A stretch of 64,000 bases of DNA. Origin: Acrocarpospora catenulata. GTDB taxonomy: Bacteria > Actinomycetota > Actinomycetes > Streptosporangiales > Streptosporangiaceae. Of this stretch, positions 1-64,000 are shown piece by piece. The stretch's first letter is position 1. The number at the start of each line of letters is the position of its first letter. Made by a program: the position numbers and the translations under genes. The notes under the pieces are model-generated. The model was given only the letters and a program-made list of their open reading frames with translations, was not told the origin of the DNA and did no database searches. The DNA lies in assembly GCF_018476525.1 (NCBI RefSeq), contig NZ_JAHCST010000002.1, positions 267,909-331,908 of the forward strand, in the 5' to 3' direction.

Positions 1-3000
1 GCTCTGGTGGAGGTCGAGGTCGACCAGCACGAACCGGCCCGGGTGCTCGGCCTCGGCGGCACGTACGAGCCCCCACGTCGTCGCCGCCGCCACGTCATCC
101 CCGTCCACCGCGCCCTGGGTGAGGAACGCCAGCCGCGAATCGGCGAACCGTTCATCGGCGAGCCAGGATCGCACCAGGTCCAGCACGGACGACGCCACAC
201 TGTGCGCGGCCACCGGCACCCCACCGGCCCCACCCGTGGCCACCGGCACCCCACCGGCCCCACCCGTGGCCACCGGCACCCCACCGGCCCCACCCGTGGC
301 CACCGGCACCCCACCGGCCCCACCCGTGGCCACCGGCACCCCACCGGCCCCGCCTGTGGCCACTGGGACCAGCACCGTGCGCGGCATGGGAGCACCGCCC
401 TCGCAGGCCTCTCCCAGCGACCGCAGATCGGCGCCTGTCGTGACGGGACCACCCATGACCTCGGCAAGAGCCTCGGCGAGCCGCCACTCGTCCGGACCCA
501 CCACCGCCAGAGTGCCCGGCGCAACCGCGGGCACCGGCGAAGCCGGGGCGGCCGCCGGGGCCCAGTCCAGCCGGAACAGGCTGTCCCTGCCGATCGCTCG
601 CGAGCCCGCGGCCAGCTCGTCCGGCTGGACGCGCAGTGCCACCGACGTGATCGAGGCCGTGGGACCTCCCGCACCGGCGATCGCGATCGACATCGCATCC
701 GGTCCGGCCCAGGACATCCGCACCCGCACCGCTGAGGCCCCCGCCGCGTGCAGGGACACGCCCTCCCATGCGAAGGGCACCTTGCGCCTGGCCTCCTGGC
801 TCTGGTCGAGGAACAGGCACAGATGCAGCACCGCGTCCAGCAGCGCCGGATGCATGCCGAACGACCCTGCCTCAGCCGCGTCCTGCTCAGGGAGGCCGAT
901 CTCGGCGTACACGTCCGAGCCGCATCGCCACACTGCGGCCAAGCCGCGGAACGCCGGCCCGTAGTCGAAACCGTCCGCCGCCCGCCCCTCGTAGAAGCCG
1001 TCCAGCGAGACCGGCTCCGCGCCGGCCGGCGGCCACACCGTCGTGTCGAATGGGGCATCGGGGGCCGGCGCCTCGACCGCCAGATGGCCGCCGGCATGCC
1101 GTGTCCACGGCCGCTCTTGCTCATCTTCCGGCCGCGCGTACACGCTCACCGGCCGGCGTCCCCTTTCGTCAGGGCCGCCCAGCCGCACCTGCACCTGGAC
1201 GCCGCCGTGTTCGGGCAGCGTCAACGGCGCGGCAATGGTCAGATCGTCCACCCGGGCGCAGCCGACCTCGTCACCGGCTCGGATCGCCAGCTCAAGGAAC
1301 GCCGTCGCCGGCACCACCACCCGGCCCGACACCATGTGATCGGCCAGCCACGGATGCGACCGCGTCGACAACCGGCCGGTGAAGAGCACCTCGTCGCCGC
1401 CGGCCAGCTCAACGGCCGCTCCCAGCATGGGGTGACCCGGCGCTCCGAGCCCGGCGGCGGTGACATCCCCGGCAGCAGCGAGCGACGGCCTCGGCCAGTA
1501 CCGCCGACGTTGGAAGGCGTAGGTGGGCAGCTCCACCTGGCGGGCGCCCGGGAACATGGCCCGCCAATCGAGCGGCACCCCATGCACATGCAACTCGGCC
1601 AGCGCCGTCATCACCGCGCTCTGCTCATCCCGATCCCTGCGCAGCACCGGCACCAGCACCGCGCCGAGCTCCGCCGCCCCCGCCTCAGCATCGCGCGCCA
1701 AGCCCGCCAGTCCATCGCCACCCGCGACCCCACCCGCGCCCGCGTTCGCCTCGATCTCCGCGGCAAGGGTGTCCTGCGCCATCGCGGTCAGCACCCCATC
1801 GGGGCCCAACTCCAGATAGGCCCGTATGCCCTGAGTCTGGAGCGTGCGGACGCCGTCGGCAAAGCGGACCGCGCCGCGGACCTGGTCCACCCAGTAGCCC
1901 GGCGAGCACAACTGCTCGGCCGTGGCCGCCTGGCCGGTCAGGGTGGAGACGATCGGAATCTGCGGCGGGTTGTAGCTGAGCCTGCTCGCCAGCGTGCGGA
2001 AGTCTTCCAGCATTGGGTCCATCAACGGCGAGTGGAACGCGTGCGAGACCCGCAGCCGCCGCGTTCTGACCCCCTGGGATTCCAGCGCGGCGGCCACCTC
2101 AAGCACCGCCTCCTCGACCCCGGAGACCACCAGCGAGGCAGGACCGTTCACCGCCGCGACCGACACCTCATGCTCACGCCCGGCCAGCAGGTCGGCAACC
2201 TGCTCCTCGGACGCCTGGACCGCGACCATCGCCCCGCCCGCAGGCAGCGCCTGCATCAACCGCGCCCGGGCCGCCACCAGCGCACACGCGTCACTCAGTG
2301 AGAGCACCCCGGCCACGTGAGCCGCCGTGATCTCACCGATCGAGTGCCCGGCCAGCACATCCGGCCGCACACCCCACGAGGACACCAACCGGAACAGAGC
2401 GGTCTCCACCGCGAACAACGCCGGCTGCGCCCACCCCGTCTGATCCAGCGCGTCTGCTTCGGGCGTGCCCGGCTCGGCGAACAGGACCTCGCGCAGCGAA
2501 CAGCCCCGGGGACCCTCTGCCCGCTCGCCCGAAACGCTGTCCGGCTCCCGATCAACCCCCTCCAACAGCGGCTCCAGCTCCGCGATCACCTCATCCAACG
2601 CCTGCGCGAACACCGGGAACCGGTCATACAGCTCCCGGCCCATTCCCGCCCGCTGGCTGCCCTGACCGGTGAACAGCACCGCCAGCTGCGGCTCCGCTCC
2701 GGCCACCCCGCGCACCACACCCGCACCCGGCCGGTCCTCCGCCAGCGCGCCCAGCCCGGCCAGCAGACCATCACGGTCCCCGGCCAGCACCACAGCCCGA
2801 TGCTCGAACACCGACCGCGTCACAGCCAGCGAGAACCCCACATCGGCCAGACCCAGACCAGCAGCACCCTCCAGATGGGCGGCCAGCCGCCCGGCCTGCG
2901 CCCGCAACGCCCCAGCCGACCGACCCGACACCACCACCGGAACCAGCCCCGGAACCAGCCCCGGAACCAGCCCCGGGTCCACCACCGGCTCCGCCGCGAC

Positions 3001-6000
3001 ACCCGCCACCGGCACCATCCCGGCACCCGGCACCAGCTCCGCACCCGGACCCCGGTCAACAACCCGGTCCCCAGCACGAGCCCCAGTACCCGGTGCCCAA
3101 TCCCCAGCACGAGCCTCGGTCCGACTTTCCGGAACCTCCGGCCCCTGCTCAATGATCACGTGGGCGTTGGTGCCGCTGATCCCGAACGACGACACAGCCG
3201 CCCGGCGCGGACGACCGGCCTGCGGCCACTCCACTGGCTCGGTCACCAGCTCGACCGCGCCCTCGTTCCAGTCCACGTGCGAGGACGGCGCGTTCACGTG
3301 CAACGTGCGCGGCACCACACCCTCGCGCATCGCCATGACCATCTTGATCACACCGGCGACACCTGCGGCGGCCTGGGTGTGACCGATGTTCGACTTGATC
3401 GACCCAAGAAGCAGCGGCCGGTCCTGCGGCCGGTCCTGACCGTAGGTGGCCAGCAGGGCCTGGGCCTCGATCGGGTCGCCCAGCGTCGTACCCGTACCGT
3501 GGCCTTCGACCGCATCCACCTCGGACGCCGACAAACCGGCACCGGCCAGCGCCTGACGGATCACCCGACGCTGCGAAGGACCGTTCGGCGCGGTCAACCC
3601 GTTTGACGCACCATCCTGATTGACCGCCGAACCACGCACCACCGCCAGCACCGGATGACCGTTACGGCGCGCGTCCGACAGCCGCTCCAGCACCAGCACA
3701 CCCACGCCCTCCGACCAGCCGACCCCGTCGGCGCTGTCGGAGAACGCCTTGCATCGCCCGTCCACCGACAGGCCACGCTGCCGGGCGAACCCGATGAAGG
3801 TGTTCGGGGTCGACATCACCGTGGCCCCGCCCGCCAGCGCCAGCGAGCAATCGCCCGCGCGCAGCGCCTGCGCCGCCAGATGCAGCGCCACCAGCGACGA
3901 CGAGCAGGCCGTGTCCACGGTTACCGCCGGGCCTTCCAGGCCGAGGGTGTAGGACACCCGGCCGGAGGCGACGCTCGGCGCGGTCCCGGTTCCTTCGTAA
4001 CCCTCGACCGCGTCGCGTCCGCCAAGCCCCTCGACCACCTCGCCAGCCGCGGCTTGATGCACCCGGCCGGCGGCGTTGCCCAGGGTCAGGCCGTAGTCGT
4101 TGTACATCACCCCGGTGAACACACCGGTCTGGCTGCCCCGCAACGACCCCGGCTCGATCCCCGCCCGCTCGACCGCCTCCCACGACACCTCCAGCAGCAG
4201 CCGCTGCTGCGGGTCGACCGCCAGCGCCTCCCGCGGCGAGATCCCGAAGAACCCCGCGTCGAACTCATCGGCGTCGTGCAGGAATCCGCCGTGCCGGGTG
4301 TACGACGTCCCCACCCGGCCAGGATCCGGATCGTAAATACCTTCCAGATCCCAGCCGCGGTTGGTCGGGAAACCAGTGATCGCGTCAGTCTCCCCGACCA
4401 CCAGCCGCCACAGATCCTCCGGAGAGGCGACCCCACCCGGATACCGGCACGCCATCCCCACGATCACAACCGGGTCGTCCGCCACCGAACGCACCACAGG
4501 CGACAGCACAGCCGAACCGGCCTGCTCACCCAGCAACTCGCCCAGCAGGAACTCCGCCAGCACGACCGGCGTCGGGTAGTCGAACACCAACGTCGCCGGC
4601 AACCGCAACCCCGTCACCGCACCCAGCCGGTTACGCAACTCCACCGCCGTGAGCGAGTCAAAACCCAGCTCACGGAACTCATGCCGCGCTTGGACGGCGT
4701 CCGCCGACGCGTGCCCCAGCACCGCCGCGACCTGCGCACGCACCAGGTCCAGCACAAACCGCACCCGATCGGCCTGTCCCATGCCGGCCAGCCGCCCACC
4801 CAGCGACCCATCACCCGTCACGGGCGCCAACGCCGATGCCGACGCCGCCGACCGGCGAACCCCCCGCGCCAACCCGCGCAACAGATGCGGCACCTCACCG
4901 CCTACCCGCGCCACGGCCGCCGCATCCAACCGTGCCGCCACCACTGCCGCACGACCCACCACACCCGCCGCGTCGAACAGGGCCAACCCCTGCTCGACCG
5001 CCAAGGCCGATATCCCCGCCCGCGTCATACGCCGAAGATCGACCTCAGCCAGTCCCTCCGTCATCCCCGCGTCCTTCGCCCACGGACCCCAGGCAAGCGA
5101 CAACCCCGCCAGCCCCAAAGCACGCCGATGCTCAGCCAGCGCATCCAAGAACGCGTTCGCCGCCGCGTAGTTGCCCTGACCCGGCCCGCCGAACGTCCCC
5201 GCCACCGACGAGAACACGACAAACTCGGCCAGATCCAGGTCCCGGGTCAGCTCGTGCAGATGCCAGGCGGCATCCACCTTCGGCCGCAGCACCGCATCCA
5301 CACGCTCCGCCGTCAACGACGGGATCGTGCCGTCGGCCAGTACACCGGCGGTGTGAATGACCGCCGTCAGCGGATGAGCGGGATCCACCCCGGCCACCAA
5401 CGCAGCCACCTGATCCCGATCCGCCACATCGCACGCCGCGATCTCCACCTCGGCGCCGTGCGCGATCAGCTCGGCCCGCAACTCCAGCGCACCCGGGGCA
5501 TCGGCCCCCCGGCGGCTGGTCAGCAGCAGACGCCGAACCCCACGCTCGGCCACCACATGCCGCGCGAACAGCGCGCCCAGACCACCGGTGCCACCGGTGA
5601 TCAGCACTGTCCCTTCCGGGTCCCACGAGCGGACACCGCCCTCACCAAGGGCCTCGCCAAGATCAGAGCGGGGTGTCACCCGCGCCAGGCGGGGAACCAG
5701 CACCCCACCGCCGCGCACCGCCACCTGCGGCTCACCCGAGGCCAGCACCCCGGCCAGCACCGCAGGCGATATCAGCGGTGAAACCGTGGACAACCCCGCC
5801 AGCGACGAGAACGACTCCCCGCCCACACCCAACGGCTCCCCGGCCACACCCATTGGCGCCAACCGGCCCAGATCCCCGCCATCGTCACCGCCATCACGGC
5901 AGTCGACCGCACCAACATCGACCAGCACGAACCGGCCCGGATTCTCCGACTGCGCACTACGGACCAGACCCCACACGGCCGCAGCCGCCAGATCGGTGAC

Positions 6001-9000
6001 CGCCTCACCCTCACCCACCGCGACCGCGCCCCGAGTCACCACGACCAGACGCGAATCAGCGAACCGGTCATCGGCCAGCCACCCCTGCACCACTTCCAGC
6101 ACCCGGACGGTCAGCGCATGCGACGACTCCACCACCCCATCGGCCTGGTCGGAGACGACCTCCGTCAGCACCACACCAGGCACCGGCCCCTCCAGGACCG
6201 ACAGGTCCGCGTGAACCGGCAGCACCAGCCCATCGCGCTCACCGCTCGGGCCCGCCAGCGCTGCGCCAAGCACGCCCGCGCCGAGCATGTCCGAACCGAG
6301 CATGTCCGAACCGAGCATGTCCGAACCGAGTACGTCCGAACCGAGTACGTCCGAACCGAGTACGTCCGAGCCGAGCACCGCCACCGGCGTCGCCTCAGGC
6401 ACCGCAAGCTCTGTCAGCGGCGTCCATTCCACCCCGAACAGTGGGTCCCGCCCCATCGCGCGATCACTGGAGGCGAGGGCGAACTGATCGGCTGAGACCG
6501 GCCGCAGCACCATCGATTGCGTCGACAGCACCATTTCCCCGGCGGCATCCACCGCGGTCACCGAAACCGAATCATCGCCCGTCCTGGCCAGCCGGACCCG
6601 CAACAGCGACGCCCCACCCGCGTGCAAGGACACCCCACCCCACGAGAACGGCAACAACACGCCCCCGGAATCGCCCGGCCGCCAATCCCCCAGCCCGGCA
6701 AACGGCACCACATGCAACGCCGCATCCAGCAACGCCGGGTGCACCCCGAACAGCCCCGCATCAGCCACCTGCTCCGGCAGCACGACCTCCGCGAACACCT
6801 CACCAGCCGCACCCCGCCAGGCCGCCCGCAGCCCCTGGAACACCGGACCGTAGCCGAACCCGTCCGCGGCCAGGTCCTCGTACAACCCGTCCAGCTCGAT
6901 CGCGGTCGCGCCCCGCGGCGGCCAGACCTCGGCATCGAACGACACGGCTTCCGGAGAACCGGACGCGAGCGTCCCGGTCGCGTACCGCACCCACTGCACA
7001 TCCTCACCGGCCTCCGCCGACCGCGCATAGATGTTCACGCTCCGGTGGCCCGACTCTTCCGGCGCACCTACCGACACCTGCACCGCGACCGCGTCGTCCG
7101 CGCCCAGCACCAGCGGCGCGACCAGCATCAGCTCCTCGATCCGGTCGCAGCCGACCTGATCACCCGCACGGATCGCCAACTCCAGGAACCCGGTACCCGG
7201 GAAGATCACCGTGCCGGACATCACATGATCGGCCAGCCACGGATGCGACCTCACCGACAGACGCCCGGTCAACAGCACACCGTCGGAGTCGGCCAGGCCC
7301 ACCGCCGCACCCAGCAGCGGATGGCTCGCAGCGGTCAGCCCCAACCCTCGGGCATCCCCAGCCGAAGCGGGGTTCGGCCAGTACCACCGACGTTGGAAGG
7401 CGTAGGTGGGCAGCTCCACCTGGCGCGCGCCCGGGAACATGGCCCGCCAGTCGAGCGGCACCCCATGCACATGCAACTCGGCCAGCGCCGACATCACCGC
7501 GCTCTGCTCATCCCGATCCCTGCGCAGCACCGGCACCAGCACCGCACCCAGCTCCGCCGCCACCCCAGCATCGCGCGCCAAGCCCGCCAGCCCATCGCCA
7601 CCCGCGACCCCACCCGCGCCCGCGTTCGCCTCGATCTCCGCTGCAAGGGTCTCCTGCGCCATCGCGGTCAGCACCCCATCGGGGCCCAACTCCAGATACG
7701 CGCGTACGCCCTGCGCGTGCAACGTGCGGACGCCGTCGGCGAAGCGGACCGCGCCACGGACCTGATTCACCCAGTAATCCGGCGAGCACAACTGCTCAGC
7801 TGTGGCCTGCTCCCCGGTAAAAGTGGACACGATCGGAATGCGCGGCGGGTCGTAGGTGAGCGTCCCGGCCAGGGCGCGGAAGTCCTCCAGCATCGGGTCC
7901 ATCAACGGCGAATGGAACGCGTGCGACACCCGCAGCCGCCGCGTCCTGACCCCCTGGGACTCCAGCGCGGCGGCCACCTCAAGCACCGCCTCCTCGACAC
8001 CGGAGATCACCAGCGAGGCAGGACCGTTCACAGCCGCGACCGACACCTCATGCTCACGCCCCGCCAGCAGGCCGACGACCTGGTCCTCGGACGCCTGGAC
8101 CGCCACCATCGCCCCGCCCGCAGGAAGCGCCTGCATCAACCGCGCCCGGGCCGCCACCAGAGCACACGCATCGCTCAGCGACAACACCCCGGCCACATAC
8201 GCCGCCGTGATCTCCCCGATCGAATGACCCGCCAGCACATCCGGCCGGACCCCCCACGACTCCACCAGCCGGAACAACGCCGTCTCCACCGCGAACAACG
8301 CCGGCTGCGCCCACCCGGTCCGATCGAGCAACCCTGCCAGCTCACCACCCGGCTCGGCGAAGATCACCTCACGCAGCGAACAGCCCCGGGGACCCTCTGC
8401 CCGCTCGCCCGAAACGCTGTCCGGCTCCCGATCAACCCCCTCCAACAGCGGCTCCAGCTCCGCGAGCACCTCATCCAACGCCTGCGCGAACACCGGGAAC
8501 CGGTCATACAACTCCCGGCCCATCCCCGCCCGCTGGCTGCCCTGACCGGTGAACAGCACCGCCAGCTGCGGCTCCGCCCCGGCCACCCCGCGCACCACAC
8601 CCGCACCCGGCAGATCCTCGGCCAGCGCGCCCAGCCCGGCCAGCGCGCTCTCGCGGTCGCTCGCCAGCACCACAGCCCGATGCTCGAACACCGACCGAGT
8701 CACAGCCAGCGAGAACCCCACATCGGCCAGACCCAGACCAGCAGCACCCTCCAGATGGGCGACCAGCCGCCCAGCCTGCGCCCGCAACGCCCCAGCCGAC
8801 CGACCCGACACCACCACCGGAACCAGCCCCGGAACCAGCCCCGGATCCACCGCTGGCTCCACCGCGACACCCGCCACCGGCACCACCCCGGCACCCGGCA
8901 CCAGCCCCGCACCCGGCACCAGCTCCGCACCCGGCACCAGCTCCGCACCCGGACCCCGGTCAACAGCCCGGTCCTCAGCACGAGCCCCAGTACCGGGTGC

Positions 9001-12000
9001 CCAGTCCCCAGCACGAGCCCCAGTACCGGGTGCCCAGTCCCCAGCACGAGCCCCAGTACCGGGTGCCCAGTCCCCAGCACGAGCCCCAGTACCCGGTGCC
9101 CAGTCCCCAGCACGAGCCTCGGTCCGACTTTCCGGAACCTCCGGCCCCTGCTCGATGATCACGTGGGCGTTGGTGCCGCTGATCCCGAACGACGACACAG
9201 CCGCCCGGCGCGGCCGACCGGCCTGCGGCCACTCCACCGGCTCGGTCACCAGCTCGACCGCGCCCTCGCTCCAGTCCACGTGCGAGGACGGCGCGTCCAC
9301 ATGCAACGTGCGCGGCACCACACCCTCGCGCATCGCCATGACCATCTTGATCACACCGGCGACACCCGCGGCGGCCTGGGTGTGACCGATGTTCGACTTG
9401 ATCGACCCAAGAAGCAGCGGCCGGTCCTCCGGCCGGTCCTGCCCATAGGTCGCCAGCAGAGCCTGGGCCTCGATCGGGTCACCCAGCGTCGTCCCCGTAC
9501 CGTGACCTTCCACCACGTCCACATCAGCGGGAGCCAGCCCGGCACCGGCCAGCGCCTGCCGGATCACCCGACGCTGCGAAGGACCATTCGGCGCGGTCAA
9601 CCCGTTGGACGCACCATCCTGATTGACCGCAGAACCCCGCACCACCGCCAGCACCTGATGCCCATTGCGGCGTGCGTCCGACAACCGTTCCAGCACCAGC
9701 ACACCCACACCCTCCGACCAGGCCACCCCGTCGGCGCTGTCGGAGAACGCCTTGCACCTGCCGTCGGCTGCCAGTCCGCCCTGGGCGCTGAAGTCAATGA
9801 AGGAGGTTGGCGTGGCCATCACGGTCACGCCACCGGCCAGCGCCAGCGAGCACTCACCCGAGCGCAGCGCCTGCGCCGCAAGGTGCAACGCCACCAGCGA
9901 CGACGAGCAGGCCGTGTCCACTGTTACCGCCGGACCCTCCAGGCCGAGGGTGTAGGACAAGCGGCCGCTCACGACGCTGCCGGCGCTACCGATGGCGGAG
10001 AAAGTCATCACGTCCGGTGGGAATGACACACTGTTCGCGTAGTCGTGGTACATCACGCCGGCGAAGACACCGGTATGGCTGCCGCGTAAGGAGGTCGGGT
10101 CGATCCCGGCCCGCTCGATCGCCTCCCAAGTGGTCTCCAGGAGGAGGCGCTGCTGCGGGTCCATCGCCAGCGCCTCACGGGGCGAGATGCCGAAGAAGCC
10201 GGGGTCGAACTCCCCTGCCTCATGCAGGAAACCACCCTCACGCACGTAGCTGGTGCCCCGGCTCTCCCGATCCGGGTTGTACAACGCCCGCAGATCCCAC
10301 CCACGATTCGTCGGGAAACCAGTGATCGCGTCGGTCTCCTCAACCACCAGCCGCCACAGATCCTCCGGAGAGGCGACCCCACCCGGATACCGGCACGCCA
10401 TCCCCACGATCACGATCGGGTCGTCCGCCACCGAACGCACCACAGGCGACAGCACAGTCGAACCGGCCTGCTCGCCCAGCAGCTCGCCCAGCAAGTACTC
10501 CGCCAGCACGACCGGTGTCGGGTAGTCGAACACCAGCGTCGCCGGCAACCGCAACCCCGTCACCGCACCCAGCCGGTTACGCAACTCCACCGCCGTGAGC
10601 GAGTCAAAACCCAGCTCACGGAACTCGAGCCGCACATCCACGCCATCCGGCGAGGCATGCCCCAGCACTGCGGCTACTTGGCTGCGGACGAGCTCAACCA
10701 CCAAACGAACTCCGTCAGCCTCCCCCAAACCGGCCAACCGTCCAGCCAGCGACCCCTCGCCTGCCGCCGCCAACGCCGCCGACCGGCGAACTCCCCGCAC
10801 CAATCCCCGCAACAGATGCGGCACCTCGCCGCCTGCCCGCGCCACGGCGGACAAGTCCAACCGCGCCGTCACCAGCGCCGCACGACCCACCGCACCAGCC
10901 GCGTCGAACAACCCCAGGCCTTGCTCGGCCGTCAAGGCCAGAATCCCCGCCCGCGCAATCCTGTGCATATCGGCCTGGCCCAGGGTGCCCGTCATCCCCG
11001 CGTCCTGCGCCCACGGACCCCAGGCAAGCGACAACCCCGCCAGCCCCACAGCACGCCGATGCTCAGCCAGCGCATCCAAGAACGCGTTCGCCGCCGCGTA
11101 GTTGCCCTGACCCGCCCCGCCGAACGTCCCCGCCACCGACGAGAACACGACGAACTCGGCCAGATCCAGGTCCCGGGTCAGCTCGTGCAGATGCCAGGCG
11201 GCATCCACCTTCGGCCGCAACACCGCGTCCAGCCGCTCCGCCGTCAACGACGGGATCGTGCCGTCGGCCAGCACGCCAGCGGTGTGAATCACCGCAGTGA
11301 GCGGATGCCCGGCCGGGACCTGAGCCAGCAACGCCGCGACCTGGTCCCGGTCTGCCACATCACACGCGGCGATCGAAACCTCCACGCCATGCGCGATCAG
11401 CTCCGCCTGCAACTCCACCGCACCCGGAGCGTCCAACCCCCGGCGGCTGGCCAGCAGCAGACGCCGAACCCCACGTTCGGCCACCACGTGCCGCGCCAGC
11501 AACCCACCCAGACCACCGGTACCACCGGTGATCAGCACCGTCCCCTCCGGGTCCCAGGAGCGAACGACATCACCACCAACGCCACCAGGGGCACGACGCG
11601 CTCCACCCAGGTCAGCGCCACGGTCAGCGCCACGGTCAGCGCCACGGTCAGCGCCACGGTCAGCGCCACGGTCAGCGCCACGGTCAGCGCCACGGTCAGC
11701 GCCACGGTCAGAGGCGGTGGTTACCCGCGCCAGCCGAGGCACCCACACCTCGCCGCCGCGGATCGCCGCCTGTGGCTCGCCTGACGCCAATACCTCACCC
11801 ATCGCTTCGGGCAGCATTCCCGGCAACGCCGACAGCGAGGATCTGTCATCCACGTCCACCAGCACGAACCGGCCGGGATGCTCAGACTGCGCGCTCCGCA
11901 CCAGACCCCACACCGCTGCCGCCGCGAGATCAGTCGCGGCCTCGCCGTCATCGGCCGCCACCGCACCCGTGGTCACGAACACCAAACGGGAACCCTGACA

Positions 12001-15000
12001 CCGGGCGTCAGCCAGCCACGCCTGCACCAACCCCAGCACCTGGGCGGTCAACTCGTGAACCGACCCCACCACGTCCCCGGCCGCGTGCCCGCGCTGCCGG
12101 TGGGCCAGGGCGAGCCCGGCCGGATCCGTGACCGCCTGCGTCAGCACCACCCCGGGTACCGGCCCTGCCTCCAGCAGCGACGGCAGATCCAGATGGAACG
12201 GAACCGAATCCCCGCCCGGCCGCCACGCCGCGATGACACCCAACGCCCCGAAACCCAGCACCGCCGGCGGCATCCCATCGGCCGCCCCACCTGCTGCCGC
12301 GCTCTCCGGCAGCGGCGTCCATTCCACGCGGAACAGCGCATCCCGCTCTAGCGCCCGACTACCGGCGACCGGCAGATCACCAGCCGACAACGGCCGCAGC
12401 ACCATCGACCGCGCCGACAGCACCATCTCCCCCGCGGCATCCACCGCGGTCACCGAAACCGAATCATCGCCCGTCCTGGCCAACCGGACCCGCAACAGCG
12501 ACGCCCCACCCGCATGCAAGGACACCCCACCCCACGAGAACGGCAACAACACGCCCCCGGAACCGCCCGGCCGCCAATCCCCCAGCCCGGCAAACGGCAC
12601 CACATGCAACGCCGCATCCAGCAACGCCGGATGCACCCCGAACAACCCCGCATCAACCACCTGCTCCGGCAGCACGACCTCCGCGAACACCTCCCCGTCC
12701 GCACCCCGCCACGCCGACCGCAGCCCCTGGAACACCGGACCGTAACCCAACCCACCCCCGGCCAGCCGGTCATACAACCCATCCAGCTCGATCACGGACG
12801 CACCCCGCGGCGGCCACACCGCCGTGTCGAACGGCTCCCAGGTCTGGCCACCGGGTGCCAGCACACCGATCGCATGCCGTACCCACGGCTCCTCGGCCGC
12901 AGCCTCCGCCTGCCGGGCGTAGACGCCCAGTTCACGCCGACCCGACTCATCCGGCGCCGCCACCCACACCTGCACCGCCACCGCGTCCCGCTCACCCAGC
13001 ACCAACGGCGCGGTCAAGGTCAGCTCCTCGACCACATCACAGCCGACCTGATCACCTACCTGGATCGCCAGCTCCAGGAACCCGGTGCCCGGGAACACCA
13101 CCGTCCCGCCCACCACGTGATCGGCCAGCCATGGATGCGACCTGAGCGAGATACGACCGGTCAGCAGCACCCCATCCAAACCGGCCAGCCCAACAGCGGC
13201 CCCCAGAAGCGGGTGCTGGGCAGCCGTCAGCCCCGCCCTAGTCAGGTCTCCCACTCGCGAGCCCGCGCCATCAGGCCAGAAACGCCGACGTTGGAAGGCG
13301 TATGTGGGCAGCTCCACCTGGCGCGCGCCCGGGAACATCGCACGCCAATCGAGCGACACCCCACGCACATGCAACTCGGCCAGCGCCGACATCACCGCGC
13401 TCTGCTCATCCCGATCCCTGCGCAACACCGGCACCAGCACCATGTCCGAGTCACGCGCACCGGCGTCCGAGTCGGCGATCGCGGCAAGGGTCTCCTGCGC
13501 CATGGCGGTCAGGACACCATCGGGACCAAGCTCCAGATACGCCCGCACACCCTGCGCATGCAACACACCGACACCTTCGGCGAAGCGGACCGCGCCGCGT
13601 ACCTGGTCCACCCAGTAGCCCGGCGAGCACACCTGCTCGGTCGTGGCCGCCTGGCCGGTCAGGGTCGACACGATGGGGATCTGCGGCGGGTTGTAGGTGA
13701 GCCTGCTCGCCAGCGTGCGGAAGTCTTCCAGCATCGGATCCATCAACGGCGAGTGGAACGCGTGCGAGACCCGCAGCCGCCGCGTTCTGACCCCCTGGGA
13801 TTCCAGTGCGGCGGCGACCTCAAGGACCGCCTCCTCGACACCGGAGATCACCAGCGAGGCAGGACCGTTGACCGCCGCGATCGACACCTCATTCGAACGC
13901 CCGGCCAGCAGGTCGGCGACCTGGTCCTCTGGCGCCTGGACCGCGACCATCGCCCCACCCGCGGGCAGCGCCTGCATCAACCGCGCCCGAGCGGCCACCA
14001 ATGCACATGCATCACCCAGCGACAACACCCCGGCCACATGCGCCGCCGCGATCTCCCCGACCGAGTGGCCCGCCAGCATGTCCGGACGCACACCCCAGGA
14101 CTCGACCAGCCGGAACAGGGCGGTCTCCACCGCGAACAACGCCGGCTGCGCCCACCCCGTCTGATCCAGCAGCCCGGCCTGGTCGTCGAACAGCACCTCG
14201 CGCAACGAACGACCCAGCCCGGCCGGCTCAAGCGAAGGCTCCAGCTCAGCGATCACCTCGTCCAACGCCTCCGCGAACACCGGGAACCGGTCGTACAACT
14301 CCCGGCCCATCCCTGCCCGCTGGCTCCCCTGACCGGTGAACAACACCGCAAGCCTCGGCTCCGCCCCGGCCATTCCGCGCACCACACCGGCGCCCGGCCG
14401 GTCCTCGGCAACGGCCCGCAGTCCGGCCAGCGCACCCTCGCGATCCTCGGCGACCACCACCGCCCGGTGCTCGAACGCCGACCGCGTCGTCACCAGCGAG
14501 AACCCCACATCGGCCAGCCCGACATCAGGCACACCATTCAGGTACGACGCCAGCCGCCCGGCCTGCACACGCAACGCCTGATCGGTCCGGCCCGAGACCA
14601 GCAGCGGCACCGACAACCCGGGCGCCGGGTCCTCGGATGCCACGTCCGCGACCTCCGCGGATTCCTCGATCGGCTCCTGCTCGATGATCACGTGGGCGTT
14701 GGTGCCGCTGATCCCGAACGACGACACGGCGGCCCTGCGCGGGTGGTCGGTCTCCGGCCACTCCACCCGCTCGGTCACCAGCTCGACCGCACCCTCACTC
14801 CAGTCCACATGCGAGGACGGCGCATCCACATGCAACGTGCGCGGCACCACACCCTCGCGCATCGCCATGACCATCTTGATCACACCGGCGACACCCGCAG
14901 CCGCCTGGCTGTGACCGATGTTCGACTTGATCGACCCAAGAAGCAGCGGCCGGTCCTCCGGCCGATCCTGCCCATAGGTCGCCAGCAGAGCCTGCGCCTC

Positions 15001-16071
15001 GATCGGGTCACCCAGCGACGTCCCGGTGCCGTGCGCCTCGACCACGTCGACATCCGCGTAGGACAACCCCGCCCCGACCAGCGCCTGCCGGATCACCCGC
15101 TGCTGCGACGGACCATTGGGCGCCGTCAGGCCGTTGGAGGCGCCATCCTGGTTGACCGCGCTGCCCCGCAGCACCGCGAGTACCGGGTGGCCCAGCCGCC
15201 GCGCGTCCGACAGCCGCTCCAGCACCAGGACGCCGACGCCCTCCGCCCAGACCGTGCCGTCAGCCGCCGCCGCGAACGACTTGCACCGGCCGTCCGGCGC
15301 CAGGCCCCGCTGCCTGCTGAACTCCACGAACATGCCGGGGTTGGACATCACCGTGACGCCGCCGGCCAGGGCCAGGGAGCACTCCCCGGACAGCAGGGCA
15401 CGGGCCGCCTGGTGCAATGCGACCAGGGACGAGGAACACGCGGTGTCCACGGTGACCGCGGGCCCCTCCAGGCCCAGCGTGTAAGCCACCCGCCCGGACA
15501 CGACGCTGGCGGTGGTGCCGGTCAGCAGGTGCCCCTCGAATCCCTCGGGGGCGGCGTGGAGCGGGGCGACGTAGTCCTGCGCGATCGCTCCGACGAACAC
15601 ACCGGTACGGCTGCCGCGCAGGGAGCGCGGGTCGACCCCGGCCCGCTCCACCGCCTCCCACGACGTCTCCAGCAACAACCGCTGCTGCGGATCCATCGCC
15701 AGCGCCTCACGCGGCGAGATCCCGAAGAACCCCGCGTCGAACCCCGCCGCGTCCGCCAGGAACCCGCCCACCCGTAGGTAGCTCTTCCCGGCCCGATCCG
15801 GGTCGGGGTCGTACAGGCTGTCCACGTCCCAGCCCCGATCGGCCGGGAAGTCGCCGATCGCGTCGCGCTCGCCGGCCACCAGTTCCCACAGGTCCTCCGG
15901 CGAGGTCACTCCGCCCGGGTAGCGGCAGGCCATGCCGACGACGGCGATGGGCTCCCGGTCGCGCTCCTCCAGGTCGCGCAGGCGCTTGCGCGTCTCGTGC
16001 AGCTCGACGGTCACCCGCCTCAGGTATTCGACGACCTGCTCGTTGTCCGTCATCCGCGCGTCCCCCGTCAT
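1..16071 (-). CDS. Modular type I PKS (PKS-A): three malonyl KS-AT-DH-KR(-ACP) modules, 3' end beyond window
   Basis: An uninterrupted frame of 5357 codons runs off the left edge. The ATG at 16071 overlaps the stop of PKS-B (ATGA), which suggests coupled translation; an in-frame ATG at 16053 is the alternative. Residues 7-37 form a coiled-coil docking helix ([20 protein letters not shown]). A1: KS 40-457 (Cys212), AT 574-890 (GHSVGE, HAFH: malonyl), DH 954-1208 (His985, HxxxGxxxxP, DAALH), KR with its NADPH motif near 1517, ACP Ser near 1823. A2: KS Cys2055, AT HAFH near 2717, intact DH, KR near 3494, ACP near 3804. A3: KS Cys4056, AT HAFH near 4677, DH His4912, then the start of the KR region at the edge. 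The readable KRs carry a LAD (B-type) motif with Ser/Tyr/Asn. Each module should add a trans double bond, giving a polyene. Linkers contain several tandem repeats not seen in the other PKS genes. Confidence 0.96.
211..360 (-). repeat. 30-nt in-frame tandem repeat, 5 copies (peptide [10 protein letters not shown])
   Basis: Four perfect units and a fifth with two changed bases. It is read in frame by PKS-A as five copies of [10 protein letters not shown], in the structural half of the KR region of module A3, between the end of DH and the KR catalytic half. The Gly/Ala/Pro-rich peptide looks like a flexible linker expansion. The unit length is a multiple of three, so copy-number change keeps the frame. 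Confidence 0.97.
2494..2760. repeat. Near-identical AT-domain block (copy in module A3), paired with 8374-8640
   Basis: This stretch of the A3 acyltransferase matches 8374-8640 (A2) at an offset of 5880 bases with only a few substitutions per 120 bases. It is a sample of longer similarity between modules A2 and A3, which also includes the AT C-terminal region at 1501-1620 versus 7381-7500. It indicates recent module duplication or gene conversion. Confidence 0.9.
6286..6375 (-). repeat. 15-nt in-frame tandem repeat, 6 copies ([10 protein letters not shown])
   Basis: Six consecutive 15-base units encode LGSDV three times and then LGSDM three times in the PKS-A frame. The array lies shortly after the DH of module A2, at the start of the KR structural half. 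The V/M change divides the array into two blocks of three identical units, consistent with stepwise slippage. Confidence 0.97.
8374..8640. repeat. Near-identical AT-domain block (copy in module A2), paired with 2494-2760
   Basis: The A2 copy of the block described at 2494-2760. Both copies encode the region from upstream of the AT start through the [10 protein letters not shown] motif of a malonyl-type acyltransferase. The two copies are about 97% identical by eye. Confidence 0.9.
8988..9119 (-). repeat. 33-nt in-frame tandem repeat, 4 copies ([11 protein letters not shown])
   Basis: Four 33-base units, the last slightly diverged, encode [11 protein letters not shown] repeats in the KS-AT linker of module A2. 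The equivalent linker of module A3 (about 3050-3120) has one such unit followed by related sequence, so the array expanded after the modules duplicated. The adjoining sequence at about 8880-8960 also holds short repeats of the type AELVPG. Confidence 0.96.
11611..11706 (-). repeat. 12-nt in-frame tandem repeat, 8 copies (RGAD)
   Basis: Eight perfect 12-base units encode (RGAD)8 just before the KR NADPH-binding motif of module A1. The charged tetrapeptide differs from the repeat peptides of A2 and A3, so it arose independently. Confidence 0.98.
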
Positions 16072-19000
16072 CCGAGTTCCTCGTCGATAAAGCTGAGCAG
16101 TTCGGCCACCGAGGCCGTCTGGAGCCGCCCGGAGACCCCGCCGTCGCCGTTGGCCGGCGGTGGCGGCGCGGCCCAGGCCGCCACCTGGTCCGACAGGAGC
16201 TTCAGGCGGGCGGCGACGCCGACGCGGAGTCCGCCGTCGGCGGGCGCGGCGGCCAGGGCGGCGGCGAGGCGGTCCAGGTCGGCCAGGACGCCCCCGTCGG
16301 GCTCGGGTGCGTCGGGCGTCAGCTCGGCGATCAGGTGCCGGGCCAGGGCCGCGGGCGTCGGGTGGTTGAACAGCAGGGCGGCGGGCAGGCGCAGGCCGGT
16401 GGCGGCGCAGAGCTGGTTGCGCAGCTCGACCGAGGTGAGCGAGTCGAAGCCCAGGTCCTTGAACGACGCGTCCGCCTCGACGGCGCCCGCGGCGTCGTGC
16501 CCGAGCACGGCCGCGGACTGGGCACTGATCAGCTCCAGCACCGTGCGGGTGCGGGCGCCGGGGTCGAGCGCGGCCAGCCGCTCGGCGAGCGGCAGGCCGG
16601 CGGCGCGGCCGGGCGACGGCGGCCGGGCGGCGACCGGGGGGACCGGGGGGACCGTGGGGACCAGGGCGCGCAGGATCGGCGCCGCGTCCGGCCCCGCGGC
16701 GCGCACGGCGGCGAGGTCGAGGCGGGCGGGCACGGCCACCGGCTCGTCCAGGGCCAGGACCCGGTCGAACAGGGCGAGCCCGTCTGGGACGGACAGCGGC
16801 GACAGGCCCGAGCGGGCCATCCGGGAGCGGTCGGCGTCGCCGAGCGCGGTGGTCATGCCCTCGGTCCACGGTCCCCAGGCCAGGGCGGTCGCGGACAGCC
16901 CCTGCGCGCGCCGGTGCCGGGCCAGGGCCTCCAGGAAGGCGTTGGCCGCCGCGTACGCGGCCTGGCCCGCGCCGCCGAGCGTGGCCATCACCGAGGAGTA
17001 CAGCACGAGGGCGGGCGCGTCCGCGCCGCGCGTGGCGCGATGCAGGTTGAGCGCGCCGTCCACCTTGGGGCGGAGCACGGCGTCCAGGCGCTCGGCGGTG
17101 AGCCCGGTGACGGTGGCGTCGTCCAGCACGGCGGCGGCGTGAACGACGACGGCCGGCCGGTGCTCGGCCAGGAGCGCCTCGACGGCGCCGGCGTCGGCGA
17201 CATCGCAGGCCGCGACGGTGATCCTCGGGCCGAGGCCGGATACCTCCCGGCCGCCGCGCCCGGCCAGCACCACCCGGCCCACGTCGTGGCGGTCGATCAG
17301 GTGCCGGGCGAGCGCCCGGCCGAGCGCTCCGGTGCCGCCGGTGATCAGGACCGTGTCACGGGGGCCGGGCCGGACGGGCATGGTGAGCGCGGCCTTGCCG
17401 ACGTGCCGGGCCTGGCTCAGGTGCCGGAACGCGTCGGGGGCGCGGCGCAGGTCCCAGGTGGCCACGGGCAGCGGGGCCAGCTCGCCACGCTCGAACAACG
17501 CCAGCACCTCGCGCAGCAGGCGGCCGAGGTGGCCGGGGTCCAGGTCCAGCAGGTCGAAGGCCTGGTAGCGCAGGTGCGGGTACCGGTGGGGGTCGCGGAT
17601 GTCGGTCTTGCCCATCTCCACGAACCGGCCGCCGGGGCGCAGCAGCCGCAGCGAGGCGTCCACCAGTTCGCCGGCGAGGGAGTTGAGCACCACGTCCACG
17701 TCCCGGCCGCCGAAGTGTTGCTCGAACTCGCCGGTGCGCGAGGAGGCCAGGTTCTTGCCGGGCACGCCCAGGGCGCGCACCTGGTCCCACTTGCCGGGGC
17801 TCGCGGTGGCGAGCACGTCCGCGCCGAGGTGCCGGGCGATCTGGACCGCGGCCATGCCGACGCCGCCCGCCGCCGAGTGGATCAGCACGGTCTCCCCCGC
17901 GCGCAGCCCGGCCAGTTCCACGAGCGCGTGGTAGGCGGTGAGGAAGGCGATGGGCGTGGTGGCGGCCCGCGCGTACGACCAGCCGTCCGGGATGGGGGCG
18001 AGCGCGCGCTCCTCGGCCACCGCGGTGGTGGCGAAGGCGTGGGAGAACACGCCCAGTACCCGGTCGCCAGGGGCGTACGCGGTCACGCCGGGGCCGGTCT
18101 CGGCGACCACGCCCGCCCCTTCCAGACCCAGGGTGCCGCCGCCGGGGTAGAGGCCGAGCGTGAGCATCACGTCGCGGAAGTTGACCCCGGCCGCGCGAAC
18201 GTCCACGCGCACCTGGCCGGGGGCGAGCGGCGCGCCGGGATCGGCGACGAGGGACAGGCCGTCCAGGGTGCCGCCCCCGTCCGAGACGAGCCGCCAGTGC
18301 GCGGCCCCGCCGGGCGGGAGCAGGTGGCGGGAGGGACGGGCGAGCCGGGGCGCGCGGGCCGTCCCCGCGCGCAGCGCGAGCTGAGGTTCCCCGGTCGCCA
18401 CGGCGGCGGCGAGCGCGCGCTCGGACGCCTCGTGGCCGTCGCTGTCCACCAGGACGATCCTGCCTGGGTGCTCGGTCTGGGCCGAGCGCGCCAGGCCCCA
18501 CACGGCCGCCGCCGCGGGGTCGGCCGGGTGCTCGCGGTCGTCCACGGCCACGGCGCCGCCGGTCACCAGCACCAGGGGCCGCTCATCGGCGCCTTCCACG
18601 GCGTCGCGGACCAGGGCCAGGCCCCGGTGCGTGATCTCGCGCACGGACGCGACCGTCGGCTCGTCCTCGCCGGTGGCCAAGCGCACGATCCGGGGCGCAG
18701 GCGCCTCGCCGGGCGGCAGCGGCAGCTCGGGCCAGTCCACGGTGAACATCGAGTCGGCGGGCACGCCGGACGACGCGGCGGGGCGCAGCACCAGCGAGCC
18801 GATCGCCGCGACCGGGCGCCCATGCCCGTCGGCCAGCACGACCGAGACGGCCCCGGCGCCCGCGGACGTGACCTCGACGCGCAACTCGCGCGCACCCGCG
18901 TGGTGCAGCGACACGTCCTCGAAGGCGAAGGGCACCACGGGCTCCCCAGAATCGCCGGTGGCGAGCACCGCCGCGTGCAGCGCGGCGTCCAGCAGGGCCG

Positions 19001-22000
19001 GGTGCAGGCCGAACCCGGACCCGCCCAGACCGGCGGGCAGCGCCGCCTCGGCGTGCGCGGCCCCGCCGTCGAGGGTGACGGCGCGCAGGCCGCGAAAGGC
19101 CGGGCCGTAGTCGTAGCCGCGCGCGGCGAGCCTGCGGTACGCCTCCGCCGCGACGATCCCGGACGCCACCTCGGGCTGGACCTGCCACTCCGGGGCGGCA
19201 GGCTCGGCCGGGGCGAGCGTCCCGGTGGCGTGCCTGGTCCATGGGGCGTCCTGGTCGTGCCGGGCATAGCAGGCGATGCGGCGCCGGCCGTCGGCGTCGG
19301 CCGGACCCACGGCGAGCTGGATCGCCGGTTCGCCGTCGCCGGGGAGCGGAAGGGGCGCCTCCAGGGTGAGCTCGGCCACGCGCGGGCAGCCGAGCCGGCC
19401 TCCCGCGTACAGGGCCGACTCCAGCAGGGCGGCGCCCGGCAGCAGCGCCGCGCCGCCCACCACGTGGTCGGCCAGCCAGGGGTGGTCCCGGAGCGAGAGC
19501 GTGCCGGTGAACAGGGTCTCGCCGGTGGCGGCGGACGGCACGGGATCGCCGAGGAAGGGGTGCGCGTCCGCCGCGCCGCCGGGCGCCAGCCAGTAGCGCC
19601 GCCGCTGGAACGCGTAGGTCGGCAGGTCCACGCGGCGAGCGGCCGGGAACAGCCGCGTCCAGCGCACCGGCATGCCGTGCACGTAGAGCCGGGCGGCGGC
19701 GGCGAGCGCCGCGGCTTCCTCGCCGCGGTCCTTGCGCAGGATGGGGAAGGCAGCCGGGCCCGGCGGCTCGCCGGAATCCTGGCCGGCCGAGAGGTTCTGG
19801 TGGACGAGTGCCGTCAACCCGCCGTCCGGGCCGAGTTCCAGGAACGTCTTGGCCCCCGCCGAGGCGGCAGCTTGCACCGCCGCGGCGAAACGCACCGGGC
19901 GCACGACGTGGTCCACCCAGTACTCCGGCGAGCACAGGTACGCGGCGTCCACCGGCTCGCCGGTCACGGTGGAGATGATCGGCATGCTCGGCTCGTGGAA
20001 GGTCAGCCCCTCGACGACCTTCCGGAACTCCGCCAGCATCGGCTCCATCAGCGGCGAGTGGAACGCGTGGCTCACCCGCAGGCGGGTGGCCTTGCCGAAG
20101 TGCGCGGCGGTGCGCAGGACGGCGTCCTCGTCCCCGGCGATCACGACGGAGGACGGCCCGTTCACTGCGGCGATGACGGCTCCGTCCGCCAGCAGCGGCT
20201 CGACCTCCGCCTCACCGGCTAAGACCGACACCATCGCCCCGCCCGCCGGCAGGCGCTGCATCAGGCGGCCCCGGGCCGCGACCAGCGTGCAGGCGTCGTC
20301 CAGGGAGAGCACACCAGCCACGTGGGCGGCGGCGATCTCGCCGATCGAGTGGCCCACCAACAGGTCCGGCGTCACGCCCCAGGACTCCAGCAGGCGGAAG
20401 AGCGCGACCTCGATCGCGAAAAGCGCCGGCTGGGCGAACTCGGTGCGGTCCAGCAGTCCCGAGTCGGCACCGAACATCACCTCACGCGGTGACTGCTCCA
20501 GCCCCGCGAAAACCTCGTCCAACGCGCGGGCGAAGACGGGGAACCGGGCGGCGAGCTCGCGGCCCATCCCGATCCGCTGCGCGCCCTGCCCCGCGAACAG
20601 CACCGCCAGCGCGCCCGGCGGCCCGGCGACACCGCGTGCCGCCTCGGTCACACCGTCATCGGTGGCCAGGAGCACCGCCCGGTGGGCGAATTCCGAGCGT
20701 GCCGTCACCAGCGAGTAGCCGACGTCGGCCGGATCGGCTCCGCTCTCGGCCAGGTACGACGTCAGCCGGTCGATCTGGGCCGCGAGCGCCGCCTCGCTCT
20801 TGCCGGTGACCACCCAGGGCACCACGGCGGGAGCCGGAGAGGAGACATGCTCGGGATCGGGGGCCGGAGCCTGCTCGATGATCACGTGCGCGTTGGTGCC
20901 GCTGATCCCGAACGACGAAACACCCGCCCGGCGCGGCCGACCGGCCTCCGGCCACGCCACCGCCTCGGTCACCAGCTCCACCGCCCCGGCCGACCAGTCG
21001 ACCCGGGACGTGCGAGCATCGACGTGCAACGTCTGCGGCACGATCCCCCGCCGCATGGCCTGCACCATCTTGATCACGCCCGCGACCCCCGCGGCCGCCT
21101 GGCTGTGACCGATGTTCGACTTGATGGACCCCAGCAGCAGCGGCCGGTCCCGGTCCTGCCCGTACGTCTCGAGCAGGGCCTGGGCCTCGATCGGGTCGCC
21201 CAGGGTGGTGCCGGTGCCGTGCGCCTCCACCACGTCCACATCCGCCGGGGCAAGGCCGGCGCTGCGCAGAGCCTGTCGGATCACCCGCTGCTGGGAGGCC
21301 CCGCTGGGGGCGGTCAGGCCGTTGGAGGCGCCGTCGGAGTTCACCGCCGAGCCACGCAGAATCGCCAGCGGCTGATGGCCGTTGCGGCGGGCGTCCGACA
21401 GTCGTTCCAGGACCAGCACGCCCACGCCCTCGGCCCAGCCCGTGCCGTCGGCGGCGTCGGAGAAGGCCTTGCACCGCCCGTCCGGGGACAGACCGCCCTG
21501 CTTGGCGAACTCCAGGAAGATGCCCGGCGTCGACATGACGGTGACACCACCCGCCAGCGCCAGCGAGCACTCCCCCGACCGCAGCCCCTGCGCGGCCAGG
21601 TGCAGGCCGACCAGCGACGACGAGCACGCGGTGTCCACCGTGATCGCGGGACCCTCCAGGCCCAGGGTGTACGCGACCCGGCCGGACAGGATGCTGGGCG
21701 AGGTACCCGTCAGCGTGTAGCCTTCGGCGTCGCCGGACACCTCGTGCATCCGGGCGCCGTAGTCCTGCGCCATCGCGCCGAGATAGACACCGGTCCGGGT
21801 GCCGTGCAGCGACGACGGCGGGATCCCGGCCCGCTCCACCGCCTCCCAGGCCACCTCCAGCGCCAGCCGCTGCTGCGGCTCCATCGCCAGCGCCTCACGC
21901 GGCGAGATCCCGAAGAACGCGGCGTCGAAGTCGCCCGCGTCGTAGAGGAAGCCGCCGGGAAGATCTCCGGGGACGGCCCCCCTCCGCCAGCCACGGTCGG

Positions 22001-25000
22001 GGGGCATCGCCGACACGGCGTCCGCACCGGCGTCGACCAGCCGCCACAGGCTTTCCGGGGAGTCGATCCCGCCCGGGTAGCGGCAGGCCATTCCGATGAT
22101 CGCGATGGGCTCGTCGGCGAGGAGGGTGGAAGCCACCGGTTCCGGGGGCGGGGGGTTCCCGGAACCGGTGGCGGCTGTGGACGTCAGAAAGGCGGCGAGC
22201 CTCGCCGGCGTGGGGTGGTCGAAGAGATTGTTCGCGGTCAGCGGCAGCCCGGCGGCCGAACTGAGCCGGGCCGTGAGCTCGACGAGCATCGCGGAGTCGA
22301 AACCGAGTGCCTTGAAGGGCAGGCCGAGTTCGACACCGTCGGGATCGTAGGTCCCGAGGACGGTCGCGCACGCGTCACGCACCACATCCAGCAGGTAGCC
22401 GGGCCGCTGAACAACGTCCGGCCCGCCATCGGCCGCCGCGGGCGGGTCGGCGCCGGGTCCCTCTTCGGCCGGCCCTGGCTCCGGGCCGGATCGGCGCGGC
22501 CCGGCCTCCTCCAGCCAGTGGCGGATCCGCTGGAACGCGTACGTCGGCAACTCGACCCGGGACGCGACGGGCAGGAACCTCTCCCCGCCGGCGTCCACCC
22601 CGTTCACGTGGAGTTCGGCGACCGAGGTGAGCACGCGGGAGATCCCGGCGTGGTTCCTCCGGAGCGTGCAGACGGCCACCGCCGGGCGGCCGGCGGCCTG
22701 GGCGACCTCGTGGACGCTCCCGACCAGCACCGGGTGCGAGCTCACCTCGATGAACGCGCCGAACCCGTCGGACAGCAACCGGCCGACCGCGCCCTGGAAG
22801 TCAACCGGCCGGCGCAGGTTGCGGTACCAGTAGTCACCGTCGAGTTCCGCGGTGTCCAGGGGGCCGCCGGTCACCGCCGAGTAGAAGGGGATCACCGAGC
22901 TGCGCGGCCGGATCGACGCCAGCATCGGTGCCAACCGCTGCTCGACCAGCTCGACCATGGCACAGTGCGAGGCGTAGTCGACCTTGACCCGGCGCATCCG
23001 CACCGTATCCGCCCATTCGGCCTTCATCTCGGCCAGCGCCTCATCGTCCCCGGACACCACCACGGAGGACGGACCGTTGACGACGGCGACGGACAGGCGG
23101 CCCTCCCAGCGTGCCAGCCGTTCGTCCAGGACCTCCCGGGGCAACCCCACGGAAACCATGCCGCCGTTGCCGGAGAGGACCTCGGCGACCAGCGCCGACC
23201 TGGCGGTCACGATCCGGGCGCCGTCTTCCAGTGACAGCGCGCCCACCACGCACGCGGCCGCGATCTCCCCCTGCGAGTGGCCCACCACCGCGCCCGGTTC
23301 CACGCCGTACGACCGCCACAACGCCGCCAGCGAGACCATGATCGCCCAAAGCACCGGCTGGATCACGTCGGCGCGTTCTCTGGGCGGGCTTCCTGGCTCC
23401 CCCCGGACGACGCTCGTCAGCGACCAGTCGACGAACGGGCTCAGCGCCGCCTCGCATTCGGCCATGGCGGCGGCGAACACCGGGGAGGAGTCGAGTAGTT
23501 CCACCCCCATCCCCGCCCACTGCGACCCTTGGCCGGGAAAGACGAAAACCTGCCGGCCGGGACGTCGCCAGCCGCGGGTCAGCGGCGCGGTGTGCTGGCC
23601 CAGCCCGAGGACCAGCCGCATCTGGTCCATGCGCTCCAGTTGGGTGGACAACACGCCCCCGGAACCGGAGTCGACGTCGGTCCTGCCGCGCACCAGTCCG
23701 GGAGCGGAGCGCCCTTCCGCCAGCGCGTCCAGCCCGCGGAGCAACTGCTCGCGTTCGTCCCCGACGACGACCGCTCGATGGAGCAGGCCGGCCCGTGTCG
23801 TCACCGAGGAGAAGGCCACGTCGCCGACGGAGAGGTCCTCCCGTTCCCTGACGTGGCGGGCGAGCCGGGCCGCCTGTGCCCGCAACGCGTTCTCGGTGTG
23901 GCCGGACACCGTCCAGAACACCGGTGGCGAGGTCTGCGGCCCTGGCTCGGGCCGCTCCAGAACGCTCCCGGTCGCGGGGCCCGGGGAGACGGGCTCCGGG
24001 GCGACGGGCTCCGGGGAGGTCAGCACGAGGTGGCAGTTGGTGCCGCCGAGGCCGAACGACGAGACGCCGGCGACGATCCGGCCGTCCTCACGACCGCCGC
24101 TGTCGCGCACCGGCCACGGCGTCGGCGACCCCACCACCCGCAGATTCCACTCGTCGAAGCGGATCGCGGGGTTCGGCTCCTCGAAGTTGAGGCTCGGCGG
24201 CAGCATGCGGTGCTTTACGACGAGCGCGGCCTTGAGCAGGCCGACGATCCCCGCGGCGCCTTCCAGGTGGCCGACGTTGGTCTTGGCCGATCCCACCCAC
24301 AGGGGGTCGCCCGAGCGCTGCGAGCCGTAGACCGCGCCGAGAGCGGCGGCTTCGATGGGATCGCCCACTCTGGTGCCGGTACCGTGCAACTCCACGTATC
24401 CGACGCTCGCCGGGTCCACGCCGGCGCGCCGGCACGCCGCCCGCATCACCTGCTCCTGCGCCCGGGCGTTCGGCGTGGTGAGCGCGTCGCCGGGGCCGTC
24501 GTTGTTGACCGCGCTCCCCGCGATGACGCAGTACACGTGGTCGCCGTCCGCGAGAGCGTGCGACAACGGTTTGAGGAGGACGACGGCGCCGCCCTCGCCG
24601 CGGACGTAACCGTTCGCCCGCGCGTCGAAGGTGAAGCACCTGCCGTCCGGAGACAGCGCGCCGAGCTCTGCGGCCGCCATGGCGCTCTCCGCGGCGAGGT
24701 TGAGCTGGACGCCACCCGCGAGGGCCATGCTGGACTCGCCGCTGCGGATGCTCTCACAGGCGAGGTGCACCGCCACCAGCGACGACGACTGGCCGGTGTC
24801 CACGGCCATGCTCGGGCCCGTCAGCGCGAGGAAATGCGACACGCGGTTGGCGACGATGCTGCGGTTGACGCCCGTGAGCGAGTGATGACCGATTCCGGAC
24901 GCCCCGGACTGGCGGCTCAGCAGCGCGTAGTCGTCGGCCATCACACCGATGAACACGCCGACGTCGGTGCCGCGGAAGTCGGTGGGCGCGATACGCGCGT

Positions 25001-25325
25001 CCTCCAGAGCCTCCCAGCCGAGTTCCAGCATCAGCCGTTGCTGGGGATCCATCGCGCGGGCCTCACGGGGCGAGATCGCGAAGAACCCGGCGTCGAACCG
25101 GTCGACCCCGTCCAGGAACGCGCCGTACGCGCTGGGGCCGAGTTCCGGGCCCGCGTTCCAACGGCCGGGCGGCACCGTGGACACGGCGCTCACGCCGTCG
25201 CTCAGCAGCCGCCAGAACTCCGACGGGCCGGGCGCGGAGGGCAGTCGGCAGGACACTCCGACGATCGCGATCGCATCGTCACTCGTGCCGGACCCACGAC
25301 CAGGCATGAACTCGGATCGATTCAC
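16068..25325 (-). CDS. Modular type I PKS (PKS-B): KSQ loading module plus fully reducing module 1
   Basis: About 3085 aa. The GTG at 25325 is preceded by GGGGAG; a GTG at 25379 and an ATG at 25307 are in frame but less convincing. Loading module: KS 19-432, where the active-site Cys is Gln179 (VDTGQSSS) while HGTGT and NVGH histidines remain, so it is a decarboxylating KSQ; AT 592-909 with GHSQGE and YASH (methylmalonyl type); ACP near 1009 (GFDSAM). The starter is therefore predicted to be propionyl. Module 1: KS from 1071 (Cys about 1235), AT with GHSIGE and HAFH (malonyl), DH (His about 1956, DAALH about 2114), ER 2356-2649 ([11 protein letters not shown]), KR from 2657 (LDD, Tyr and Asn present), ACP near 2961. 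The C-terminal tail ([13 protein letters not shown]) is a docking element that should meet the N-terminus of PKS-A. Starting with a KSQ module marks it as the first protein of the line. Confidence 0.97.
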
Positions 25326-25700
25326 GCGCCGCTCTCCCCACACCGTTCGTCGTGCCGCCACGCGGAAACGCGGATTCACCGCCCGGCAAGGGTGCGCTCG
25401 AATCGCCGCGTCCCGGCTCCCGGCTTCAGCCGCGACAAACTATGCCGATCACCCGCTGCGCGTTTCACTAGTTGTGGTACCGCACGCGAAGAGGCAGTGA
25501 CCTGGATCGACGCGGTTCCGCTCCGCGCGGTACCGGATTCCTAGTGATTTCACGAGTGCCGCCCGGGTTCTTCTGTACGTGACCCGGCATGTCTTCGGTG
25601 AGTCCCGTGTCGCGGAGCGGCGGGGAAGACGGGACTTTCCGAACGTCTCCCTGTCGCCCCGTGCCGGCGAGCCGGGCCGGCTGATGAGTGAGGGAAATCG
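25326..25700. other. Divergent intergenic region between PKS-B and the sugar aminotransferase
   Basis: 375 bases without a convincing gene. It must hold the promoters for the PKS-B/PKS-A transcript (leftward) and the aminotransferase/glycosyltransferase transcript (rightward). I could not assign -35/-10 boxes with confidence. It contains the bipartite inverted repeat at 25465-25547. The AT-richer patch around 25436-25475 is a plausible leftward promoter area. Confidence 0.7.
25465..25547. promoter_or_regulatory. Bipartite inverted repeat, possible operator pair
   Basis: The left arm is TCACTAG, four bases, GGTACCGC (25465-25483). The right arm is GCGGTACC, six bases, CTAGTGA (25527-25547). 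The arms mirror each other over 15 matching bases around a 43-base centre. Such a symmetric pair between divergent promoters suits a regulator that controls both the first PKS gene and the sugar genes, although a large stem-loop is also possible. No regulator gene is in the window to link it to. Confidence 0.45.
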
Positions 25701-26753
25701 ATGGCGTTCAAATATCAGGTGTCAAAGCCGTACCTCACCGGACGGGAACTCGAGTACATCACCGAGGCCGTCAACTCCGGCTGGATCTCCTCGCAGGGCC
25801 CCTTCGTCGGGCGCTTCGAGGAAGAGTTCGCCCAGTACAACGGCTTCGCTCACGGCGTGGCGTGCTCCTCGGGCACGACCGCGCTCACCCTCGCGCTGCG
25901 CGCGCTGGGGGTCGGTCCCGGCGACGAGGTCCTGGTGCCGGAGTTCACCATGGTCGCCTCGGCGTGGGCGGTCAGCTACACGGGCGCGGTGCCGGTGTTC
26001 GTCGACTGCGCCGACGACCTCAACATCGACGTCTCGCTGATCGAGGAGAAGATCACTCCACGTACCAAGGTCATCATGCCGGTGCACGTCTACGGCCGGC
26101 GATGCGACATGGACGCGATCATGAACGTGGCGTACGAGTACAACCTGCGGGTGGTGGAGGACTCGGCCGAGGCGATGGGCGTGCGCCCGGTGGGCGACGT
26201 GGCATGCTTCTCCCTGTTCGCCAACAAGATCATTACGGCCGGCGAGGGGGGTGTCTGCGTCACCAACAGCGAGCATCTGGCCCGGCAGATGGCCCACCTG
26301 CGCGGCATGGCCTTCAGCAAGGAGCACAACTTCATCCACAAGAAGCTGGCCTACAACTTCCGCATGACCAACATGCAGGCCGCGGTCGCCCTGGCCCAGC
26401 TGGAGCGGGTCGAGGAGATCCTCGCCATCCGCAAACGGATCGAAAGCCACTACGACAGCGGACTCGAGGGCATCGACGGGGTCACCCTCATGCCGCCCCG
26501 CGACGTGCTGTGGATGTACGACCTGCGGGTGGAGCGGCGGGAGGAACTGCGGGAGTTCCTCGCGAACGCGGGGATCGAGACCCGGCTGTTCTTCCAGCCG
26601 ATGAGCCGCCAGCCGATGTACCTCGACCCCGACTGGCCGTCGCTGAACGCCGCCCGCTTCGCGGCCGACGGTCTCTATCTGCCCACCGACCCCGGGCTGT
26701 CCGAGTCGGACCAGGACTTCGTGATCGGCAAGATCCGCGAGTTCTACCGGTAG
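25701..26753 (+). CDS. PLP-dependent nucleotide-sugar aminotransferase (DegT/DnrJ/EryC1/StrS family)
   Basis: 350 aa, the usual length for the family. It should transfer an amino group from an amino acid to a keto group of an NDP-4-keto-6-deoxyhexose. Visible signatures are GTT at 58-60 (cofactor phosphate), VVEDSAEAMG with Asp154 (pyridine nitrogen), and FANKIITAGEGG with Lys176 as the Schiff-base lysine. NKIITAGEGG and NFRMTN resemble perosamine/viosamine synthases that act at C-4, but position specificity cannot be read safely. The ATG has GAGGGAA seven bases upstream. It is first in a rightward pair with the glycosyltransferase and diverges from PKS-B, so amino-sugar formation may be co-controlled with the loading PKS. 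Confidence 0.93.
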   Translation: MAFKYQVSKPYLTGRELEYITEAVNSGWISSQGPFVGRFEEEFAQYNGFAHGVACSSGTTALTLALRALGVGPGDEVLVPEFTMVASAWAVSYTGAVPVFVDCADDLNIDVSLIEEKITPRTKVIMPVHVYGRRCDMDAIMNVAYEYNLRVVEDSAEAMGVRPVGDVACFSLFANKIITAGEGGVCVTNSEHLARQMAHLRGMAFSKEHNFIHKKLAYNFRMTNMQAAVALAQLERVEEILAIRKRIESHYDSGLEGIDGVTLMPPRDVLWMYDLRVERREELREFLANAGIETRLFFQPMSRQPMYLDPDWPSLNAARFAADGLYLPTDPGLSESDQDFVIGKIREFYR

Positions 26754-26809
26754 GGGTCGGATCCGCCACGTACGCCACTTCGGCAGTAGATCCAGGAAGG
26801 CAATCGCGA

Positions 26810-26881
26810 GTGAAAGCAACTCCGGCCGTCGCTGTTGCGGCCCTTGACCGTCCGGCTTGGATACGATGCGTGCTCTCGTAG
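26810..26881 (+). CDS. Possible 23-codon leader ORF overlapping the glycosyltransferase start
   Basis: A GTG at 26810 lies nine bases after a strong AGGAAGG. The frame runs 23 codons (starting VKATPAVAVA) and stops with TAG at 26879-26881, 13 bases past the glycosyltransferase ATG at 26866. The glycosyltransferase has no good ribosome site of its own, so ribosomes ending here could restart on it. The peptide resembles nothing I recognise. It may be a coupling device and not a functional peptide, or a chance reading frame. Confidence 0.4.
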   Translation: MKATPAVAVAALDRPAWIRCVLS

Positions 26882-28101
26882 TAACCGTCGGCTCGCAAGG
26901 GGATCTTCAGCCTTTTCTCGCCCTTGGACAGCGTCTGCTCGCGGAGGGCCACGACGTCATGTTCTCGGCCTCCGACAGTTACGCGGCGCACGCCGAAGCC
27001 GTCGGCGTGCCTTTCGCCGGCCGGCCGACTCCGGACGAGGCGGAAGTCGAGGAGTACTACACCCGCATGGCCGAGACGAAGGACAAGCTGCGGCAACTGA
27101 CGCTCACGGTTGAAGTGCTGGCGCGGGAACAGCGTGCCGCGGTGCCGGAGCTGATGGCGCTGGCAGGTGAGGCCGACGTCGTCATCCATCCACCGCTGGC
27201 CGTCGCCGCGGCCGCCGCGGCGCGCGCGGTCGGCACGCCCCACGTGAGCGTGCACCACGCCTGGCCGCTGCGCCGAGCGCGCGGGTACGGCCCGACCAAT
27301 ATCGATTTCGGGCCCATCGGCAACGCCCTCGCCTGGTCGATCACCGGCTTGGGGGTCAGGCACGCGACCGACAGGTCACTCAACCCCGTCGTCACCACGG
27401 CCGGCCTTCCGCCCTGGCGCGACATCATCTTCGACGCGAGCCATTCGCCCCTGCTCAACCTCATCGCCACCAGCCCGCACACCCTCCCGCGCGATCCGCT
27501 CTTCGGCCCCACCTACCGCACCACGGGATACTGGTTCCTCGACGAACCGGAGTACGTGCCCCCAGACGACCTTGCGGCGTTCGTAGCCGACGAGCCGCCG
27601 GTCGTGATCGGCTTTGGCTCCAACAACGGGTTCGACTCCGACACGGTCACCGAGCAGCTACTCGAGGCGGTTCGCGGCCTGGGCCGCCGCGTCGTCCTGC
27701 AATCCGGCTGGGCGGGAATCGGAGCAGAGGAACTGCCGCCCAACATATTCTTGGCGGACTTCGTCCCGCACGGGTGGCTCTACGCCCGCGCCGCGTGCGT
27801 CGTCCATCACGGGGGGCCCGGCACGGCCGCGGCGGCGTTCCGGGCTGGTATCCCGCAGGCGGCCGTGTGGCTCCAGGGTGATCAGCTCCAGTGGGGAAGA
27901 AGGCTCGCACAACTCGGTGTCGGACCTCCGTCGCGTAACCACCACGCTCTCAACGCCCGCTGGTTGCGAGACACGCTCGATCGCCTGCTCACCGACAGCG
28001 GTATGGCCACCCGCGCTCGGGCGCTCGGTGCCGCGATCCGCGAAGAAGACGGGACGGGTGTGGCGGTTCGCGCGATCGAGGAGGTATTCGCGGCCAGGTA
28101 G
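26866..28101 (+). CDS. Glycosyltransferase, GT1/UGT family (macrolide/glycopeptide type)
   Basis: 411 aa from the ATG at 26866; the only other option is the in-frame TTG at 26857, because a stop lies at 26845. The fold is GT-B: an N-terminal acceptor half beginning MRALVVTVGSQGDLQPFLAL, as in vancomycin GtfA/B-like and sterol glycosyltransferases, and a C-terminal donor half with VVHHGGPGTAAAAFRAGIPQ and the downstream GDQ that contacts the sugar. It should transfer the deoxysugar made by the neighbouring enzymes to a hydroxyl of the polyketide. Only one glycosyltransferase is present in the window. A 112-base gap separates it from the aminotransferase; the short overlapping ORF at 26810 may couple its translation. 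Confidence 0.93.
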   Translation: MRALVVTVGSQGDLQPFLALGQRLLAEGHDVMFSASDSYAAHAEAVGVPFAGRPTPDEAEVEEYYTRMAETKDKLRQLTLTVEVLAREQRAAVPELMALAGEADVVIHPPLAVAAAAAARAVGTPHVSVHHAWPLRRARGYGPTNIDFGPIGNALAWSITGLGVRHATDRSLNPVVTTAGLPPWRDIIFDASHSPLLNLIATSPHTLPRDPLFGPTYRTTGYWFLDEPEYVPPDDLAAFVADEPPVVIGFGSNNGFDSDTVTEQLLEAVRGLGRRVVLQSGWAGIGAEELPPNIFLADFVPHGWLYARAACVVHHGGPGTAAAAFRAGIPQAAVWLQGDQLQWGRRLAQLGVGPPSRNHHALNARWLRDTLDRLLTDSGMATRARALGAAIREEDGTGVAVRAIEEVFAAR

Positions 28102-28106
28102 AAGTG

Positions 28107-28132
28107 GCGCCGGCGCAGAAAGCAGCCGGCGC
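28107..28132. terminator. Hairpin between convergent genes, probable bidirectional terminator
   Basis: GCGCCGGC and GCCGGCGC form a perfect 8-bp stem around a 10-base loop, filling the 36-base gap between the glycosyltransferase stop and the 4,6-dehydratase stop. There is no T tract, as is common in high-GC actinomycetes. Confidence 0.65.
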
Positions 28133-28137
28133 TCTGG

Positions 28138-29112
28138 TCACATCGCACACACGTCAATGGATTCCCACCAGGATCGGTTCTCCCGGTACCAGGTGAAGAC
28201 ATCCTCAAGGCCTTCCCTGAAATCGATCACGGGTTCGAACCCGATCTCCTCGGCGATCTTCCTGTGGTCGAGCGAGTACCGGGGGTCCTGAGCCGGCCGG
28301 TCCGGCACATTGCGGACGCAGTCCCAGTCGGCCCCGGCCAGTTCGAGCAGCAGGCCGGTCAGCTCAAGGTTGGTGAGCTCCATCCCGCCGCCGATGTTGT
28401 AGATCTCGCCGGCGCGGCCCTTGTCGAAGACCAGGGAAACGCCGCGGCAGTGGTCGTCGACGTGCAGCCATTCGCGGATGGCGCTGCCATCGCCGTGCAG
28501 TGGGAGGTCACGCCCCTGGAGCAGGCGGGTGACGAAGCGGGGGATGATCTTCTCAGGATGCTGCCGGGGTCCATAGTTGTTGGAGCATCGGGTGATCGAC
28601 AAGTCCAGGCCGTGCAGGCGCCAGTGCGCTCGGGCGAGGCAGTCGCCGGCCGCCTTCGACGCCGAGTAGATGTTGTTGGGCTCGACCGGAAACTGTTCCG
28701 TCCATGATCCGTGCTCGATCGAGCCGTACACCTCGTCGGTGGACACGTGCACGACGCGCTGAACTCCAGTCTTCCTGCACTGTTCGAGCAGGCGGTGGGT
28801 TCCCATCACGTTGGCCCACACGAACGGTTCCGCGTCGTCCGACGCCCTGTCGACGTGTGACTCGGCGGCGAAATGTACGACTCCGTCGTGTCCGGGCAGG
28901 AGATCGGCCAGCAGTTGCCGGTCGCAGACGTCGCCTTGTACGAAGGTCAACTTCGGATGTGCCTCGGGCAGGTTGTCCCTCCGGCCGGCATAGGTCAACT
29001 TGTCCAGAACGGTGATCCGGGTGTCCTCGTGTCCGGGGTATCGACCGTCCAACATCGACCGTACGAAATGGGATCCGATGAACCCAGCTCCGCCAGTAAC
29101 CAGGATTCGCAT
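28138..29112 (-). CDS. NDP-glucose 4,6-dehydratase (RmlB family)
   Basis: 324 aa. The ATG at 29112 is chosen because AAGGAG sits seven bases upstream and the protein then begins directly with MRILVTGGAGFIGS, the NAD+ Rossmann motif GxxGxxG. Thr125-Asp126-Glu127 (STDEVYG) and Tyr149-x3-Lys153 (YSASK) are the catalytic set of dTDP-glucose 4,6-dehydratases. It converts NDP-glucose to NDP-4-keto-6-deoxyglucose, the branch point for deoxysugars, probably as the dTDP form. It converges with the glycosyltransferase and diverges from the C-methyltransferase. No nucleotidylyltransferase, epimerase, 2,3-dehydratase or ketoreductase is in the window, so the sugar path is incomplete here. Confidence 0.95.
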   Translation of the reverse strand: MRILVTGGAGFIGSHFVRSMLDGRYPGHEDTRITVLDKLTYAGRRDNLPEAHPKLTFVQGDVCDRQLLADLLPGHDGVVHFAAESHVDRASDDAEPFVWANVMGTHRLLEQCRKTGVQRVVHVSTDEVYGSIEHGSWTEQFPVEPNNIYSASKAAGDCLARAHWRLHGLDLSITRCSNNYGPRQHPEKIIPRFVTRLLQGRDLPLHGDGSAIREWLHVDDHCRGVSLVFDKGRAGEIYNIGGGMELTNLELTGLLLELAGADWDCVRNVPDRPAQDPRYSLDHRKIAEEIGFEPVIDFREGLEDVFTWYRENRSWWESIDVCAM

Positions 29113-29363
29113 CTGATACTCCTTCATCCGCGTTACCTGCCTCGCCCCTGGCGACAACTTGGACGGAAACACGGTGTCGGCGAATGTGACTCCCCCAGAT
29201 CGAGGGGCCTCGTTCACGCGATTGTGCCTCAGCCGATCAGGTATTTCCCTTAGTGTTCGCGGCCGTAAGCTCCCACCGCCGGTTACTCAAAGGCTTGTCG
29301 TGAGCTGCCGAAATGTCTTCGGCAACGGCGGCCGGACACGACGGGCGGAGGGAGAGAACGCTG
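29113..29363. other. Divergent intergenic region between 4,6-dehydratase and sugar C-methyltransferase
   Basis: 251 bases. No gene is supported. It should contain promoters in both directions. A TTAGTGTTC at 29250-29258 resembles, with mismatches, the CTAGTG motif seen upstream of other genes of the cluster. An in-frame ATG at 29313 would lengthen the methyltransferase but has no ribosome site. Confidence 0.6.
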
Positions 29364-30593
29364 ATGGACACCACCAGCCGGTGTTTGGTGTGCGGGACCG
29401 ACAGTCTGGAAGGGGTGGTCTCGCTCACCCCGACTCCGCCCGCCAACGCCATCGCGTCCACAGCAGAGGCGGCCCGGGCTCAGGAACGGTACCCGTTGGA
29501 CCTCGTGCGCTGCGCCATGTGCGGCCTGGTCCAGCTGGTGGACGTCGTGCCCCGATCGGTGCTGTTCGCCGACTACCGGTACGCCACCGGCGCCGCTCCC
29601 GCCCTCGTCGAACACTGCCGCGCGCTGGCCACCCGGGTCACGGACCGACTGGGGCTGGACGCCGGGGCGAAGGTGCTCGAAATCGGCTCGAACGACGGCA
29701 CGCAACTGAGCTTCTTCGCCGAGCGCGGCATGACGGTGCTCGGTGTCGACCCGGCGGTCGAGCTGGGGACCTACGCGCAGAAGCACGGAGTGCCGACGCT
29801 GACCACGCATTTCGGCGTGGAGACGGTCGAGAAGATACTGAGTGACATCGGGCCCGTTGACGCGGTGCTGGGCAGCAACGTGCTCGCCCACGTCAACGAC
29901 GTGAACGGAGTCCTGCGCGCGATCCGCCTGCTCCTCAAGCCGGGCGGCCGTGCCGTCATCGAGGTCGCGCACGTCCTGCCGATGGTCCAGCACGGTATCT
30001 TCGAGTTCGTCTACCACGAACACCTGTCGTACTTCTCCCTGCACGTGCTGGCACAGGCGGCCGCGGCGAACGGCCTCGCGGTGTTCGACGCCGAGCTCAT
30101 CCCGGCCCAGGGAGGCTCGTTGCGGTGCTGGATAGGCCGCGATGACGAAGCCCGCCCCTCATCGATCGAACTCGACCGGATCCTGCGGGCCGAGGTCGAC
30201 GCGGGCGTGCCCGACGGCAGTTTTCTCGACGGCTTCGCGGACCGCGTCAACCGGGTCTGCACGACCCTCAACGACGTGCTGGCCGGTCTGTCGAAGGTCG
30301 GTGGGCGGATCTGCGGGTACGGCGCGTCGGCGCGGGCCGTCACCCTGCTCTCCCAGGCCGGAGTGGGCGGTCAGATCGCGTGGATCGTCGACGACAACCC
30401 GCGCAAGGTGGGCAAGTTCACGCCGGGCGACGGTATCCCCATCGTGAGCTCCGAGCGACTGACCGCGGAGGCGGCCGACTACTGTGTGCTGTTCGCCTGG
30501 AACTTCGAGGCCAGCATCCGCGCCCGGTCCGCGGCGTTCACGGCCGGCGGCGGCGCGTTCGTCGTGCCGTTCCCGGAGCTGGCCATCAGGTGA
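29364..30593 (+). CDS. NDP-sugar C-methyltransferase (TylCIII/TcaB9-like, zinc-binding)
   Basis: 409 aa from the ATG at 29364, which follows GGAGGGAGAG. Order of parts: an N-terminal zinc site (Cys7, Cys10, Cys50, Cys53), a SAM-binding Rossmann core (VLEIGSNDGTQL, 104-115), the catalytic YHEHLSYF at 217-224, and a C-terminal domain containing CGYGASARAVTLL. This arrangement is that of the C-3 methyltransferases acting on NDP-4-keto-deoxyhexoses in mycarose, evernitrose and tetronitrose pathways. It adds a methyl branch at a sugar carbon next to the keto group, usually C-3. It converges with the type II thioesterase. A branched sugar such as a vancosamine- or mycarose-type unit is therefore likely on the product. 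Confidence 0.94.
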   Translation: MDTTSRCLVCGTDSLEGVVSLTPTPPANAIASTAEAARAQERYPLDLVRCAMCGLVQLVDVVPRSVLFADYRYATGAAPALVEHCRALATRVTDRLGLDAGAKVLEIGSNDGTQLSFFAERGMTVLGVDPAVELGTYAQKHGVPTLTTHFGVETVEKILSDIGPVDAVLGSNVLAHVNDVNGVLRAIRLLLKPGGRAVIEVAHVLPMVQHGIFEFVYHEHLSYFSLHVLAQAAAANGLAVFDAELIPAQGGSLRCWIGRDDEARPSSIELDRILRAEVDAGVPDGSFLDGFADRVNRVCTTLNDVLAGLSKVGGRICGYGASARAVTLLSQAGVGGQIAWIVDDNPRKVGKFTPGDGIPIVSSERLTAEAADYCVLFAWNFEASIRARSAAFTAGGGAFVVPFPELAIR

Positions 30594-30673
30594 GGTGACG
30601 GACGTGGCGCGGCACGTCGGCGTCCGCCTGGTGGCAGGCGATGCCCGTGACCGCGCCCGAATCCGGGGAACGG

Positions 30674-30687
30674 TGCCGCCGGCGGCA
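30674..30687. terminator. GC-rich palindrome between convergent genes, possible terminator
   Basis: The 14-base perfect palindrome TGCCGCCGGCGGCA lies in the 108-base gap between the methyltransferase stop and the thioesterase stop. It can fold with a minimal loop. I see nothing else in this gap. Confidence 0.4.
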
Positions 30688-30701
30688 GGACCGGTCGCTC
30701 G

Positions 30702-31454
30702 CTACGCCCCGAGTGCCTGAGCGATCTCTTCGTTCACCGCCTGCTGATGCCGGGTGAGGAAGAAGTGTCCGCCGGAGAACACCCTGATGCGGAAGTCCCC
30801 TTCGGTGTGCCGACGCCAGGCATGCGCCTCCTCGACCGTCGTCTTCGAGTCGGCGTCTCCGGTCAGCACAGTGATCGAGCTGCGCAGGCGCTGCTCCGGA
30901 TCGCCGTGGTAGGTCTCGATCGCCCGATAGTCGCCCCGAAGCGCGGGCAAGGACATCCGGAGGATCTCCTCGTCGCCGAGCACCCCGGCGTCCGTACCGT
31001 TCAGCAGCTTGAGCTCGGCGATGATGCCGTCGTCGTCGCGCCGGTGGACCGACTCGTCCCGGTGGGTGGCCGGCCCGCGGCGTCCCGAGGCGATCAACGT
31101 GTGCGGCGCGTTGACGCCCTTGCGCTCAAGCCGGAAGGCCACCTCGTAGCCGATCACCGACCCCATGCTGTGACCGAAGAAGACCGTCGGCTTCTCCGAC
31201 AGCGTGAGCAGTTCGTCGACGATCCGATCCGCTAGGGTGCCGATGTCCGTGATGCACGGCTCCCGCAGCCGATCCTGCCGCCCGGGGTACTGGATGGCCA
31301 CCACATCGGTGTCCGGTGAGAACCTGGCCGAGGTCGGCAGGAAGAAGCTGGCCGATCCGCCCGCGTGCGGGAAGCACACCAGACGCCTACCCGCCCGCGC
31401 CGCCGGGTGATAGCGACGGATCCATGCGGTGCTGACGTCGTCTGCGGTACTCAC
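30702..31454 (-). CDS. Type II thioesterase (editing thioesterase of the PKS)
   Basis: 250 aa, an alpha/beta hydrolase. Ser96 lies in GHSMGS, the acid is Asp200 in LTGDADS, and His230 lies in GGHFFL, giving a full catalytic triad. The N-terminal LVCFPHAGGSASFF is typical of external thioesterases of PKS/NRPS clusters, which remove wrong or decarboxylated acyl groups stalled on carrier proteins. The GTG at 31454 has AAGGGA upstream; the nearby ATG at 31473 is out of frame. It is separate from, and additional to, the chain-releasing thioesterase at the end of PKS-C. It diverges from the ABC transporter genes. Confidence 0.95.
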   Translation of the reverse strand: MSTADDVSTAWIRRYHPAARAGRRLVCFPHAGGSASFFLPTSARFSPDTDVVAIQYPGRQDRLREPCITDIGTLADRIVDELLTLSEKPTVFFGHSMGSVIGYEVAFRLERKGVNAPHTLIASGRRGPATHRDESVHRRDDDGIIAELKLLNGTDAGVLGDEEILRMSLPALRGDYRAIETYHGDPEQRLRSSITVLTGDADSKTTVEEAHAWRRHTEGDFRIRVFSGGHFFLTRHQQAVNEEIAQALGA

Positions 31455-31615
31455 GATCTGTCGGTCCCTTCATCGCGCCCAATTCCGTTCCGACCAGTGA
31501 ACCCCGGCAACGACTCGCAAAATTACTACTTCTCCTTGCACTAGAAAACTCCGATGATTTCCCGGTTTTTCGGCGTCTACTGTCCTGCTAACCATGTGCG
31601 GCAAGAGGGGTTTCA
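31455..31615. promoter_or_regulatory. Divergent promoter region of type II thioesterase and ABC exporter
   Basis: 161 bases with a clearly AT-richer core (about 31515-31570) suited to promoters. It contains TTGCACTAG at 31536-31544, which read leftward is CTAGTGCAA, a relative of the motif near PKS-B. No -35/-10 pair matches the consensus well enough to assign. Confidence 0.5.
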
Positions 31616-32572
31616 ATGATCACGACCCATGGGCTGGCACGCAGTTTCCACGTGGACGGTCGGCGGATCGACGCGGTCAAGGGTGTCGACATCGACGTGT
31701 CGGCGGGTATGGGCGTCACGTTGCTGGGCCCCAACGGAGCGGGTAAGACCACGTCCTTCCGCATGCTCACGACGCTCCTGCGGCCGACCGCCGGCGCCGC
31801 CACCGTGGCCGGCCGCGATCTGCTGACCGACCCGACGGGCGTGCGCAGACGCATCGGTTACGTCGCGCAGGGCGGTGGCACCTGCGGCGAGCACACGGTT
31901 CGCGAGGAGCTGGAGACGCAAGGCCAGCTGTACGGCCTGTCGAGGGCCAAGGCGCGGCTCCGCAGCGGGGAGGTGGCGGAACAGCTTGAGCTGAACGGTC
32001 TGGAGAATCGGCTGGTCAAAACGCTGTCAGGTGGACAGCGCCGCCGTCTGGACGTCGCTCTCGGGCTGGTTCACTCGCCGCTTGTCGTGTTCCTCGACGA
32101 GCCGACAGCCGGGCTGGACCCGCAGAGCAGGGCGGCCCTGTGGAAGCGCGTGCACATGTTGCGCGCCGAGCTGGGCACCACCGTGTTCGTCACGACCCAC
32201 TACCTGGAGGAGGCCGATGACTTCTCCGACCAGGTGCTCATCATCGACCACGGGAAAATCATCGCCGAAGGTACTCCCGAGGCCCTCAAGGCGAAAGTGG
32301 CCGGGCACCGGGTCGAGGTCACGGTGCCGATAGAGATGGTCCAGACCACGGCTGCCATCGCGGCCCGGCACCCCCAATCGACCCGACCGTCGATCATTGG
32401 AAACACCGTGCGGTTTCAGGTGCCGATGGGAGACGCCATGATCCCCCACATGATCCGCGCCCTGGATTACGCGAACATCCCCACGCTCTCGATCCAGGTC
32501 GTGCAGCCGACCCTTGACGACATATTCCTCCTTCTGACCGGCCGGAGCATCCGTGAGAACCCCAGCACCTGA
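31616..32572 (+). CDS. ABC transporter ATP-binding protein (DrrA-like drug exporter)
   Basis: 318 aa. Walker A is GPNGAGKTTS (38-47), the signature is LSGGQRRRLD (137-146), and Walker B is LVVFLDEP (156-163), followed by a switch histidine in VFVTTHYLEEAD. The C-terminal extension of about 90 residues is typical of DrrA-family ATPases (daunorubicin resistance). The ATG follows AGAGGGG by six bases. It is followed after 27 bases by its membrane partner, and the pair most likely exports the finished compound and gives self-resistance. Confidence 0.95.
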   Translation: MITTHGLARSFHVDGRRIDAVKGVDIDVSAGMGVTLLGPNGAGKTTSFRMLTTLLRPTAGAATVAGRDLLTDPTGVRRRIGYVAQGGGTCGEHTVREELETQGQLYGLSRAKARLRSGEVAEQLELNGLENRLVKTLSGGQRRRLDVALGLVHSPLVVFLDEPTAGLDPQSRAALWKRVHMLRAELGTTVFVTTHYLEEADDFSDQVLIIDHGKIIAEGTPEALKAKVAGHRVEVTVPIEMVQTTAAIAARHPQSTRPSIIGNTVRFQVPMGDAMIPHMIRALDYANIPTLSIQVVQPTLDDIFLLLTGRSIRENPST

Positions 32573-32599
32573 ACGTCCAACCCCGACAGGATGTGACCC

Positions 32600-33367
32600 A
32601 TGCTTCGCGACGCAGCGCTGATCTTCCGGGGCGAGCTGATCCTGACGCGTCGGTCCTGGGCACCCATGGCGCTTTCGATCGCCCAACCCCTGACCTGGCT
32701 GCTGCTCTTCACCCCGCTGATGGTCGGACTCATGAAGGAGACGCCAGACTCCCCGACCGGGGGCGCCTGGATGGTCATGACACCCGCCCTCACGATCTAT
32801 CTGGTGCTCATGAACAGCGCGTTCACCGGATACAAGCTCCTGGGGGACCTGAGCAACGGGGTGCTTGAGCGCATGCGGGTCACTCCGGCCAGCCGCACGG
32901 CGCTCCTGCTCGGCTATGCCATGATGACCGTGGTCCAGACAGTGATCCAGAGCATGATGGTGTTCCTGCTGGCCTGGGCACTCTTCCATCTCCCCATTAC
33001 TTTCGCCGGCACAGTGCTGACCCTGGGCGTCGGGGCCCTGCTCACCTTCACGCTCACCGCATGTTCGATCACCCTGGCGCTGGTGGCGAAGAGCGAACCG
33101 ATCTTCACCGCGATCATCAGCACCGGCCTGCTGCCCCTGACACTCCTGTCGGGCATTCTGATGCCGATAACACCCGGGCTGGCACCTCAATGGCTCTACA
33201 TTCTGTCGCGATGCAATCCGCTGACCTGGATCGCCGATCTCACCAGGGCGACCTTCACCGGCAACTACGCGTTTGAGCCGGTAGTCATCGGCGGCGGCAT
33301 ACTCCTGGCGATAACCGTGATGTCACTCTGGTGGGGCACCCGGACCTTCAATCGCGAGATCCTCTGA
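32600..33367 (+). CDS. ABC-2 type transporter permease (DrrB-like)
   Basis: 255 aa membrane protein with about six hydrophobic segments, including MALSIAQPLTWLLLF and a long stretch near residues 110-165. The ABC-2 element (LLSGILMPITPGLAP...LYILSRCNPLTWIADLTR) near the C-terminus is characteristic of drug and antibiotic exporters. AGGA precedes the ATG. It forms a two-gene operon with the ATPase and converges with the crotonase gene. Confidence 0.94.
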   Translation: MLRDAALIFRGELILTRRSWAPMALSIAQPLTWLLLFTPLMVGLMKETPDSPTGGAWMVMTPALTIYLVLMNSAFTGYKLLGDLSNGVLERMRVTPASRTALLLGYAMMTVVQTVIQSMMVFLLAWALFHLPITFAGTVLTLGVGALLTFTLTACSITLALVAKSEPIFTAIISTGLLPLTLLSGILMPITPGLAPQWLYILSRCNPLTWIADLTRATFTGNYAFEPVVIGGGILLAITVMSLWWGTRTFNREIL

Positions 33368-33372
33368 CCTCG

Positions 33373-33403
33373 GGCCGGTCGATGCGACAAGCACCGACCG
33401 GCC
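33373..33403. terminator. Perfect 9-bp stem between exporter permease and crotonase, probable terminator
   Basis: GGCCGGTCG and CGACCGGCC form a perfect 9-bp stem with a 13-base loop in the 47-base convergent gap. It should stop both the rightward exporter transcript and the leftward PKS/crotonase transcript. Confidence 0.7.
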
Positions 33404-33414
33404 GACCGGTCATC

Positions 33415-34440
33415 TCAGCGGGGAAGGCGCCGATCAGTGACGTTCATGTCGAGCGCGGTGCCCTCGATCCAGGGTTCGGGCTGGGTCAGGAACACCGAAT
33501 CGCCGTCGGTGCCCTCCTGCATCTGCACCCAGCGCCGCATGGCGGCCTGGGTGGTCGGTGACGTGAAGTTCATCAATGCGGCGGTGGCCTCTTGGTTGAG
33601 ACTGGCCCGAGCCGAGATGGAATGGGCGTCGTTGAAGATCCGCTTCTGCTGGGCCACCACCTTCCGCGGCCGGCCGGCGTAGCGTTCCGCCATCCGCTGG
33701 ACCGTGTCCAGCAGGTCCTCGGCCGGCACCACCCGGTTCACCAGACCCAGTTCCAGGGCCTCCTGCGGTGAATAGAAGCGCGCTTCGAGCATCATCTCCA
33801 AAGCTCGGGACGGCCCGACGAGGTGGGCGAGCCGTTGCCCGCCCAAGGCGGTGTTCAACCCCACCGACAGTTCGGGCAGGCCAAAGCCGGCATCACGATC
33901 AGCCGACACGCGCATGTCGAAGAAGACCGACAGCTCCAGGCCACCGCCGCCGCACGGCCCGTTCACCGCGGCGATCCACACCGCCGGGGAATACATCAGC
34001 CGCAGCGCCATCTGATGGAACTGGGTTATCGAGAGCAGTCCACCCAGCGAGGAACGGGCGATCAGACGTTCACCCGCCCATCCCGTCATGGCCCGCACGC
34101 TCCGGAACAGGTGCTGAGCGACCGCATGGGAGATCTCCGGCGCGCCATCCGCGTGCGCGGAGATGCGGGCGACGTCGGCGTGCGTGATGAACCGGCCGGG
34201 CCGCGCACCGGTGACGATGACCGCGCCGACCGAATCGTCGTGCTCCACCGCCTCGACGAGCCGGATGAAGTCCCGCTGCATCGTCGTGGTCATGTAGTTG
34301 AAGGGCGGGTCGTCCACCCGCGCCGTCAGCACCCGGCCCGACTGCTCCAGCCGCAACGTGGACAGTTCGAGACCCGCCGCACCGCCATCCACCGGCTGGG
34401 GATCCGTCTGTTCTCCGCTGGGCGTAGTTGCACGATCCAT
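33415..34440 (-). CDS. Crotonase-fold protein (enoyl-CoA hydratase/isomerase family), last gene of the PKS-E/D/C transcript
   Basis: 341 aa, longer than a typical 260-aa hydratase because of an approximately 30-residue N-terminal and a C-terminal extension. Both glutamates of active hydratases are present: Glu169 in GGGGLELSVFFD and Glu190 in FGLPELSVG, with one extra residue in the loop between them. The oxyanion-hole region reads FITHADVARI. The ATG has AGGAAGG upstream and lies 28 bases after the PKS-C stop, so it belongs to the same transcript. It could hydrate, dehydrate or isomerise an ACP- or CoA-bound intermediate, or act after release. There is no HMG-synthase beta-branching cassette beside it, so that role is unlikely. 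Its exact reaction is unknown. Confidence 0.85.
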   Translation of the reverse strand: MDRATTPSGEQTDPQPVDGGAAGLELSTLRLEQSGRVLTARVDDPPFNYMTTTMQRDFIRLVEAVEHDDSVGAVIVTGARPGRFITHADVARISAHADGAPEISHAVAQHLFRSVRAMTGWAGERLIARSSLGGLLSITQFHQMALRLMYSPAVWIAAVNGPCGGGGLELSVFFDMRVSADRDAGFGLPELSVGLNTALGGQRLAHLVGPSRALEMMLEARFYSPQEALELGLVNRVVPAEDLLDTVQRMAERYAGRPRKVVAQQKRIFNDAHSISARASLNQEATAALMNFTSPTTQAAMRRWVQMQEGTDGDSVFLTQPEPWIEGTALDMNVTDRRLPR

Positions 34441-34468
34441 TGGTCTGAGAAACCTTCCTGGCGAACCT

Positions 34469-37400
34469 TCAGTGTTCCAAGCAGGACCAGCCGTCGATCA
34501 GGCGGGCCGTGTCCGCCGCCTTCTCGGCGAGCATCGAGAAGTGGTTCGCCTCGATCGTCCGTACGGCATGCGACGGGTCGAACGGTGTCGCCCGCCAGTA
34601 ATCCGATTCAGGTTCGACGTCAGAGAACGGCTCCGTGCACTGCACGAACAGCACGGGCGCGTTCACGTTCGCCAGTTCGATGTCGTGCATGATGGCCGAC
34701 CAGTGCGCCATGGCGGACAGTCGCGCGCTGTTGAACTCGCCGAAAACCGTCTCCATCTGCAGGAGGTACTGCAGCACCTGCTCGGACAGCAGCTGCGAAT
34801 CGCCACCTGCCGGGGAATGGAAGGAGTCCAGCATCACCACCCCCGCCGGGGGGATCCCCGACTTCTCCAGGAGACTGGCCGCGCCGTAAGCGAGAACGCC
34901 GCCGGCCGAATGACCGACGAGCACGAACGGTTCCCCCTCACTGGCCTGTGCGACGCTTTCCGCGATGCTCCCGAGGGCGATGTCCATCGTGGCGGGCAGG
35001 CCCTCACCGAGCGCGTAGCCCAGCAGGGGAAGCGCCGAGACGCGTCTTTCCCCCCGGAAGTGCGCGGCGAACCGCGCATACTGGTGAACACCCCCGGTCA
35101 CCGTGGAAGAACTCACGCAGATCAGGCGAGGCCGCGCCGCGCCGTTGGCCAGCGTCACCGGTCGGGGGATTTCCCGCAGGTCGACAGGTGCGTCGTACAT
35201 GGGCCGGGTCCTGGCCACGGCGTAGAGCAGTCCGAACGCTTCCTGCGCTTTCCCGGAACGGAAAGCGCCGCGGAACAACTCGGCCAGGGTGTCGTCCACC
35301 TGGGCGGCCGCCGTCGCCTGGTCCACATTCATCCGGGTGGCGAGCTCATGGCGCAGCCAACGGGCGAGATCGGCGGAATTCTTGTTCTCGAACACCGCCA
35401 CCGGCGGGAATTCCCAGCCAATCGCCTTGACCAGGGAGTTACGCAACTCGGTCGCGGTGAGCGAGTCGAGGCCCAGCTCGAAGAAATCACGTTCGAGATC
35501 GACGTCCGAGGAGTCGCCGTGGCCGAGAACGGCAGCCGCATGACGCCGCACCAGTTCCTCCAGCGCCTCGTGCTGCTGGGCTTCGTCAAGCCCGCGCAAC
35601 CGCTCCCACAACGGGCCGGTCTCGTGTGTTGACGCGGACCGGCGAACACGCCGGGCCGGTCTCGCACCGCGGTCACCGCTGGAGGCGGCGGGGAACCGGT
35701 CGGCCGTGACCGGGCGTAGCACCAGCGAATCCACGGTCAGCACCGGCTCCCCTGCCGGGTCCACCGCCACCAGCGACACCTCGTCCGCGCCGGTCCGGGT
35801 CAACCGCACCCGCAACATCGACGCCCCAGACGCGTGCAGGCACACCCTGCCCCACGACGACGCCCTGTTGTCCGGCCCCCCGTCGCTGTCCGGCCCCCCG
35901 TCGAGGCCGAATGCGGCGGCATGCACCACCGCCTCCAGCAACGCCGGATGCACCCCGAACAAACCCGTTTCGCCGGCTTCTTCCGGCAACGCGACCTCGG
36001 CGAACGCCTCACCATCCTCGCCCCGCCACGCGGCCCGTAACCCCTGGAACGCCGGACCGTAATCGAAACCGTGCTCCGCCAGCCGGTCGTACACCTCGTC
36101 CAACTCGATCACAGCCATCCCCGCCGGCGGCCACGTCCCCACCTCCAGCCGCCCCGCGGCCCGGCCCTCGGGCGCCAGCACACCGGAGGCATGGCGCGTC
36201 CACGACTCGTCGTCAGCCGCCTCGGCAGACCGGACGTAGATGGTCACCGCACGCCGGCCCGCCTCATCCGGGCCACCCACCGCCACCTGCACCGCGACCG
36301 CGTCCGACTCACCCAGCACCAGCGGCGCGACGAGCGTCAGCTCCTCCACCACCTCGCAGCCGACCTGGTCACCCGCCCTGATCGCCAGCTCCACGAACCC
36401 GCTGCCCGGGAAGACCACTGTCCCGGCCACCGTGTGATCGGCCAGCCACGGATGCGACCTCACCGACAGGCGCCCGGTCAGCACCACCCCATCGGTACCG
36501 GCCAGACCCACCGCCGCACCGAGCAGCGGATGGAGCATCGCGGCCTGCCCCAGCGCCGCCACGTCACCCATACCGGAGTCGGCGTTCTCAGGCCAGTACC
36601 GCTGGTGCTGGAAGGCGTAGGTCGGCAGGTCGACCTGGCGACCGCCGGGCAGTACGGCCTGCCAGTCCACCGTCACGCCGCGCACGAACAGCTCGGCCGC
36701 CGAGACCAGCACCCGGTCCAGCCCGCCCTCGTCCCGGCGCAGCGTCCCGGTGATCACCGCGTCCACCGCGGCCTCGCCGACGCATTCGCCGATGCCGATC
36801 GTCAGTACCGGGTGCGGGCTCACCTCCACGAACACGCGGTGACGCTGCTCCAGCAGCTGCCCGATCGCGGGGGCGAAGTTGACCGTGCTGCGCAGGTTGT
36901 CACGCCAGTACGCCGCGTCGAGTTCCGATCCCTCCAGCCACTGGCCGGTCACCGTCGACAACATCGGCACCCGCACCGGCTGCGCCACCACCCCGGTCAG
37001 GACCCGGGCCAGTTCCGCACCGATCAGATCGACCTGGGCCGAGTGCGAGGCGTAGTCCACCGCGATCCGCCGGACCCGCACGTTCTCAGCGGCAAGGCGC
37101 TCGACCAGTTCCTCCACCGCGGCGACCTCACCGGCCACCACCACCGAACCGGGGCCGTTGACCGCCGCGACCGAGATCCGCCCGTCCCAGCCGGCCAGCC
37201 ACTCACGGACCTGGTCGACCGGCAACGCCACCGACGCCATCGCCCCCAGCCCCGCCAGCCGGTCGGCGATCAGACGGCTGCGCAATGCCACCACCCGCGC
37301 GCCGTCCTCCAACGACAGACCACCCGCCACCACCGCAGCCGCGATCTCGCCCTGCGAGTGGCCGACCACGGCGTCCGGGCGCAGGCCGAGCGACTCCCAC

Positions 37401-40400
37401 ACCGCCGCCAGCGACACCATCACCGCGAACGACACCGGCTGGACCACATCCACCCGATCCAGCCCGGGAGCGCCCTCGATCTGACGGATCACGTCCAGTA
37501 GCGACCAGTCCACCAACGGCTCCAACGCCGCCGCGCACTCCTCCATCCGGCCCACGAAGACCGGCGACTCCTCAAGCAGGGCGGCACCCATGCCCGCCCA
37601 CTGCGCCCCCTGACCCGGGAACACCCACACCGACTTCCCGACGACGTCGGCCACACCCGCGACCACCCGAGCAGCCGGCTCGTCGGCCTCGACCGCGGAC
37701 AGGCCCGCCAGCAGTTCCTGACGGTCACGTCCGACCACCACCGCACGGTGCTCGAACACCGACCGCGACACCACCAGCGAGAACGCCGTATCGAGCAGCG
37801 CCACCTCACGACGGCCATCCACATGCGAGGCCAGCCGCCCGGCCTGCGCCCGCAACGCCTGACCCGTCTTGGCCGACACCACCACCGGCACCACACCACC
37901 AGCCGACGCCGGAACCTCCACCACCGGTCCGGCCGGAACCTCCGGCCCCTCCTCCAAGATCACATGCGCGTTGGTGCCGCTGATCCCGAAGGAGGAGACA
38001 CCGGCCCGGCGCGGGTGACCGTTCCGCGGCCACTCGGCCGACTCGGTCAGCAGCTCCACCGCACCCGCCGACCAGTCCACATGCGAGGACGGCGCATCCA
38101 CATGCAAGGTCTGGGGCAGCACCCCATGCCGCATCGCCAGCACCATCTTGATCACACCCGCCACACCGGAGGCGGCCTGCGTGTGACCGATGTTCGACTT
38201 GATCGCGCCCAGCATCAGCGGCCGATCCTCCGGCCGATCCTGCCCATAGGCCGCCAGCAGCGCCTGCGCCTCGATCGGATCACCCAGCGTGGTACCGGTG
38301 CCGTGCGCCTCCACCGCGTCCACCTCGGACGGCGACACTCCGGCATTGGCCAGCGCCTGCCGGATCACCCGCTGTTGAGAAGGACCGTTCGGCGCCGTCA
38401 ACCCATTGGACGCGCCGTCCTGGTTGACCGCCGAACCACGCATGATCGCCAGCACCTGATGCCCGTTGCGCTGAGCGTCCGACAACCGCTCCAGCACCAC
38501 CACACCCACACCCTCGGACCAGGTCGTGCCGTCGGCGGTGTCGGAGAACGCCTTGCACCGGCCGGTCGCCGACAGCCCGCCCGTCGCGCTGAAGCCGATG
38601 AACACCCCCGGGGTGGCCAGCACGGTCACACCACCGGCCAGCGCCAGATCGCACTCGCCCGAGCGCAGCGCCTGCGCCGCAAGATGCATCGCCACCAGCG
38701 ACGACGAGCAGGACGTGTCCACCGTCACCGCCGGACCCTCCAACCCCAGCGTGTACGAAATCCGGCCGGTCACGACGCTTCCCGCGGTACCGGTGCTGAC
38801 GAAAGCCATCACCTCCGGCTGGAGGCCGACGCTCATCACGTAGTCGTGGTGGATCAGCCCGGCGAACACACCGGTACTACTGCCGCGCAGTGAGACCGGG
38901 TCGATCCCGGCCCGCTCGATCGCCTCCCAGGACGTCTCCAGCAGCAACCGCTGCTGCGGATCCATCCCCAGCGCCTCACGCGGCGAAATACCGAAGAACC
39001 CCGGATCGAAGTCGGGCGCGTCAAAGAGGAACCCGCCCTGGAAGTCCAGCTCGCCCTGCGCCTGCCAGCCCCGGTCCCTGGGCACCGGCGAGATGGCGTC
39101 CCGGCCGTCGGCGACCAGCTGCCACAGATCTTCCGGAGAGCTCACTCCCCCCGGATAGCGGCAGGCCATCGACACGATCACGATCGGATCGTCCGCCACC
39201 GGCCCCACCGCCGACGGCGCCGCCACCTGCGCCTGCCCGCCCAGCAACTCCGCCAGCAGGTGGTCCGCCAGTACGGCCGGTGTCGGATAGTCGAAAACCA
39301 TCGTGGCCGGCAGGTTCAAACCGGTCGCGGCCTGGAGCGCGTTGCGGAGCTCGACCGCGGTCAGCGAGTCGAATCCGAGGTCCTTGAAGGCCCGTCCGGT
39401 CTCGATCGCATCCGCGCCGGAATGCCGCAGCACCACGGCGACCTGCTCGCGGACCATGTCACGCAGGATCTGCGACCGCTCGCCCGCCGCCAGCTCACCC
39501 AGCCGTGCCCGCAGCGCGGCGGCCGCCGACTGCTCGTCCTCCCGGATGGCACGGCCCGCCTCGACCAGACTCCGCACTTCCGGCAGATCGCCGAGCAGAG
39601 CGCTCTCCCGCACGGCCGTGAACGTCGGGGCGAACCGCTCCCAGGCGATGTCCGCGACCGCGACGGCCGCGTCGCGGTGCGCGACCGCCCGCCACAACGC
39701 GGTGACGGCCACACCCGGCGTCATCACCCGCACGCCACGCCGGGAAAGGTAGTCCTGTGCCGCGCCGGCGGCCATGCCGTCCCCGGCCCAGGGGCCCCAG
39801 GCGACCGAGGTCGCCGCGGCCGCGCGCGCCCGCCGCTGTTCGGCGAGAGCGTCAAGACAGGCGTTGGCGGCGGCGTACGCGGCCTGGCCACCACTGCCCC
39901 ACACTGCGGCGATCGAGGAGAACAGCACGAAGAAATCGAGCTCGCGGTCGCCCAGCAACGCGTCGAGGTTCAGCGCGCCGACGACCTTGGCCCGCATCAC
40001 CTCGGCCAACTCGGCGGCATCCAGCCAGTCCAGACTGTTGGCCGGGCTGACACCGGCGGCATGGACCACCCCGGTCAGCGGGCACTCGGCCGGGATGTCG
40101 GCCAGCACCGCCGCGAGGGCGTCCGCATCGGCCACGTCGCACGCCACGACGGACACCCTGGCCCCCAACGCGGTCAGTTCCGCGCTCAGCTCGGCCGCTC
40201 CGTCGGCGTCCATGCCTCGCCTGCTGGTCAGCAGGAGATGTTCGGCGCCCTCGGCCGCCAGCCACCGGGCCACGTGAGCGCCGAGCGCTCCCGTGCCACC
40301 AGTGATCAAGACCGTGCCGTGTGGTTTGGGAGTGGTGTCGATCCCCCGGTACGGGGCGTGGGCGAGCCTGCGGCCATAGACGCCGGTCGAGCGGATCGCC

Positions 40401-43400
40401 AGCTGATCCTCGGAGTCGGGCAGGGTGAGGATGCCCGCCAGCCAGGTCACCACCCGCTGGTCCAGCGTCTGGGGAAGGTCGATGAGGCCGCCCCACCGGT
40501 GCGGGTACTCCAGCGCGGCCACCCGGCCAAGGCCCCAGACGCCCGCCTGAGCCGGGCTCGGAGCCGTATCGGATCGGCCGATCGAGACCGCGCCCTTCGT
40601 GAGGCACCACAACGGCACCTCGGCACCGGCATCACCAAGCGCCTGCAGCAGAGTCACCGTCAGCGCCGAAACCGCCGAGACATCCGCCGCCGCGGTCTCA
40701 CGCAACGCCAGCAGCGACGCCACCCCGGCCGGCTCCACTCCGGAGTCGAGGAGCCCGCGCACCTGATCGGCGAGCGCGAACCGGTCCGGCGCGGACACCT
40801 CCAGCCGTACGGCCGCGGCCCCGAACATCTGGACCACGGACTCCACCCAGTCCTCGCCTGCCAGTTCCGCGGGCACCACAACCAGCCAGGAGCCCGGGAC
40901 GGCAGCGCCCGAGACGCTGGTCAGCGGCTTCCAGATGACGCGGTACCGCCAGGAGTCCGCCACGGACGTCTCGCGCCGGGCTCGGCGCCAGGACGTCAAC
41001 GCCGGCAACACCGCACCGAGCGTCTCCTGCTCCACATCCAGCCGCGCCGCCAGCGACTGAAGATCCTCCCGCTCAATGGTGGCCCAGAACTCCGCGTCCA
41101 CCGGATCGGCCCCGGCGGCACTGTCGGCGGGGGCGCCGGCCTCGGGCCACAACCGCTCACGCTGAAAGGCGTAGGTGGGCAGGCCGACCCCGCGCCCGGG
41201 CGGGATCACCGTCTCCCAGCTCACCGGCACCCCGTGCACGTGCAGACGAGCCAGCGCCTCGGTGACGGCCTCGTGCTCATCCCGGCCCCTGCGCAGCACC
41301 GGCACCAGCACAACCTCTTCCAGGGCGGCGTGGCTCGCGACACCCGAGCCTGGGTCGGCCAACGTTTCTTGGGCCATGGCGGTCAGGACACCGCCGGGGC
41401 CCAGCTCCAGATAGGCCCGCACACCCTGTGCGTGCAGCGTACGGACGCCGTCGGCGAAGCGGACCGCGCCACGGACCTGGTCCACCCAGTAGTCCGGCGA
41501 GCACAACTGCTCGTCCGTGGCCGGCTCCCCGGTCAGGGTGGACACGATGGGGATCCGCAGCGGGCTGTAGGCCAATCCGCTCGCCAGCGTGCGGAAGTCT
41601 TCCAGCATCGGGTCCATCAGCGGCGAATGGAACGCATGCGACACCCGCAACCCCCGCGTCCTGATCCCCTGGGATTCCAGGACCGCGGCGACCTCAAGCA
41701 CCGCCTCCTCGACACCGGAGATCACCACCGAGGCCGGGCCGTTGACGGCGGCGATCGACACCTCGGTCTCACGCCCGGCCAGCAGCCCGGCGACCTCCTC
41801 CTCCGAGGCCTGGACCGCCACCATCGCCCCGCCCGCGGGCAGCGCCTGCATGAACCGCGCCCGGCCCGCCACCAGCGCACACGCATCGCTCAGTGAAAGC
41901 ACCCCGGCCATGTGCGCCGCCGCGAGTTCCCCGATCGAGTGCCCTGCCAGCACATCCGGCCGCACCCCCCACGATTCGACCAGCCGGAACAGCGCCGTCT
42001 CCAGCGCGAACAGCGCGGGCTGCGCCCACCCCGTCTGGTCCAGCAACTCCGCCTCGGCGAACATGACGTCGCGCAGCGGCCTGTCGAGCAGCGGGTCCAG
42101 CTCCGCGACCACCTCGTCCAAAGCCTTGGCGAACACCGGGAAACGGTCGTACAACTCCCGGCCCATCCCCGCCCGCTGACTGCCCTGGCCGGTGAACAGG
42201 AACGCGAGCCGGGGCTCCTCACCGGCCACCCCGCGCACCACATTCGCACCCGGTAGGTCCTCCGCAACCGCGCCCAGCCCGGCCAGCAGACCATCGCGGT
42301 CCCCGGCAAGCACCACCGCACGATGCTCGAACGCCGACCGCGTCGTAGCCAGCGAGAACGCGGTGTCGGTGAGCGCCACCTCGGGGTGGCCCTCCACATG
42401 CGAGGCCAGCTGTCCGGCCTGCGCCCGCAACGCCTGACCCGTCTTGGCCGACACCAGCACCGGCACCACACCCGGCGCCTGATCCTCGCCACGCGACTCC
42501 GCCGCAGGAGCCTCCGGCCCCTCCTCCAAGATCACATGTGCGTTGGTGCCGCTGATCCCGAACGATGACACCCCCGCCCGGCGCGGACGACCGGTCTCCG
42601 GCCACTCCACCGGCTTGGTCAGCAGCTCCACCGCACCCGCCGACCAGTCCACATGCGAAGACGGCGCATCCACATGCAAGGTCCTGGGCAGCACCCCATG
42701 CCGCATCGCCAGCACCATCTTGATCACACCCGCGACCCCGGCGGCCGCCTGCGTGTGACCGATGTTCGACTTGATCGCGCCCAGCAGCAGCGGACGATCC
42801 CCCGGCCGGTCCTTGCCATACGTGGCCAGCAGCGCCTGCGCCTCGATCGGATCGCCCAAGGCCGTACCGGTGCCATGCGCCTCCACCGCGTCCACCTCGG
42901 ACGGCGACAAACCGGCGCTGACCAGCGCCTCCCGGATCACCCGACGCTGCGAAGGACCGTTCGGCGCGGTCAACCCGTTCGACGCGCCGTCCTGGTTGAC
43001 CGCCGAACCACGCACGACCGCCAGCACCTGGTGCCCGTTACGGCGCGCGTCCGACAGCCGCTCCAGCACCAGCACGCCGACACCTTCCGACCAGATGGTG
43101 CCGTCCGCCGAGTCGGAGAACGCCTTGCAGCGACCGTCCGGCGCCAGCCCGCCCTGGACGCCGAAACCGATGAACGCCAACGGCGTCGTCATCACCGTGA
43201 CACCGCCGGCCAGTGCCAGCGAGCATTCGCCCGTCCGCAGGGCCTGAGCCGCAAGGTGCAACGTCACCAGCGACGATGAGCAGGCGGTGTCCAACGTCAC
43301 CGCCGGGCCCTCCAACCCCAGGGTGTACGAGAGACGGCCGGACAACACGCTGGCCGACAGACCGGTAAGGCCATGACCCTGCGTATCCGCTTGCGTACTC

Positions 43401-43876
43401 ATGATCACATTGGCGTAGTCCTGGCCGTTGGTGCCGACGAACACGCCGGTGGAGCTGCCCTTCAGCGAGACCGGGTCGATCCCGGCGCGCTCGATCGCCT
43501 CCCAGACCGTCTCCAGCAGCACCCGCTGCTGCGGATCCATCGCCAGCGCCTCACGCGGCGAGATGCCGAAGAACCCGGCGTCGAACTCCGCCACATCAGG
43601 CAGGAACCCGCCCTGGCACCCAACGCCCAGCGCCGACAGCATCTCCGCATCCCAGCCCCGATCGGCTGGGAAGGGCGATATCGCGTCCTCACCTTCGGCC
43701 AGCAACCGCCACAAATCTTCAGGAGAGCCGACCCCGCCCGGATACCGGCACGCCATCGACACGATGGCGATCGGCTCATGCCTACCGGACTCCACCTCTT
43801 CGAGCCGCCGACGAGTCTCGTGCAGATCGGCGGTGACCCATTTCAGGTACTCGACGAGCTTTCGGTCTTCAGACAT
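34469..43876 (-). CDS. Modular type I PKS (PKS-C): KS-AT-KR-ACP, KS-AT-DH-ACP-TE, terminal protein
   Basis: 3135 aa; the ATG has GAAGGA upstream. An N-terminal docking coil ([17 protein letters not shown]) comes first. C1: KS (Cys200), AT with GHSIGE (644) and HAFH (746), malonyl; no DH, but a dimerisation-element-like stretch ([20 protein letters not shown]); KR near 1186 with Trp in [12 protein letters not shown] and no LDD, hence A-type; ACP near 1503. C2: KS (Cys1723), AT with GHSQGE (2171) and YASH (2275), methylmalonyl; DH with intact [10 protein letters not shown] (2480) but Glu2648 where the family has Asp (LLEAVVH); no KR at all; ACP near 2803 (GLDSL); TE from about 2905 with GHSAGG (2991). 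Predicted end of chain: 2-methyl-3-keto-5-hydroxy. The TE should release the chain by cyclisation or hydrolysis. Confidence 0.97.
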
Positions 43877-43912
43877 GAGCGTGGTCCTTCGGTATTCAGA
43901 CGCGGGCTCGGG

Positions 43913-46900
43913 TCACAGATCTCTCGAGCGGCCCAGTTCGTTGTCGATAAAACTGAGGATCTCCTCGGTACTCGCAGATTCGAGCATGTCGGCGACAGCG
44001 GTTTCACTAGTTTCCGCGCCGCTCTCGCTCACCTTCGCCAGCAGGTGCCGCAGCCGGGTCGCGATGCCGTTCCGGGCGCGGTCGTCGAGCACGTTGCCGG
44101 AGAACGCGGTTTCGAACCGTTCGAGATCGGCCAGCAATGACAGCTCCACCTCGGTGTTCGCTCCGGGAGCGATTTCCGCCAGCACGTATTCGGCGAGGCT
44201 CGCGGGGGTGGGGCAGTCGAAGATGAGGGTGGCGGGCAGCCGCAACCCGGTGACGGCATTGAGCCGGTTGCGCAGTTCCACGGCGGTGAGGGAGTCGAAG
44301 CCCAGCTCGCGGAACTCCCGCCGCGCCTGGACCGCCTCCGGCGACGGGTGGCCCAGCACCACCGCGGCCTGCGCGCGCACCAGCTCCGTCACCAGCCGCA
44401 TCCGCTCGGCTTCGCCCAGTCCCGCCAGCCGCCGTACCAGGTCCGCCTCCCCGCCCAGCGAGGTGGAGACCGCCGACCGGCGGCCTACGCGCACCAGGCC
44501 CCGCATCAGATGCGGCACCTCAGGGAACGTGCGCAGCACCGACAGATCCAGCCGCGCCGCCACCACCGTCGCCCGGCCCGACGCGGTGGCCGCCTCGAAC
44601 ACCGCCAGCCCCTGTTCGGCCGACAGCGCCGGCATGCCCGCCCGCGCCATCCGCTGCAGATTGACCGCCCCGAGCCCCCCGGTCATCCCGGTCCCCTGCT
44701 CCCACAGACCCCACGCCAGCGACAACCCGGGCAGCCCCTGCGCCCGGCGCGACTGGACCAGCGAGTCGAGGAACGCGTTCGCCGCCGCGTAGTTGCCCTG
44801 ACCGGCGTTGCCCATCACCCCGGCCAGCGAGGAGAAGATCACGAACCCGGCCAGATCCAGGCCCTGGGTCAGCTCGTGCAGGTGCCAGGCCGCATCCGCC
44901 TTCGGCCGCAGCACGCTGTCCAGCCGCTCGGGCGTCAGTGACGGGATCGTGCCGTCGGCCAGCACACCGGCGGTGTGGATCACCGCGGTCAGCGGATGAG
45001 CGGCATCGACACCGGCCAGCAGGTCCGCCACCGCGTCCCGGTCGGCCATGTCGCACGCCGCGATCGTGACCTCAACGCCGTGCGCGATCAGCTCCGCCTG
45101 CAGCTCCACCGCACCCGGAGCCTCCACGCCCCGGCGACTGGTCAGCAGCAGATGCCGTACGCCACGCTCGGCCGCCACATGCCGCGCGAACAACGCGCCC
45201 AGACCACCGGTCCCACCAGTGATCAGCACTGTGCCCTCGGGGTTCCAGGCCGGGGCGTCGTGTTCGTCCGGTGACAGCCGGACGAGGCGCGGAACCAACA
45301 CCTCCCCCTCGCGTACGGCGGCCTGCGGCTCAGTCGAGGCCAGCACGCCGGGCAGTACATCAAGCGGCGAAGACTCCTGATCATCCACGTCGACCAGCAG
45401 GAACCGGCCCGGCTCCTCCGACTGGGCACTGCGGACAAGGCCCCACGCCGCCGCAGCCGGCAGATCGGTGACCACTTCGCCGTCGCTCACCGCGACCGCG
45501 CCCCGGGTGAGGAACACCAGCCGCGAATCGGCGAACCGTTCATCGGCCAGCCACCGCTGCACCAGGTCCAGAACGCGGGCGGTCAGCTCATGCGCCGACT
45601 CCACCACCCCGGCCGCCGGATCCGAGACTATCTCCGTCACCACCACTGCCGGGACCGGATCCGCCTCGGCCAGCGACGACAGATCAACGTGCACCGGCAC
45701 CGAATGCCCGCCAGGTTCCCCGACCAGATCGGCGACCGCGGGGGCGTGGCCCAGGGCGTCCAAGCTGAGCACCGCCGGCGACACCTGGTCGGCCTGCGGC
45801 AGGCCGCCGACCACGGACCATTCCACCCGGAACAGCGAGTCCCATCCGGCTCCGCGATGGTCGGAGCCGGCCACCTGCTCGGTGGCCATCGGTCGCATCA
45901 CGACCGACCGGGCCGACACCACCGGCTCTCCGGCCGCATCCACCGCGAACAGGGAGAACGCGTCGTCCCCTGTCCGAGCCAGCCGTACCCGCAGCATCGA
46001 CGCGCCGCCCGCGTGCAGGCACACCTCACCCCAGGAGAACGGCACCTGGCCGCCCTCGGAATCGTCCAGCCCAGTGAACGGCGCCGCTTGCAAAGCCGCG
46101 TCTAGCAGCGCCGGATGCAACCCGAACGAAGCCGCGTCTCCTGCCTGCTCCGGCAGACTCAGCTCGGCGAACACCTCGCCGTCAGCACCCCACCAGGCCG
46201 CCCGCAGCCCCTGGAACGCCGGACCGTAGGCGAAGCTCTCCTTCGCCAGTTCCTCGTACAGCCCCTCCAACTCGATCGCGGTCGCGTCGGCCGGAGGCCA
46301 CACCGCCGCGTCGAACGGCACGGCTTCCGGAGTACCTGTCGCGAGTGTGCAGGTGGCGCGCAGCACCCACGGAGCCTCATCGGCCGCGTCCGCCGGACGT
46401 GTGTGGACACTCAGGCTCCGGCGGCCCTCTTGTGGTGCGTCCACCGAGACCTGCACCACTACCGCCTCGTGTCCGACGAGGGCCAGCGGCGCGGCCAGCG
46501 TCAGCTCTTCGATCACATCGCAGCCGACCTGGTCACCCGCCCGGATCGCCAGCTCCACGAACACGCTGCCCGGCACCACCACCGAACCCGCCACCAGGTG
46601 ATCGGCGAGCCACGGCTGGGTGCTCACCGACAACCTCCCGGTCAGCACCACCCCATCGGAGTTGGCCAGCGGGATCGCCGCGCCCAGCAGCGGGTGATCC
46701 GTCGCGGACAGGCCCAGCACGCGAGGGTCACCGCTCTGCCTGGTGTTCGGCCAGAATCGCTGGTGTTGGAAGGCATAGGTCGGCAGGTCGACCTGGCGAC
46801 CGCCGGGCAGTACGGCCTGCCAGTTCACCGTCACGCCGCGCACGAACAGCTCTGCGGCCGAGATCAGCACCCGGTCCAGCCCGCCCTCGTCCCGGCGCAA

Positions 46901-49900
46901 CGTCCCGGCGATCACCGCGTCCACCGCGGCCTCGTCCACGCATTCCCCGATGCCGATCGTCAGCACCGGATGGGGACTCACCTCGACGAACACGCGGTGG
47001 CGCTGCTCCAGCAGTTCCCCGACGGCCGGGGCGAAGTTGACCGTGTTGCGCAGGTTGTCACACCAGTACCCCGCGTCGAGTTCCGGACCTTCCAGCCACT
47101 GACCGGTCACCGTCGACAACATCGGCACCCGCACCGCACGCGGAGCCACCTCCGCCAGGACCTGAGCCAGTTCCCCACCGATCAGATCGACCTGGGCCGA
47201 ATGCGAGGCATAGTCCACCGCGATACGGCGAACCCGCACCCCATCCTCGGCCAATCGCTCGACCAGTTCCTCAATGGCCGCGACCTCACCGGCCACCACC
47301 ACCGAGCGAGGGCCGTTGATCGCCGCGACCGAGATCCGCCCGTCCCAAGACGACAGCCGTTCACGCACCTGCTCGACCGGCAACGCCACCGACGCCATCG
47401 CCCCGAGCCCCGCCAGCCGGTCGGCGATCAGGCGGCTGCGCAACGCCACCACCCGGGCGCCATCCTGCAGCGACAGGCCACCCGCGACCACCGCGGCGGC
47501 GATCTCGCCCTGCGAGTGGCCGACCACCGCGCCGGGACGGACCCCCAGCGACTCCCACACCGCTGCCAGCGACACCATCACCGCGAACGACACCGGCTGG
47601 ACCACATCCACCCGATCCAGCCCCGGAGCGCCCTCGGCCTGCCGGATCACGTCCAGCAGCGACCAGTCCACGAACGGCTCCAGCGCCGCCGCGCACTCGG
47701 CCATCCGACCCGCGAAGACCGGCGACTCCTCAAGGAGCTGCCTGCCCATACCCGCCCACTGAGCTCCCTGACCCGGGAACACCCACGCCGACTTCCCTGC
47801 GACATCGGCCACGCCCGAGACAACGTGAGCCGCCGGCTCACCTGCGCTCAGCGCACCCACACCCGCCAGCAACCCGCCACGATCCCGCCCGACCACCACC
47901 GCACGGTGCTCGAACACCGACCGCGACACCACCAGCGAGGACCCGACATCGACCGGGTCCAGGTCGGCCGCCTCCACCTGCGCCGCCAGACGACGCGCCT
48001 GACCACGCAACGCCTCCGGAGTCTTGGCCGAGACCACCCACGGCACGACACCCGGCGCCTGTTCCACCGGCTCCGATACAGAAGCCTCCGGCCCCTGCTC
48101 CAAGATCACATGCGCGTTGGTGCCACTGATCCCGAACGACGACACACCCGCCCGGCGCGGACGGCCGGTCTCCGGCCACCTGGCCGGCTCGGTCAGCAAC
48201 TCCACCGCACCGGCCGACCAGTCCACATGCGAGGAGGGAGCATCGACATGCAGCGTCTTGGGCAGCACGCCATGCCGGAGGGCCAGGACCATCTTGATCA
48301 CACCCGCGACACCGGCGGCGGCCTGCGTGTGACCGATGTTCGACTTGATCGAACCCAGCAACAGCGGCCGGTCCTCGTCCCGATCCTGCCCGTAGGTCGC
48401 CATCAGCGCCTGCGCCTCGATCGGGTCACCCAGGGTCGTACCCGTACCGTGCGCCTCGACCGCGTCCACCTCGGCAGGAGACAGCCCAGCGACGGCCAGT
48501 GCCTGGCGGATCACCCGCTGCTGCGACGGGCCGTTCGGTGCGGTCAGCCCGTTGGACGCGCCGTCCTGGTTGACCGCCGAGCCACGCACGATGGCGAGCA
48601 CCTGGTGGCCGTTGCGGCGGGCGTCCGACAGCCGCTCCAGGACCAGCATGCCCACGCCTTCGGAATAGCTGGTGCCGTCCGCCGCGTCGGCGAAGGACTT
48701 GCTCCGGCCGTCGGGGGCCAGGCCGCCCTGCGCGCTGAAACCGATGAACACCGCCGGCGAGGCCATCACCGTCACACCACCGGCCAGCGCCAGATCGCAC
48801 TCCCCCGACCGCAGCGCCTGCACCCCCATGTGCATCGCCACCAGCGACGACGAGCAGGCGGTGTCCACCGTCACCGCCGGGCCCTCCAGACCCAGCGTGT
48901 ACGAGATCCGGCCGGTCGCGACGCTGCCCGCGGCACCCGTGCTGATGAAGCCCATCGCCTCCAGCGGGAGTTCCGCGGTCATCGCGTAGTCGTGATACAT
49001 CACACCGGCGAAAACACCCGTCCGGCTGCCACGCAAGGAGAGCGGGTCCATACCCGCCCGCTCGAAAGCCTCCCAGGACGCCTCCAGCAGCAGCCGCTGC
49101 TGCGGGTCCATCGCCAGCGCCTCACGCGGCGAGATCCCGAAGAAGCCAGGATCGAACTGCTCGCTGCTCTCCAGGAAGCCACCGTCGCGCACGTAACTGG
49201 TGCCCGGGTTATCCGGATCCGGGCTGTACAACGCTCCCAGATCCCAGCCGCGCGTGGTCGGGAACTCACCGATCCCGTCCCCGCCCTCGGAAACCAGCCG
49301 CCACAGATCCTCCGGAGAGTCGACCTCGCCCGGGAAACGGCACGACATGCCCACGATCACGATCGGATCGTTCGTCACCGGCGCCATCGCCGTGGGCACC
49401 ACCACATCGGCGCCCTCGCCGAACAACTCGTTCAGCAGAAACTCCGCCAGCACCACCGGAGTCGGATAGTCGAACACCAGCGTGGACGGCAACCGCAACC
49501 CGGTCGCGGAGTTCAACCGGTTACGCAACTCCACCGCGGTGAGGCTGTCGAAGCCCAGCTCACGGAACTCCCGCCGCACCTCCACCATCTCCGGCGAGGC
49601 GTGCCCGAGCACCGAGGCCACCTCGGTGCGTACCAGATCCAGCAGAACCTCGGCACGCTCGGCCGCCCCCAGCGGAGCCAGCCGATTCAGCAACGTCGCC
49701 GCCACCACCGAACCGGACGCCGCCGACCGCCGACCGCCCCGCACCAGCCCCCGGAACAACGGAGAGACCTCGCCGAAGGCGCGCAGCACCGCCAGCTCCA
49801 ACCGGAGCGGGATCACCACCGGCCGGGCCACCCGGCAGGCCGCGTCGAACAGCGCCAAGCCCTGTTCCACCGACAGCGGTGGCATGCCCGTCCGGGCGAT

Positions 49901-52900
49901 CCTCCGCATGTCGACCTCGCTCAGCGTGCCGGTCAAGCCGGTGTCCTGAGTCCAGGGACCCCACACCAGCGACTGCGCCGGCCGCCCCTCGGCACGACGC
50001 GACTCGGCCAGCGCGTCCAAGAACGTGTTCGCGGCGGCATAGTTGGCCTGCCCAGCCGCGCCCATGACACCCGCGAGCGAGGAGAACAGGACGAACGCCG
50101 CGAGGTCCAGGCCCTGGGTCAGCTCGTGCAGGTGCCAGGCGGCGTCCACCTTCGGCCGCAGCACCGACTCCAGGCGCTCCGGTGTCAGCGAGGGAATCGT
50201 GCCGTCATCCAGCACACCGGCGGTGTGCACGACCGCGGTCAGCGGATGCTTCTCGTCCACGCCGGCCAGCAGAGCCGCCACCTGGTCCCGGTCCGCCATG
50301 TCGCACGCCGCGATCGTGGCCTCGGCGCCGTGCGCGATCAGCTCGGCCTGCAACTCCACCGCACCCGGCGCCTCCAAACCCCGGCGGCTGGTAAGCAGCA
50401 GATGCCGTACGCCACGCTCGGCCACCAGATGCCGGGCCAGACTGCCGCCCAGACCACCGGTGCCACCGGTGATCAGCACCGTCCCGTCGGGATCCCACGG
50501 CCGCTCGACCTCTTCCGCGGGTGCCACCCGCGCCAGACGGGGGACCCGTACCCCACCCTCGCGCACCGCCACCTGCGGCTCACCCGAGACCAGCACCCCG
50601 GCCAGTACGGGTGAAGACAGCTCACCGTCGACATCGACCAGCAGGAACCGGCCCGGGTTCTCCCACTGCGCCGACCGCACCAGACCCCACACCGCCGCAG
50701 CCGCCAGATCGGCGACCACCTCGCCCTCCCCCGCCGCCACCGCACCACGAGTGACGAACACCAGCCGGGAAGCCTCGAACCGCTCATCGGCCAGCCACCG
50801 CCGCAACAGCCCCAGGACCTGAGCGACCAGCTCGTGGGTCGACTCCACGGTGCCGGCCGTCTCCGACGAGCCGACACTGAGCGTCAGCACATCCGGCACC
50901 ACCTCCAGCAGCGCCAGGTCAGCGAGAACCTCTTCGGTGAGCTCGGCCACATCCAGCCCGGCGTCGGACACCGGCGCGTGAGCCGGCACCCATTCCAGCC
51001 CGAACAACGCCTCCCGCTCCGCCCCCGGACCACTGCCGGCGGCGGCGAGCTGGTCGGCCGAGACCGGCCGCGACACCAGCGACCGCGCGGAGAGCACCGG
51101 CTCTCCAGCGGCGTCCACCGCGCTCACCGACACGGCGTCGTCGCCCACCTTGGCCAGGCGGACGCGCAACAGTGCCGCTCCGCTGGCGTACAGGGTCACC
51201 TCCTGCCAGGAGAAGGGCAGCCGCGTACCCGCCGCGGTGTCCAGCCCGGCGAACGCGATCGCGTGCAGGGCGGCGTCCAGCAACGCAGGATGCACCCCGA
51301 AGCCACCGGCATCCGACTGCGCCTGCTCCGGCAACGCGACCTCGGCGAAGACCTCACCACCGGTGCCACGCCAGGCCCCCCGCAGGCCCTGGAACACCGG
51401 GCCGTACCCCAGCCCTCCCTCGGCCAGCTCTTCGTACAGCCCGTCCAGCTCGATCGCGGTCGCGCCGGCCGGGGGCCACACCGCCGTATCGAAGTGCGCG
51501 GCGGCCTGAGCATCCGTGGTGAGCGTCCCGGTGGCGTGCCGCACCCACTGCACCTCGTCACCGGCCTGCGCCGGCCGGGAGTAGACACTCAGGGTCCGGC
51601 GGCCGGTCTCCTCCGGGGCGCCTACCGCGACCTGGACCGCGACCGCGTCATCCTTGCCCAGCACCAGCGGCGCGGCCAGGGTCAGCTCCTCGACCAGGCC
51701 GCAGCCGACCTGGTCACCCGCACGGACCGCCAGCTCCAGGAATCCGGTGCCTGGGAAGAACACCATCCCCGCCACCGTGTGATCAGCCAGCCACGGCTGC
51801 GTTCGCAGCGAGATACGCCCGGTCAGCACCACTCCGTCGGAATCGGCCAACCCGACCGCGGCGCCAAGCAGCGGATGATCCGTCGCGGCCAGACCCGCCG
51901 CCGCCACGTCCCCCGCACCGGCACCGGCGCTCTCAAGCCAGTACCGGCGGTGCTGGAAGGCGTAGGTCGGCAGGTCGACCCTGCGCCCACCGGTCAGTAC
52001 GGCCTGCCAGTCCACCGTCACGCCGCGCACGAACAGCTCGGCCGCCGAGACCAGCACCCGGTCCAGCCCGCCCTCGTCACGGCGCAGGGTACCGGCGATC
52101 ACCGCATCCACCGCGGCCTCGTCCACACATTCGCCGATGCCGACCGTCAGCACCGGATGCGTGCTCACCTCGACAAACGCCCGGTACCGCTGCTCCAGCA
52201 GCTGCCCGATCGCCGGGGCGAAGTTGACCGTGTTGCGCAGGTTGTCACACCAGTACGCCGCGTCGAGTTCCGGCCCCTCCAGCCACTGGCCGGTCACGGT
52301 CGACAGCATCGGCACCCGCACCTGCTGCGGCACCACCCCTGTCAGGACCTTGGCCAGTTCCTCACCGATCAGATCGACCTGAGCCGAATGCGAGGCATAG
52401 TCCACCGTGATACGCCGGACCCGCACCCCGTCCTCGGTCAGATGCTCCACCAGCTCCTCGACGGCTTGCAGTTCACCGGCGACCACCACCGAATTCGGGC
52501 CGTTGACGGCCGCGACCGACACCCGCCCGTCCCAGCCGGTCAGCCGCTCACGGACCTGCTCGACCGGCAACGCCACCGAGGCCATCGCCCCGAGCCCTGC
52601 CAGCCGGTCGGCGATCAGGCGGCTGCGCAGCACCACTATCCGGGCGCCGTCTTGTAGAGACAGGCCACCCGCGACCACAGCAGCAGCGATCTCGCCCTGA
52701 GAGTGGCCGACCACGGCATCGGGGCGGACCCCCAGCGATTCCCAGACCGCCGCCAAGGAGACCATCACCGCGAACGACACCGGCTGGACCACATCCACCC
52801 GATCCAGCGACGGAGCACCCTCCGTCTGCCGGATCACATCCAGCAGCGACCAGTCCACGAACGGCTCCAGCACCGCCGCACACTCCGCCATCCGACCCGC

Positions 52901-54679
52901 GAAAACCGGCGACTCCTCAAGCAGGGCAGCACCCATGCCCGCCCACTGCGCCCCCTGGCCCGGGAACACCCACACCGACTTCCCGACGACGTCGGCCACA
53001 CCCGCGACCACACGGGCCGACCCCACTGCGATCACGCCACCCCGCAGGGGGGCTCCGGCGTCGTCCGTGCTCAGCGGGCCGAGACCGGCCAGCAACTCCT
53101 CACGATCACGCCCGACCACCACCGCGCGGCGCTCGAACATCGACCGCGTTGTGGCCAGCGAGAACGCCACATCGACCAGCCGCAGATCCTCCGCCGCCGC
53201 CACATACTCGGCCAGCCGGCCGGCCTGCGCCCGCAACGCGTCATCGGATCTGCCCGAGATCACGCACGGCAGCACACCCGCCACCGGCGCCGGGTCCGCC
53301 GCGTCCAGCTCGGCCTGCGGCGTCTCCGGTGCCTGCTCCAAGATCATGTGAACGTTCGTGCCGCTCATCCCGAACGACGACACACCCGCCCGGCGCGGAC
53401 GGCCCGTCCGCGGCCACTCCACCGGCTCCGTCAGCAGTTCGACCGCGCCCGAGTCCCAGTCCACCCGCGAAGATCGCTCGTCCACATGCAACGTCTTGGG
53501 CAGCACCCCATGCCGGAGAGCCAAGATCGTCTTGATCACGCTGGCCACACCCGCCGCGGCCTGCGTGTGACCGATGTTCGACTTGACCGCCCCGAGCAGG
53601 AGCGGCTGCCCCTCTGGCCGGTCCTTGCCGTACGTGGCCAGCAACGCCTGGGCCTCGATCGGGTCACCCAGCGTCGTCCCGGTGCCATGCGCCTCGACCG
53701 CGTCCACGTCAGCGGGACTCAGTCCCGCGACGGCCAGCGCCTTGCGGATCACCCGCCGCTGCGAAGGACCGTTCGGCGCGGTCAACCCGTTGGACGCGCC
53801 ATCCTGATTGACCGCGGAACCCCGGACGATCGCGAGGATCTCGTGCCCGTTGCGGCGGGCGTCCGACAACCGCTCCAGCACCAGCACGCCCACGCCCTCA
53901 GACCAGCCCGTGCCGTTCGCGGTGTCGGCGAACGCCTTGCACCGGCCGTCGGGCGCCATCGCGCCCTGCGCGTTGAACCCGAGGAACACCAGCGGCGAGG
54001 CCATCACGGTCACCCCGCAGGCCAGCGCCAGCGAGCACTCACCCGACCGCAGCGCCTGCGCCGCGAGGTGAATCGCCACCAGCGACGAGGAACAGGCCGT
54101 GTCCACCGTCATCGCCGGGCCCTCCAGGCCCAGCGTGTAGGACAGGCGTCCGGACAGCACACTGGCCACCGTTCCGGTGACGCTGTCGCCCTGCCCGCCT
54201 TCCAGGACCAGGCTCATGTAGTCCTGGCCGTTGGTGCCCACGAACACGCCGGTGGAGCTGCCCTTCAGCGAGACCCGGTCGATCCCGGCCCGCTCGATCG
54301 CCTCCCACGACGTCTCCAGCAGCACCCGCTGCTGCGGATCCATCCCCACTGCCTCACGCGGCGAGATCCCGAAGAACCCGGCGTCGAACTCCACCGCATC
54401 GGACAGGAACCCGCCCTGGCATCCGACCCCCATGGCCGAGATGCCCTCCACATCCCAGTCCCGATCGACCGGGAAGGAGGAGATCGCGTCCTCACCGTTG
54501 ATCAGCAACCGCCAGAAGTCCTCAGGCGAGCCGACTCCGCCGGGAAAGCGGCAGGCCATCGACACGATCGCGATCGGATCGTGCCGATGCGACTCCAACT
54601 CTTCAAGCCGTCGACGGGTCTCGTGGAGATCGGCGGTGACCCACTTCAGGTACTCAACGAGCTTCCGATCTTCGGACAT
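43913..54679 (-). CDS. Modular type I PKS (PKS-D): two methylmalonyl KS-AT-DH-KR-ACP modules
   Basis: 3588 aa. The ATG at 54679 has a clear GGAGG site; a GTG at 54712 would overlap the PKS-E stop but adds only 11 unmatched residues. D1: KS with TACSSS near 197, AT with GHSQGE (about 659) and YASH (about 762), DH with [10 protein letters not shown] (966) and LLDAALH (1137), KR near 1402 with LDD and Tyr about 1547, ACP near 1712. D2: KS Cys about 1942, AT with YASH (about 2492), DH with [10 protein letters not shown] (2694) and LLDAALQ (2862, the accepted DxxxQ variant), KR near 3155 (LAD), ACP near 3464. Each module should add a methyl-branched trans double bond, giving a dimethyl diene. The C-terminal tail ([17 protein letters not shown]) is a docking element nearly identical to that of PKS-E. 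The gap to PKS-C is 36 bases. Confidence 0.97.
44002..44010 (-). promoter_or_regulatory. TTTCACTAG element inside PKS-D, 126 bases upstream of PKS-C
   Basis: Read leftward this is CTAGTGAAA, identical to the element upstream of PKS-B. It is inside the coding region for the docking tail (Glu-Thr-Ser-Glu codons), so it may be only coding sequence shared with PKS-E. It could act as an internal control site for PKS-C. Confidence 0.2.
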
Positions 54680-54708
54680 CAGAGTGGCCCTCCAATTCAG
54701 ACGCGGGG

Positions 54709-57700
54709 TCACAGATCTTTCGAGCGGCCCAGCTCGTTGTCGATGAAACTCAGGATTTCCTCGGTGCTCGCAGATTCGAGCATGTCGGCGACCGCGATTT
54801 CACTAGTCTCCGTGTCGCTCTCGCTCACCATCGCCAGCAGTTGACGCAGCCGGGTCGCGATGCCGTTGCGAGTGAGCTCATCGAGGGCGTTGCCGGAGAG
54901 AACGGCCTCGACCCTGTCGAGATCACCCAGCACCGTCGGCTCTTCCGCGGTGTCCGCCTCGGGCGCCATCTCCGTCACGATGTGCTCGGCGAGGCTGGCG
55001 GGGGTGGGGTAGTCGAAGATGAGCGTCACCGGCAGCCGCAGCCCCGTCGCCGCGTTCAGCCGGTTACGCAGCTCGACCGTGGTGAGCGAGTCGAAGCCCA
55101 GCTCGCGGAACTCCCGTCCCTCCTCGATCGCGTCCGCCGACGCGTGCCCGAGCACCGCCGCCGCCTGCGACCGCACCAGCTCCACCACCAGCCAGATCTG
55201 CTCGGCCTTCGCCATACCGGCCAGCTGCCGGGACAGCGCCTCGCCCGCGTCGCCAGCCGCCGACCCCGACGCCGCCGTGCGGCGGGTGCCGCGTACCAGC
55301 CCGCGGAACAGCGGCGGGACCAGCTGGGCGGGCATCGGCGGCAGGTTCATCGGGACCGGGAGCACCAGCGGCGAATCCGAGCCGATGGCCGTGTCGAACA
55401 GGGCCAGCCCCTGCTCGGTGGTGATGGGCGGCAGTCCGGCGGCGGTCATCCGCTGGACCTCGGCCTGCGACAAGCTCCCGATCATGCCGCTGGTCTGCGC
55501 CCACAATCCCCAGGCCAGGGAGAGACCCGGCAGTCCTTGAGCGCGGCGGGTGGCCATCAACGCGTCCAGCCAGACGTTGGCCGCCGCGTAGTTGCCCTGA
55601 CCGGCGTTGCCCGTCACACCGGCCAGTGAGGAGAAGACCATGAAGTCGGCCAGGTCCAGGTCCTGGGTCAGCTCGTGCAGGTGCCAGGCGGCGTCCACCT
55701 TCGGCCGCAGCACCGACTCCAGGCCCTCCGGCGTCAGCGACGCGATGGTCCCGTCCGCGAGCACACCCGCGGTGTGGATCACCGCGGTCAGCGGATGCTC
55801 GGCGCCGATTCCCGCCAGCAGCGCCGCCACCTGGTCCCGGTCGGCCACATCGCAGGCGGCGATGGTCACGTGCGCGCCCAGTTCCTGCGCCAGCTCGCGT
55901 GCGCCGGCCGCTTCCAGGCCTCTCCGGCTGACCAGCAGCAGGTGCCGTACGCCGTGCTCGGCCACCAGATGCCGGGCCACCTCCGCGCCCAGACCACCGG
56001 TGCCACCGGTTATCAGCACGGTGCCTTCCGGGTTCCAGCGGCGCGGCATGGTCAGGACGATCTTGCCGGTGTGGCGGGCCTGGCTCATGAACCGGAACGC
56101 CTCACGGCCCCGGCGCACATCCCACGCCGTGACGGGTAGCGGTCGCAGCTCACCGGTCGCGAACAGCCCTGCCAGCTCGGTCAGGATCTCCCGCAACCGC
56201 TCCGGTCCGGCGTCCATCATGTCGAACCAGTGGTACGTCAGCCCGGGGAACTGCTCCTGGTCACGGATGTCGAGCTTGCCCATCTCGATGAAACGGCCAC
56301 CCGGACGCAGCAGACGCACAGTGGCGTCGATGAACTCGCCGGTCAGCGAGTTGAGGACCACATCGATCCCCCGCCCGCCGAACTTCTCCTCGAACTCCAG
56401 GGTGCGGGAGGAGGCGATGTGATCGTCCGGGATGCCCAGCGAGCGGAGGACGTCCCACTTGGCCGGGCTGGCCGTGACGAACACCTCCACCCCCAGGCGT
56501 TGAGCCAGCTGGATCGCCGCCATGCCCACACCGCCCGCCCCGGCGTGCACCAGCAGTGACTCACCCGGCCGCAACCCGGCCAGATCCATCAGCCCGTAAT
56601 AGGACGTCAGGAACGCCACCGGAATCGTCGCCGCCTGCTCGAAGGAGACCCCGTCGGGCACCTTCGCCAGGGCCGTGGCCGCGGCGACGACCACCGGGCC
56701 GAACGCGCCCTCGGCCAGACCCATCACGCGGTCTCCCGGGACCAGGTCCTCCACTCCAGGGCCGACTTCCATGACCACGCCGGCGGCCTCGCTGCCCATC
56801 AGACTGGCCATGTCCTGGTACCAGCCCAGCGCGTTGAGCCCGTCCAGCAGGTCCCGGAAGTTGACGCCCGTCGCGTGTACCGCGACGCGCACCTGTCCGG
56901 CTCCCAGCGGTTCCGCCGCCCTCGGGAAGGGAAGCAGTTCCAGCGCGTCCAGGCTGCCCTTGGCCTGACTGCCCAGCCGCCACGGCACCCCTGCCGGAGG
57001 CACCAGACCCGCCCCCGACACCAGCGACGCCAACCGCGGCACCCGCACCCCACCGGCACGCAGCGCCACCTGCGGCTCATCGCAGGCCAGCACCCCGGCC
57101 AGCACCGAGCCCGGCAGCTCACCATCGACATCCACCAGGACGAACCGCCCCGGATTCTCCGACTGCGCACTACGGACAAGACCCCACACCGCGGCAGCCG
57201 CCAGATCGGCGACCGCCTCGCCCTCACCGGCCGAGACCGCGCCGCGCGTCACGAACACCAGCCGCGAGCCCGCCAACCGCTCGTCGGCAAGCCACCCCTG
57301 CAAGAGTTCCAGCGCCGAAGCGGTCACCTGATGCGCGCAGGCCACCGCGTCCCCGGCCGGATCGGTCACGATCCCGGCCAGCACCACACCCGGCACCGGA
57401 TCCGCTTCGGCCAGCGCCGACAGATCCGGATGAACCTCGGCCTGCTCCGTGGCAAGACCCAGCGGGTCGGGGCCGACCACCGCCACCGGCACCGGATCGG
57501 CCTCCGGAAGATCCGAAAGCGCGGCCCATTCCAGCCGGAACAGCCCGTCTCCCATCGTCGCCTGGCCACCGGCCGCGGTTGCGAGCTGATCCGCCGAGAA
57601 CGAACGCAGCGCCAGCGACCGCGCCGACACCACCGGCGCGCCCGCCGCGTCCACCGCCACCAGCTCCACCGAGTCGGCGGCGGTGCGGACCAGCCGGACC

Positions 57701-60700
57701 CGCAACACCGACGCTCCCACGGCCTCCAGGGACACCCCGGTCCAGGAGAACGGCACCAGGCCACCCCCGGAATCGTCGAGCCCGGCGAAGGCCACCACGT
57801 GCAACGCCGCGTCCAGCAGCGCCGGATGCAACCCGAACGTCCCCGCCTCCGACTGCGCCTGCTCGGGCAACGCGACCTCGGCGAAGACCTCACCGTCAGA
57901 TCCGCGCCAGGCCGCCCGCAGCCCCCGGAACACCGGGCCGTAGTCGAACCCGTCCGCGACCAGGTCCTCGTACAACCCGTCCAGCTCTATCGCGGTCGCG
58001 CCCCGTGGCGGCCAGATCGCGGCGTCGAACGACCCGGCTTCCGCGGAACCGGTCGCGAGCATGCCGGTGGCGTGCCGTACCCACGGGACGTCGTCGGCGG
58101 CTTCCGCCGAGCGAGCGTAGACGTTCACGTTCCGGCGGCCCGACTCGTCGGGCGCGCTCACCGACACCTGCACCGCGACCGCGTCGTCCGCGTTCAGCAC
58201 CAGCGGCGCGGTCAGGGTCAGCTCCTCCACCAGGTCACAGCCGACCTGGTCACCCGCCCGGATCGCCAGCTCCAGGAACCCGGTGCCCGGGAAGATCATC
58301 ATCCCGGCCACCGCGTGATCGGCCAGCCACGGATGCGACCGCACCGACAGACGGCCGGTCAGCAGCACCCCGTCGGAGTCGGCCAGGCCCACCGCCGCAC
58401 CCAGCAGCGGATGACCGGCCACCGCCAGCCCTGCCGCCGCCACGTTACCCACCTGAGACGCCAGCCCCTTGGGCCAGAACCACTGATGCTGGAAGGCGTA
58501 CGTCGGCAGGTCCACCCGGCGCCCGCGCGGCAGCAGCGCCCGCCAGTCCACCGCCACCCCGTGCACGTGCAACTCGGCCAGCGCCGTCATCACCGCCGTG
58601 TGCTCATCCCTGTCCTTACGCAGCGTCGGCACCAGCGCCACATCGGCGTCGGGTACGTCCACCGCGAGGGTGCCGGCGGCCATGGCGGCCAGCACCCCGT
58701 CAGGGCCCAGCTCCAGATAGGCCCGTACGCCCTGAGCGTGCAGCGTGCGGACGCCGTCGGCGAAGCGGACCGCGCCACGGACCTGGTCCACCCAGTAGCC
58801 CGGCGAGCACACCTGCTCGGCCGTGGCCGCCTCCCCGGTAAATGTCGACACGATCGGGATACGCGGCGGGTTGTAGGTGAGCCTGCCGGCCACCGTGCGG
58901 AAGTCCGCCAGCATCGGATCCATCAACGGCGAGTGGAACGCGTGCGACACCCGCAACCGCCGCGTCTTGACCCCGCGCTCCTCCAGCCTGGCGGCGACCT
59001 CAAGGACCGGCTGCTCGGCCCCGGAGAGCACCAGCGAGGCAGGACCGTTCACCGCCGCGATCGACACCTCATCCGAACGACCGGCCAGCAGGTCGGCGAC
59101 CTGGTCTTCCGACGCCTGGACCGCGACCATCGCCCCACCCGCGGGAAGGGCCTGCATCAGCCGCGCCCGGGCTGCCACCAGCGCACACGCGTCGCTCAGT
59201 GAGAGCACCCCGGCCACATGCGCAGCCGTGATCTCCCCGATCGAATGACCGGCCAGCACCTCCGGCCGCACACCCCACGAGGACACCAACCGGAACAGCG
59301 CGGTCTCCACCGCGAACAGCGCCGGCTGCGCCCACCCCGTCTGGTCCAGCGACTCCGACTCGGTGAACATCACATCGCGCAACGATCCGTCGAGCAGTGG
59401 GTCCAGCTCGGCGATCACCTCGTCCAGAGCCTCGGCGAACACCGGGAAGCGGTCGTACAGCTCCCGGCCCATGCCCGCCCGCTGGCTGCCCTGACCGGTG
59501 AACAACACCGCGAGCTTCGGCTCCGTCGCGGCCACGCCGCGCAGCACACCCGCGCCCGGCCGGTCCTCGGTCAGCGCGCCCAGCCCGGCCAGCAGACCAT
59601 CGCGATCACTGGCCAGCACCACCGCACGATGCTCGAACGCCGACCGCGTCGTCGCGAGCGAGAACGCCACATCGGCCAAGGCCGGCTCGTCGTGGGCCGC
59701 CACATGCGCGGCCAGCCGGTCGGCCTGCGCCCGCAGCACCTCTGCCGTACGGGCCGACACCAGCACCGGCACCACCTCGGTGACCGGTTCCCGATCCACC
59801 GCACCCGGCTCGGCCTGCGGTCCTTCCTCCAAGATCACGTGGGCGTTGGTGCCGCTGATCCCGAAGGAGGAGACACCGGCCCTGCGGGGGTGACCGTTCC
59901 GGGGCCACTCAGCCGGCTCGGTCAGCAGTTCCACCGCGCCCGAGGTCCAGTCCACGTGCGAGGACGGCTCGTCCACGTGCAGCGTCTTGGGCAGCATGCC
60001 GTGGCGCATCGCCAGCACCATCTTGATCACACCGGCGACGCCCGCGGCGGCCTGGGTGTGACCGAAGTTGGACTTGATCGCGCCCACCAGCAGCGGCCGA
60101 TCCTGCGGCCGATCCTTGCCGTAGGTCGCCAGCAGCGCCTGCGCCTCGATCGGGTCACCCAGCTTCGTACCCGTGCCGTGCGCCTCCACCGCGTCCACCT
60201 CGGACGGCGACAACCCGGAAACCGCCAGCGCCTGCCGGATCACCCGCTGCTGCGAAGGACCGTTCGGCGCGGTCAGGCCGTTGGACGCGCCGTCCTGGTT
60301 GATCGCCGACCCACGCACCACCGCCAGCACCTCGTGCCCGTTGCGGCGAGCGTCCGACAACCGCTCCAGCACCACCACACCCACGCCCTCGGACCAGGTC
60401 GTGCCGTCGGCGGCGTCGGAGAACGCCTTGCACCGCCCGTCAGGCGACAGGACGCCTTGTGCGCTGAACCCCATGAACCCGAACGGGGTGGTCATCACCG
60501 TGACACCGCCGGCCAGCGCCAGGCCGCACTCGCCCGAGCGCAGCGCCTGCGCCGCCATGTGCATCGCCACCAGCGACGACGAACAGGCGGTGTCCACCGT
60601 CACCGCCGGACCCTCCAGACCCAGGGTGTACGAGAGACGGCCGGACAGCACGCTGGCCGACATTCCGGTCATGGCATGACCCTGCACATCGGGTGCGGCG

Positions 60701-63700
60701 TTCATCACCAAACTCGCATAGTCCTGGCCGTTGGTGCCGACGAAGACCCCGGTGGAGCTGCCCTTCAGTGAGACGGGGTCGATCCCGGCCCGCTCGACGG
60801 CCTCCCACACCCCCTCCAGCAGCAACCGCTGCTGCGGGTCCATCGCCAGCGCCTCACGCGGCGAGATCCCGAAGAACCCGGCGTCGAACCCGGCCGCGTC
60901 CGCCAGGAATCCGCCCTGGATGTCCAGGTCCGTCCCGGAGAGCATGCTCAGGTCCCAGCCACGATCGGCCGGGGCCGGCGAGATCGCGTCCGCACCCTCG
61001 GACAGCAACCGCCACAGACCCTCCGGCGAATCCACCCCACCGGGGAACCGGCAGCTCATCCCCACGATCACGATCGGATCGTTCGTCACCGGCGCCATCG
61101 CCGTGGGCACCACCACATCGGCGCCCTCGCCGAACAACTCGTTCAGGAGGAACTCCGCCAGCACGATCGGCGTCGGGTAGTCGAACACCAGCGTCGTCGG
61201 CAACCGCAGCCCGGTCGCGATGTTCAGCCGGTTACGCAGCTCGACCGCGGTGAGGGAGTCGAAGCCCAGCTCACGGAACTCCCGCCGCGCCTGGACCGCC
61301 TCTGCCGAGGTGTACCCCAGCACCACCGCCGCCTGCGCGCGAACCAGCTCCGTCAGCACCCGGACCTGCTCGGCCTTCGCCAACCCGGCCAGCCGCCGCA
61401 GCAGCTCCCCGTCGCCGTCCACCGGTACGGAGACCGCCGACCGGCGACCCGTACGGACGAGGCCCCGCAGCAGATGCGGCACCTCGGGGAACGTACGCAG
61501 AACCGCGAGTTGCAGCCGCGTCGCCACCACCGCCGCGTGAACCGTCGTGGCGGCCGTCTCGAAGGCCGCCAGGCCCTGCTCGGCCGACAACGCCGGCATG
61601 CCCGCCCGCGCCATCCGGCGCAGCTCGATCGCGCCAAGACCGCCGGTCAGCCCGGTCTCCTGCTCCCACAGGCCCCAGGCCAGCGACAGTCCCGCCAGGC
61701 CCCGTGCCCGGCGCGACTCGGCCAGCGCGTCCAGGAACGCGTTCGCCGCCGCGTAGTTGCCCTGACCGGCGTTGCCCAGCACCCCGGCGAAAGAGGAGAA
61801 CAGCACGAACGCGGCCAGATCCCGGCCCTCGGTCAGCTCGTGCAGGTGCCAGGCGGCGTCCACCTTCGGCCGCAGGACCGTGTCCAGACCCTCCGCCGTC
61901 AACGACGGAATCGTCCCGTCGGCCAGCACACCAGCGGTGTGCACGACCGCCGTCAGGGGATGACCCGCGTCGATCCCGGCCAGCAACGCCGCGACCTGAT
62001 CACGATCGGCCACGTCACAGGCGACGATCTCGACCTCGGCGCCATGCGCGATCAGCTCCGCCTGCAACTCCAGCGCACCCGGAGCCTCCAGGCCCCGGCG
62101 ACTGGTCAGCAGCAGACGCCGTACGCCACGCTCGGCCACCACATGGCGAGCGAACAGCGCACCCAGACCACCGGTCCCGCCGGTGATCAACACCGTGCCA
62201 TCCGGATCCCACGGCCGCTCCACCGTCTCCGCAGGCGTCAGACGCGCCAGACGCGGAACCCGTACCTCGTCCCCGCGTACCGCCACCTGCGGCTCGCCGC
62301 AGGCCAGTACCCCGGCCAGCACCGAGTCAGACAGCTCACCATCGACATCGACCAGCACGAACCGGCCCGGGTTCTCCGAGTGCGCCGACCGCACCAGGCC
62401 CCACACCGCCGCGGCCGGCAGATCAGTGACCGTCTCGCCGTCGCCCGTCGCCACCGCACCCCGAGTGACCACCACCAGAGGCGAATCAGCGAACCGGTCG
62501 TCAGCCAGCCACCCCTGCAGCAAAGTGAGAACGCGCGCGGTCAGCGCGTGCGCCGCCTCCACCGTCTCACCGTCGGAGGCGACCTCCGTCAGCACCACAC
62601 CCGACCCCACCAGGGGCGAGAGATCCGGCGAGTCCAGGTCAAGCACCGTCACCGGCGCCGGGTCGGCTTCCGGCAGACCGCCGACCACGGACCAGTCCAC
62701 CCGGAACAGTTCGTCCCGCCCGGCCCCACGGCCGTCGGAGCCGGCGAGCCGCTCATCGGACATCGGCCGCAGCACCACCGGCCGCGCCGACACCACCGGC
62801 GCGCCCGACCTGTCCACGGCCATCAGCGACACCGAATCGCCATCGGCCCTGGCCAGCCGCACGCGGAGCATCGTTGCCCCACTCGCGTACAGGCGCACCT
62901 CACCCCACGAGAACGGCAACCGGCCTCGCTCGGCATCGTCCAGCCCGGCGAACGGCACCGTGTGCAACGCCGCGTCCAGCAACGCCGGGTGCAACCCGAA
63001 CGTCTCCGCTCCGCTGACCTGCTCCGGCAAGCTCAGCTCGGCGAAGATCTCACCATCAGACCCCCGCCAGGCCGCCCGCAGACCCCGGAACGCCGGACCG
63101 TACGCCAGCCCCTCCTCCGCCATTTCCTCGTAGAACCCGTCCAGCTCGATCGCGGACGCCCCAGCAGGCGGCCACACCGCCGCATCGAACGAACCAGCAT
63201 CCACAGCATCGGTCGCGAGCATGCCAGTGGCGTGCAGCACCCACGGCAGGTCATCGGCCGCGTCCGCCGAACGCGCATAGATGTTCACCGGGCGACGGCC
63301 TGACTGCTCCGCAGCCTCGACCCACACCTGCACCGCGACCGCGTCACCCTCGCCCAACAACAGGGGCGTGGTCAGAAGCTCCTCGACCACATCGCAGCCG
63401 ACCTGGTCACCCGCCAGGACGGCAAGCTCCACGAACACGCTGCCCGGCACCATCACCGTCCCGGCCACCACGTAGTCGGCCAGCCACGAATGCGACGAGA
63501 GCGACAACCGCCCCGTCAGCACCACCCCATCGGAATCGGCCCGGGGCATCACCGCGCCCAGCAGCGGATGCCTCGTCGCGTCCAGACCCAGAACACGGAC
63601 ATCACCGCTCTGCTGGGCGTTGGGCCAGTACCGCTGGTGCTGGAAGGCGTAGGTCGGCAGATCGACCCGGCGTCCACCCGGCAGCACGCTCTTCCAGTCC

Positions 63701-64000
63701 ACCTCGATACCGCGGACGAACAGTTCGGCGGCCGAGATCAGCACCCGGTCCAGCCCGCCCTCGTCACGCCGCAAGGTCCCAGTGATCACGGCGTCCACCG
63801 CGGCCTCGTCCACGCATTCGCCGATGCCGATCGTCAGCACCGGGTGCGGGCTCACCTCGACAAACGCCCGGTACCGCTGCTCCAGCAGTTCCCCGACGGC
63901 CGGGGCGAAGTTGACCGTGTTGCGCAGGTTGTCACACCAGTACGCCGCGTCGAGTTCCGGACCTTCCACCCACTGGCCGGTCACGGTCGACAGCATCGGC
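54709..64000 (-). CDS. Modular type I PKS (PKS-E), 5' end beyond window: (AT)-DH0-KR-ACP and KS-AT-DH-ER-KR-ACP
   Basis: 3096 aa are visible; the frame enters from the right edge inside an acyltransferase. E1: AT tail 1-110, which matches the tails of the YASH-type ATs in D1, D2 and C2, so probably methylmalonyl; DH whose catalytic His is Tyr176 ([12 protein letters not shown]) although LLDAALH (344) is intact; KR near 605 (LAD); ACP near 912. The unit should keep its hydroxyl. E2: KS from 977 (Cys about 1137), AT with GHSIGE (1586) and HAFH (1687), malonyl; DH with [10 protein letters not shown] (1895) and LLDAALH (2062); ER about 2350-2650 ([11 protein letters not shown] near 2482); KR near 2662; ACP near 2969. 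It should give a saturated CH2-CH2 unit. The docking tail ([17 protein letters not shown]) should hand over to PKS-D, which begins 29 bases downstream. Confidence 0.96.
54798..54806 (-). promoter_or_regulatory. TTTCACTAG element inside PKS-E, about 120 bases upstream of PKS-D
   Basis: This is the same nine bases as at 25463-25471 and 44002-44010. It lies in the coding region for the docking tail, in sequence homologous to that at 44002, so common descent may explain it. It is listed because its spacing to the next start codon is like that of the copy upstream of PKS-B. Confidence 0.2.

What the first reader, a model, noticed from the sequence alone, without database searches (positions are those of the whole stretch)
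33415..36560. Terminal PKS module without KR, with an altered DH, followed by a crotonase in the same transcript
Seen: in C2 the sequence runs from the end of DH almost straight into the ACP, with no KR, whereas the related D2 module has a full KR there. The DH keeps its His ([10 protein letters not shown]) but has Glu2648 in place of the catalytic Asp. The next gene, 28 bases on, is a crotonase with both catalytic glutamates. Known: narbonolide's last module (PikAIV) also lacks a KR and leaves a 3-keto group. Inference: C2 lost its KR and the DH is a relic, giving a ketolide-like 3-keto-5-hydroxy-2-methyl end; alternatively the DH or the crotonase acts on another position (dehydration, double-bond shift or ring formation).
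Basis: partly seen in the sequence, partly recalled or inferred. Interest (0 to 1): 0.7.

Follow-up and report, generated by a model that had tools for sequence, protein, structure and literature searches.

The report
Keto-ending polyketide assembly line with crotonase
The last station of a giant bacterial polyketide assembly line has lost its ketone-reducing domain and, in five related gene clusters, is followed by the same crotonase-type enzyme, which suggests that this enzyme works on the unreduced keto end of the chain around release.

Summary
The anatomy is confirmed. The last module, C2, is KS-AT(methylmalonyl)-DH-ACP-TE without KR. The KR was lost by in-frame excision: the post-DH linker runs into the post-KR linker. 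The DH has Glu for Asp and RASSW for the usual [LV]PFSW, and it is absent in three of the four related clusters, so it is most likely a relic.

Comparison adds something new. Five clusters in one family (three Acrocarpospora, Thermocatellispora, one further genus) share ACP, TE and crotonase at 68-96% identity to the window, although terminal AT types and upstream modules differ. All five lack the terminal KR, against 1 of 21 other TE modules examined. Their terminal ACPs carry GW[EQ]FP, seen in 0 of 147 other ACPs. The five TEs fall in one group, so this may be a single origin. One member has a fully reducing penultimate module, so a 5-hydroxyl is not a shared substrate; a 3-oxoacyl-ACP is. 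Beta-branching is not supported: no HMG-CoA synthase match in 5 of 5 genomes.

Best reading: a 3-oxo chain end handled by a dedicated crotonase on the terminal ACP. The chemistry is unresolved. New variant of a known kind.

The parts
33415..34440 (-). crotonase (ECH_1 family, 341 aa), E169 and E190 conserved in 5 of 5 orthologs
34472..35176 (-). type I thioesterase domain of C2 (GHSAG Ser, VMLDSF Asp, ANHFSM His); best-scoring solved chain ScnS4 (7vo4)
35354..35581 (-). terminal ACP of C2 with the GWEFP signature
35630..35677 (-). in-frame KR excision scar: post-DH linker joined to post-KR linker ([16 protein letters not shown])
35708..36532 (-). relic DH of C2, His kept, Glu2648 for Asp (codon 35933-35935), RASSW for [LV]PFSW
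36803..37621 (-). AT of C2, methylmalonyl type (GHSQG, DYASHS)
37952..39184 (-). KS of C2 (DTSCSSS)
34469..43876 (-). PKS gene C: module C1 (KS-AT malonyl-KR-ACP) and module C2 (KS-AT-DH-ACP-TE)

Best explanation
C2 is the last (32nd predicted) extension module of a giant type I PKS. It condenses a methylmalonyl unit and, having no KR and a DH that is altered and without substrate, leaves a 2-methyl-3-oxo-5-hydroxyacyl chain on a special terminal ACP. The crotonase encoded just downstream is recruited in trans to that ACP and uses its oxyanion hole to form the C2 enolate (or enol) of the 3-oxo thioester, before or together with release by the thioesterase. Shown: domain content, KR excision, DH motif changes and DH loss in relatives, and the conserved ACP-TE-crotonase set in five clusters. 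Inferred: 3-oxo product end, action on the ACP-bound chain. Not known: what the enolate does next (hydrolytic C2-C3 cleavage, ring closure, or keeping the end in an enol or cyclised form).
For: Crotonase orthologs (80% identical or more) occur in 5 of 341 genomes of the family, the window's own included, each directly downstream of a TE-bearing terminal module with gaps of about 16-240 bases. All 5 of those modules lack KR, whereas 20 of 21 other TE modules examined have one, and no crotonase was found in the DNA fetched around these. Terminal AT type, DH and the rest of the line vary, but TE and crotonase stay at 79-96% identity to the window. C2's ACP is at most 49% identical to other ACPs on C94 and C149, while its KS and AT reach 85% and 91%. 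GW[EQ]FP is in 5 of 5 terminal ACPs and in none of 126 internal and 21 other terminal ACPs. G359 shares the 3-oxo end but not the 5-hydroxyl.
Against: The five TEs fall in one group (with G348, which has a KR and no crotonase; inner order unresolved), so KR loss, crotonase and the ACP signature may have been acquired once and inherited together without a functional link. G360 has a KR-less terminal module and TE without a crotonase nearby, so a 3-oxo end does not require one. The crotonase looks less constrained than the TE (dN/dS 0.58 against 0.18, window versus A. pleiomorpha; the crotonase frame compared included some 15-19 residues before its ATG). No crotonase acting on a terminal PKS ACP was seen in the listings.
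Confidence: 0.5

Rival explanations
1. The 3-oxo end simply goes to the TE as in pikromycin-type lines, and the crotonase works elsewhere (precursor supply, post-PKS tailoring) or is a passenger of the TE gene.
For: 3-oxo release needs no crotonase: G360. Relatively high dN/dS of the crotonase. One group of TEs only.
Against: The accessory genes of the clusters differ: sugar genes in Acrocarpospora and G359, methoxymalonyl-type genes in G031, the window's line and A. macrocephala, but the crotonase stays next to the TE in 5 of 5. Methoxymalonyl-type genes were not found in the stretches fetched of G359 and A. pleiomorpha, and the G031 loading KS is not KSQ, so neither feature explains the crotonase. 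Both catalytic Glu are kept.
Confidence: 0.3
2. A reductase in trans (for example FabG or a 3-hydroxyacyl-CoA dehydrogenase) reduces the 3-oxo group and the crotonase dehydrates it, replacing the lost KR and DH and giving a 2-enoyl end.
For: Two-Glu hydratase active site. 17 of 21 other TE modules examined have a DH and 20 of 21 a KR in the terminal module, so a 2-enoyl end is usual there. In G031 the gene right after the crotonase is a 3-hydroxyacyl-CoA dehydrogenase (PF02737, PF00725), and a 62% identical copy lies at the far end of the window's line on C149.
Against: That dehydrogenase sits in a block with an acyl-CoA dehydrogenase, a small ACP-like frame and a HAD-type protein (the ACP by eye), the usual methoxymalonyl-ACP set (recalled), and was not found in the 100 kb fetched of G359. 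No free-standing PKS-type KR at E <= 1e-20 in the genome. Not every ORF of the clusters was scanned with profiles.
Confidence: 0.12
3. The crotonase (or the altered DH) acts on the 5-hydroxyl: dehydration, double-bond shift or ring formation.
For: The 5-hydroxyl is predicted in 4 of 5 clusters.
Against: G359 has the crotonase and a complete DH-ER-KR penultimate module. The DH is missing in 3 of 5 clusters.
Confidence: 0.05
4. Beta-branching: the crotonase is the ECH of an HMG-CoA-synthase cassette acting on the 3-oxo group.
For: Beta-branching uses KR-less modules and crotonases (established knowledge).
Against: No HMG-CoA synthase family match in 5 of 5 genomes. The Trp at Ser+6 of branching ACPs (recalled) is Leu in 5 of 5.
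Confidence: 0.02

Closest known systems
Pikromycin/narbonolide PikAIV terminal module (recalled; TE compared by sequence)
   Same: KR-less last module with methylmalonyl AT and a type I TE; 3-oxo end
   Different: C2 keeps a relic DH; its TE scores higher against ScnS4 (208.5 bits) than against the PikAIV chains (112.2 bits at most); as recalled, the pikromycin line has no crotonase
HMG-CoA-synthase beta-branching cassettes with ACP flag (recalled)
   Same: A trans crotonase and a marked ACP at a 3-oxo stage
   Different: No HCS match, the Trp is at another place of the ACP, and a single crotonase
Meijiemycin-related linear polyene polyol clusters (PMC8944477, section 10 read)
   Same: That review reports incomplete related clusters in A. 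macrocephala and A. pleiomorpha with dTDP-glucose 4,6-dehydratase and an extra glycosyltransferase, as here
   Different: Identity of those clusters with this one is not proven; the words crotonase and enoyl-CoA hydratase do not occur in its main text
Crotonase superfamily beta-diketone hydrolases such as 6-oxocamphor hydrolase and BadI (recalled)
   Same: Enolate chemistry on 1,3-dicarbonyl substrates
   Different: Not compared here; no evidence for membership, and P0002 has the two Glu of hydratases

Membership tests
KR-less 3-oxo-releasing terminal module | no KR in the terminal module | tested here: met
KR-less 3-oxo-releasing terminal module | intact KS, AT, ACP and TE motifs | tested here: met
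KR-less 3-oxo-releasing terminal module | product with a C-3 ketone | not testable with these tools
   no product is known
functional PKS dehydratase | catalytic His and Asp | tested here: not met
   His kept, Asp replaced by Glu; FabA/FabZ use Glu (recalled), so this change alone is not proof of death
functional PKS dehydratase | [LV]PFSW motif (seen in 21 of 31 DHs of this genome) | tested here: not met
   RASSW in C2 and in its A. pleiomorpha ortholog
HMG-CoA-synthase beta-branching cassette | HMG-CoA synthase homolog | tested here: not met
   0 of 5 genomes
HMG-CoA-synthase beta-branching cassette | ACP Trp flag at Ser+6 (recalled) | tested here: not met
   Leu in 5 of 5
enoyl-CoA hydratase/isomerase (ECH_1) | Pfam profile above cut-off | tested here: met
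   121.2 bits, cut-off 27
enoyl-CoA hydratase/isomerase (ECH_1) | two catalytic Glu | tested here: met
   E169, E190
named NCBIfam enoyl-CoA hydratase equivalogs | score above the curated cut-off | tested here: not met
   best 110.8 bits against a cut-off of 313; none of the 25 shown of 70 matched families reaches its cut-off
named NCBIfam enoyl-CoA hydratase equivalogs | hydratase activity | not testable with these tools
   no assay; the AlphaFold model was too poor to use

The most novel reading that the evidence does not exclude
The crotonase is a chain-end editing enzyme: recruited to a Trp-marked terminal ACP, it forms the enolate of the 3-oxo thioester and cleaves or cyclises the chain end there. 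In the boldest version it removes the last extender unit by retro-Claisen hydrolysis, which would explain why AT type and DH of the terminal module drift freely among the five clusters while ACP, TE and crotonase do not.
Probability: 0.12. Interest if true: 0.75.

Novelty: new variant of a known kind. Interest (0 to 1): 0.45.

Why it matters
KR-less terminal modules are known, but a crotonase tied to the release ACP and TE of a cis-AT modular PKS outside beta-branching was not seen in the listings of the paper searches made here. If it acts on the ACP-bound 3-oxo chain it would be a new trans-acting step at polyketide release, testable with two small proteins. The comparison also shows how terminal modules are remodelled in nature: AT exchange, KR excision and DH deletion, all in frame, around a conserved ACP-TE unit.

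Tried and rejected
Beta-branching (no HCS match, no ACP flag). A PKS-type KR in trans. A role in methoxymalonyl-ACP supply: the genes are present in the window's line, A. macrocephala and G031, but not found in the stretches fetched of G359 or A. pleiomorpha. Loading-module chemistry as the shared feature: the G031 loader is not KSQ. Reaction on the 5-hydroxyl (G359). dN/dS as a test of DH decay was inconclusive: the C2 DH at 0.35 lies within the range 0.10-0.41 of the other six DHs compared. AlphaFold model of the crotonase with a 4-row alignment: mean pLDDT 36.7, not used; a scan of viral contigs for a deeper alignment gave no relative. Second-tier crotonases (30-36% identity): in eight regions of about 18-20 kb the script printed only ER-like matches and no KS, AT, DH, KR, ACP or TE, so they were not used as functional guides; one more (G080) likewise printed none. 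Plasmid search gave only matches below 60% identity.

Literature: searches. Passages read in PMC8698034, PMC8621364 and PMC8944477, and section 10 of the last. The other papers were seen in listings only.

Full report
WHAT IS THERE. The window lies on contig C94 of a 10.29-Mb genome. P0001 (34469-43876, minus strand) holds C1 (KS-AT malonyl-KR-ACP) and C2 (KS-AT methylmalonyl-DH-ACP-TE). Pfam finds a single KR in P0001, in C1. The thioesterase has Ser, Asp and His motifs and scores best among solved chains against ScnS4 (208.5 bits), ahead of FluC, tylactone synthase and PikAIV.

SIZE OF THE LINE. Counting KS domains on the minus strand of C149 and C94 gives 33, one of them in the loading module, so 32 extension modules. 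Two of these are pieced together by inference: one module whose frame changes near the window start, and one cut by the ends of C149 and C94. That C149 runs into C94 is inferred, because the nine-module gene cut there is a single open frame in A. macrocephala and A. pleiomorpha.

HOW THE KR WENT. In D1, D2 and other KR-bearing modules a post-DH linker (for example [15 protein letters not shown]) leads to the KR region and a post-KR linker (for example [12 protein letters not shown]) leads to the ACP. In C2 the two are fused: [30 protein letters not shown], then the ACP. A. pleiomorpha has the same fusion. A. macrocephala went further: its terminal module keeps the AT-DH linker and the first residues of the DH (HPLLGAA) and then jumps to the ACP linker. 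By crotonase identity A. macrocephala is nearer to the window than A. pleiomorpha is, so the DH was most likely present in the ancestor of the three and deleted in one (inference).

THE DH. Among 93 DH domains scored, 87 have Asp at the catalytic place, 2 have Glu (C2 and its ortholog), 1 has Thr and 3 gave no motif. C2 also reads RASSW, where 21 of the 31 DHs of this genome have [LV]PFSW. Its dN/dS (0.35) is not outside the range of the other six DHs compared, so decay rests on motifs, on deletion in relatives and on the lack of a substrate, not on rate.

THE CROTONASE IN OTHER GENOMES. A scan of genome contigs (84,980 species genomes by its description) with one protein, a search that finds close relatives only, gave 4 loci, 3 of them orthologs: A. 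macrocephala, A. pleiomorpha and Thermocatellispora tengchongensis (G031); the fourth is a generic hydratase match. A search of 341 genomes of the family gave 10 with a match at E <= 1e-26, of which 5, the window included, are 80% identical or more; the fifth is G359. In a class-wide sample of 394 genomes no other genome listed exceeded 36%. In all five the crotonase follows the terminal PKS gene directly, with gaps of about 28, 16, 16, 55 and 240 bases. All five terminal modules lack KR; two of five have the DH; two have methylmalonyl and three malonyl AT motifs.

CONTROL SET. A TE search of 341 genomes listed 52 other places at E <= 1e-40. I took the 20 best of the 52. Their stretches hold 21 TE modules (one stretch has two): 20 have a KR, 17 have a DH, and 1 (G360) has neither. 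No crotonase was found in the fetched DNA of any, nor in 12 kb more for G348 and 20 kb more for G360. Several modules run off contig ends, but their KR is visible. On the TE tree the five crotonase-linked TEs lie in one well supported six-row group (100/98) whose sixth row is the G348 TE, with KR and without crotonase; G360 lies elsewhere. The order inside the group is unresolved and the G348 row is a long branch, so whether the five are a clade on their own is not shown; the tree needs 3 label changes, of which well supported branches force 2. The data are compatible with one origin of the KR-less, crotonase-linked state and do not give several independent ones.

WHAT STAYS AND WHAT CHANGES. 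Window against G031: KS 72%, AT 43%, ACP 68%, TE 80%, crotonase 80%. Window against G359: KS 76%, AT 40%, ACP 78%, TE 86%, crotonase 85%. Among the modules of C94 and C149, C2's KS, AT and DH are up to 85%, 91% and 75% like others, but its ACP is at most 49%. The ACP-TE-crotonase set therefore behaves as a unit onto which local KS-AT(-DH) pieces have been fitted. The five terminal ACPs share GW[EQ]FP; no other ACP had this motif (0 of 126 internal, 0 of 21 terminal), and at the Trp place 137 of the 147 have Leu.

WHAT THE CROTONASE MAY DO. The only predicted chemical feature common to all five chain ends is the 3-oxo thioester. The 5-hydroxyl is missing in G359, whose penultimate module is DH-ER-KR with intact motifs and whose terminal gene carries the same docking ends as genes D and C of the window. 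The 2-methyl is missing in three. Crotonase-fold enzymes hold a thioester in an oxyanion hole and form its enolate (established knowledge), which fits a 3-oxo substrate. The ACP signature argues for an ACP-bound substrate but may be plain inheritance. Both hydratase Glu are kept in 5 of 5, while the loop after the second Glu (GLNTALGGQRL in the window) differs from the usual PGxGGTQRL form (recalled). No NCBIfam equivalog shown claims it. Its dN/dS against A. pleiomorpha, 0.58, is higher than that of 40 of the 41 PKS domains compared on that pair, though the frame used included some residues before the ATG. I cannot choose between C2-C3 hydrolysis, cyclisation and other uses of the enolate.

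ALTERNATIVES TESTED. HMG-CoA synthase: no match in 5 of 5 genomes. All 39 KR-family matches at E <= 1e-20 in the genome are in frames of 2174 aa or more. Against this, a possible reductase does exist: in G031 the gene after the crotonase is a 3-hydroxyacyl-CoA dehydrogenase, with a 62% identical copy on C149; both sit in what looks like a methoxymalonyl-ACP block (recalled set), and no copy was found in the 100 kb of G359. The genes between the crotonase and the loading gene in the window are a DegT aminotransferase, a glycosyltransferase, a dTDP-glucose 4,6-dehydratase (383.2 bits, cut-off 365.1), a C-methyltransferase, a free-standing thioesterase and an ABC-2 type transporter with a DrrA-like ATPase.

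LITERATURE. A review (PMC8944477, section 10 read) reports incomplete clusters related to the linear polyene polyol meijiemycin in A. macrocephala and A. pleiomorpha, with a dTDP-glucose 4,6-dehydratase and an unassigned glycosyltransferase. This fits the present cluster, but I could not prove identity; the aminotransferase here reaches no NCBIfam cut-off. The paper on Acrocarpospora PKS clusters (doi 10.2323/jgam.2020.01.001) is not held.

VERDICT. Observation right, with the TE and the scar added. Interpretation right on KR loss and most likely on the relic DH, not supported for the 5-hydroxyl. The new point is a conserved crotonase with a marked terminal ACP at a 3-oxo release step; interesting and testable, mechanism open.

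Noticed in passing
window 1-1145: The PKS gene downstream of P0005 changes frame between DH and KR of one module (overlapping open frames C94:267636-285263 and 261005-269053): a sequence error or a real frameshift. No intact counterpart was seen; the A. macrocephala contig ends inside that module.
   Followed up: partly
C149:77341-80718 (L051, L136): Methoxymalonyl-ACP type genes (FkbH-like HAD protein, acyl-CoA dehydrogenase, ACP, 3-hydroxyacyl-CoA dehydrogenase; names from the G031 homologs and recall) at the other end of the same PKS line, 52-65% identical to those next to the G031 crotonase.
   Followed up: partly
C94:217759-252006 (L011, L012): A second modular PKS on the plus strand with lower domain scores, next to the window; probably a separate cluster.
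   Followed up: no
G359:6634034-6634942 and 6640590-6641474 (L086): Two copies of the free-standing thioesterase gene, 98% identical to each other, within 7.5 kb.
   Followed up: no
window 33415-34440: The crotonase has a higher dN/dS against A. pleiomorpha (0.58) than 40 of the 41 PKS domains compared on that pair; only the C2 ACP is higher (0.98).
   Followed up: no
terminal AT of A. macrocephala (L041-L042): Natural AT exchange: terminal KS 92% identical to the window but AT only 41%, malonyl instead of methylmalonyl type.
   Followed up: partly
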